In this document: piece after piece, positions 1 to 45,030 of the stretch
Layout: each line of letters starts with the position of its first letter
Position numbering within the stretch: position 1 is the stretch's first letter
NCBI GenBank assembly: GCA_026985075.1
Contig: JALSQX010000044.1
Location: forward strand, 1-45,030
DNA: 45,030 nucleotides
Direction of reading: 5' to 3'
Origin: Blastocatellia bacterium
GTDB taxonomy: Bacteria; Acidobacteriota; Blastocatellia; HR10; J050
The notes under the pieces: model-generated
What the model saw: the letters and a program-made list of their open reading frames with translations, nothing else
The model's database searches: none
Told to the model about the DNA's origin: nothing
Made by a program: the position numbers and the translations under genes

Positions 1-516
1 TCCGAGACGGGGGTGATTTATGAGTACACGGCCGAGGGGGAGAAGGTGGGGGAGTATGCGCTGGTGGTTCGGGACAAGGCCCGGCCGCGCCTCATCACCG
101 GGGTGGAGGCCCTGCTGGTCCGGCGTCCGTTCCTCTATGTGTTCACTGCTGGTGGGGCTTATCGGTTCGATCTCAGGCAGGGGCGAGCTGGATCCCTGGC
201 TGTCGTGGGCGGTGGAGCTGGTGTCAACGAGGACCGGTGTCCGCCGGCGCAGGCCTGGCCTCAATGTGCGGCCAACTGCCCTGATGGAATGACCGTCGAT
301 TGCAAACAAGCGCTGAGCAATCAGATTGACAGTACCCGCCGGGTCATCGGTCATACGTGTAGTGTCGATGGGAATGGCTGTCAGGCGACGGTGACGATGT
401 GTGATCCAGCGACCGGTCAGCAGGTGACGCATTCCACCAGCTTGAGTTGTCCGCCGCCGCCGTGCGATCCATCTCGGTGTCCACCCCCTCCTAATCCAGA
501 TGAAGGACAAAAGTAA
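1..516 (+). CDS. C-terminal part of an unrecognised Cys/Pro-rich protein (5' truncated by the window)
   Basis: The reading frame is open from base 1 and ends at TAA 514-516, so the start lies outside the window. A GTG at 13 is in frame but has no ribosome binding site I would trust. The first ~70 residues look like the end of a beta-rich repeat domain (phrases such as GVIYEYTAEGEKVGEY). The last ~90 residues are rich in Cys and Pro, with about ten cysteines and a tail of CPPPPCDPSRCPPPP type, which suggests an exported, disulfide-bonded segment. I do not recognise a family. It is followed by a gap of about 350 bases before the next gene. Confidence 0.6.
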   Translation, partial: SETGVIYEYTAEGEKVGEYALVVRDKARPRLITGVEALLVRRPFLYVFTAGGAYRFDLRQGRAGSLAVVGGGAGVNEDRCPPAQAWPQCAANCPDGMTVDCKQALSNQIDSTRRVIGHTCSVDGNGCQATVTMCDPATGQQVTHSTSLSCPPPPCDPSRCPPPPNPDEGQK

Positions 517-810
517 CGTCTCATTCTGCACAGACTGACTTGAGCCTATCGCGAGCGCAGGGTAGTGGTACGCAAGAAGAGGAGAACAGCGTCGGGGCCA
601 CGCCATTGATTCGCTCGCTCGAGCGTGTCCCACGCTTTTGCTCGTTTTCCATCGAATTCGAGCGCTGTTTGTGTGGTTCCAGGTCGGGAAAAACGCAGCC
701 GCTTCGATGGTGTGCCCGCCCTTTCCGGGCATCGGGTGTGCGCGGAGGTGATCCCGGCCGAACCGTCGTAGCCCCACCGCTCGATGGCGCCAGGCGATTC
801 CGCGGTCAGA
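517..810. other. intergenic region without a supported gene
   Basis: Open frames here have frameshift-like, Arg/Ser-rich composition and run into the downstream gene in another frame. I see no RNA gene or clear terminator. The only recognisable element is the promoter at its right edge. Confidence 0.5.
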
Positions 811-839
811 TTGACCTTCCCTCGCTGGCAGGTTATACT
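811..839 (+). promoter_or_regulatory. sigma70-type promoter of the PfpI-family gene
   Basis: TTGACC (811-816) and TATACT (834-839) are separated by 17 bases. They lie about 30 bases upstream of the AGGAGG ribosome binding site (861-866) and ATG 871. Spacing and hexamers are close to consensus. Confidence 0.7.
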
Positions 840-870
840 GACGCTCGAACACCTGCGCGGAGGAGGAACG

Positions 871-1425
871 ATGAAGCTGGAAGGGAAACGCGTCGCTCTC
901 CTGGTCGAGGATCTCTATCAGGAGATGGAAGTCTGGTATCCCCTCTATCGCCTCAAGGAAGAAGGCGCCGAAATCACGGTCATCGGCACGACCGACGTCC
1001 ACAAGAGTAAATTGGGCTATCCGGTGAAGGTGCATCTCCGGGCCGACCAGGCTCGGGCCGCGGATTTTGACATCGTGATCATCCCCGGCGGTTACGCCCC
1101 GGACCGCATGCGCCGGCATCGGGCGATGATCGACTTCGTTCGCCAAGCTCACGAACAGGGCAAGATCGTCGCGGCCATTTGTCACGGGCTGTGGCTGGCC
1201 ATCTCGGCGGGCATTCTCAAGGGCAAAACGGTCACCGGATTCTTCTCCATCAAGGATGACATTGTCAATGCCGGCGCCACCTACGTCGACGAGCCGGTGA
1301 TCACCGATGGTCGCGTCATCACTTCGCGCGTACCGGACGATCTCCCCGCCTTTTGCCGTGAGATCATCGCCGTCGCCGCCGGAGAGAAAATAGCAACCCG
1401 AGAGACCTCGACATCATCCCGATGA
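871..1425 (+). CDS. DJ-1/PfpI-family cysteine amidohydrolase or protease-like protein
   Basis: A 184-residue protein of the PfpI / DJ-1 / class I glutamine amidotransferase fold. The nucleophile elbow AAICHGLW places Cys104 next to His105, and an acidic residue near position 18-20 fits the Glu that contacts the cysteine in this family. The glycine-rich turn IIPGGY (71-76) is also typical. Length matches single-domain PfpI proteins (about 170-190 residues). The family includes deglycases, chaperone-like stress proteins and putative proteases, so the exact substrate is uncertain. The start at ATG 871 is chosen for the AGGAGG at 861-866; the frame is open further upstream but that part lacks family similarity. 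It has its own promoter and is the only plus-strand gene in the first 17 kb besides the partial gene at the edge. Confidence 0.88.
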   Translation: MKLEGKRVALLVEDLYQEMEVWYPLYRLKEEGAEITVIGTTDVHKSKLGYPVKVHLRADQARAADFDIVIIPGGYAPDRMRRHRAMIDFVRQAHEQGKIVAAICHGLWLAISAGILKGKTVTGFFSIKDDIVNAGATYVDEPVITDGRVITSRVPDDLPAFCREIIAVAAGEKIATRETSTSSR

Positions 1426-1524
1426 CCGGCCGGATCGGCCTTCGCTCTGCCGGTGACGGCTCGCCCGAAGGCCTCCATTTCTGCAAGCGCGAGGGCCATC
1501 TCGTCACATGACCCTCATGGGCGA

Positions 1525-3186
1525 TCAGTGCGGATCGAAAACGATGGGCTTCAGCGTCAACTCTTTGATCTCGTTCGGCCTCAATTCAACGGTTTGCAAT
1601 TGGCTCCGGTACCGGTTGAGGAACTCCAGGAACGCCTCCGGCTCGCTTCGCGCTGGTTGGGTCGAGGTAGCGAAAACGATGTACCGGCCCGGGCGAATGC
1701 GCTTGATCTCGAATCGCCCATGTTGATCGCTCACCACTCCACTGTGGGTCACACGGCGGGGCTCCTGAACGGTGAACACCTCGGCGGCGACGAGGCTGAC
1801 GACCGCGCCGGGCATCGGTCCCTTCCCGCCGATCACTCGCCCTCGGAGCGTCGCTCCGGCATCGGACAGAATGGCGACGACGCCGGCCGTCTCCCGACCG
1901 GATTCCACCGGAATGCCCTCCTCGCTCACATCGACATCGTCCAGGAGAATTGACTTGAGATAGTACGGCGTAGGGCCAAGATCGAAGTGTACGTGATACA
2001 CGCCGCCGGGGATTCCATCGAATCGGAAAGAACCATCGCGATGGGGCGTCACCCGACCGAGCCCGCTCACCGGGTAGCGATGCTCACCCGCTCGAAGGTA
2101 AAGGGCGAGATTGACGACGTCTTCGGGTATCCGACCACTGTCGAGCACGATGCGTCCGGAGATTGCTCCGGCGGGTTCGAACTCAAAGTTGACTTCCACC
2201 GGTTCGCGGCCTACTGTCACTTCTCGTCGGAGCGGCGCGGCCAATCCGTCTTCCGGCTTCAACATCACCGAGAGCGCCCGAACCATGTATTTCCCCGATG
2301 AGAGCCTGTTGATCTCGTATCGCCCCTCCTGATCCGAAACGGCCTGAAGAAAGACGCCGACCGGGCGCTCCATCTCATAGGCGATGACGGTGACGCCGGG
2401 CATCGGTTCTCCGGTATCGGCCCGGCTCACTCGCCCGAAGAGCTTCGCGCCAGATGACGGTTCGGCTTTGAGGGCGAAATCGATGCCCGTCGTCTCCAGG
2501 CCTTCGGTCACCGCCACTTCCTCGGCTTCTTCCCGCGATGCGACGCCCGGATAGTAGGTGATCAACCCTTCGCGAGGTACCCGCATCGAACGACCGCGGA
2601 ATGAAGCGAGCCGCCATTCTCTGGCGCGCACGCTCACATAGTAGGTACCCGAAGGGAGACCGTAGATACGATACACGCCACGATCGTCGGTGTAGAACGG
2701 CAGCCAGGTCGAAGGGATTTGTTTCTCTTTGGGGATCACCGTGACCATGGCCCCGATGAGGGGATGCCCGTACTCATCGCGGATACGACCGGTGATCACG
2801 CCTCCTTTGGGGAGGCGAAAGGCGATGCCGGAAAGGTGTTGACCGGCCCTCACCGTCAAAGGCGTCGCTTCGGATGGGGAGTTCTCCAGTTTGTACGACG
2901 TGGTGAGATATCCGGGATGCTCGGCGCGCAGGATGTAGGTTCCCGGAGCGAGCCGGAGGGTATAGTGCCCCTGTCCATCCGTCAGGGCCATGACCTCGCC
3001 GCCTCCTGACCCACTGGCCACGACCATTGTGCGAGGCAACGGCTTCCCATCGGCGGTCACCACGCGCCCCGAGATCTGCGCCTGAGACGCTTCGTCGTCC
3101 TGGGTTCGCGCCAGATGAATCCCCTCGACGCTGAGCCCGCTCACCAGGATCAACCCAAGGCCCATCCATCGCATTCGTCGATTCAT
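1525..3186 (-). CDS. secreted multi-domain carboxypeptidase-regulatory-like (transthyretin-like) protein
   Basis: A 553-residue protein with an N-terminal signal or anchor (MNRRMRWMGLGLILVSGLSV). It continues as four to five beta-sandwich repeats, each beginning with a phrase like ISGRVVTADGKPLPRT, ITGRIRDEYGHPL or LFGRVSRADTGEPM and ending with DGQGHYTLRLAPGTY-type strands. These are carboxypeptidase-regulatory-like / Cna-B-like domains, very abundant in exported proteins of Acidobacteriota. No enzymatic domain is visible, so a role in surface adhesion or binding is inference. ATG 3186 is preferred over an upstream in-frame TTG (3204) because GGAGG sits about ten bases upstream of it. The gene is monocistronic, about 115 bases from glyA. 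Confidence 0.8.
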   Translation of the reverse strand: MNRRMRWMGLGLILVSGLSVEGIHLARTQDDEASQAQISGRVVTADGKPLPRTMVVASGSGGGEVMALTDGQGHYTLRLAPGTYILRAEHPGYLTTSYKLENSPSEATPLTVRAGQHLSGIAFRLPKGGVITGRIRDEYGHPLIGAMVTVIPKEKQIPSTWLPFYTDDRGVYRIYGLPSGTYYVSVRAREWRLASFRGRSMRVPREGLITYYPGVASREEAEEVAVTEGLETTGIDFALKAEPSSGAKLFGRVSRADTGEPMPGVTVIAYEMERPVGVFLQAVSDQEGRYEINRLSSGKYMVRALSVMLKPEDGLAAPLRREVTVGREPVEVNFEFEPAGAISGRIVLDSGRIPEDVVNLALYLRAGEHRYPVSGLGRVTPHRDGSFRFDGIPGGVYHVHFDLGPTPYYLKSILLDDVDVSEEGIPVESGRETAGVVAILSDAGATLRGRVIGGKGPMPGAVVSLVAAEVFTVQEPRRVTHSGVVSDQHGRFEIKRIRPGRYIVFATSTQPARSEPEAFLEFLNRYRSQLQTVELRPNEIKELTLKPIVFDPH

Positions 3187-3300
3187 GGCGACGTCGTCCT
3201 CCAATGCGAGCGTTCATGAAAACGAACGTCCCTTCGGCCCGTCGGTTCCGTTTTCTCCCGGCCGAGCGAATGCCCTCGCCGTCACGCCCTGTGAGAACGA

Positions 3301-4578
3301 TCATGAGGAGACCGGCGCGCCGAGCCGGTGACCATAGAGCGGGAATCGGGCGCTCAGTTCCTCGACCCGTTGGCGGACGGATTTTTGCACCTCTTCGCTA
3401 CCAATCTGATCGAGCACCTCGGCGATCATGCCCGCGATGAGGCGCATCTCCGGCTCTTTCATGCCTCGGGTGGTCAGCGCCGGCGTGCCAATGCGAATGC
3501 CGCTGGCCACGAGCGGAGGATTGGTGTCGAAAGGGATGGTGTTTTTGTTGACCGTGATGCCCGCCGCATCGAGCGCCTTCTCTGCGTCCTTGCCGGTGAT
3601 TCCCTTGGCGTACACATCGACCAGGAGGAGGTGATTATCGGTGCCGCCGGAGACGATGCGAAAGCCGGCGCGAGCCAACTCTTCGGCGAGTACTTTGGCG
3701 TTTTTGACGATCTGGGCCTGATATTCCTTGAACTCGGGCCGCATCGCTTCTTTGAAGCATACGGCCTTGGCGGCCATGATGTGGACGTGGGGACCGCCCT
3801 GTACGCAGGGGAAGACGGCGCGGTCGATCTCTCGGGCGAACTCTTGTTTACACATGATCATGCCGGCGCGCGGACCGCGCAGCGTCTTGTGCGTCGTGGT
3901 GGTCACGAACTCGCAGGAAGGAACCGGACTGGGATGTAATCCGGCCGCGACCAGTCCGGCAATATGGGCGATATCGGCCATGACGACGGCTCCCACTTCA
4001 TGGGCGATCTCGGCGATGCGATCGAAATCGATGATCCGAGGATAAGCGCTGGCGCCACAGACGATCATCTTCGGCTTATGCTGATGAGCCAGTTCGGCCA
4101 TCTGATCGTAATCGATCGTTTCGGTCTCGCGATCGACGCCGTAGGCGACGACGTTGAAGTACTTGCCCGAGAAATTGAGCGGGTGACCGTGCGTCAGGTG
4201 CCCTCCGTGCGAGAGGTTCATGCCCATGATGGTATCGCCCGGCTGGAGCATGGCGATATAGACGGCCATGTTGGCCTGGGAACCGGAGTAGGGCTGGACG
4301 TTCACGTGCTCGGCGCCGAACAGTTGCCGGGCTCGCTCGATGGCCAGCGATTCCACCACATCCACGTACTCGCAGCCGCCATAGTAGCGACGGCCGGGAT
4401 AGCCCTCAGCGTATTTATTGGTGAACACCGAACCCATCGCCTCCAGGACGGCTTCGCTGGCGAAGTTCTCCGAAGCGATCATCTCCAATCCGCCCGATTG
4501 CCGGCGAATCTCGTCCTGAATGGCCTGATAGACGTCGGGATCAACATCGCGGAGCGGTTGGTAAAAGGCTTCGTTCAT
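3301..4578 (-). CDS. glyA: serine hydroxymethyltransferase
   Basis: A 425-residue PLP enzyme that interconverts serine and glycine with tetrahydrofolate as one-carbon carrier, cytosolic. The N-terminus contains [12 protein letters not shown] and the glycine-rich YPGRRYYGG segment of the family. The PLP lysine is Lys231 in [15 protein letters not shown]. Length and motif order are typical of bacterial GlyA. Its start codon overlaps the end of rpiB by 4 bases (ATGA type), so the two are probably co-transcribed and translationally coupled, rpiB first. Confidence 0.97.
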
Positions 4579-5051
4579 TGGATCTTCTCCGAGGTCATTC
4601 GACGGTCGGACCAGACGTCGTCCAACCGATTGATCTTCTCCACGCGACGGGCATGACGCCCCCCGGCGAATTCGGTACGGAAAAACGTGCGCACGATCTC
4701 TCGTATGGTGTGCATCGGCGTCGTGCGCGCGCCGATGGCCAGTACGTTGGCGTCATTATGCTCTCGACTCAATCGCGCCGTCTCGGCATTGTGGCACACG
4801 GCAGCCCGCACGCCGGGAAACTTGTTGGCCACGATCGACATGCCGATGCCCGAGCCACAGATGAGCAACCCGCGGTCGGCGCGGCCCTGGGACACGGCTT
4901 CGGCGACCCGGCTGGCGAAATCGGGATAATCGACGGACTCCGAAGAATGCGTTCCCCAATCCTCGTATTCCAAACCCATCTCGTCGAGTAACGCCTTCAC
5001 CGCTTCTTTGACCTGATAACCGGCGTGATCGCTTCCAATGGCGACTTTCAT
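4575..5051 (-). CDS. rpiB: ribose-5-phosphate isomerase B
   Basis: A 158-residue RpiB/LacAB-family sugar isomerase converting ribose 5-phosphate and ribulose 5-phosphate in the pentose phosphate pathway. The phosphate-binding N-terminus [12 protein letters not shown] and the catalytic Cys65 in [12 protein letters not shown] are present, followed by [22 protein letters not shown] 5057, ATG 5054 and ATG 5051 are in tandem; ATG 5051 fits best because GGAGG lies just upstream. The last bases overlap glyA. A glyA-rpiB pairing occurs in several bacterial phyla. Confidence 0.95.
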
Positions 5052-5282
5052 CATCACCTCCAGCGCGTCTGGGCCAAATCTTACCGCAGATGAAAACGAC
5101 AGGCAAGGTGAGGCGAAGGAGAACGGTGCGCGGCGAGTCCTCTCCGCTGCTGGGCCGGCGCAATCCCTTCATCACCGGCCCCTGACCGTCGCCGCGATCC
5201 AATGAGAGAACGGAGCGAACCCGAATCGAGTCGCCGCCCGATCGCCGAACCACTTTCGACGAGACGGTCAAAGATCCTCTCG

Positions 5283-6230
5283 TCAGGACGACGGCCGGCG
5301 CCGATAGAAAATGTAGACCACCGCGCCGGGCAGACTGGAGACGAGCACGATGAAGAAGAACAAAAACGAGAGCAGGAGACTCGCCTCCTCGGACATCCCC
5401 ACCCGGGAGAAGAAAAAGACGAAGGCATACTCGCGCAGTCCAAAGCCATACACGGTGATCGGCACCATGCTGACGAGGGCGATCAGGGGGATGAACACGC
5501 AAAAGTATTTGAACGCTACTGGCCAGCCGATCGCCCGCGCCGCCAGATAGGCGAACCCGATGAGGGCCATATCGAACAGCAACGACAGACCGACGGCTCC
5601 CAGCAGTCGTCCGAGCGATCGCCGATAGGCGCTGAAGGCGGCGTGAAGCCGACGCGTCAACTCGGTCAGCCCGGTCCAGCGCAGGCGTTCGAACCGTTGG
5701 GCGAGCAGGCGATAGGTGGGATCATAAAATAACAAGAGATTGGCCACGCCGAACGCGGCGAACATCCCGACGAGGAATGGAAACATGGGAACATCCAGGA
5801 ATTGGACGTCGGCGACCCCAGACACGACGACGGCCACCAGGAGAAGCGCACCCAATCCGGCATCGCGATCCATGAGGACCGTCGTCGTCGATCGCGGAAT
5901 ATCGCCGAACTCCCGCGTCAGATAGTACACTTTCACGGCATCGCCACCGACCATGGTCGGGAAGAAGAGGTTGAAGAACATCCCCAGGAAATACAAACTC
6001 ACGGCGCGGATCAGAGGGAGATCGAATCCCACTGCGTCCAGGAGCAACTTCCAGCGATAGGCGCAGAGAATCTGACCCAGGATATACATGGAGACGGCTA
6101 ATCCGATGAGCCCCACATTGGCCCGCCGAAGGAGGACGTGAAGCTGTTGACCCTCAATTCGCCGGAAGAGGAGGAAAAGGAGCGTGCCACTGACCAGGAG
6201 CTTGAGCGTCAAGGCGAGCCATCGGTTCAT
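5283..6230 (-). CDS. UPF0104 / lysylphosphatidylglycerol synthase TM-region family membrane protein
   Basis: A 315-residue polytopic inner-membrane protein with about 8 hydrophobic helices. It carries the family signatures AYRWKLLLDAVG (about 57-68), FFNLFFPTMVGGDAVKVYYL (about 85-104) and VYGFGLREYAF near the C-terminus. These are typical of the flippase-like proteins related to the MprF membrane half and AglD. The polar GGDAVK loop is the family hallmark. The transported substrate cannot be read from sequence; lipid-linked cargo is inference. The gene stands between rpiB and a region without clear genes. Confidence 0.85.
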   Translation of the reverse strand: MNRWLALTLKLLVSGTLLFLLFRRIEGQQLHVLLRRANVGLIGLAVSMYILGQILCAYRWKLLLDAVGFDLPLIRAVSLYFLGMFFNLFFPTMVGGDAVKVYYLTREFGDIPRSTTTVLMDRDAGLGALLLVAVVVSGVADVQFLDVPMFPFLVGMFAAFGVANLLLFYDPTYRLLAQRFERLRWTGLTELTRRLHAAFSAYRRSLGRLLGAVGLSLLFDMALIGFAYLAARAIGWPVAFKYFCVFIPLIALVSMVPITVYGFGLREYAFVFFFSRVGMSEEASLLLSFLFFFIVLVSSLPGAVVYIFYRRRPSS

Positions 6231-6717
6231 CTCAGTCGAAGAACTCCCTCACCGGTTCTCGGCGACGCCCTCATCACCATCGGCGGACCAGGCCCATCCC
6301 CCGACCGGAGCGATGATGGCGGGCCGGAACAATCCGGAGACCCTCTGGTCGGGATACATTCCCCGGCCACACATGAGCCACCTGGATAGCGCGCCAGCCC
6401 GCGTCCCGATTCGGTCACTTTCAACGTCGAGAGGGCACGCTCCTCTCCTTTACCCACACATCCTGAACGCGCCCGGCGACCGATGCACCGTCTCACCATC
6501 CATGGTGGGGAGGGGATCTCTCCTGAAGCGCCGATCTCAACCCTCCCGACCAGAACAGTGACCAGAGCAGCCCGGCACCCGACAAGATCCATCATTGCCG
6601 GCCACACTTCCGCTCTTCACGGCCAACCCGATCGAGATACATCCCACCTTTGCGGCGACACCTGGTCGCCGGAATGGAAGTGCCTCTCCTCAAAGAACGA
6701 GCGCCGGAGACCGGAGC
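6231..6717. other. gene-free intergenic region
   Basis: Frames on both strands have unbalanced composition and no ribosome binding sites. I see no RNA gene or repeat family here that recurs elsewhere in the window. Confidence 0.45.
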
Positions 6718-6951
6718 TTACAAAACGAGGAGGCGCAACGCGGTGTCATCCAACACCACGCCGAGAGCTACCAACACAGCGCCGAGGGCGCCCAACGGCG
6801 TCACGATGACTGTACAAGGGGGAACAAACGGACAGACCACGCTCACCCCGGACAGCAACAACAGCACTCCCACGAGATGGGGGGAACCCACCGTCATCAC
6901 ACTTCCCACAACGGCCAACAGAGAAAGGCAGTATCCCGTCATCCGTCTCAC
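6718..6951 (-). CDS. small hydrophobic membrane protein (hypothetical)
   Basis: A 77-residue frame with two to three hydrophobic stretches (YCLSLLAVVGSVMTV, LVGVLLLLSGVSVV, LGALGAVLVALGVVL). Such composition is unlikely to come by chance from a GC-rich non-coding strand. An AAGGAGG lies about 11 bases upstream of the GTG at 6951; ATG 6942 is an alternative. No family is recognised. It sits between the UPF0104 gene and cysS on the same strand. The protein has no other features to support a function. Confidence 0.45.
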   Translation of the reverse strand: MRRMTGYCLSLLAVVGSVMTVGSPHLVGVLLLLSGVSVVCPFVPPCTVIVTPLGALGAVLVALGVVLDDTALRLLVL

Positions 6952-7038
6952 TATTGTCCAGTCCTCCTTAGTCTAGTTATGTTCCATCCCAACTCCGCTC
7001 CCTCCCATTCAGCCCCATCCCTGGTCCGATGAGCCCTA

Positions 7039-8445
7039 TCAGTTTAGCGACGTCTTCCGCTTCCACCGCGTACCTTGTTTCGTGTCTTCAAGAATGATGC
7101 CTCGTCGAGCCAGCAGATCCCGAATCTCATCGGCGCGCGCGAAATTCCGCGCCGCGCGAGCCGCTTCGCGCTCCCTGATGAGCGCTTCGATCTCGCCGTC
7201 CAGCATCTCCTCCTCTTCCTCGCCCAGCACCCCGAGAACGGTATCGAAACGAGCGAGAAGATCGAGAATCTGATGCCGGTCATCGGCGCGCAGCGCGCCC
7301 TGGCTGAGCACGATATTCACCTCGCGGACCAGGCGATGGACGGCGGCCAAAGCCTGCGCCGTATTCAGATCATCATCCATCCCCGCCTCGAAATCCCGGC
7401 GGGCTCTCTCGATGGCCTCGGCGACGGTGGGATTCGATCCCGGCTCGCACCGAGCTTGCCGAACGGCCCAACGGAAATCGCGCAAGCTCTGCAAGGTTCG
7501 CTCGGCGGCGCGCAATCCATCGAATGTGAAATTGAATGGCTTACGATAGGGCACCGACAACAACGCATAGCGGACGGCCAGAGGATCAAATCCCTTCCGT
7601 ATGAGATCGCGCAGCGTATAGAAATTGCCCTTGGATTTGGACATCTTCTCGCCTTCCACGATGAGATGCTCAGTATGGAGCCAGTATCGCACGAAGGGCT
7701 TGCCCGTGGCTCCCTCGCTCTGGGCGATCTCATTCTCGTGATGAGGAAAGATCAAGTCCACGCCGCCGCAGTGGATGTCGAACGTCTCTCCGAGATACTT
7801 CATGGACATGGTCGAGCACTCCAGATGCCAGCCAGGACGTCCCACGCCGATTTCCGTCTCCCAGCGCGGTTCGCGCTCATCTTTGGGGGCCTTCCACAGG
7901 ACGAAATCGCGCACGTCTTCCTTCCCATAACTATCGGCATCGATCCGCGCTCCAGGAATATTGCCCTCCAGATTGATCCCGGAGAGCTTTCCATAGGAGG
8001 GGAAGGTCGCGATGCGATAGTAAATCGAGCCTTCGCTGCGATAGGTATGTCCCCGCGCCTCCAGCCGTTTGACGAGCTCGACCATGTCGGGGATGTGCTC
8101 GGTGGCCCGCGGCATCACCTCCGGCGGCTCCAGATTGAGGGCCTTCATATCCTCGCGAAAGGCGGCGATATAACGATCGGTGAGCTCGCGAAGCGAAATG
8201 CCCTCTTGTTGAGCACGGGCGATCGTCTTGTCATCCACGTCGGTGAAATTCATCACCTGGCGCAGTGCATATCCTTTGTACTTGAGGTATCGCCGGAGAA
8301 TATCAACGGAAACGAAGGTGCGGAAGTTGCCGATATGGCAATAGTCGTAGACGGTGGGCCCGCAGGCATAGAATCGAACCAAGCCCTCTTCGAGCGGTCG
8401 GAACTCCTCCAACTCGCCGGACATTGTGTTGCGCACTTTAAGCAT
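7039..8445 (-). CDS. cysS: cysteinyl-tRNA synthetase
   Basis: A 468-residue class I aminoacyl-tRNA synthetase that charges tRNA-Cys. The N-terminal zinc/cysteine site (FYACGPTVYDYCHIGN) includes the HIGN version of the HIGH motif. Further zinc ligands are in HLECSTMS and in FPHHENE. The KMSKSKGNFYT loop binds ATP, and the helical C-terminal DALR-type domain follows. Length is normal for bacterial CysS. It is separated by about 85 bases from rtcA, which lies upstream on the same strand. Confidence 0.97.
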   Translation of the reverse strand: MLKVRNTMSGELEEFRPLEEGLVRFYACGPTVYDYCHIGNFRTFVSVDILRRYLKYKGYALRQVMNFTDVDDKTIARAQQEGISLRELTDRYIAAFREDMKALNLEPPEVMPRATEHIPDMVELVKRLEARGHTYRSEGSIYYRIATFPSYGKLSGINLEGNIPGARIDADSYGKEDVRDFVLWKAPKDEREPRWETEIGVGRPGWHLECSTMSMKYLGETFDIHCGGVDLIFPHHENEIAQSEGATGKPFVRYWLHTEHLIVEGEKMSKSKGNFYTLRDLIRKGFDPLAVRYALLSVPYRKPFNFTFDGLRAAERTLQSLRDFRWAVRQARCEPGSNPTVAEAIERARRDFEAGMDDDLNTAQALAAVHRLVREVNIVLSQGALRADDRHQILDLLARFDTVLGVLGEEEEEMLDGEIEALIREREAARAARNFARADEIRDLLARRGIILEDTKQGTRWKRKTSLN

Positions 8446-8530
8446 CGGTCTTCCCTGCTCTCGGCTCGCCGCCGGTGCGCGGCCGGTGTCTCCCTGAAGG
8501 ACCGAAGATACACTCTCACCCGCGATCCTG

Positions 8531-9613
8531 TCAAATGTGCACTTCCACGGCTCCCGGTTGACCGACCACGCCCTCGACGGTGAAAGTGACGGGGAGGAAT
8601 TGTTCGATCACCCAGAGGTTGGTCAACAAGTGCTGGGTCACTTCCGACGTCGTGAATCGAGAGGGACCCTCGGCCAACGCCAGATAGACGACCAATTGAT
8701 CGGCCAGATGTTTCTCCACGGCCGCACCACTGGCATGATGCGCCCAGAACGCGGCGAATGCTTCATCGGCCACGCGTTCGGCCGGCTTTCCTCGTTCGCC
8801 GAGGGCGCCGAATCCGGCTCGAATCGATTGATAGTGGGCCAGCAGAAAGACGAAGGTCCCCTTGCCCGGAGAGGGTGCCTCCAGAATCTCGCCGCGGGCC
8901 GACAATCCCTTCTCCTGCAACCTGTGGAGGAGACGATCCCGCTGACGATGGGCAATGGAGCGCGGCAGATTGGAGACGACCGACAGGTACTCCAGCGAGA
9001 CCAGTTCGCCTCGATCTTCCAAGTGGAGAGGAGCAATGGGGCGACCGGGCGTGATCATGGCCTCGACGAGCCCCCCACCGCGCGGATACCATCCCCAGCG
9101 AAGTGTCTTCATCGTCCCTCGAAGACCCAGGCGCTCCAGGGCCGGCAGAAAGACCATTTCCAGATACGTGGTTGGCGGACTCCAGGGGACGTGCGTTCCC
9201 CCTTTGAGCGTCAACTGACTGGGCTCGGAGGCGACGAACAGCGCCGGTGCCACGGCCTGAAAGATCAATCCCACCGAACCAGCGCTGGCCCGAACCGCCG
9301 CCACATCGAACGTGTATCTGCCGGCGGCGATCCCCTGGGGCGCGAACCGGAGTCGCTGCGATCCCAGCTCGGCGCCGTCCACGCGGGCGCGGGCGATGGT
9401 GGCCATCGCCCGCACCGCCGTGAGATGCTGCGGTTGCAGGCCGGGATTCTTCCGCCCACGACGAATGTTGATGATGTCAACCGGGCGATTGAGCAACGCC
9501 GAGAGGGCCAGGCTGGTGCGCAGGATCTGACCGCCCCCCTCGCCGGTGGAACCATCGATGATCAGTTCGCGGTCCGGGTTCGGTGAGCTCCGACTGTTCG
9601 TTTCCTGAGACAT
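8531..9613 (-). CDS. rtcA: RNA 3'-terminal phosphate cyclase
   Basis: A 360-residue RtcA that converts RNA 3'-phosphate ends to 2',3'-cyclic phosphates by way of an adenylylated histidine. The start of the domain reads DGSTGEGGGQILRTSLALS, a family signature. The central GSVGLIFQAV and HVPWSPPTTYLEMVF segments and the C-terminal EKHLADQL, carrying the catalytic histidine, are all present. ATG 9613 (MSQETN) is preferred; an upstream in-frame start at 9661 would add 16 residues without similarity. No rtcB or rtcR is visible nearby, so it is not in the E. coli-type operon. A role in RNA end repair is inferred from the family. Confidence 0.93.
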   Translation of the reverse strand: MSQETNSRSSPNPDRELIIDGSTGEGGGQILRTSLALSALLNRPVDIINIRRGRKNPGLQPQHLTAVRAMATIARARVDGAELGSQRLRFAPQGIAAGRYTFDVAAVRASAGSVGLIFQAVAPALFVASEPSQLTLKGGTHVPWSPPTTYLEMVFLPALERLGLRGTMKTLRWGWYPRGGGLVEAMITPGRPIAPLHLEDRGELVSLEYLSVVSNLPRSIAHRQRDRLLHRLQEKGLSARGEILEAPSPGKGTFVFLLAHYQSIRAGFGALGERGKPAERVADEAFAAFWAHHASGAAVEKHLADQLVVYLALAEGPSRFTTSEVTQHLLTNLWVIEQFLPVTFTVEGVVGQPGAVEVHI

Positions 9614-9758
9614 CTTCTGAACAGATCGCCAAAAGGCGCTGGGATGAGGAATGCAAGCCATTCACCGGCGTGCCTTCGAGCGTGCCCGGCGATGGCCACC
9701 GATCGTCTCACGATAAACCGGCGCTTTCGGCGACGAAGGATGGACGGCGCCTACCGGA

Positions 9759-11150
9759 CTACGTCTTCAATCTCTTCTTCACGACGGCGGGCACGCCCAC
9801 GGCGAGAGCGTGCTCCGGAACGTCTTTGGTCACCACGGCTCCAGCACCGGTCACGGCTCCGCGGCCCACGCGCACCGGCGCCACCAGCATGGTGTCGCTG
9901 CCCAGTTTCACATCATCTTCGATGAACGTGGGATGCTTCCGCTGACCATCGTAATTGCAGGTGATCGTCCCGGCGCCGATATTGACGCGCTCGCCAATGG
10001 TGGCATCGCCGAGATAGGCCAGGTGCATGGCCTTGGTCTTTCGTCCCAACCGGCTCTTCTTCACCTCTACGAAATTCCCCACTCTGGCCTCCGGCGCCAA
10101 TTCCGCCTCCATGCGCAAATGAGCAAACGGCCCGACCACAACGGCATCGCCCAGACGGCTGTTGACGATCACGCACCCATTTTTGACCGTCACGCGATCG
10201 CCGAGCTGCGAGTCCACGATGCGCGACCAGGAGTGAATCTCGCACTCCTCGCCGATGCGGGTGCGCCCTTCGATGATGACCTGCGGATGGATGATCGTGT
10301 CCTGACCGATGCGGGCGTCGGCGCTGATGTACGTGGAATCGGGATCGACGATGGTCACGCCGGAGAGCATCAAGGCCTGCAACACCTGACGCCGCAGCCG
10401 GGCGCCGACGTTGGCCAACTCGACGCGATTATTCACGCCGAGGAACTCATCAGCGCAATCGTGCAGGAATAATCCGATCGGATATCCGCGATGCTGGAGA
10501 ATGGCGAAGACGTCGGGCAGATAATATTCCCCTTGCACATTTTTCGGCGACAGGTGGTCCAGCGCCTCAAGAAGCGGGGGAATCTCGAAGCAATACAGCC
10601 CGGGATTGACTTCCCTGATTCGCCGCTGTTCGGGGCTGGCATCGCGATGCTCGATGATGCGCACGAAGTGACCGGCCTCATCGCGAACGATACGCCCATA
10701 GCCGGTGGGATCGTCCATCATCACCGTCAACATCGAGGCCGCGTAGCCCCCCTCGCGATGCTGACGCACCAGTTTGTCGATCGTCTCGGATCGAATCAAT
10801 GGCGCGTCGCCGTAATAGATGACCACACTGCCGGAAGCCCGAGCCAACGCCTCCCTGGCCACCATGACGGCGTGCCCGGTGCCCCGTTGTTTCGATTGAA
10901 CGATGAATTCCACCTGCGGCGCGGACGCCTCGTCTCCCGCGATGTGAGCGATCTCATCTTCGACCACGGCCCGAACGGCCTCTGCCTGATGACCGATGAC
11001 GATGAACAGTCTCTCCGGCTTCAACGCCCACGCCGTACGAAGACCGTATCCGATCAACGGACGGCCCGCGACTTCGTGCAGCACCTTGGCCCGACGCGAT
11101 TTCATGCGCGTACCGAGCCCGGCGGCGATGATCAGTACATTCAATGACAT
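9759..11150 (-). CDS. glmU: bifunctional GlcNAc-1-phosphate uridyltransferase / GlcN-1-P acetyltransferase
   Basis: A 463-residue GlmU that makes UDP-N-acetylglucosamine for peptidoglycan and lipopolysaccharide. The N-terminal nucleotidyltransferase begins [16 protein letters not shown], with the activating Lys in the following RAKVLHEV. The GTGHAVM motif binds UTP. The C-terminal left-handed beta-helix contains the hexapeptide-type repeats and the [11 protein letters not shown] segment of the acetyltransferase site. ATG 11150 is chosen because GAGGAGGG precedes it directly; an upstream in-frame start adds seven residues. It lies just downstream of yvcK on the same strand, so both act in cell-envelope precursor metabolism. 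Confidence 0.96.
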
Positions 11151-11235
11151 ACCCCCTCCTCTCTTTCCCATTCGGAGATCTGGCGAATGGGAACGCGATG
11201 ACTCGAGATAGAGCCGAGTGGGCGCGCAGCCATCC

Positions 11236-12315
11236 TCATCCTCCCTCAGCCGCGACTCCGTGAGCCCGCTCGGTGAGCAATGTGTAGGCCTCGAAGATGG
11301 CGCGGCTCAATCTGGCCGGATGGTGGCGCACGGCGTCCCCTTCCTCGATCAACGGACGCAAGAGCGCGGGCACCGACTGCCGTCGTCGCGGCAAGACGAG
11401 GCGACCCAAGCCCGTGGTCGTTCGGCCTCGTATGGGATTCTCCAGTGCGACCGGAACGGCCCCTTCCGCCAGATACTTCCGCCGCATGGTCTCGGAAATG
11501 GGTTGCGAATTGACCAGGACGAGATCCAATTCCAGCCCCGGACAATAGTCCAGCACCCGCTCGACGTGCGCTTCGACGGTGTAGCCGGTCGTCTCATGAG
11601 GCTGGGTCATGATGTTGCACACGTAGATCTTCTTGGCCGGCGATTGAACGATGGCCTCGGGAATGCCCCGCACCAGGAGATTGGGAATCAGACTGGTGAA
11701 CAGCGATCCGGGACCGATCACGATCACATCGGCCCGGGCGATAGCCTCCAACGTCTCCGGAAGCGGCCGACAATCGGGAGGATCCAATCGCACGGCGCGG
11801 ATGGGGCGCGGCGCCTTGGTGATCCTGGTCTCGCCACGGACGATCGTCCCATCATCGAGTTCGGCTTCCAGGCGGACGTTGGTCATCGTGGACGGGAAGA
11901 TGCGCCCCTTGATGGCCAGCACTTCGCTGGACAAGCGGATCGCCTCCAAAAAATCCCCGGTGACGCCGGTCAGGGCCGTCAAGAAGAGATTGCCGAAACT
12001 GTGTCCGCCGAGCTCTCCCCGACCGCGAAACCGATAGCGGAACAGCTGCGTCAGCAATTGCTCGTCCTCGGCCAGCGCCACCAGGCAATTGCGAATATCG
12101 CCCGGGGGAAGAATCTGAAACTCATCGCGCAACCGCCCCGAACTTCCACCATCATCGGTGACCGTCACCAGAGCGGTCAGCTCGCTCAGACCGTACTCCA
12201 TGGAGGCTCTTCGGCCCTCGACGTCGGTCACTCCGACGTAGTGCTTCAGCCCGCTTAACAGTGTAGAGAGCCCTGTACCCCCTCCCGTGGCGACCAGGTT
12301 TAACAGCCGCATCAT
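11236..12315 (-). CDS. YvcK/CofD-like protein (gluconeogenesis factor family)
   Basis: A 359-residue member of the CofD-related YvcK/YbhK family. It shows [16 protein letters not shown] at the N-terminus, [16 protein letters not shown] (about 52-67) and the [11 protein letters not shown] continuation, all signatures of the family. YvcK proteins bind UDP-sugars and influence carbon flow toward cell-wall precursors in Bacillus and mycobacteria; this is family knowledge, not visible here. The position directly upstream of glmU (about 85 bases), whose product is UDP-GlcNAc, fits that role. Two adjacent ATG codons could start the protein. Confidence 0.92.
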
Positions 12316-12364
12316 GATCTCATAAGCTTATTACATCTCGATGGATTCCTCAAGCAAGCGGGCC

Positions 12365-13303
12365 TCACGATTCCGTCCCGGGAGGGAGAGGCGGTGACTC
12401 CTCGACCACTTCCCACCCTACTAACTGCTGGAACTCCGGATGCGTGTAGAGATTGACGAAATCGGCATCGCGCCGGGCATGAATGCGGAGCACCTCGCGC
12501 CGCTTGACTGCCTCTTTGAGCTCTTCTAACGCCCGTTCGATTTGACCGAGCCGAGCGTGCGCGGCGGCCAGCGAGTACAGGATGTGGGGCGCTTCCGGCT
12601 CTCGCTTGAGGGCCTTCTGGAAATAGGTGATCGCCTCGCGGAGGCGTCCATAATTGAGTTCAACGATCCCCCGATCGTAGAGGGCCTCGGCATCACGAGG
12701 TGTGGCCGGTGGGCGACTCAACTGCTGCTCGCAAATGGCCAGATAACTCCGCGCGCGGACGACCATCTCCGCCTCGTGAGGATATCGCTCGATGAATTGG
12801 GTGAAGGCGCGTTGGGCGTTCTCGAACTTATGGCGATGGAAAAGGTTCACGGCGCGCTCGAACGCCTTCATCGCCGGCGATGGCGGCGGGGCGACTGGCG
12901 CTGCTTTCCTCTCGACCTTCCTGGGACGTCGGGGAGCGACCGTGGTCTTCTTCTTGACTTTGACCCTGGCGCGTTGGGCTTTTTTCGCCGCCGCTTTCTT
13001 CTTGACCGTCTTCTTCTTGACCGCCTTCTTCTTGACCGCTTTCTTCTTGATCGTCTTCTTCCGGACGCCCTTCCTAGCCGCTTTCTTCTTGACCGCTTTC
13101 TTCTTGACCGTCTTCTTCCGGGCGGCGGCCTTCTTCCCCTTCACTTTCTTGACCGCCGATGGCGTGCGCGTCTTGGAGGAGACCCGGGCGGCAGACAGAA
13201 CTGGCTTGGTCTTCTTCTTATCGAGCGTTCTCGCCGAAGAAGAGACTTTCCGTTTGGATGTGGTTTTGGCTTTGCTCTTGGTGGACCGAGTCTTTTTCGT
13301 CAC
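12365..13303 (-). CDS. histone H1-like Lys/Ala-rich N-terminus fused to TPR repeats
   Basis: A 312-residue two-part protein. Residues 1 to about 130 are extremely basic: roughly forty residues of KKKAVKKK / KKTVKKK type repeats, similar to the C-terminal tail of eukaryotic H1 and bacterial H1-like proteins. Residues 145-285 hold about three tetratricopeptide repeats (for example AEALYDRGIVELNYGRLREA and ILYSLAAAHARLGQIERALE). The basic part should bind nucleic acids, the TPR part other proteins; the combination is unusual and its role unknown. The DNA of the basic part is nearly a tandem repeat, so replication slippage could change its length. It has its own promoter upstream. Confidence 0.82.
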   Translation of the reverse strand: MTKKTRSTKSKAKTTSKRKVSSSARTLDKKKTKPVLSAARVSSKTRTPSAVKKVKGKKAAARKKTVKKKAVKKKAARKGVRKKTIKKKAVKKKAVKKKTVKKKAAAKKAQRARVKVKKKTTVAPRRPRKVERKAAPVAPPPSPAMKAFERAVNLFHRHKFENAQRAFTQFIERYPHEAEMVVRARSYLAICEQQLSRPPATPRDAEALYDRGIVELNYGRLREAITYFQKALKREPEAPHILYSLAAAHARLGQIERALEELKEAVKRREVLRIHARRDADFVNLYTHPEFQQLVGWEVVEESPPLPPGTES

Positions 13304-13391
13304 CGGTTATCGTTCTCCGGCCAAACATCTTCCCGTTGTCTACCTCGGAGCCACAACTGTAACCTCTTGTGAGACTTGTAGCTAGCCTCAC

Positions 13392-13421
13392 TTTATACCA
13401 GAAGATTCCAAGCGACGTCAA
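13392..13421 (-). promoter_or_regulatory. sigma70-type promoter of the H1-like/TPR gene
   Basis: Read on the minus strand: TTGACG (13421-13416) and TATAAA (13397-13392) with an 18-base spacer. The site lies about 90 bases upstream of the start at 13303. Confidence 0.6.
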
Positions 13422-13561
13422 GTCTGGTCGGACGGCGGTGACGATTTTTTACGAAAAACGGGGGGATTAGTTGACGGTGAATTCACTAATACATTGAAAA
13501 CAGGCTACTTATTGAAGCAGGCGGCCATCCCCTCATCAGACGGCCGGGCGTCGCGTTTCGG

Positions 13562-13762
13562 CTACTGAACTTCGACCTTCTCGATGGGTTTTTCCGGTTC
13601 CCGGGCCAGAAGCTCATCGATCACCTGAATACCCGCGTCGAGTGTGGCGCGGGCCGCCAGAAGCATCTCTTTGTCCGCTCGCAACAGATGATCGATGGTG
13701 GCGCGAGGGACGCCCGCTTCTTCGCAGCAACGGATCACCCGTCGACCGAATTCCTTGAGCAT
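13562..13762 (-). CDS. small helical hypothetical protein
   Basis: A 66-residue protein (MLKEFGRRVIRCCEEAGVP…) predicted to be almost wholly alpha-helical, ending in a charged EKPIEKVEVQ tail. GGAGGAGG about ten bases upstream supports ATG 13762; an in-frame ATG at 13783 would contain the ribosome binding site inside the gene. No family is recognised. It stands alone between the H1-like gene promoter region and the M16 pair. Confidence 0.6.
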   Translation of the reverse strand: MLKEFGRRVIRCCEEAGVPRATIDHLLRADKEMLLAARATLDAGIQVIDELLAREPEKPIEKVEVQ

Positions 13763-13872
13763 GATGTCTATGCCTCCTCCCATGAGTACTGATCACCGGT
13801 CTTGATTTCAATTCTCCATTATAAATCCGGGGGGGATTGGATTTCAATCGCCCCGGACCGATTCCCTCCCTC

Positions 13873-15579
13873 TCATTGAAAGACCCGCTCCACGGGCACA
13901 ATTTCGATGTCCTCGGGTCGCAGGTCCAAGTGGAAGCGAGCGATGATCTCATCTTCCTGGAGGATCTCCTTGGGCTTGGGCGCCGGGTAGTGAATGGGCG
14001 ACGGCCGATTACTCGCCACGGCGTCTCGAAACTCTCGAGCGTCTCTGGTCACCACCACGATCTTTATGTTCTTGTACTGGAGGTACTTTTTGATCACCCG
14101 ATTGACATCCTCGAGAGTGAGTCTGGCCAACGCTCGTCGCACATACTGGGTGAACTCGCCGATACCATAATATCGGCTGTCCAGCGCGTAACCCAACCGA
14201 CGATCCTGCGTGCGGACCATCAAGTTGACGAACTTGGACAGATACTGACGAGTGGCCTCGAAGTCCTCGCGCGTCATCCCGCGATCGACCAGCTTCTTCA
14301 ACTCGTAGAGCGCAATCCGCAGGGCGAAGTGAGCGTTCTGAGGCTCGACCGGTCGAATCCACACCTGGAAGATCTGCTGCTGACGGGCGAGATTGGGATC
14401 GGGATAGAACTGAAACATGCCTCGAGGGAAATACTCGATATAGGCATAGTCGCCATAATTGAGCCCGCGGATCTCGCGCATGCGCTGGAAGAGGTAGCTG
14501 TTACTGGAACGATGCTCGCCGAAGTAGGATCGCACCAACCACAGCGCCGGCCAATCGGGGTGAGCGCGATTGACCGGGATGGGAAATCCGAATGAGATGG
14601 CTGTGGCTCGCGTCTCTTTTTGAATGATGCGCATTTTGAGGCCGCGAATGGGCGGGGGCGGCGGCAGCTTCAGCGTCGCCGGCGCGCCCGGCGGGAGACG
14701 GCGGAAATCGGCCACTACCCGTTCGGGGAAATTGGGCGGATATCCCCCGGCCAGCCCGATGACCAGATTGGCCTGGGTATAATGCTGGCGATAGAAAGCT
14801 TTGACGTCGGCCAGCGTCAATTTCTCCAACGCCTCCACTCTCCCCCGATTGTGATGTCCGTAAGGGTGACCTTCATAGATGAAGTTGTAGAGCTCTTCTT
14901 TGCCCAACTCTTCGTCATTGCTGCTGCGGAGATTCACTTTGAGAAAGTTTATCGCTTCGGTCTTCAGTCGCGTGAAATCATCTTCCCGCCAGCCGGGATC
15001 AAGGAGCATGTCAGCGATGATTCGGTAGTACGTCTCCAGGTTGTCCCGGTGCGTCGTCCCATAAAAAACGGTCATCTCTTTGTCCACCTGGGCGGTGAAC
15101 GAGGTGGCCAGAGGATACATCGCCTGCACGATCTGCTCGTAAGTCATCTGGCGGCTGCCGCCCTGACTGAGCATCGCCGCGGTGAGCGCCGCCACTCCTT
15201 CTTTCCCCGGGGGATCGCTGGCTGCACCGACATTGAACAAGATGCGAAAACTCACCAGCGGCGACTTACGAGGTAACAGCACCGTCGAGATCTTCGCTCT
15301 CCGGCCGGCATCCTGATAGAGCGAGGAGGGCTCTCGTGCTCTTCCCAGCGCGGAGTCGCCTTCGAGCGATCGTTCGCCATCTCCGCGCGCCATCGAGAGC
15401 GCCGTGACGTGCTCTCCAGGCTCACTCCCGGCAGCGGGCGCACGCCCACGAATGACTCTCTCACCGTCCCTCGCCTTCGCTCTGCCCGCCGCCCAGCAAT
15501 GACTTCCATAGACCAACGCGCCTCCAGCGACTATGATGATCATACCGACAATGAGCCACAGGCCTTTATTACGTCTCAT
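13873..15579 (-). CDS. M16-family peptidase-like protein, non-catalytic partner
   Basis: A 568-residue membrane-anchored or exported protein with an N-terminal hydrophobic segment (LWLIVGMIIIVAGGALVYGS) and two M16 (pitrilysin/insulinase) modules. The inverted zinc motif HxxEH expected in the first module is missing: the equivalent segment reads GKEGVAALTAAMLSQGG. This is the usual sign of the non-catalytic subunit in two-component M16 proteases. It directly follows the catalytic M16 gene, with the upstream stop about two dozen bases away. GGAGAG upstream supports ATG 15579; a GTG at 15606 overlaps the preceding stop. The pair should form a periplasmic or envelope heteromeric peptidase (inference from the family). 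Confidence 0.88.
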   Translation of the reverse strand: MRRNKGLWLIVGMIIIVAGGALVYGSHCWAAGRAKARDGERVIRGRAPAAGSEPGEHVTALSMARGDGERSLEGDSALGRAREPSSLYQDAGRRAKISTVLLPRKSPLVSFRILFNVGAASDPPGKEGVAALTAAMLSQGGSRQMTYEQIVQAMYPLATSFTAQVDKEMTVFYGTTHRDNLETYYRIIADMLLDPGWREDDFTRLKTEAINFLKVNLRSSNDEELGKEELYNFIYEGHPYGHHNRGRVEALEKLTLADVKAFYRQHYTQANLVIGLAGGYPPNFPERVVADFRRLPPGAPATLKLPPPPPIRGLKMRIIQKETRATAISFGFPIPVNRAHPDWPALWLVRSYFGEHRSSNSYLFQRMREIRGLNYGDYAYIEYFPRGMFQFYPDPNLARQQQIFQVWIRPVEPQNAHFALRIALYELKKLVDRGMTREDFEATRQYLSKFVNLMVRTQDRRLGYALDSRYYGIGEFTQYVRRALARLTLEDVNRVIKKYLQYKNIKIVVVTRDAREFRDAVASNRPSPIHYPAPKPKEILQEDEIIARFHLDLRPEDIEIVPVERVFQ

Positions 15580-15602
15580 AGGTATGCTCTCTCCACTGGC
15601 GA

Positions 15603-16934
15603 TCACCGCTTCGGTGTCAGCGTGACGATCGTTCGGTGCGCCGCCACAAAATATTTTCTCGCCATGGCCCGCACGTCCTCGACGGTGATGGCATCGTACA
15701 GGCGGTAGAGTTTATTGATCGTCTCCGGCGTTCGACGGAGCGCCACATAATGAGCCAGCGTATCGGCGATGGATTGAGGATCGTCCAGACTGAGCGCGAA
15801 GCTGTATCGGAGATGGGATTTCACCGCCTCTAGCCGCTCTCGGGAGACCGGCTTCGTCTTGAGTGAAGCGAATGTCTGCAGGATCTGTTCCTTAACGTAG
15901 TCGATGTCTTTCTCGTCCTTGACGCGCGCCGCCACGATGAGCAAATAAGGATCGCGATGATCGGAGAATAGTGGGAACAGTTGATCCACTTTCTGCTCCT
16001 TGATGACCAGCCGCCGATAGAGCTCCGAGCTGGGAGAGAAGGCCAGATTGGCGATGATATCCATCGTGGGCATATCCTTGGCCTCGTCCGAGTAGGCCGG
16101 TCCCTTATAGGCGATCATGATCCACGGGAGCGTGGGCATCGGCCAATCGATGTGGGCGCTCCTGGGCTCGGTTTGCTCCGGCTCGGCGGGAATATCGGGC
16201 ACATAGCCTCCCCGCGGCCAATTCCCCCAGTACTTCTTCACCAGCGACACCACCCGCTCGCGCGTAACATCGCCGACCACGATGATGGTGGCGTACTCCG
16301 GTCGATAATACCGCCGGAAGAACGTCCGACTGTACTCATACTGATTGGGCATATCCTCGATGTCGCGCAAGAACCCCATGGTCGTATGCTTATAGGTGTG
16401 CCGGGTGAATGCCGTATCCCGGAGCACCTCCAGCATCTTTCGCAGAGGGTTGGCGCTGTTTTTGTTGTATTCGCCGAGCACGGCTTTGGCTTCCGTCTTG
16501 AAATCCTCCACCGAATAGGTGAGGTTTTGGAATCGGTCCGCCTCCACCATGAGCAACGTCTCCAGATCCTCAGCCGAGAAGGTCGAATGATAGACGGTCA
16601 GATCATCCGACGTGTAGGCGTTGCTATCCACGCCCGCGCGCTTGAGGATCTGCTGATATTTTTCCGCGGGGAATTTCTCGGTTCCGCGGAACATCATATG
16701 CTCGAAGAAATGCGCGAATCCCGATTTCCCCGGCTCCACCTCATTCCGCGAGCCCACTTGCATGACCACCTGCAGCGCGACGATGTTCGGGTGATCGGTG
16801 GGGACGGTGATCACCCGCAGTCCGTTGGGGAAATCATCGATGAAGTACGTGTAGGGGAACACATCCTCAGCGCCGTGAGCGAAACCGGCGATGAGCAAGC
16901 AAAACAGCGTGCCGATGAGGGTGAACATTTTCAT
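15603..16934 (-). CDS. M16-family zinc peptidase, catalytic subunit
   Basis: A 443-residue exported peptidase. The signal peptide MKMFTLIGTLFCLLIAGFAH is followed by the M16 N-terminal module. The inverted zinc motif HFFEH is at residues 75-79, in the context SGFAHFFEHMMFRGT, and the third ligand region is EAKAVLGEY. A second, inactive M16 module follows, as usual. ATG 16934 fits GAGGTGAGAG upstream and gives a clean signal peptide; an in-frame upstream start at 16976 would hide it. It is the first gene of a two-gene operon with the non-catalytic partner. Confidence 0.93.
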   Translation of the reverse strand: MKMFTLIGTLFCLLIAGFAHGAEDVFPYTYFIDDFPNGLRVITVPTDHPNIVALQVVMQVGSRNEVEPGKSGFAHFFEHMMFRGTEKFPAEKYQQILKRAGVDSNAYTSDDLTVYHSTFSAEDLETLLMVEADRFQNLTYSVEDFKTEAKAVLGEYNKNSANPLRKMLEVLRDTAFTRHTYKHTTMGFLRDIEDMPNQYEYSRTFFRRYYRPEYATIIVVGDVTRERVVSLVKKYWGNWPRGGYVPDIPAEPEQTEPRSAHIDWPMPTLPWIMIAYKGPAYSDEAKDMPTMDIIANLAFSPSSELYRRLVIKEQKVDQLFPLFSDHRDPYLLIVAARVKDEKDIDYVKEQILQTFASLKTKPVSRERLEAVKSHLRYSFALSLDDPQSIADTLAHYVALRRTPETINKLYRLYDAITVEDVRAMARKYFVAAHRTIVTLTPKR

Positions 16935-17177
16935 AAGCTCTCTCACCTCGCCTCCAGGGAAGAGATTGTGAGCCAAAGGTTCGGATTTGGCAAGATCGGT
17001 ACGGCGTGCGCTGACTGGGGATCAGTCACTCTGAAGAGCGGCGCGCTTCCGGTAATGTGCGACCAAACTGACTCCTCCCCGCCGCCAAGCGACGGGGCTT
17101 CCCAGAGGAATGACTTCTTGGTCACAACGAGTTCCAAGCGTGACGACTCCCCGCTGACCAGCAGCGGGGCTTCTGTC

Positions 17178-17285
17178 AGACTCGTCCCCAGGATATGTGC
17201 GCATTGAAGAACAGCGAGGGCGGATTCTATTTGACGCTCATTCGCCCCGCCAGACTCGTCCCCAGGATATGTGCGCATTGAAGAA
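17178..17285. repeat. 35-nt direct repeat pair enclosing a 38-nt unique insert
   Basis: 17178-17212 and 17251-17285 are identical (CAGACTCGTCCCCAGG… to …GCGCATTGAAGAA). Sequence diverges immediately outside both copies. The period is 73, the same as the large CRISPR array. The 38-nt insert has a stop-free plus-strand frame (GGFYLTLIRP). Confidence 0.8.
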
Positions 17286-17335
17286 GGGAATGTCCCCTCC
17301 CCACGAATCGGCAGCGGAATTTCTCCAAAACTCGC

Positions 17336-17445
17336 CTCCGGAGAACAAGGCGTTCGTGCGCTCGTCGTGCCCCCTCACCCCGCATTGGGGTGGTCGAGAT
17401 TGCGGTTACTCTGGAGAACAAGGCGTTCGTGCGTTTGCTGTGCCC
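17336..17445. repeat. ~37-nt imperfect direct repeat pair enclosing a 36-nt insert
   Basis: Copies at 17336-17372 and 17409-17445 share GGAGAACAAGGCGTTCGTGC exactly and differ at a few flanking bases. The period is 73. It is unrelated in sequence to the neighbouring pair at 17178. Confidence 0.75.
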
Positions 17446-17673
17446 ACCCCTCACTTCCTTCAGGCCCCGGAGCTTGGCTCCGGGGTCCGGTGACGCTGGT
17501 CAGCTAGTCCATGCCACGCCCACCTCACCCCCGGAAAGCCCGGAGCCTGGCTCCGGGGATCGTTACGCTCCCCGCTAATCCATGAAGCCAAGGCCGTCAT
17601 CCCCCCTAGCTTCCAGGTACTGCACATTCGGTGCCAGAACATTTCTGATTCACCTCACCACTCTGACGCTGGC

Positions 17674-17702
17674 TTGACCTCGATGGTAAGTTCCCTCATA
17701 CT
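17674..17702 (+). promoter_or_regulatory. sigma70-type promoter of the lipoprotein gene
   Basis: TTGACC (17674-17679) and CATACT (17697-17702) with a 17-base spacer, about 28 bases upstream of ATG 17731 with its GGGAGGT. Confidence 0.55.
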
Positions 17703-17730
17703 TTACTCGTCTGTTCAGGGAGGTAATGCG

Positions 17731-18867
17731 ATGAGGCAGCGGCTCCACATCTTGACCGTCATCATCCTTCTCGGCGTGTATGTCCTCAATGGTTGCCGTT
17801 CATCCGGGCCCACGGGATCGGCAGCCCCATCCAAAGGAGCGAAAGCGACCACGGTCAAAGTCGCGCACCCGGAACTCTTCCCCGAAGATGACGGTTATGC
17901 CTGCGCTCTCTTCTATGGCGCTGAGATCCTGGGAAGCCTCGACGATTGCGGCTGTCCACGACATCCCGAAGGCGGACTGATCTGGCGCATGGGATACGCG
18001 CGCACATTTGCCCAGCTCTCGCCGGACGTGCCCATCCTCCAGGTCGATCTCGGGTATTTCTTCTCCGATCGCCGGGATCGGCAGGGACGACTCTACCCCT
18101 ACGTGGAGAAAGGCAACGAATGGGTGCTCAGGGCCTATGGTGAGATGAACTTCACCGTGGCCAATCTGACCGCTCACGATCTCCCATACGCCGAACGCTT
18201 ATTGGAGCGGAAAACCTATGAGAAGGCCGAGAAAGAGATGCCCATGCTCACCCGCCTCATCTCGGCGAATGTGCGTGCTCGCCGCCGGGATTATGTCTCT
18301 CCACCGCCATTTCTCATTCATCACGTCATTGGCCGGCGATTGCCGAATGGAGCGACGTTGCGCATCGGATTCGTCGGCCTCACCGAGCCGCCCGAGACGA
18401 GCGTTTCGACGGCGTTCACCATCGGCGATCCGCTGACGGCGGCGCGACGCGTCATTCCCAAGCTCCGTTCGCAATGCGACGTGCTGGTCGTTCTGGCGTA
18501 CCTCCCTCCGACCACTGTCGAGCAACTCGCCCGGGACATCCCCGGCATCGACCTCATCCTCGATGCCTATAAGTTCCGCAAAGCGCGGGATGCCGTCCGC
18601 ATCAACCAGACGACCATCGCCTATGCTCGTTACCAGACGCGCTCGCTCGGCGAAGTGCTCATCTACGTCGATGAACGCGGTCGCCTGGCCGATCTGCGCA
18701 CACGAATGGTGCGGTTGGATGAAGCGGTGCCCTGGGATAAGGAAGCAGAGAAGCTGGTCGATACCGCTGTGGAGGAGATCGATCTGGTCAAGGAGGAATA
18801 CATTCGCAAACATCGGGGCCCTCAGGCCGAAGAGACATCGCCGTTGACGCCGACGCCCTGGAAGTGA
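17731..18867 (+). CDS. lipoprotein with metallophosphatase (5'-nucleotidase/UshA-like) fold
   Basis: A 378-residue lipoprotein: the signal MRQRLHILTVIILLGVYVLN ends at a lipobox with Cys22. The body follows the layout of UshA-like calcineurin phosphoesterases: DDCGCPRHPEGGLIWRMGYA (the GG-R segment), VDLGYFFS, LTAHDLPYAE, LVVLAYLP and DLILDAYKF. In active members these positions carry metal ligands (GD, GNHE/D, HxG, GGHTH); here most are replaced, so catalysis may be lost or different. The CGC motif is typical of a sub-branch of these proteins. ATG 17731 is chosen for GGGAGGT upstream and the signal peptide. It is followed by the MauE/thioredoxin gene, so a link to periplasmic redox or methyl/sulfur chemistry is possible but unproven. 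Confidence 0.72.
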   Translation: MRQRLHILTVIILLGVYVLNGCRSSGPTGSAAPSKGAKATTVKVAHPELFPEDDGYACALFYGAEILGSLDDCGCPRHPEGGLIWRMGYARTFAQLSPDVPILQVDLGYFFSDRRDRQGRLYPYVEKGNEWVLRAYGEMNFTVANLTAHDLPYAERLLERKTYEKAEKEMPMLTRLISANVRARRRDYVSPPPFLIHHVIGRRLPNGATLRIGFVGLTEPPETSVSTAFTIGDPLTAARRVIPKLRSQCDVLVVLAYLPPTTVEQLARDIPGIDLILDAYKFRKARDAVRINQTTIAYARYQTRSLGEVLIYVDERGRLADLRTRMVRLDEAVPWDKEAEKLVDTAVEEIDLVKEEYIRKHRGPQAEETSPLTPTPWK

Positions 18868-18978
18868 TGTGGCGTTGGAGAATGGCGGAGACCGGATGAG
18901 TGCCCGGATGTTCCTTCCGATCGGCATTCACCGGTCGATGGACATCATCGCGGCTCGATTGGAGGAGGAGCGAAACGT

Positions 18979-19938
18979 ATGGATGAAGAGACATTCACGC
19001 CTTCGCCCGAAGGGATGCGACCGGCTGACTGGCGCTGGTGGATCACACGACTGTTGACCGCCGGAGTGGGCGCCGTGTTTCTTCTGGCCGGCGTGCTGAA
19101 GGCTATGGACATGCCATTCTTCATTCGGCAAATCCGCGATTATCAGATCATCACCGATCGAACGGTGGTGACGCTCCTGGCCTGGGGATTGATCGCCGTC
19201 GAGTGCGCCGTGGGCGTCAGCCTTCTCGTGTTCTACCGGCCGCGGATCACGCTGGCCATCACCGGCCTGCTGCTCCTCGTGTTCCTGGGAGCGACGAGCT
19301 GGGCTTGGGCCACGGGAGCGACGGAGGCCTGCGGATGTTTCGGGGCCTGGGCGGAGCGGACGCCGGCCGAAGCGGCGCTGGAAGACCTGTTCCTGCTGGC
19401 GGCGACCGGTCTGGCCTGGCTGGGATATCGCCGCCGCCGCGCTGCGCCATCGCGGCGACAGACGCTGGCCGTCACCGCAGCCTGTGTGATCGGTCTCATT
19501 CTGCCGGTGGCATTCGGCTTTCCACTGAGTGCCATCAGCCACCCTCAATCGACCTCGACGGGGATGACGCTGGGCGATCTCCAGGTGGAAGGGCTCGACC
19601 ACACCGACGTGCACCGGGGAACGTATCTCATCGTGTTGATAGATACCGAATGCTCGCACTGTCAGGAGGCCGTTCCCGAATTGAATGCCTTGGCTGAGGC
19701 ATCCGATTTGCCCCCGGTGGTGGCCCTCTGCAAGAACGAGGAGTGGCGACGCCTGCTGTTCATCGACGAGTTCCAACCGGCATTCCCTCTGGGACACATC
19801 AGCCAGAAGGAGTTCATGCGCTTGCTGGCCGAGGGAGATACGCCGCGCCTCATGCTGGTCCGGGATGGGCGCGTCGATCGGGTGTGGGATCGCACTGTTC
19901 CCAGCCCGGAGACGATCAGAAAACTCATAGGCCGATGA
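18979..19938 (+). CDS. MauE/DoxX-type membrane protein fused to a thioredoxin-like domain
   Basis: A 319-residue protein with about five transmembrane helices in the first 185 residues, including the MauE hallmark ACGCFG (Cys118 and Cys120). A periplasmic thioredoxin-fold domain follows (about 195-319) with the redox pair C225-S-H-C228 in VLIDTECSHCQE. MauE-type proteins pass reducing equivalents across the membrane to extracytoplasmic thiol proteins, as DsbB/CcdA analogues; here donor and acceptor appear fused in one chain. GGAGGAGGAG eight bases upstream supports ATG 18979. It follows the lipoprotein gene by about 110 bases on the same strand. Confidence 0.82.
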   Translation: MDEETFTPSPEGMRPADWRWWITRLLTAGVGAVFLLAGVLKAMDMPFFIRQIRDYQIITDRTVVTLLAWGLIAVECAVGVSLLVFYRPRITLAITGLLLLVFLGATSWAWATGATEACGCFGAWAERTPAEAALEDLFLLAATGLAWLGYRRRRAAPSRRQTLAVTAACVIGLILPVAFGFPLSAISHPQSTSTGMTLGDLQVEGLDHTDVHRGTYLIVLIDTECSHCQEAVPELNALAEASDLPPVVALCKNEEWRRLLFIDEFQPAFPLGHISQKEFMRLLAEGDTPRLMLVRDGRVDRVWDRTVPSPETIRKLIGR

Positions 19939-19982
19939 GCGCTCATGGTCAGCGGTCTCCGGGCGAAACGATGAGGTCTGGC

Positions 19983-20849
19983 ATGACATCGGAATCCTGG
20001 TCCCATCATTACGCCGAGGTGAACGGCATTGGCATGCACTACGTCGCTCAAGGCGAGGGGCGGCTCGTCGTCCTGTTGCATGGATTCCCGGAGTTCTGGT
20101 ATTCCTGGCGACATCAGATTCCCGCGCTGGCCGAGCATTTCCAGGTCGTCGCTCCCGATCTGCGCGGATATAACGAAACGGAGAAACCCGAGGGCGTCGA
20201 TAAGTACCACCTGACGCATCTGACCGCCGATATTCTCGGTTTAATCCATCGGCTCGGCCATGAGCGGGCCATCGTCGTAGGTCACGATTGGGGAGGGGGC
20301 GTAGCGTGGACGCTGGCCATGATGCATCCTCAGGCCGTCGAGCGCGTGATCATCCTCAATGCGCCGCATCCGGCCATCTTTCAACAGCATATCCTGAAGA
20401 ATCCGCGTCAGAGCGCCCGCAGTTGGTACATGTTTTTCTTCCAGCTTCCGCTGGTTCCGGAGAAGCTGCTCAGCCTGAACGATTATGCATTCATTCGCCG
20501 CGCGTTTGCCGGGATTTTGAGCGAGGAGGAGATCGAGAAGTATGTGGAAGCCATCGCGAAACCGGGAGCACTCACCGCAGCGATCAATTACTATCGGGCG
20601 AACATCGATCAGCACTTCCTCCTTGGGGCCCTGGGAGCGTCAACGATGGAGTTTCCTCGCATCGTGGCGCCGACGCTGGTCATATGGGGTGAGGATGATG
20701 CCTTCCTGGGGCGCGAGCTCACCGAAGGATTGGAAGCGCATATCCAAGCGCCATACACGTTGCGTCTGATTCCCGAGTGCGGTCACTGGGTGCAGCAGGA
20801 ACGGCCCGAGGTCGTGAATCGGTACATGCTGGAGTTCCTGCAGACGTGA
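19983..20849 (+). CDS. alpha/beta hydrolase, epoxide hydrolase-like
   Basis: A 288-residue alpha/beta hydrolase. The oxyanion segment LLHGFPEFWYSWRHQ (about 31-45) and the nucleophile elbow VGHDWGG with Asp102 point to the epoxide hydrolase / haloalkane dehalogenase branch, where the nucleophile is Asp. The late acid is in WGEDDAFL and the histidine is in CGHWVQQE (His268). HGFPE rather than HGxPT and tyrosines in the cap favour epoxide hydrolase, but the substrate is unknown. ATG 19983 is chosen for GAGG six bases upstream; ATG 19971 is possible. It lies 44 bases after the MauE fusion gene. Confidence 0.88.
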   Translation: MTSESWSHHYAEVNGIGMHYVAQGEGRLVVLLHGFPEFWYSWRHQIPALAEHFQVVAPDLRGYNETEKPEGVDKYHLTHLTADILGLIHRLGHERAIVVGHDWGGGVAWTLAMMHPQAVERVIILNAPHPAIFQQHILKNPRQSARSWYMFFFQLPLVPEKLLSLNDYAFIRRAFAGILSEEEIEKYVEAIAKPGALTAAINYYRANIDQHFLLGALGASTMEFPRIVAPTLVIWGEDDAFLGRELTEGLEAHIQAPYTLRLIPECGHWVQQERPEVVNRYMLEFLQT

Positions 20850-21159
20850 GTGTCGCATCTTCCACCGATGCCTTTTCTGACCGTGACGCATTCATCCCGC
20901 CGCTGCACTCATCGGCATTCTCCCTCATGGCTTCTGAACGAGAGACGCGAGATAACGCCGGCGAACGGCAGGAACGCACGACGTCACCGGCGTTCTCCCT
21001 CATGGCTTCTGAGCGAGAGGCGGAGGTGCGGTCATCAGGGTTTTTCTCCGGAACGCGAGAGAGTCACGGAGCGGGGAGAATTCGTCATAAAAGGGTTCAC
21101 TTTTGGTTCACCCGGGACAGTCGGTGATGGAGCAGGTGGAATGAATCTCGTGATGTCAC
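20850..21159. other. intergenic region with a spaced repeat pair
   Basis: No gene is supported; open frames are built from the repeat pair at 20909/20984. Nothing else is recognised. Confidence 0.55.
20909..21022. repeat. 39-nt direct repeat pair enclosing a 36-nt insert
   Basis: Copies 20909-20947 and 20984-21022 share CTCCCTCATGGCTTCTGA and differ at only a few positions. The period is 75. The insert (20948-20983) has an open plus-strand frame. It is unrelated to the other pairs in the window. Confidence 0.75.
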
Positions 21160-21236
<77 letters not shown>

Positions 21237-21248
21237 ATCAACGTTCAC

Positions 21249-21276
21249 ATTTTATCCACTCGACGAGGCAAGTCAA
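21249..21276 (-). promoter_or_regulatory. promoter of the tRNA gene
   Basis: Minus strand: TTGACT (21276-21271), a 16-base spacer and TAAAAT (21254-21249), about a dozen bases before the mature 5' end. Confidence 0.65.
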
Positions 21277-21676
21277 GCGCGCGGCCCGGGTCAGGTGCGA
21301 CCATGGTGCCGACCAACACCGATCACGAGTGTCACCGTCGAGGAGGCGGAGAAAGCGCGCATGGGGGTCGGGTTATTCCGTGCAGGGGAAGAAGGAAGTG
21401 ATGGGATTCGTTGATGTGGTAAATGGGGTTCGGATCATTCAGGGTGGGGATAAGGAGAATCATCACCGAGGAGGGGGAGAAAAAAGCTCTGTGGTCTCGG
21501 CGACCTCGGCGGTTTCGCCTTTCTGAGTTCTGGTATGCGGAAGCGCGTAGGGATTCCCGTCTGAACTGAGCATAGCGCAAGATCGCGTCGGGTGTCCGTC
21601 ACGATGTGCTCGTCGCCCCGAACGGTTCTCGTGGACGGGGAATGACGTGCTCCGCTGGGCTTTCGGGCCAGCCACT

Positions 21677-21872
21677 CCCGGGGCAGGCCGTCAGGGAAAG
21701 CGTCGGGCAGCGGCCGCTTCTTCGCAGCGGTTCTCCAATTAACTCTTAAACCCGGGGCAGGCCGTCAGGGAAAGCGTCGGGCAGAGAGCAATGAGTCGGG
21801 ATAGAAGGCCGGACATCACAACATGAGCATCATTGTCAGGGAAAGCGTCGGGCAGAGAGCAATGAGTCGGGA
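21677..21872. repeat. three spaced direct repeats (periods 74 and 71)
   Basis: TCAGGGAAAGCGTCGGGCAG occurs at 21691, 21765 and 21836. Copies 1 and 2 also share the preceding CCCGGGGCAGGCCG. Copies 2 and 3 instead share the following AGAGCAATGAGTCGGGA. The two duplications are thus in shifted registers, each 34-38 nt long, with inserts of 40 and 33 nt. Confidence 0.75.
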
Positions 21873-21984
21873 GAACAATCTCATCGCCCTTCAGAGTACA
21901 CCTCCTCCAAGCAAAAAGCGGTACTCAGTCGTCCAAGGACCTTCCCCTATGTAGCTAACGTCAAGAAGTGCTCTCAACTCCCCT

Positions 21985-22560
21985 CTCCCCGCCGACGAGC
22001 GACGGGGCTTCTCTCTGCTTCAGGCCCCAGAACTCGCCTCCGGGGATCGTTACGTTCCCCACTACCTGAGCTCCCAACTGACTCCTCCCCACAGGCAAGC
22101 TGCGGCGACGTCGCGCAGCGTTGCCTCAGTGACCGACTCCTCCCCACAGGCAAGCTGCGGGGCTTCTCCGTGGAAGAAGAACGTGCCCCGGACTAGCCAA
22201 CCGTATGACCTCTCCCCGCCGGCAAGCGACGGAGCTTCCTCGCGATTGCGATGTCATTGTGAGCATCAAGCTCAGGACGACTCTCCCCGCCGGCAAGTGA
22301 CGGGACTTCCTCGCGATAGAACGCAGATTGCTCCACCAATTACCCAACCCGATCTTCCCCACCACTACCCCACACCAGGCCCTGGAGCTTGTCTCCGGGG
22401 TCAGTGATTTTCGTGCGTCAGAACATCGACGACCATAAGCCACCCACGCCAGGCCCCGGAGCTTGTCTCCGGGGTCAGTGACATTGTTAGCTAGCCAGCC
22501 TAGTCGCCCTCTTCTCCTAAAAGCCCCGGAGCTTGTCTCCGGGGATCGTTACTCTCCAGA
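21985..22560. repeat. dispersed palindromes resembling IS200/IS605-type ends or REP elements
   Basis: At least four hairpins of the CTCCCCGCCGGCAAGCGACGG…GCTTC type (about 21985, 22084, 22139, 22213, 22281) and four of the CCCCGGAGCTTGTCTCCGGGG type (about 22024, 22380, 22453, 22522). The second type is mostly followed by ATCGTTAC or TCAGTGA. Subterminal hairpins of this shape followed by GGGGCTTC are common at ends of IS200/IS605-family elements. No tnpA or tnpB gene is present, so these are non-autonomous or relic copies, or REP-like elements. Confidence 0.55.
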
Positions 22561-22696
22561 TTGAAATGAAACCTCTTCCCGTCCGGCGACGAAGCCCCCA
22601 GCAAGAAAATGAGCCGGAAACAGGAGCTCAGGCCGCGCCCCCTCCCTTTTCTCAGCTCCCCTCCCTGCTCCAGGCCCTCTGCTCCGCGCCTCTGCC

Positions 22697-22733
22697 GTCG
22701 CAATCTTCTCCGAAGTCGAGTCTTCATTCCGAG
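22697..22733 (-). CRISPR. isolated degenerate copy of the main CRISPR repeat
   Basis: The 37 nt match the array repeat except for a few changes (CTTCTCCG in place of CCTCTCTG, and a final G). It lies about 580 bases left of the first regular repeat and is most easily read as a decayed trailer-end repeat. Confidence 0.75.
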
Positions 22734-22736
22734 AGT

Positions 22737-22846
22737 TTGGAGAGGGTTGGCTCGACTGGCCACGGCTCTATCGTAACCAAGAGAACATCGAAGAAATCAC
22801 GTCTCTCTGCTTGGAGAGGGTTGGCTCGACTGGCCACGGCTCTATC
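22737..22846. repeat. 36-nt perfect direct repeat pair enclosing a 38-nt insert
   Basis: 22737-22772 and 22811-22846 are identical (TTGGAGAGGGTTGGCTCGAC… to …GGCTCTATC). The period is 74. The insert 22773-22810 reads NQENIEEITSLC on the plus strand and shares 15 exact bases with an array spacer at 28383-28422 that reads QENIEEA. Confidence 0.8.
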
Positions 22847-22850
22847 ACTA

Positions 22851-23048
22851 CTACTTTGTTGCCTCTGCCTTTGTCAAATCTTGCCAGATGCGCTTGGCGC
22901 AAATCCAACAGAGCGTTTGGGGGAATTCGCCCTTGCTCTGTAACAACTCGCAGGAACAACAGATCGCGTCACTATTCTGATCGGAACAGTAGTGCCCACA
23001 ACATTTGAGTTCTGCGTCTCCTTTTTGCCCAATTCTAATCTTCCTCAT
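22851..23048 (-). CDS. small Cys-rich putative zinc-ribbon protein
   Basis: A 65-residue protein starting MRKIRIGQKGDAELKCCGHY. Cysteines are arranged as CCGHYC, CCSC and CWIC, a pattern expected for a zinc ribbon or small double zinc knuckle. AAAGGAGG with an 8-base spacer upstream of ATG 23048 is one of the best ribosome binding sites in the window. The gene is visibly richer in A+T than the surrounding genes. It lies between two decayed copies of the CRISPR repeat (22697 and 23129). A phage- or plasmid-derived origin is inference; no family is recognised. Confidence 0.6.
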   Translation of the reverse strand: MRKIRIGQKGDAELKCCGHYCSDQNSDAICCSCELLQSKGEFPQTLCWICAKRIWQDLTKAEATK

Positions 23049-23128
23049 TACATTCTCCCTCCTTTGAGATGGGGAGTTTTGCTCCGAATCGAATTGCCTT
23101 CATTCTTGCTCCCTTATCTCAATTGTAG

Positions 23129-23164
23129 GTGCAATCCCTTCTGAAATCTGGTCTTCATTCCGAT
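23129..23164 (-). CRISPR. second isolated degenerate CRISPR repeat
   Basis: GTGCAATCCCTTCTGAAATC and the following TGGTCTTCATTCCGAT match the array repeat with several substitutions and one missing base. It stands about 110 bases left of the first regular repeat. Confidence 0.7.
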
Positions 23165-23269
23165 TGGATGTCACGTGCGCACACCGGAGTTAGTGGAAGA
23201 GACTCTGCCGGCATAAGTAGCGATAACGCGGGATTCCGATTGGATGCCGCGTGCGTACACCGGAGTTAG
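23157..23269. repeat. 37-nt direct repeat pair enclosing a 39-nt insert
   Basis: Copies 23157-23193 and 23233-23269 share ATTCCGATTGGATG and ACACCGGAGTTAG with three differences between them. The period is 76. The first copy includes the last bases of the degenerate CRISPR repeat, so the duplicated unit is out of register with that repeat. Confidence 0.7.
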
Positions 23270-23277
23270 GGCTCCCT

Positions 23278-26200
23278 GTCACAATCCTCTCTGAAGTCGA
23301 GTCTTCATTCCGATTCCTTGGGGCGGGGCTGAGAGTGCGTCTACCGGCTTTGTCGCAATCCTCTCTGAAGTCGAGTCTTCATTCCGATCTGCGGGGTGCT
23401 CGCCCCTAGCGATCTCTATGCTATTGAACGGGTCGCAATCCTCTCTGAAGTCGAGTCTTCATTCCGATGCAAAATAGAAGAGGCGTGGGAAAAAGGATGG
23501 GGCGATGTCGCAATCCTCTCTGAAGTCGAGTCTTCATTCCGATTACATCGAAGTCGCCGTCTGGGGGCGCGGGGAGGACGGGTCGCAATCCTCTCTGAAG
23601 TCGAGTCTTCATTCCGATATGATCTTAGCCCTCGTCACTCTCGGCTTAACGCTGACGTCGCAATCCTCTCTGAAGTCGAGTCTTCATTCCGATTCAAAGC
23701 GAAATCAAAGAAACGCAAAAAAGGGCTAAGAAGTCGCAATCCTCTCTGAAGTCGAGTCTTCATTCCGATAAGATAGAATTCGGAAAAATCACGATATTGA
23801 AAGGAGTAGTCGCAATCCTCTCTGAAGTCGAGTCTTCATTCCGATAGGATAGCAAGATGAAGATAGAATTCGGAAAAATCACGTCGCAATCCTCTCTGAA
23901 GTCGAGTCTTCATTCCGATCCCATACCGTGGGGCGCACACGGCGTTCCATCGCTGTCGCAATCCTCTCTGAAGTCGAGTCTTCATTCCGATTTTTTGTTT
24001 ATGGGACACTGACTAAGGAGGGTTAGATGTAGTCGCAATCCTCTCTGAAGTCGAGTCTTCATTCCGATCGAGCAGTGGGCGATGATCGACGCCGCGCACA
24101 CGGCCGTCGCAATCCTCTCTGAAGTCGAGTCTTCATTCCGATGGAGACATCGCTTTCAAAATCGACGATTACAGTACCACCACTGTCGCAATCCTCTCTG
24201 AAGTCGAGTCTTCATTCCGATAACATGCGCGCCGCCCTGCGGCTCGCCGACGCCGTCGCGTCGCAATCCTCTCTGAAGTCGAGTCTTCATTCCGATTTCC
24301 TCATGGAGCCACTCACCCAAACCCTGGCGCGCGTCGCAATCCTCTCTGAAGTCGAGTCTTCATTCCGATGAAGATTAAGCGAATCTGGCCCGGTGAGCTT
24401 CATCTCGCGTCGCAATCCTCTCTGAAGTCGAGTCTTCATTCCGATTGGTCACGAGGAGCTGGCGAACCTCTGGGCTGAAATGGTCGCAATCCTCTCTGAA
24501 GTCGAGTCTTCATTCCGATGAAAATTGGGTGGTAATACTTTAATTAATCTTGGAGGAGTCGCAATCCTCTCTGAAGTCGAGTCTTCATTCCGATGAACTG
24601 GAAGGAGACGAAGACCCAGCGGACGCTCGGCGTCGCAATCCTCTCTGAAGTCGAGTCTTCATTCCGATATTCTTTTTGGGTTTCGTCGGGTGCGACGCAC
24701 ACACGAGGTCGCAATCCTCTCTGAAGTCGAGTCTTCATTCCGATGGGCATACGAGGGAATTCTGGCCGTGTTGCGGGACACGTCGCAATCCTCTCTGAAG
24801 TCGAGTCTTCATTCCGATCATTCCGGCATCGATGATGGTCATTGTTTGTTGAAGTCGCAATCCTCTCTGAAGTCGAGTCTTCATTCCGATAGGAACTATG
24901 TTGTTAATCGATATCATCAGGAAAGCCTGTCGCAATCCTCTCTGAAGTCGAGTCTTCATTCCGATAAAAATTTGAGAGAGACCTCTTCGAGATTGAATTA
25001 GTGATGTCGCAATCCTCTCTGAAGTCGAGTCTTCATTCCGATGAATTCTGGCCGTGTTGCGGGACACGGCCAGAATGCAGTCGCAATCCTCTCTGAAGTC
25101 GAGTCTTCATTCCGATAATAAGCGGTCCAGAATCTGGGCCGAAGCCATGGCCCGATCGCAATCCTCTCTGAAGTCGAGTCTTCATTCCGATAAGGGGGTT
25201 GCCCGCATCAGCACCCCCGTCCTCATCACATCGCAATCCTCTCTGAAGTCGAGTCTTCATTCCGATCCGGGCAGAGGTGGTCGTCCGATGGACGATCCAT
25301 CCGGTCATCGCAATCCTCTCTGAAGTCGAGTCTTCATTCCGATGAAATTATGTCCAACAACACCATTGATCAGAAGAAATCGCAATCCTCTCTGAAGTCG
25401 AGTCTTCATTCCGATTGCTCGCCCGGGCCCCTATCCGAGTCAGTGAGCGGATTGAAATCATCGCAATCCTCTCTGAAGTCGAGTCTTCATTCCGATGTCG
25501 CCAACCTGGGGACGGACAAAATGAAGGTGAAAAGTCGCAATCCTCTCTGAAGTCGAGTCTTCATTCCGATGGAGGTCGCCGCATGGCGGCGGGGAGACGA
25601 TGGAGAGTCGCAATCCTCTCTGAAGTCGAGTCTTCATTCCGATAGAACAAGCAATAACAATTGTCCGGGCCCAGGATCACCAGTCGCAATCCTCTCTGAA
25701 GTCGAGTCTTCATTCCGATGAAGAAGCTAGACGAGGTCATCGAGAAACTCGATGACGTCGCAATCCTCTCTGAAGTCGAGTCTTCATTCCGATTGCTTCC
25801 AGAGAGAGGGGACATCGCCTATGCCGTGCGTCGCAATCCTCTCTGAAGTCGAGTCTTCATTCCGATGGATATAGCCCATAAAATCCTCTCCTTTGGGTCA
25901 GAGGTCGCAATCCTCTCTGAAGTCGAGTCTTCATTCCGATAGGCATGTATGCTGTTAAATGAAGTCCTTTAGCTAAATACCCGTCGCAATCCTCTCTGAA
26001 GTCGAGTCTTCATTCCGATCGTAAACGCGAACGCGGAATGACCTGCAAAGCCCGCCGCAAGGCGGGTATTTTTGTCGCAATCCTCTCTGAAGTCGAGTCT
26101 TCATTCCGATTACGCGCAGGGATTTGCGCCCTACGCCGACACGATCCGGTCGCAATCCTCTCTGAAGTCGAGTCTTCATTCCGATCACGGTTACACCGGC

Positions 26201-28532
26201 TGGGATCGTCCACGTGGACGATGTCGCAATCCTCTCTGAAGTCGAGTCTTCATTCCGATGGAAGCCAAAGTGGGTTGCGGCTGTACCCCTACCCGACAAC
26301 TGTCGCAATCCTCTCTGAAGTCGAGTCTTCATTCCGATGGTTAGGATGACCGCAAGGAGGCCCTTCGTCCTTTTGTCGCAATCCTCTCTGAAGTCGAGTC
26401 TTCATTCCGATACATCGTTCGGGACCAGGGGCCAGGAAGACCATTGTGGTCGCAATCCTCTCTGAAGTCGAGTCTTCATTCCGATACCTACCCGGGTTCG
26501 GGGTTGGCCACCCGAAAATCCATGTCGCAATCCTCTCTGAAGTCGAGTCTTCATTCCGATGGGTAAAGGGCGTGGTGCTGGGTTGCTGGTGTGCACCGTC
26601 GCAATCCTCTCTGAAGTCGAGTCTTCATTCCGATAGAAATAAGGGAGGCCTTCAGAGCCTCCACACTGAGAAAGCGTCGCAATCCTCTCTGAAGTCGAGT
26701 CTTCATTCCGATCAAATCTATGGCCCGCCGGAGGAGCAGATGAGACTGAGACTGTCGCAATCCTCTCTGAAGTCGAGTCTTCATTCCGATGTGTGGTCCC
26801 TATTCCTCGCCGGGATGGGGAGTAGTCGGTCGCAATCCTCTCTGAAGTCGAGTCTTCATTCCGATGTCTTGTTGATCACTCCCGCCTTACCGAGATCGAC
26901 TTCTGTCGCAATCCTCTCTGAAGTCGAGTCTTCATTCCGATGGGACCATCAAGAAGTGGGTCCGGCTGGGGAGAAATCCCGTCGCAATCCTCTCTGAAGT
27001 CGAGTCTTCATTCCGATCGAGCCCCGGCCCGCGGGATACCCTAAGGGGGAATGGAGGTTTTGTCGCAATCCTCTCTGAAGTCGAGTCTTCATTCCGATAA
27101 GAATTAGGACCCGCATAACCGTGTCGCAGTCAGGGATGTCGCAATCCTCTCTGAAGTCGAGTCTTCATTCCGATGATTATCGTAAATATGAGAAACGTAA
27201 GCGATTGGACTCGTACGTCGCAATCCTCTCTGAAGTCGAGTCTTCATTCCGATACTATCATGTCGGCGAGAACCAGCTATATTTACTGCTGCGTCGCAAT
27301 CCTCTCTGAAGTCGAGTCTTCATTCCGATGAATTCAAGACCCTGGCCAAGCAGCTGGGATTGGAGGTCGCAATCCTCTCTGAAGTCGAGTCTTCATTCCG
27401 ATCACTGAGAACCCGGAAATCCGGGAAGCATTCAGGGCCTCGTCGCAATCCTCTCTGAAGTCGAGTCTTCATTCCGATATCATCGTCTCGGGGAATGCCC
27501 GGCACTGCCGGGAGTGTCGCAATCCTCTCTGAAGTCGAGTCTTCATTCCGATACGATATAAAGGAGGCACTGTCATGAGATGCTATAAAGTATTGTCGCA
27601 ATCCTCTCTGAAGTCGAGTCTTCATTCCGATTGTTCGCGAGGGTTCTGTCGGACGCTCTGGCCTATGGGCGTCGCAATCCTCTCTGAAGTCGAGTCTTCA
27701 TTCCGATAATAACACGCACAGGGCGGGCCAACGGAGGGAACGATGAAAATGTCGCAATCCTCTCTGAAGTCGAGTCTTCATTCCGATGGAATGACAAGAA
27801 AGTAGACCCTCGATTCACCCCCGTCGCAATCCTCTCTGAAGTCGAGTCTTCATTCCGATGTTTATTCACCCCGACCACTGGACGGAGTGGCGTCGTCGCA
27901 ATCCTCTCTGAAGTCGAGTCTTCATTCCGATAGGTTATGCGCGTGAAGCTGGTACTGGAGCAGGCGTCGCAATCCTCTCTGAAGTCGAGTCTTCATTCCG
28001 ATGGGGCGAGAACTCAAAGATACAATCGAGTACGCCGTCGCAATCCTCTCTGAAGTCGAGTCTTCATTCCGATATCACGGTTACATCGGCTGGGATTATA
28101 CATATAGACGAAGTCGCAATCCTCTCTGAAGTCGAGTCTTCATTCCGATAGGTATCGTTCCCGTGTGAATATTGCGGGAACGGTTCTGTCGCAATCCTCT
28201 CTGAAGTCGAGTCTTCATTCCGATATTAGCAAATCCCCTGGCTCCAAAGAGCTAGGGGATTTTTGTCGCAATCCTCTCTGAAGTCGAGTCTTCATTCCGA
28301 TAGCCCATGGCTAATGTTACCACTCTGCTCGGTTGCCAGAAAATGAAGGGAGAAGTCTCTGAAGTCGAGTCTTCATTCCGATAAAGCGTATGGCAGCCAG
28401 GAGAACATCGAAGAAGCATGAAGGGAGAAGTCTCTGAAGTCGAGTCTTCATTCCGATTGGGATTGTACATATAGACGACCAGGACGCGACAAAGGCAGGG
28501 AGAAGTCTCTGAAGTCGAGTCTTCATTCCGAT
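23278..28532 (-). CRISPR. main CRISPR array, about 70 repeats of 37 nt, predicted transcription on the minus strand
   Basis: The plus-strand repeat starts GTCGCAATCCTCTCTGAAGT and ends CGAGTCTTCATTCCGAT. I count 67 full repeats from 23278 to 28301 and three with an altered first part (28348, 28423, 28498). Spacers are mostly 35-46 nt; one at 26020-26073 is about 54. On the minus strand the repeat contains a TGAAG/CTTCA stem and ends GGATTGCGAC, giving an ATTGCGAC crRNA 5' handle similar to the ATTGAAAC/G handles of type III systems. That, the decayed repeats on the left and the cas genes on the right put the leader at the right end. The first repeat has one substitution, and five consecutive repeats (25155-25496) begin with A instead of G. 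Confidence 0.97.
28348..28532 (-). CRISPR. three leader-proximal repeats with a replaced handle region
   Basis: Repeats at 28348-28382, 28423-28457 and 28498-28532 keep TCTCTGAAGTCGAGTCTTCA and the rest of the repeat end. They carry GGGAGAAG in place of GTCGCAATCC. On the minus strand the crRNA handle would become CTTCTCCC instead of ATTGCGAC. Spacers between them (40 nt each) look normal. Confidence 0.85.
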
Positions 28533-28685
28533 AGCCCATGGCTGGGGCGTTTCCCGGTGGGCGACCAAATTGTCAAACAGCATGACGTTTCCAACCCCCA
28601 TGCTTCTCGTCGGTTAGCGTCACCCCCCATTTTGTCGCAAATTTCCACAAACGTCAACCTGAAATTGTGACATTTCGACAGGCCG
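28533..28685 (-). promoter_or_regulatory. predicted CRISPR leader
   Basis: This non-coding sequence adjoins the last repeat and faces the cas genes. It has relatively A/T-rich patches and a promoter-like site: minus strand TTGACG (28657-28652), a 17-base spacer and CAAAAT (28634-28629), reading into the array. The bases touching the last repeat (AGCCCATGGCT) also start the spacer after repeat 28265, as if an older leader end were trapped inside the array. Confidence 0.5.
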
Positions 28686-29162
28686 AATGCTCAACTTCCC
28701 CGATCCCAATCAATTAGCTGAAGCCATTTTGTCGTCGCTCCAAGCCCTCTCTGGTCGCCTCGATCGATTTTCGACAATCGGCCCGCTCCCTTCACCAGGC
28801 CCTCTCTCTAATCCTCAACATATCAAGACGTTACACAATGACTGTGGAGAGCTGCGGAGGCGTTTGTCGCAAGCCCCTCGCCGAACCCCCTCCGAAACCC
28901 TCGCGGCGACAATTTTCGCCGACTCGATGCCGGGGTTCCATCTGACGATCTTGGCCGCAATCTATTGAGAATTGCGAACTTCCCGCCACAAGCCCGGCCT
29001 TGGAGGAATTGTCGCAAACCGGTGCTCCTCCCCAGCACATGATGGACAGCGGTTCGGCGACCGACGTTCCTCCTCATAGTCAGCGACCTGCCCCGTTGAC
29101 GAACCATTTCAATGCACCACCCTGTGGTCGAAGCTCGCCATCGGGTGCCGATGACGTCCAAG

Positions 29163-29350
29163 CTCTCTGCGTGTCCAGGCTCAACGTGCTCTGATGAGTG
29201 CCTACATCGAACTTGCTACGTGGAGACGTGACGAATCTCTCTGCGTGTCCAGGCTCAACGTGCTCTGATGAGTGCCGAGGCAATAAAGGAGGAACAGCGA
29301 TGACCATTCTCTCCCTGTGGGTCCAGGCTCATCGTGCTTTGATGAGCGCT
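29163..29350. CRISPR. candidate mini-array with its own repeat (3 copies, 2 spacers)
   Basis: Two identical 40-nt copies (29163-29202, 29237-29276; core GTCCAGGCTCAACGTGCTCT) and a third diverged copy (29309-29350) are spaced 74 and 72 bases. The two inserts are 34 and 32 nt. Insert 1 reads YIELATWRRDE in plus-strand sense; insert 2 contains AAAGGAGGAACAGCGATG, a gene-start junction in plus-strand sense. The repeat is unrelated to the main array's repeat. Confidence 0.6.
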
Positions 29351-29377
29351 CCGAAAATCGATGCTCAGAGAGAGCCA

Positions 29378-29567
29378 GTGCAGGTTAACAACTCCCCAGA
29401 GCCCCACCCCCAAGCCGCGTCTCCCCGGGCCTTCAGGAGACCGCGGGGAAGCTGTGCCACGTGCAACTGCTGCCAGCAGTGCTGCACCCATTACAACTCC
29501 CCGGGCCTTCAGGAGACCGCGGGGAAGCTGTGCAGGTTAACAACTCCCCGGAGCCCCACCCCCAAGC
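29378..29567. repeat. nested direct repeats with palindromic cores
   Basis: An inner 37-nt pair (29421-29457, 29497-29533; starts CTCCCCGGGCCTTCAGGAGA) encloses a 39-nt insert with period 76. An outer 38-nt pair (29378-29415, 29530-29567; starts GTGCAGGTTAACAACTCCCC) flanks it at twice that period, 152. The inner unit is itself partly palindromic. Confidence 0.7.
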
Positions 29568-29620
29568 TGAATCGTAATCTCCACAGGACGACTTGCGCTA
29601 CCGGCCCGAATCAGGATAGC

Positions 29621-31963
29621 TCACCACTGGTCGATGAACGGACGGTACTGGCCTTTCCCCATCAGGGCATCGGCCAGCGCTCGCGCCTGACGATGAATGA
29701 CCTCTCGCAGTTCCACGCGGGTGCTCCGGTAGCGAACCCGCGTATTGAGTCGCTCGATCACGGCTTCGATCACCTTCTGTTTGGTCGCCGTGCTCAACTT
29801 CGTTCCCGCCATATGGAGATCTTCCTTCCGCCGGATCATGCCGATGATCGCCTTATCCACGACCGGCTGTCGGAACTCCTCGACCACATCGTAGACGAGC
29901 GTCGGCTTGCCCACCTGTTCGGCGTGCAAGAAACTGATGTGAGGATTCAGTCCGGCTACAATGATGGCCTCGTGGACTCGCCCGTAGAGGATGCCATAGC
30001 CGTAATTGAGGAGCGAGTTGACCAGATCGGTCGCCCCGCGGCGGCGGCGGCCGGTGAAGAAGACATCGCCGCTGAGCAACTGCTTGATGAACCCCCAGTA
30101 GTGCGACGCCGAGCGTCCTTCCAGAGCGAACAACCGCCCGCGCGCGCGCTCGACGTCCTCATCGGCGATGATCGCGGTCACCTCTTTGAGGAGGGCGCGC
30201 ATCTGGTCGATGGCCTCATCGCACTGGGCGGCCAACACCGCATCCCGACGCCGCCGCGACTTGGCATAGTATTTGATGAGATTGACCTGATTGCGAATCT
30301 TCCCGCGCACGAAAGCCGCCGCCAGGTCCAATCCCCGGGACGAACGGGCGGCCTCCACCTGCGCCTTACTCAGCCGGAACACGGGGAAGCGCGGCCCGAC
30401 CAGATGGGCGTAAGCTCGGCCATCGTAGTCGATGAAGTGAATGGGGATGCCTTCGGTGGCGCAATAGCGAATGAGGCGGGTCGAGAGACTGATGCCGTCA
30501 GAAGTGAGCGAGATGCTCTTCAATCGGAAGAAAGGAATTTCCTTGACTTTCCGGCCCCTGACCCGCACGACGACCCGGCGCTGCGTCTTACCCACCGAAG
30601 ATCCCCACTGAGAGACGATCAACTCGCCTTCTCGCGCCCAGCGCTTCTCCACCTGCCGCCGCTTCTGAGCGACTACCTTTTTGACCGGAGCCGGCGAGCG
30701 GGACGCCGATGGCGCTGCCGGCGAAGCTGCCGAAGCCTCGGCCGCCGACGATGCCCGAGCCGACGCGCGACGGTGACGGAAGCGCTCCATCACGCGCTCG
30801 ATCAGCTTCTCCTGCTCGCCGAGATCATCGGTGGTGAGCCACTCGATACGCTCCAGCGCCGGGCGCGCCTCTTCGAGGCGGGAGAGTTGCCCGGCCTCGC
30901 ACTGGCGCTGCAGTAACGCCGCCAACTGATCGATGAGCACCGTCTCCAGAAAGGCGAATTGATCGCTCACCACGCCCATCCCGTAGTACCGACGCCAGCC
31001 ACTCAACGTCTCGTTGAGCTCATTGATCACCCGATGCAATGCCATCCGGTCGAGTTCGCGGAGTCGCTGGCGCAGGTGTCGTTGCATCTGCTGAAGCTTC
31101 TCCGGAGCGATGGACTTCCGTTCGCCCTTGAACAGGAAGCCGAGAAAGACGAATCCGGCATTCACGTGAGCGATGGGACGGGCTTCGGGATTGAGCCGAA
31201 GGCGCAGTTTCTGGAGCACGGTGGTGGCCATCTGCAGAGCCGCGGTCGCCGTCTGGCGGTCACGGCTCAACACCAGGCAATCATCTCCGTAGCGCACCAG
31301 ATGATATCCGGCGCCGGTCATCTGCTCGTCGAAGGGATGGAGGTAGATGTTAGAGAGAAGCGGTGAGATGATCGCCCCTTGCGGCACGCCCGCTTCCACG
31401 TCCACCCATCGGCCGCGGTCAATGACGCCCATTCTGAGCCACATTTCGATCAATCGCAGCACCTCCGGCTCCCAAATGCGGGCGCGCACCCGCTTCATGA
31501 GCAACGCGTGATCGATGGAATCGAAGAAGTCGTCGATATCGCAGACGGTGGCCCACTCACAGCCGTTTCGCAAGTAATGCTCGACACGACCGATGGCTTT
31601 GCGAGGTCCCTTGTTGGGACGATAGGCGTAGCTGCAGTCGAGAAACAGAGGATTGAACAACGGCTCGATGGTGCTCCGGACCGCTTCCTGAACGATCTTG
31701 TCCCGAAGCCCGGCCAGCGCGATGGTGCGCGTCTGGCCCGGCTTCCCCGGCTTGGGAATGTGGATGCGCCGAGCCGGTTCGGGCACATAGCGCCCCTCGC
31801 GCAGTGCCGCGCTCAGCTCCTGCAGATGCCGATTCAACTGGCGCTGGAAAGCGTCAATGGTGTGATCGTCGATATCGGCGCGCAGGCGCTTGCGGCGAAT
31901 GCGGCGAAAGGCCTGGTAGAGCGTCCTGGGATCGGAGAGCCGTTGGAAGAGTTTACCGCGCAT
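29621..31963 (-). CDS. reverse transcriptase-Cas1 fusion
   Basis: A 780-residue fusion. Residues ~60-330 are a group II intron-type reverse transcriptase: CDIDDFFDSI (141-150, first Asp pair), GVPQGAIISPLLSNIYL (192-208), RYGDDCLVL with the active-site YGDD at 225-228, and GFVFLGFLFKG (270-280), with a thumb/maturase-like W-RYYG segment at 323-328. An Ala/Ser/Pro linker (~400-430) leads to Cas1 (~445-780) with Glu615 in ALEGRSASHYW, His680 in ISFLH and the acidic cluster in YDVVEEFRQP (692-700). No Cas6 domain is fused to the N-terminus. RT-Cas1 proteins of type III loci integrate spacers from RNA as well as DNA (family knowledge). ATG 31963 is chosen; an in-frame TTG at 32032 would add 23 residues. 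Cas2 lies upstream on the same strand. Confidence 0.95.
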   Translation of the reverse strand: MRGKLFQRLSDPRTLYQAFRRIRRKRLRADIDDHTIDAFQRQLNRHLQELSAALREGRYVPEPARRIHIPKPGKPGQTRTIALAGLRDKIVQEAVRSTIEPLFNPLFLDCSYAYRPNKGPRKAIGRVEHYLRNGCEWATVCDIDDFFDSIDHALLMKRVRARIWEPEVLRLIEMWLRMGVIDRGRWVDVEAGVPQGAIISPLLSNIYLHPFDEQMTGAGYHLVRYGDDCLVLSRDRQTATAALQMATTVLQKLRLRLNPEARPIAHVNAGFVFLGFLFKGERKSIAPEKLQQMQRHLRQRLRELDRMALHRVINELNETLSGWRRYYGMGVVSDQFAFLETVLIDQLAALLQRQCEAGQLSRLEEARPALERIEWLTTDDLGEQEKLIERVMERFRHRRASARASSAAEASAASPAAPSASRSPAPVKKVVAQKRRQVEKRWAREGELIVSQWGSSVGKTQRRVVVRVRGRKVKEIPFFRLKSISLTSDGISLSTRLIRYCATEGIPIHFIDYDGRAYAHLVGPRFPVFRLSKAQVEAARSSRGLDLAAAFVRGKIRNQVNLIKYYAKSRRRRDAVLAAQCDEAIDQMRALLKEVTAIIADEDVERARGRLFALEGRSASHYWGFIKQLLSGDVFFTGRRRRGATDLVNSLLNYGYGILYGRVHEAIIVAGLNPHISFLHAEQVGKPTLVYDVVEEFRQPVVDKAIIGMIRRKEDLHMAGTKLSTATKQKVIEAVIERLNTRVRYRSTRVELREVIHRQARALADALMGKGQYRPFIDQW

Positions 31964-32143
31964 GAGCCTCAGGGGATACCTGGACCGGGATCGCCAGAGC
32001 CCCGGCCAGTACCGTGAAGAGGATGGGGTCAACGGATCGCCGGCATCACCCGCCGGCTGGCCGTGGGCCTTCTCCCGATGAGCGATTCTCCGGGCGAGGG
32101 GCCGCGTCGATCTCCGTCGATCGCCACGATGAACTCGCCTCGT

Positions 32144-32392
32144 CTACCGGGCAGTGACGCCCTGAACCTCGCAACGCTGGAGGCAGCCGCGACAGAGATA
32201 GTAGTAGCGGATGCTATCCTCTCGCGGATTGATCAATTCGGCGAGCACCGCCTGCAGGCGGGCGATTTCGTCCGACGTCAGCTCGCACTCGAATACGCTG
32301 TATTGCACCCAGGTGCCGTAATCTTTCAGCGCCTCGAACACTCTGGTACGGCGCCGGTCATCGCTGATATCGTAACTGATGACGATGAACAT
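32144..32392 (-). CDS. cas2: CRISPR-associated Cas2
   Basis: An 82-residue Cas2 with the canonical start MFIVISYDISDDRRR (Asp8 of the beta-alpha fold), YGTWVQYSVFECELT in the middle and RYYYLCRGC near the C-terminus. It forms the central dimer of the Cas1-Cas2 spacer integration complex. ATG 32392 gives the standard N-terminus; an upstream in-frame ATG would add a non-homologous extension. It lies about 180 bases upstream of RT-cas1 and 85 bases downstream of the CARF gene, all on the minus strand, consistent with one operon. Confidence 0.95.
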   Translation of the reverse strand: MFIVISYDISDDRRRTRVFEALKDYGTWVQYSVFECELTSDEIARLQAVLAELINPREDSIRYYYLCRGCLQRCEVQGVTAR

Positions 32393-32477
32393 GGCGGCCG
32401 AGAGGAGCCAAACGCGCATTAGAATGAAAACGGCCATTCGACCGGGGGAGTACGGCCCCTTTCACAATGAACGCCGT

Positions 32478-33764
32478 TCAGAAGATCGCCCGGATTCGGG
32501 GAAAGGTGGCTTTCTCTCGCAGTCGGCGTTTCTTCAACTCGGGAACGAACGCTTCGGCCAGGGTCACCACCTCCCGGCGCAGTTCCTCGAACTTCTTTCG
32601 CGTCACCGGGGTCGTCCCGTGAGCGTTGATGGAATCATTCCGCGCTTTGAGCAGGTGGCGCAGCCGCTTATTATCCAGATAGAGTCGCGCCCGCTCGTCG
32701 TTGAGCGCTTCGATCAGTCGATAGCTCCGGTCCAACCCGATGCTGATGACGCGCTGGGCTCGTCCGACTTCGGGAAACAAGTGGTAGACCTCGCGAGGGA
32801 GTTCGCTCTTGCGCAGGTTAGAGGTATCCAGACCGTAAGGAGCCAGAGCCAGTTGCGCGACGAACTCGGTCGCTCGATAGAGGCGAGCGACGGCATCATC
32901 GTATCGACCTTCTTCGGCGCGCCGATCGGCGTTGGCGAACAAATCGGCCAGCAGTTCGGGGGAGAATTTCAATCCCAGGAGTTTGGGCGCGCTCAGGTTC
33001 ACTTTTCGTTTGCGCGCCGCTTCCAGGAGCTGGAGTTTCCGCTGAATCCGACCGAGCAATTCCTTATTCGGTCTGAGATCAAGGCTGAGGGCCCGCAGAT
33101 ACGGTTTCGGGAGGGCGCTCAGGTGGGCGTGGGCCTGGAGATGATCGAAGCGATCCCAGGCCTGGTAAGCGGCGAACAGATCTCGCCAGAAAGCGAACTC
33201 CCGCTGAATATCGGGCCGCATGCAGGAGGAGATGACCTGCTCGATGAGCGACAGGCCGCGATCGAACAGATACTGATTGAAGAGCAACTTGAGCTGGCGG
33301 CGATGCTCATCGATGAGCAACTGCATCGGATAGACGCTGACCACGCGTTCAGTGCCCGTCAGCACGCGACCGGTGTGCGGATCGCGCGTGCCGGTGACGT
33401 AGACCAGGCGCTCCACACCGAGCGCAGTGGCCGCGATACTCAGTCCGGCGGTCATCGCTTTGGTGCCGCTGGTGAAATCGACATCGATGTCCGTCAACGC
33501 CACGCCCTGATCGATGAGCGCGAGAATAGCGGCTTTGGCGTCTTCAGCGCACTGCTCGACATCGTCCGGATCTTGAACGAGATGCACTGGCTGGAATCGG
33601 CCGGCGAACCCGGGGACCAAGGACGTCAGCCGATCGAGCGTTCGCTGGCTCTCTTCACTGGCCAGAAAGACGATCCGATCCGGATTGAGCGTTTGAATGG
33701 ATTGAGCCAATCCATGCTCTACTCCCCGACCCGTACCCAATGTCATCACCAGATATTTGGTCAT
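32478..33764 (-). CDS. CARF-HEPN ribonuclease, Csm6/TIGR02710-like
   Basis: A 428-residue protein. The N-terminal CARF domain begins MTKYLVMTLGTGRGVE and contains the ligand-loop motif VDFTSGTKAMTAGLS (95-109), a signature of the TIGR02710/Csm6-like family. The C-terminal helical part holds a HEPN motif, R375-N-x5-H382 (RNDSINAHG). In type III systems such proteins are RNases switched on by cyclic oligoadenylate made by Cas10. GAGGAGGG upstream fits ATG 33764 (or 33767). No Cas10 is in the window, so the activating signal must come from elsewhere in the genome. Confidence 0.9.
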   Translation of the reverse strand: MTKYLVMTLGTGRGVEHGLAQSIQTLNPDRIVFLASEESQRTLDRLTSLVPGFAGRFQPVHLVQDPDDVEQCAEDAKAAILALIDQGVALTDIDVDFTSGTKAMTAGLSIAATALGVERLVYVTGTRDPHTGRVLTGTERVVSVYPMQLLIDEHRRQLKLLFNQYLFDRGLSLIEQVISSCMRPDIQREFAFWRDLFAAYQAWDRFDHLQAHAHLSALPKPYLRALSLDLRPNKELLGRIQRKLQLLEAARKRKVNLSAPKLLGLKFSPELLADLFANADRRAEEGRYDDAVARLYRATEFVAQLALAPYGLDTSNLRKSELPREVYHLFPEVGRAQRVISIGLDRSYRLIEALNDERARLYLDNKRLRHLLKARNDSINAHGTTPVTRKKFEELRREVVTLAEAFVPELKKRRLREKATFPRIRAIF

Positions 33765-33767
33765 CAT

Positions 33768-33943
33768 ACCCTCCTCATCATCGACGAGAGATGAAACGGC
33801 GACGAGGACCCCACCGCGGGGAGAGCGAGCCGGCGTTCACCGGCGGGAGCGAACAAAACGCCTCAAAAACTCCGTCATTTCCCGAACTGCTGGAGCGAGC
33901 CGGCATTCACCGGTGGGAGCGACTCGGCGGGTTTGGAGCGAGA
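33768..33943. repeat. intergenic spacer with a 30-nt direct repeat pair
   Basis: Copies 33823-33852 and 33893-33922 (GAGCGAGCCGGCGTTCACCG and its near-copy) differ at two positions and enclose a 40-nt insert. The period is 70. The minus strand of the insert contains an ATG followed by an open frame (MTEFLRRF). The pair lies inside the cas operon between the SAVED and CARF genes. Confidence 0.7.
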
Positions 33944-34972
33944 TCACACTTCCTCCAGCTTGAAGACTTCCTCGTAGGTTCCCATCTCCCGAAAGTAATT
34001 GTAGACGCTGGCGCGAACGAATCTTCCCAGGGCTACACCCACGCAGAAGGCGATGGGCAATGGCGTGGAGAGGAAGAGATGGAGTCGCTCGACGCCTTCT
34101 CGTCCCATCATCTCCAGTAACGGCGTGGCCACTTCGCGCGCCAGGCGAATCCAATCGGCGCTGAGAGGGACCGTTCCCGGGGACCGGGATTCAATCGTCA
34201 CCACCGGGCGCTGATCGGCCCGCGCCCGCTGGCGGACGTCGCCGATGGGATTATGCCCGGTCAGGTGAATGGCCACATAGACTTGAGAGCGGTCGTCCAG
34301 ATCGAGGCGTTCCATCCCCGTGACGCGCACGAGCTGGTACTGATCCACCCGGCTCTTCAGAATGTGCGGCCCCTCGGGGATGGTCACGGAACTGAAATCA
34401 ACCACCGGATGATAGGGCATGGTTCCCGTCCCTGGCATGAAATGGTAGTAGACGAAATCGGTCCGACTCCCGATGACCGCTCCCAGCGCCATAGCCAAGG
34501 CGGCCGGGCCGTTCATGAACAGATGATAGACTTTTCGCCCGGGTATCCGTTCGGCCAACCGCCAGAAGCGCCGGTCGATCTTGGCGATGGTCTCCCGCCA
34601 GACGGCCGGATTGGAAGGCAGGGGCGACTCCCGGCGAAAGATCCAATCCTCACGAAGCAGGCCGAACGTCTCCTCTAACAAGGACACCTCCAGCCGATAC
34701 CCGGTCAGGGCTTCCTCGACCTGACTCAACGTATCTCGATATTGCTCATCCGATTTCCCGACCACGACGAGAAAGGGCACCTTCTTTTCCCGTTGGAGCT
34801 TCAGCTTTCGGTAAATATAGGAGACGGCGAGTCCTCCCATGGCCACGATGGTGATGATGCGAAGAATAGACAGATGGCCTTCGGCCACAGCATCGGCGAC
34901 GAATCCGAGTCCGGCGATGACGATGAACCAGAAATCCTGATCGACGACGATGAGCTTGATCGTCCCTCTCAT
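33944..34972 (-). CDS. two-TM membrane protein with a C-terminal SAVED domain
   Basis: A 342-residue protein. Two membrane helices (about 14-30 and 33-55) are followed by a basic stop (YRKLKLQREKK). The rest resembles a SAVED domain, two fused CARF-like halves: the first with VYHLFMNGPAALAMALGAVI and FVYYHFMPG, the second with QVYVAIHLTGHNPIGDV, LHLFLSTPLPIAFCVGVALG and SVYNYFREMGTYEEVFKLEE. SAVED domains bind cyclic nucleotides in CBASS and in some type III CRISPR effectors. TM-SAVED proteins (Cap14-like) are known from CBASS, but no CD-NTase gene is here. As the first gene of the cas operon it is probably a signal-gated membrane effector (inference). Confidence 0.82.
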   Translation of the reverse strand: MRGTIKLIVVDQDFWFIVIAGLGFVADAVAEGHLSILRIITIVAMGGLAVSYIYRKLKLQREKKVPFLVVVGKSDEQYRDTLSQVEEALTGYRLEVSLLEETFGLLREDWIFRRESPLPSNPAVWRETIAKIDRRFWRLAERIPGRKVYHLFMNGPAALAMALGAVIGSRTDFVYYHFMPGTGTMPYHPVVDFSSVTIPEGPHILKSRVDQYQLVRVTGMERLDLDDRSQVYVAIHLTGHNPIGDVRQRARADQRPVVTIESRSPGTVPLSADWIRLAREVATPLLEMMGREGVERLHLFLSTPLPIAFCVGVALGRFVRASVYNYFREMGTYEEVFKLEEV

Positions 34973-36129
34973 CGTTCTGCCGGTGGGCGCCGTCTATTCG
35001 ACGAGCGGAAGGTTCTCGTCCCGGCGCCCGAGGAACCCCGGTGAGGTCGGTCGCACCATCTGAAGTTCTGTGATGGCGACGGGTAATACTTCCCGATGAG
35101 GGGCCTGGGGAGACACAACGACGATGATCGCATTCCCGGACGTTCGATCCGAAAGCGTGCGGCGAACCTCCTCTCACGCACCGGGGTGAACACGTCTGGC
35201 GAGGACGCGCCACATCTCCGGCAAACGTGATTCCCGCCCGGCATTGATGAGGCAAGCTGCCGCCGATTGGCCGTCGGCGAGCGATGCTCCGGTTTCGTTT
35301 TCAGCGACACCCGCGCCTCCACTCCGAGCATGGCCCACGGCGTCAGCGAATGCTCGTCTCGCCCCGAAGAATGCGCCACGCCACATAACTGCCAATCGTG
35401 CGTTGCGAGGGTTTCGCGGACCTCCTACCGGTATGGGATGTCGTCGAACATCGGCTCTCTCGATGGAATATCACATTCGTCTAAGAGGTCGGCCACTCTT
35501 ACTGGACAGCACCTGGACACGCCCTTTTGAGCGTCGAACCGAGTCCTACGCCACCGATCAATCGGATGTCTCTCAAACGCTCACTGTCTACATCTCCCCA
35601 GGATGAACCAGAGCACCCACTCAGTCACGATCAGCCTCTCAGCGCGCACCGGAAAAACTCCTCCCTCACATGCGCTTCTCGGGTAACTTCGCTAGTAGCT
35701 TACTCACACTGGGAGGTCATGTCAAGCTATTTTTTGGTTCGGTGCGCCGCTCACCAGCACGAGAAAGAGACCGGTGTGGCATCACCACTTCAGGGAACCA
35801 CACCTCATCGTCGCGCCATGCCGAGTGTGCCAGGAGCGCGAGTCATTGCCCGGGAACACACGTCCTTGATAGATCACTCCTCTGACGCCCGCGCCAGCAC
35901 GATGAGAGGGCTTGGCGGGGCTGCTGGAGGAGGTCCAGCAATTTCTCTGACGCCGATGCCTCTCTCAGCACGATGACGAGGGAGGGATGGCCGACCGAGG
36001 GTTGCCCTTCCATCCCCGGCAACCGAGTCGAACAGATACCGGTGTGTCTTCATCAACCCGGCGAAAGAGGAAGTCCGGGGGTGGGAGGTTGGAGGGGTTG
36101 AAGGGTACGATCATTGTATTATACGCGAC

Positions 36130-36241
36130 CAGTTGGACTCGGGTTTCAAAGACCCCCTGCCAGGAATTCGCGGCGGAGCCGGGCGAGCCGCTGCCCAAGC
36201 GGCGCAGTTGGACTCGGGTTTCAAAGACTCCCTGCCTGGAA
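36130..36241. repeat. 37-nt direct repeat pair enclosing a 38-nt insert
   Basis: Copies 36130-36166 and 36205-36241 begin CAGTTGGACTCGGGTTTCAA and differ at two positions (CCCCCTGCCA against CTCCCTGCCT). The period is 75. The insert is open in plus-strand frame (FAAEPGEPLPKR). Repeat and insert lengths equal those of the main CRISPR array. Confidence 0.75.
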
Positions 36242-36441
36242 CCTTGGAGAGCTGCAACAAGGCGAAAAGGGACTCATTGGAGGATTGAACGCAACCCCGG
36301 AGTCGAGCTCCGGGGCCTGAGCGGAGACGTCCCACCACTCCCGGGAGGCCCCGCCGCTTGACGGCGGGGAAACCTCACTCGCCGGCTAGCCACGCGAGGC
36401 CCGCCCCACACCCCCAAAGACACCCCGCCGCTGGTCAGCAG

Positions 36442-36543
36442 GGAGACATCACGTTTGCTCCTGTGAGCCCGAATGGGGGAACCCGGCTTGCGTCATGGCA
36501 AGTCAGGCCGGCGGGGAGAGATCGCGTTTTGTCCCGTGAGCCA
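36442..36543. repeat. diverged ~28-nt direct repeat pair, period 73
   Basis: GGAGACATCACGTTTGCTCC and GGAGAGATCGCGTTTTGTCC, both followed by TGTGAGCC or CGTGAGCC, start at 36442 and 36515. They show more substitutions than the other pairs, so they are probably older. Confidence 0.55.
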
Positions 36544-36776
36544 GCGAGCATAACCAGCTCCGGAGCTTGCACGCCGAGGCAGGATGAACTGACCGCTTAT
36601 GCTATCCGCTTTCGAGGGAGCTGCTCATGGCGCATGGGCGTTCTGGTGAAGGAATGAAACCGGCGTCACCGATTCACAGAGGAGGTCCCTATCTGTGCTC
36701 ATCCGTGAAGCCTGTGGCTATTCAGGAGAAGGTAGCGCAAGATGCCATCTTGCGCCACATCTTCGAAGGAAAGGGA

Positions 36777-36954
36777 TGAAGACGAACTATTGGACGCTGT
36801 TGTCACACCGAATGGGTGTCAAGGGCCTCTTCGCTGGAGTACTGAACCAGCGAGAGAAGATCGTTATCGTCACACCGAATGTTGGTATTGCCCACGCAAC
36901 CGAAGGCTCTTCATCCGAACCAGTGAGAGAAGATCGCTGTCGTCACACCGAATG
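36777..36954. CRISPR. candidate mini-array: two clear 38-nt repeats plus a degenerate first copy
   Basis: Copies 36844-36881 and 36917-36954 begin GAACCAGCGAGAGAAGATCG, end CGTCACACCGAATG and differ at three positions. A third copy (about 36777-36814) matches well only in its last ~15 bases. Periods are 73 and about 67. Inserts are 35 nt (open frame WYCPRNRRLFI) and 29 nt (GVKGLFAGV), both in plus-strand sense. Confidence 0.55.
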
Positions 36955-37199
36955 TGATGTCGGGAGAATTGCCTCACGGCGAAAGGTTCACGACGAGAGC
37001 GCACAAGAGAAGCCGGCGTTCCGGGTCCGTCGTCTATCGTCTCGCCCCATTCCCGCCGGGGAGATAGGCCGTCGTCTATCGTCTTTTTCCCGAAGGCGTC
37101 GGCCACGGTGGAGAACCATACGGGGAGGCTGAAAATGGTCTCGTCGGGGGAGGGGATGTAACCCGTCAGCCCGCGCCGCCTCGCTGCCCCAGGGAGCGG

Positions 37200-37913
37200 C
37201 TATGACGGGTTCATCTCATATTCCGGATAGGTGCGTTCGATGATCTCGCCGGGTCGAGGTGGTTCCAGGAGCAATGCCAGCGCGTCTCGAAGCACTCGTT
37301 TCTGCAGCTCGCGCTGGAAGGGCCGCCCCAGGGAATGACCGATTTTGAACCCTTTGGGATAGAGGGCTCGCGGAGGGCGCATCTGGCGGGAGGCCTCCGG
37401 GCTCACCGTGATGAGCACGGTGGGAATTCCCCGCATCTCGATGGCTCGTTGAACCGCGACGACCGTGCGGTGACACACCTGCGGTCAGCCGCCGGTGAGC
37501 ACGACGACGTCGGCCCGCGATCGGCGATCGATCTCTTCGGCGATACGTGGTGCCGTCTCCTCGTACATCTGTTTGAGGCGCATGGAATAGCCCATGAACC
37601 CGATGTGCTCGCGGGCCAGCCCGCCGACCACGCCTTCCTGAACCAGCTCTCGCAGAGGATCGATAGGGAAGACGACGTTGATATCCCGGTCGGCATCCGA
37701 ATGATCGTAGTGGTGATGCGTGACCATCAATTCTGATGCCGACACGTCCGGCTCGATGATGCGAAAGGTGAGATCGCCGAGATCATCGGCGATATTGAAC
37801 GGCTCTTGATCCTTGCGGTGTACGCCTGCCGAGGTGACCAGCGCCACGGTCGCCCGCGAGAGATCGCCTTCGAACGGCGTGAACGGAACGCATTTTCTGG
37901 AGATGAGCGGCAT
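37200..37913 (-). CDS. GrdB-like reductase selenoprotein (in-frame TGA)
   Basis: A 237-codon gene interrupted by TGA at 37487-37485. Both halves are in the same frame and both belong to the glycine/sarcosine/betaine/proline reductase selenoprotein B family: the first ends RADVVVLTGG, the second continues PQVCHRTVVAVQRAIEMRGIPTVLITVSPE. The TGA thus stands in GG-U-PQVC, where the family has a redox-active Sec or Cys, so selenocysteine at codon 143 is the natural reading. It is shorter than classical GrdB (about 430 residues) and belongs to the short branch whose substrate is unknown. GGGGAGAAAG precedes ATG 37913. It follows another TGA-containing gene on the same strand, about 90 bases away. 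Confidence 0.85.
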
Positions 37914-38004
37914 GAACTTTCTCCCCGAGATCGGTGCGCCTCGTCAGGGAGATCGGGAGGGGCAGCTCGCGCCGCGCTCCCGAACTCCTCGAATCGAACC
38001 CCGA

Positions 38005-38472
38005 CTAACTCAGTTTCCGCAGCACGTCGAAGATGACTTCATTGTCGGGCTGCTGATCGATGGCGTGAATATCCTTGTACACGATCTTGCCCTGTTTATC
38101 GATGACGAACAGAGCGCGTTCGGAATAGCCTTCGGGGCGATAGACGCCGTACCGTCGCGCCACCTCGCCCTTGGGCTCGAAGTCCGACAACAGATCGTAA
38201 GAGATTCCACCCAGACTCTTGGCCCAGGCGGCGTTGCAGGGAACGGAATCGACGGAAATACCCAGGACCTGGGTATCATACTCCTCGAATCGGCTGAGAT
38301 CAGCCTCATACGAGGGCATCTGCGCCGTTCAGACCGGCGTCCAGGCCAGGGGATAAAAGGCGATGAAGACGTTCTTCTTCCCGCGAAAATCGGATAACTT
38401 CACTTTTTTTCCACCACCGTGATGGCTCGGCAGTTCGAAATCCGGAGCCAGATCACCGACTTCGACTCCCAT
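38005..38472 (-). CDS. peroxiredoxin (AhpC/TSA) selenoprotein with in-frame TGA
   Basis: A 155-residue peroxiredoxin that reduces peroxides by a thiol or selenol residue. It starts [20 protein letters not shown] (ATG 38472, preceded by AAAAGGAGG). The peroxidatic position lies in FYPLAWTPV-x-TAQMPSYE, where x is TGA (38331-38329), codon 48; homologues have Cys or Sec here. The frame continues without break to the normal C-terminus (IFDVLRKLS). The TGA is therefore read as selenocysteine. Annotation tools that stop at TGA would keep only the part from MPSYEAD onward and lose the active site. It has a promoter upstream and the GrdB-like selenoprotein gene downstream. Confidence 0.9.
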
Positions 38473-38547
38473 CTGTCTTATCCTCCTTTTGCAAGAATGT
38501 GAAACTTCAATTATGTGAATCCAGGTTGGACTGCGATTTGATTCTAA

Positions 38548-38576
38548 ACCTTATCGATCGGACGATGGTTTGTCAA
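38548..38576 (-). promoter_or_regulatory. promoter of the selenoprotein gene pair
   Basis: Minus strand: TTGACA (38576-38571), a 17-base spacer and TAAGGT (38553-38548), about 75 bases upstream of ATG 38472. Confidence 0.55.
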
Positions 38577-38794
38577 GCCGGGGGCGGCGACCCGGATATG
38601 GCCATCGCAGGAGTTCCCCCGGCCCGCGGCCACCTGGAAGCGATGGACATGAACCCACTCGCTGGTGAGAGGAGCGCAACCGGCCAGCTCGCACCACTCG
38701 TTCACGAGCTGGACCCCATCGGCTTCACCCGGCTCTGGGAATATGTTAGGATAGTGATGAGTTGACGTCGGAGCGCGCGCCGAGACGGAAGGGG

Positions 38795-39808
38795 ATGCAT
38801 AAACGCCGTAGGAAAAAATCCATCAACCGCCCGCATGTGAGCGCCTATGCGATCAGTCATCCGGGGCGTCGCGAGCGCAACGAAGATCAATGGCTCATTC
38901 TCGATCTGAGCACTGGCGCGCGGGGTCTGGTCAAAGAGGCGCTGGAACACGATGTCGGTCCGCATGGCACATTGCTGGCCGTCGCCGATGGGCTGGGCGG
39001 CGCGCCCGCCGGGGAGTTCGCCAGCGCTCTGGCCGTGGAGTCGCTCTTCCGCGATCTGCGCGGGAGAGTGGCGGCCCACACGGCTCTGCACCTCTACTAT
39101 CAGGCGATCAAACGCGCCAACCGGTGGATCTGGGAGGTCGCTCAAACCGATGACATGCTCCACGGCATGGGGGCGACGCTGACCACGGCGCTCATCTATC
39201 ACAACTGGGCGTACATCGCCCAGATTGGCGATTCGCGCGCCTATCTGGTGCGAGAGGGAACGTGCCATCAAATCACCGAGGATCAATCCCTGCTCCACTC
39301 GATGATCACCATGGGCGAGCTGACGCCCCAGGAGGCGCGATTCGCTCCCGGGCGTCACGTTGTCCTGCAGGCCCTGGGCACGCAACCGGACGTTCAGATC
39401 GCCATCACCGAAATCGAGCTCCAGAACGAGGATGTTCTCGTGCTGTGCACCGATGGCCTGTTTCATCAGGTCCCCGCCGATGAGATTGGCCAGGTGGTCA
39501 CGGCATGCGAGACGCCCGAGACGGCCTGCCGGGAACTCATCCGGCGCGCCATCGACCGCGGCGGGCACGACAACATCACCGTCGTCATGGCCCGCCTCAC
39601 GGGCATCGCCCATCGCATCCCCACGTTCGAGTCACCCACCACTTTGCGTCGCCTGACGGTCTTCGATCCCGGCGAAATCTTCCAGCGGAATCCGGAGCTC
39701 CATCAACTGGCGCTCGCTCACGTGCGCGCGCGACTGAAGCGCATCTACATGATCAGTGGACTGGTTGTTCTGTTGACCCTCCTGCTCGCCCTGCTCGTCA
39801 TACTATGA
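38795..39808 (+). CDS. PP2C-family protein phosphatase with C-terminal membrane anchor
   Basis: A 337-residue PP2C (PPM) Ser/Thr phosphatase. The motifs are in order: RNEDQW (28-33), VADGLGG with the metal-binding Asp65, GMGATLTTA, IGDSRAYLVREG, VLCTDGLF and GGHDNITVVMARL. A C-terminal helix (MISGLVVLLTLLLALLVIL) should anchor it in the membrane with the enzyme in the cytoplasm. Such phosphatases usually counter Hanks-type kinases; none is seen in the window. ATG 38795 is chosen, though an upstream TTG at 38762 has better spacing from AGGA. The SWIM gene follows 36 bases downstream on the same strand. Confidence 0.92.
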   Translation: MHKRRRKKSINRPHVSAYAISHPGRRERNEDQWLILDLSTGARGLVKEALEHDVGPHGTLLAVADGLGGAPAGEFASALAVESLFRDLRGRVAAHTALHLYYQAIKRANRWIWEVAQTDDMLHGMGATLTTALIYHNWAYIAQIGDSRAYLVREGTCHQITEDQSLLHSMITMGELTPQEARFAPGRHVVLQALGTQPDVQIAITEIELQNEDVLVLCTDGLFHQVPADEIGQVVTACETPETACRELIRRAIDRGGHDNITVVMARLTGIAHRIPTFESPTTLRRLTVFDPGEIFQRNPELHQLALAHVRARLKRIYMISGLVVLLTLLLALLVIL

Positions 39809-39844
39809 GGCCATCGACACCATGGAGAGAGGTTGTCGAACGCC

Positions 39845-41119
39845 ATGAGCACGCGGAGCCTTCACACGTTGACCGAAGCCGATATCGAGCGATATGTAGA
39901 CCGGGAGCTCGTTTTGGATCGTGGGCGCGACTATTATCGGGCTCGACGCGTCATCCGCCTGGACGTGCACCACGATGAGCGACTCTCCGCCCGCGTCAGC
40001 GGCACCGCCCGCCACCCTTATGAAGTCGCCATCTGGATCGAACGTGGAAACCTCCACGCCACCTGTACCTGCCCCTACGACCAGGGAGTGTGTAAACACG
40101 TGGCGGCTACGCTCCTGGAATGGGTCCATCGGCGCTCGCCAGGTGCTCCCCCGGTCGGGAGCGACATCGCCGAATGGCGCACTCGATTAGAGGCTATTCC
40201 GCCTTCGGTGTTGATCGAGCATCTCATCTATGAGGCGGAGAACGATCTGCTGATCGAACGTTACCTCAGACGCTGGGTGCGAGAACTCACGCCAGAGCAT
40301 CTCCCCAAGCTCGTCGCCCGTCTGTTTCGCGAGTTGCGCACCACCTCTCGGACGAGTGTGGAACGACTGTGCGACCGACTCATCCACCTTCTGGATTGGG
40401 CCGATGCGTTCCCGGAGGATCGGGCGGTCCCCGTCGCCGCCGAGGTGTTGAAGCGCGCGCAGGTCGCTTTCGATCTCCTGCCCCATCCGGCCCGAGACGA
40501 GATGGTGAAACGAGCCCTCGTCCTCATTCATCAGCGAGCGTCGCGCATAGAAGGAGGCTGCCTCGCCAGGCGAAAACTCATCCATGAACTTCTCAAATTG
40601 ATCGGACATCAGACGCCAGCCTGGCGAGCGCTGTTGATGGAGACGTTGACCAGATTGGCCGAAGGATGCGGTGGGATCTCGTTCCTCATCGACGCTGTGC
40701 GTCAGCGAGCCCTCGGTGAAGACCTCGGATTGATGCGTTTTCTGGCCGAATTGTACAAACGCGAAGGGCGCTGGGACGAGTATGAACGAACGCGAGCTCG
40801 ATGCCTGGTGGACGAAGACGACTATCTGGAACTCTTCGCCTATTATGTCGAGGAGAATCGGCCCGAGGAGGCGATGATTCTCGGCGAGCGCGGGATGAAC
40901 GCCTTAGGGGAGCGAGCGCCCCGTCTGGCCGAACGTCTGACGGCGCTCTACCTGGAATGGGGCGAGCGGGATGCGGCTCGCCAGCATCTCTTGCGATGCT
41001 TTCAATACTGGCCGTCGGAGCCACTCCTGCGGCAACTCGATGCGCTCTCGGGGCGTCATCGAGAGTGGAAGAGGAAACGAAACGAACTGCTGAAAAGACT
41101 GAAGGCGATGCCGCAATGA
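39845..41119 (+). CDS. SWIM zinc-finger protein
   Basis: A 424-residue protein with a SWIM domain near the N-terminus: C74-T-C76 and C83-K-H85 in HATCTCPYDQGVCKHVAATL, the CxCx6CxH zinc site thought to bind DNA or proteins. The remainder is helical and looks like TPR/HEAT-type repeats (for example LAERLTALYLEWGERDAARQ). Bacterial SWIM proteins are often paired with SNF2-type helicases; none is adjacent here. It probably forms an operon with the PP2C gene (36-base gap). ATG 39845 is used; an in-frame TTG at 39833 is less likely. Confidence 0.88.
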   Translation: MSTRSLHTLTEADIERYVDRELVLDRGRDYYRARRVIRLDVHHDERLSARVSGTARHPYEVAIWIERGNLHATCTCPYDQGVCKHVAATLLEWVHRRSPGAPPVGSDIAEWRTRLEAIPPSVLIEHLIYEAENDLLIERYLRRWVRELTPEHLPKLVARLFRELRTTSRTSVERLCDRLIHLLDWADAFPEDRAVPVAAEVLKRAQVAFDLLPHPARDEMVKRALVLIHQRASRIEGGCLARRKLIHELLKLIGHQTPAWRALLMETLTRLAEGCGGISFLIDAVRQRALGEDLGLMRFLAELYKREGRWDEYERTRARCLVDEDDYLELFAYYVEENRPEEAMILGERGMNALGERAPRLAERLTALYLEWGERDAARQHLLRCFQYWPSEPLLRQLDALSGRHREWKRKRNELLKRLKAMPQ

Positions 41120-41159
41120 GGATGCCCCGATCGAAGCCGGTCCCTCTCGCTGATCCCCC

Positions 41160-42506
41160 TCAATGGTCCATCTCCTCGGCGATCACCTCGGTCGTATGCA
41201 AGATGTTGTTCACCTCATCCAGGATGGCGATGGTGACCCTCGGTGGCTGCTCATCGGCTCGAACCTCGATCAACCCGTAATTGAACGCTTCATTGGAACT
41301 GAACTCCGTCTCGGGATGCCCGGCCGCCGGCTGTCGCTTGGAGAGCAGTTGGCCGATGGGGCCGACGATGATCTCTTTGAAACCTTCCGGGTGATTGATG
41401 ACCGCCGCATAATGCACGTCGGCGGCCAGGAAGATCACATTGCGAATGTCATTCTGCTGGATGAAGTCGAACAGCTCCTGCCGCTCGGTCGTGTACCCTT
41501 CCCAACTGTCTCGGCCGTGGAATCGTAAGGGGACCGAGGTGGCGATGAATTTGAAGGTGGCCGTCGATTGCCGCAACGCCGCTTTGAGCCAGGCCTTCTG
41601 CTCGGCGCCGAGCATCGTCTTCTGGCTGGTATCCGGCTCCCGGCTGGGATCACGATATTGACGGGTATCGAGGATGAACAGTTCGGCCGCCTGACCCCAA
41701 CGGAACGATCGATAGAGCCGCCTGGGGTCTTCGGCGTTTCGTCGAATCGGCCAGTATTCCAGGAACGCCTGCCGCCCGATGGGAATCCGCGGATGCGTGC
41801 GGTCGAAGTTGTTCTCCACTTCATGATCGTCCCAGATGGCATAGACCGACGTGAGATTCAAGAGCCACTGCAATGACGCATCGCGGCGATTGACCTTATA
41901 CGCCCGTCGATACTGGTTCAGCGTGCGCGCCGGTGGCAGACTCAGGTCGGCATAGATGGTGTCGCCGAGATAGAGGAAAAAGTCCGGTTCCATCTCGCCC
42001 ATGGCTGCGAAGACCCGGAAGGGTTGAAATCGGGCCCAGGAATCGCCACTCACCACGAAGGTGAACGAGGCCGGATCGTCCGGCGCCGGAGCGGTCACGA
42101 ACGTCCCGGGCGATCCTCTCAGCGCCTCGGAGATGGCCAGGGGATCTCGAGTGCAGATTCGATAATAGTATCGTCGATGAGGCTCCAGATCGGTGAGCGC
42201 GATGTTGACGGTGAAATCGGTGGCCAGTTCGGCCATCACCGGGCTGGTCGTTCGCGAATCGGTGAAGCTGGGATCGAGAGCCACCTCGACGCTCACCAAT
42301 GCCTCGCGATTGACCCGCGTCCAGATGATGGCGCTGGTGTCCGTCACATCGCCGCTCGCCTGACCATGTGTTCGGAAGGGAGGCGATGAGTGCCCCGCCG
42401 TGCTCACGACGAGAGCACCGAGAACGATGAGCCCGACAAGGAAGTGCCAGCCGCTGACTCTGGCTCGCCCGGAGTGTGGCTGGAGACGATGGTTTCGATC
42501 TCTCAT
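41160..42506 (-). CDS. PhoD-like alkaline phosphatase / phosphodiesterase
   Basis: A 448-residue exported enzyme. After an N-terminal signal or anchor (GWHFLVGLIVLGALVVST) comes a fibronectin-like PhoD N-domain (THGQASGDVTDTSAIIWTRV). The metallophosphatase domain carries VSGDSWA, LYLGDTIYAD, IWDDHEVENN and LAADVHYAAV, the metal-binding series of PhoD proteins. It should hydrolyse phosphate mono- or diesters outside the cytoplasm with Fe/Ca-type metals (family knowledge). GGGAGG seven bases upstream fixes ATG 42506. It converges with the SWIM gene, whose stop lies 40 bases away. Confidence 0.93.
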   Translation of the reverse strand: MRDRNHRLQPHSGRARVSGWHFLVGLIVLGALVVSTAGHSSPPFRTHGQASGDVTDTSAIIWTRVNREALVSVEVALDPSFTDSRTTSPVMAELATDFTVNIALTDLEPHRRYYYRICTRDPLAISEALRGSPGTFVTAPAPDDPASFTFVVSGDSWARFQPFRVFAAMGEMEPDFFLYLGDTIYADLSLPPARTLNQYRRAYKVNRRDASLQWLLNLTSVYAIWDDHEVENNFDRTHPRIPIGRQAFLEYWPIRRNAEDPRRLYRSFRWGQAAELFILDTRQYRDPSREPDTSQKTMLGAEQKAWLKAALRQSTATFKFIATSVPLRFHGRDSWEGYTTERQELFDFIQQNDIRNVIFLAADVHYAAVINHPEGFKEIIVGPIGQLLSKRQPAAGHPETEFSSNEAFNYGLIEVRADEQPPRVTIAILDEVNNILHTTEVIAEEMDH

Positions 42507-43081
42507 ATGGTTCCTCCCGCGAGATACTGTAACGCAAGCCGTTCGTTTTCGCCACGTCTTCACCGAGCAGGGGAAAAGACAGGAGCCACTCTCCCGGCGC
42601 GCCCGGGCTACACTGAATCGTCTTCTCGACTCAGAGTCATCGCTAGCGACTCCCGGCGCGCCCGGGCTACACCCAACGGGAGGGAGAGAGCGCCCACGTT
42701 ACACCTGTTCTCGAGACGCCGTTGGCCCTTCGCTGTGAGAATTCGCATCTCCCTCGCGTGAGCCTCTACGCCGACCAATCGCAGGTCATCATCGATCAGG
42801 CCCTGGGGCTGGACGCCGGGGGAGGATGCCGCTCGCCGGCGCAGTGGGGAAAAAAGCGGTGACAAGGGACAGGTCCTGGGGCTGGATGCCCGGCTCCCTG
42901 ACGTCGGCTGGCTACTTCCCCGCCATGCTCCATCTCCCCAAAGACTCCGGAGCGGAATTGACACAGAGATAGAAGTCCCGCCGCTCGGTCAGCGGAGAGG
43001 AATCAGTTGAGACTCCCATAGCCAAGAGCGCAACCATCCCCGGAGGTCGGCCTTTCACTGTGCCCATCGGTGGGCCATTCC
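42507..43081. other. intergenic region with short direct repeats
   Basis: No gene is supported. CTCCCGGCGCGCCCGGGCTA is repeated at 42591 and 42650 (59 apart), and a diverged pair with core CCTGGGGCTGGA at 42797 and 42870 (73 apart) recalls the other spaced pairs. A copy of the repeat family described at 44.5-44.9 kb ends near 43078. Confidence 0.55.
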
Positions 43082-44236
43082 TCACTCACGCTCTCGGGGC
43101 AGACAGGCTGCCGTCGCCACGCGCGCCTGCATCACCCGGATGACCCGGGGATGGAACGCCAACCGCTTCCCCCCCAACGGCACCAGATGGCAATAACTCA
43201 TGATCGTCCCCACCTGCCGCTGAATGCGCCCCAAATAACATCCCGGCTCCCCACTGTAACACCGATCAATCGGCGGATCATAACAATGCGTGTGCACGCT
43301 GCCCAACCCATGCCCCACCTCATGGGCCACCACATCCACGTCCCCCACATACCCCCGCACCGGAAACCGCCCCTCCCCATCCAAGTTGCTCACCGCATAG
43401 CCCCGCTCCTCATCACACACCCCATCCAGAAAGGCCACCCCACCGCCGCCCCGCCGCCCGTCCAACAACTGGGCCAACGCCCAGCCCGACTCCCCCTCGG
43501 CCCGCACAACGGCCCGATAGCTCCTCAACTGCTGGACGATGTCCTCCCCGACGAAAGGATCATGATCGGTCCACACCACCACTCGCTCCATCTCCACGCG
43601 CACGCCCACATCCTGCCAGTAGATGGCCGCCACCGCCCCCCACACCGCCGTCACATACTCCACGGCCCGCTCCATCTGCGCCCCCAACGGACCGCGATAG
43701 AGCCGCGCGCTGACATCCACCCGCACCGGCACCACCGCCACCTCCGAGGCCGCCACCGCCTGCTCGCCCCCCTCGACCGGCGCCCCCTCATCACCCTCAT
43801 TCTCCGCCACCGCCTCCGCCCAGCAGTACCTCTCTCCTCCAGACCAGACCAGCGCTCCCATCGCCTGCCACCCGACCTCCTCCATCCCATCGGCCTGCCC
43901 CGCTGAGACGGAAACTTCCACTCCATCCTCAGAGCGCCTCACCGCCCACACGCGGTGATCGCTCTGAACCAGAATCACATCGCCGCCGCCCACCGCAGGC
44001 CCAACCGACACCCGAACCGAAGGCCGCGGCAGCGGCAGAGGCCCCGCCTCTGTCACGGCCACCACTCGGGCCTCAGGGGCGAACAGCGGTAGAGCCTCCA
44101 GGGCCCCCTGCGATGGGGCTTCCGACGGCCCCCACCGTGCCGTCGACCAGGAACTCGCCGCCGCCAGAAGGATCACCACCACGCCGGTGGCTGCGAATAT
44201 CAAGAACCGGTGGCCATCAGCTCGTTGATCGTTCAT
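43082..44236 (-). CDS. exported metzincin-type zinc metalloprotease
   Basis: A 384-residue protein with an N-terminal signal or anchor (FLIFAATGVVVILLAAASSW). The C-terminal metalloprotease domain has the metzincin zinc motif HEVGHGLGSVH (His305, Glu306, His309, His315) and the Met-turn GTIMSYCH. The middle (about 165-300) resembles the N-lobe of reprolysin-like M12-type proteases (VRVDVSARLYRGPLGAQMER). Cysteines around the active site (CYDPPIDRCYSGEPGCY) suggest disulfides. GGAGGTGGATGGG precedes ATG 44236. Val/Gly-rich codon use on this strand gives long shadow frames opposite. Target proteins are unknown. Confidence 0.88.
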   Translation of the reverse strand: MNDQRADGHRFLIFAATGVVVILLAAASSWSTARWGPSEAPSQGALEALPLFAPEARVVAVTEAGPLPLPRPSVRVSVGPAVGGGDVILVQSDHRVWAVRRSEDGVEVSVSAGQADGMEEVGWQAMGALVWSGGERYCWAEAVAENEGDEGAPVEGGEQAVAASEVAVVPVRVDVSARLYRGPLGAQMERAVEYVTAVWGAVAAIYWQDVGVRVEMERVVVWTDHDPFVGEDIVQQLRSYRAVVRAEGESGWALAQLLDGRRGGGGVAFLDGVCDEERGYAVSNLDGEGRFPVRGYVGDVDVVAHEVGHGLGSVHTHCYDPPIDRCYSGEPGCYLGRIQRQVGTIMSYCHLVPLGGKRLAFHPRVIRVMQARVATAACLPRERE

Positions 44237-44504
44237 CCCATCCACCTCCTCTCTCTCGGGCCAGAGCGCCCCGCCAGGCACCCCTCGTCTGAGGCCCCCT
44301 CAACACGTCATGCTCCCCGAATCGCTCCCCCCGAGTCGATTGCTTCCAGATGGTGGGGAGGCCAGAGAAGTTCGCTCGGGCTTCATGGCCAGACCCTGCG
44401 CCGGTTCATCTCTCCATCTCCACCTCCCCACCTCGACCACTCTTCCTCCACTCTTCATAGCGTAAACTCGCCGCCCATTGTGTCACTCGAATGCGATCAT
44501 TCAA

Positions 44505-44905
44505 AAAATTCGCCCCTCACCGTGCCACTCGGTGAGCCATGAACGACCCACGGAACCCCCGGTCCCCCGTCTGACAAAGCCGCGTGCCCCTCCCGCTTCT
44601 TGCCGTGCGAATCGGCGAGCCATTAATAGCCCACGGATGAACACCGAAACGGCGGGATCGGCACCGATCAAGTCCAGGAAAAATCTGTGTCCATCCCGCC
44701 TCTCGCCGTGTCAATCTGTGGGCCATTGCAGAAATCGCACACAGATCAACACAGAAACGGCGGAAGCTGCACGGATAAACCAAACGAGGAAATCTGTGCC
44801 CATCCTGCCTCTGGCTGCGTGAATCGGTGGGCCATTCCCCACCTTTCGCCGGGCGAATCTGCGGGCCATTTTCTCGCTTCTCGCTGTGCCCATCGGTGGG
44901 GCATT
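44505..44905. repeat. cluster of ~30-35-nt degenerate repeats
   Basis: At least six imperfect copies related to GTGCGAATCGGTGGGCCATT end at about 44541, 44624, 44726, 44836, 44870 and 44905. The last three are tandem with a 34-35-base period; earlier ones are separated by CACAGATCAACAC- or CACGGATGAACACC-like segments. One further copy ends near 43078. No gene is supported between 44237 and 44908. Confidence 0.65.
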
Positions 44906-44908
44906 CCC

Positions 44909-45030
44909 TCAGGGACAGGGCCCGTTGTCATCCACATTCTGATCCACAATGCTGCCCAATCCTCGCCCTCGCGCCGTCGTCAACCGCGCCGTCCCCGTTC
45001 GCCGCACCAGCGACACTCCACCCTGCAAAA
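44909..45030 (-). CDS. C-terminal end of an unrecognised gene (truncated by the window)
   Basis: On the minus strand a frame enters from the right edge and stops at TGA (44911-44909). It contains GTARLTTARGRGLGSIVDQN and ends DDNGPCP. The composition is protein-like and the frame has no earlier stop in the window, but only about 39 residues are visible, so the call is weak and no function can be given. Confidence 0.4.
   Translation of the reverse strand, partial: LQGGVSLVRRTGTARLTTARGRGLGSIVDQNVDDNGPCP

Follow-up and report, generated by a model that had tools for sequence, protein, structure and literature searches.

The spacers of CRISPR array W, which adjoins a gene for a reverse transcriptase-Cas1 fusion (RT-Cas1) in an Acidobacteriota genome, show a real bias toward the coding sense on the plus strand, as judged from coding statistics and without protospacers. 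A coding model, the asymmetry of Shine-Dalgarno (SD) motifs and homologous pairs of spacers indicate that the crRNA is complementary to the coding strand for clearly over half of the spacers. We suggest that W is probably a natural type III (III-D-like) RNA-targeting array whose bias is maintained mainly by selection, with RT-Cas1 not being required for it. At stake is what gives type III spacers their orientation, RNA-directed acquisition or later selection, and the presence of RT-Cas1, RT-less III-B and I-B/III-D arrays in one genome partly separates the two.

Array W and its genomic context

The genome comprises 5.2 Mb in 105 contigs, one of which is the window, that is, the whole stretch of 45,030 nucleotides that was analyzed. 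The features of the window are as follows.

23278-28532, crRNA from the minus strand: CRISPR array W, 70 repeats and 69 spacers
28342-28532, minus: three leader-proximal repeats with an altered crRNA-strand 3' end (AGAGACTTCTCCCT replaces AGAGAGGATTGCGAC)
28533-28850, minus: leader of W, homologous by alignment to that of C102, another array in this genome
29624-32032, minus: RT-Cas1 fusion, a single ORF with an RT, a maturase X-like (group II intron) and a Cas1 domain
32147-32461, minus: Cas2 (Pfam CRISPR_Cas2, 2.6e-26)
32478-33767, minus: Csx1/Csm6-type CARF-HEPN ancillary nuclease
33944-34972, minus: SAVED-domain cyclic-nucleotide sensor protein (Pfam SAVED, 3e-19; PADLOC SAVED4)

A sequence-only reading of this DNA had described the array and predicted that its crRNAs come from the minus strand. 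The 70 repeats and 69 spacers were verified; the repeats are 37 nt long and read ATCGGAATGAAGACTCGACTTCAGAGAGGATTGCGAC on the crRNA strand, and the spacers are 34 to 54 nt long. The predicted strand agrees with the alignment of the minus strand of 28533-28850 to the leader of C102, which extends over about 300 nt with roughly 70% identity and is flush with the first repeat. The C102 repeat has the usual end ATTGAAAC, and the matching end of the W repeat is ATTGCGAC. Because of this leader homology and these repeat ends, we assign the crRNA strand of W to the minus strand, from which the array is predicted to be transcribed. As the three repeats nearest the leader end in AGAGACTTCTCCCT, the newest units would be without the usual 5' handle. 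The first 11 bp of spacer 67 (28302), AGCCCATGGCT, are the same as the opening of the leader. On the other side of W lies the remnant of a decayed array (22737-22846), in which one 38-nt spacer is flanked by two copies of a 36-bp repeat unlike that of W; degenerate W repeats adjoin it (22698, 23129). Three 43-nt direct repeats with a spacing of 74 nt lie between the leader and RT-Cas1 (29160-29350).

The leader, RT-Cas1, Cas2, the CARF-HEPN nuclease and the SAVED protein follow to the right of W, all on the minus strand, so that the RT-Cas1 reported next to the array is indeed present, along with Cas2 and Csx1/Csm6. The fusion matches Pfam RVT_1 (3e-29), GIIM (6e-8) and Cas_Cas1 (3e-69) and PADLOC Cas1_IIIb (4e-145), and its catalytic [FY]xDD motif is intact (RYGDD at residues 247-251, YGDD at 248-251). 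The window itself contains no effector gene. A type III-D gene set of Cas10, Csx10-type Cas5 and Cas7/Csm3 is located on contig C102, beside the array with the homologous leader and repeat, and the similarity of leader and repeat suggests that W may be served by this Cas10/Csx10 effector. The other arrays of the genome that were compared with W are as follows.

C102: 61 spacers, beside III-D-type Cas10, Csx10-type and Cas7 genes
L010:1-7940 and L011:150-5050: arrays C41 and C63, 103 and 63 spacers, with a common repeat; C41 adjoins a III-B Cmr operon whose Cas1 is RT-less
L153:2410-19829 (contig C4): array C4, 264 spacers, beside I-B genes, a III-D Cas10/Csx10 set, Cas4 and Cas1

Searches for spacer sources

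No convincing protospacer was found in phages, plasmids, viral contigs or 98 related genomes, and spacer orientation was therefore inferred from coding statistics. A blastn search with the W spacers gave a single unconvincing 29-nt match to phages (E 0.5) and a single 39-nt match to Streptomyces plasmids (E 0.01) in a GC-rich spacer, which was rejected. The spacers of C41 and C102 had no match in phages, seven patterns, exact or codon-degenerate, built from spacers and shared peptides were all absent from viral contigs, and consensus peptides gave nothing convincing against phages and relatives. Five spacers (W68 at 28383-28420, C102_5, C102_37, C102_40 and C4_233) and the relic spacer at 22773-22810 are similar to the beginning of a histone-H1-like gene of the host (C4:45708; L152:9523-9750), all with 2 to 4 mismatches and in mixed orientation. 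The other W spacers had no match in 762 kb of host DNA or among the whole-genome matches listed.

Coding sense of the spacers

The bias had been proposed from stop-free, protein-like frames on the plus strand. The five peptides quoted for it are correct translations of the spacers, and the frames themselves are no evidence of bias, being alike on both strands (2.13 versus 2.04 open frames per spacer; plus richer in 22 spacers, minus in 17, with 30 ties). Counting open frames was thus rejected as an uninformative test of strand. The claim itself holds on other grounds, namely a periodic coding model, the asymmetry of GGAGG and the homologous pairs. The model was third order and three-periodic and was trained on 345 ORFs of at least 250 aa from the host, not on viral genes; it classified 73.7% of held-out 38-mers of host genes correctly. 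According to its log-likelihood, 49 of the 69 W spacers are plus-sense (71.0%, p = 6e-4; Wilcoxon 2e-4), and the result was the same after removal of 3 nt at each spacer end. A mixture estimate put the sense fraction at 0.84 (0.68-0.95), with 0.85 for all-sense control data. Because the model is only 74% accurate on true host-gene 38-mers, nearly all W spacers could be sense. A non-periodic strand model called only 62% (p = 0.05). The sense side of W is purine rich (R = 0.558), which does not drive the score, since the coding strands of the host have no purine excess (R = 0.50). One spacer, 25867-25903, had been said to read better on the minus strand, but its coding score is weakly plus (+0.8).

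With the same model, spacers were called sense opposite the crRNA in 55.7% of cases in C102 (not significant), 62.1% in C41 (p = 0.018), 63.5% in C63 (p = 0.043) and 44.7% in C4. The motif GGAGG occurs 10 times on the plus strand of the W spacers versus once on the minus strand, and the SD core 14 versus 5 times. The ratios of GGAGG between sense and crRNA strand in the other arrays were 10:2 (C102), 6:3 (C41), 8:3 (C63) and 9:23 (C4).

Homologous spacers often occur within one genome, matching homologous genes in different invaders, and if spacers are drawn from one sense only, such homologues must share orientation. We therefore compared homologous spacers within this genome, counting n-1 comparisons per homology group. 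All five pairs within W were co-oriented (p = 0.03; few pairs), as were 13 of 14 in W and C102 together (p = 9e-4) and 24 of 24 in the III-B arrays C41 and C63 (p = 6e-8). In C4, where concordance can be raised by a PAM position in common, the figure was 16 of 22. Pairs between a type III array and the I-B array C4 were mixed (concordant to discordant, 5:6 for W-C4 and 10:7 for C41-C4). Substitutions in homologous pairs were mostly synonymous or conservative when the coding sense was read opposite the crRNA (25:3 in C41, 11:4 in C63, 10:2 in C102); inside W alone this codon-substitution test was equivocal (5:4). Three W spacers show what such a group looks like.

26186-26222, plus: spacer W39, reads ITVTPAGIVHVDD; homologous to W64 and W69
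28074-28112, plus: spacer W64, reads ITVTSAGIIHIDE
28458-28495, plus: spacer W69, reads GIVHIDDQDATK; same protein family and orientation

The peptide ITVT[PS]AGI[VI]H[VI]D[DE] is common to the three, with codon changes. Many C41 and C63 spacers match one small protein family (MT..ELKERL..LPEDER...EGRLTAQFVFQLIVGVV). At least 10 of them, in a single orientation, target divergent homologues of the small protein MT[KRQH][ED]EL[KR]...LPEDER..., one gene family of unsampled viruses having been sampled repeatedly. The orientation test needs no database and can be used for spacers of unknown source, which are most of the RT-linked spacers.

T-runs at spacer boundaries

The sense strand of the W spacers contains six runs of at least four T, four of which stop exactly at the sense 3' boundary, compared with 0.26 expected (rotation test p = 2e-4, uncorrected for the 8 choices of base and end). 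The four spacers are as follows.

26020-26073, plus: spacer W37 (54 nt), a gene end (...VNANAE stop, by translation) with a terminator hairpin; boundary T5
26339-26374, plus: spacer W41, weak terminator-like hairpin; boundary T4
27018-27061, plus: spacer W50, boundary T4; terminator doubtful, the T-run being partly paired
28225-28264, plus: spacer W66, terminator hairpin of -23.8 kcal/mol; boundary T5

The predicted folds of W37 and W66 are those of textbook terminators, in which the T-run lies outside the stem or at its foot, and on this basis at least two of the four spacers are intrinsic terminators. The pattern was first seen in W and then sought in other arrays. Other RT-Cas1 loci had nine boundary T-runs versus 3.5 expected (p = 0.006), four of them from array L075, where several lack a hairpin; plain-Cas1 arrays had three versus 2.8 expected. 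There was no boundary T-run among the 149 spacers of the RT array L186, and for runs of at least five T in the other RT loci the 3' end of the crRNA strand was enriched too (8 versus 2.9, p = 0.007). A-tailing of the kind described for Marinomonas mediterranea was also sought at RNA 3' ends, and A-runs at the sense 3' end were not significantly in excess (8 versus 4.5 expected).

The boundary T-runs are few and partly symmetric between the strands, and as a footprint of RNA capture they are unproven. It is possible, if rather doubtful, that RT-Cas1 arrays hold a readable footprint of this kind, in which some spacers stop at the U-tract of an intrinsic terminator, the 3' end of a transcript, and which plain-Cas1 arrays are without. 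If true, RNA-derived spacers would be recognizable in genome sequence with no need for their source. We know of no earlier mark in the sequence of natural arrays that records capture of RNA 3' ends; the boundary T-runs would be the first such mark if a larger set upholds them.

Origin of the bias

The RT adjoining W need not cause the bias. Sense calls amounted to 63.8% in the RT set of arrays versus 62.7% in the plain-Cas1 III-B arrays C41 and C63 (p = 0.001), and since the two are alike, the bias follows the type III effector and not the RT. In 18 other RT-Cas1 loci, with array orientation taken from the repeat end, 272 of 428 spacers were sense (63.6%, p = 2e-8). This is explained most simply by selection for guides that target RNA, a process known already from type III, in which 65% of spacers on average, and up to 88% in Moraxella III-B, come from the coding strand (PMC8482600) and in which the bias of RT-less Thermus arrays is due to selection (PMC7515739). 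The sequence-only reading had offered two causes, selection for RNA targeting and capture from transcripts. The former fits best, because the III-B arrays of this genome, whose Cas1 has no RT, are biased to about the same degree; the latter is dispensable, the bias being explicable without it, and has separate, modest support from the boundary T-runs. A gradient from leader to distal end, as a mark of selection, was not significant in the pooled RT arrays (0.60, 0.59, 0.70; p = 0.12).

We therefore propose a III-D-like effector combined with an RT-Cas1/Cas2 adaptation module. Most W spacers would derive from the coding-sense strand of genes in unsampled mobile elements, represented on the plus strand of the window, and the minus-strand crRNAs would be antisense to the target mRNAs. 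The Cas10 effector would recognize transcripts only through antisense crRNAs, and selection would thereby keep the orientation bias. Some or many spacers are probably taken from RNA by RT-Cas1, which may also contribute moderately to the bias at acquisition, but the bias would be possible without it. We infer the spacer targets, the use of the C102-side effector by W and selection as the cause. Against this proposal, the bias of C102 is only weak (56%, not significant), although this array is expected to depend on the same RT-Cas1 and effector as W; its GGAGG asymmetry (10:2) nonetheless agrees with a bias. Also against it are the equivocal codon-substitution test inside W, the lack of a protospacer and of a leader-to-distal gradient, and the absence of an effector gene from the window.

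In an unlikely alternative, the bias is set at acquisition: RT-Cas1/Cas2 would take up mRNA fragments, among them 3' ends at terminators, and always insert them in the same direction, making spacers sense from the start. This alternative would account for the four of six T-runs at W boundaries, the terminator folds of W37, W66 and weakly W41, and the excess in other RT-Cas1 loci that plain-Cas1 arrays do not show, and extra nucleotides are known at the junctions of spacers acquired by RT-Cas1 (PMC11014452). It is at odds with the comparable bias of the RT-less III-B arrays, with the lack of boundary T-runs in L186 and with the enrichment at the crRNA-strand 3' end, by which the boundary signal is not purely sense. 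Moreover, RNA-derived spacers that the RT-Cas1 of Marinomonas mediterranea adds to its array can face either way (PMC5576922, PMC11014452). That there is no true strand bias, the frames and signals arising by chance in short GC-rich sequences, is very improbable: the equality of stop-free frames and the borderline non-periodic model speak for chance, whereas the periodic model (p = 6e-4), GGAGG (10:1), the concordant pairs, the same direction in independent RT-Cas1 arrays and the opposite tendency of the large C4 array of the same genome speak against it. Nor would we expect the spacers to come from abundant transcripts of the host itself. The resemblance of five spacers to the start of the histone-H1-like gene points that way, but its mismatches and mixed orientations, the lack of host matches for other W spacers in the DNA covered and a phage-borne homologue as an equally likely source make such an origin highly unlikely.

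Comparison with known systems

Selection for antisense guides, as we propose for W, has been described for other type III arrays with a coding bias, including those of Thermus thermophilus, whose crRNAs are likewise antisense to mRNA and whose bias is credited to selection also where RT is lacking (PMC8482600, PMC7515739). Here, unlike there, the bias is deduced without protospacers, and RT, RT-less type III and I-B modules can be compared inside one genome. The type III-B system of M. mediterranea likewise has an RT-Cas1 fusion and Cas2 beside a type III array, whereas the likely effector here is III-D-like and lies on another contig. Its new spacers enter with only a marginal antisense preference (PMC5576922), and its 3' tails are mostly A (PMC11014452), in contrast to the T-runs at the boundaries here. 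The RT-Cas1 proteins of Fusicatenibacter saccharivorans and Vibrio vulnificus are associated with III-D, like the likely system here, and have been shown to acquire spacers from RNA in vivo (PMC11014452), whereas the present system is known from its genes alone. For the RT-linked III-B spacers of Arthrospira platensis, the accessible part of the study (PMC5513706) reports virtually no identifiable source, as here, and, unlike the present work, contains no coding-strand analysis.

Array C4 differs from the others in that its SD polarity is reversed (16 on the sense versus 41 on the crRNA strand, duplicates removed; R = 0.46), as if its crRNAs were coding-sense. Identical stretches of 19 to 25 nt link W34 (25794-25829) to C4_84, W65 to C4_37, W59 to C4_10 and W61 to C4_181; thus, the RT-Cas1 array and the I-B array have both recorded the same elements.
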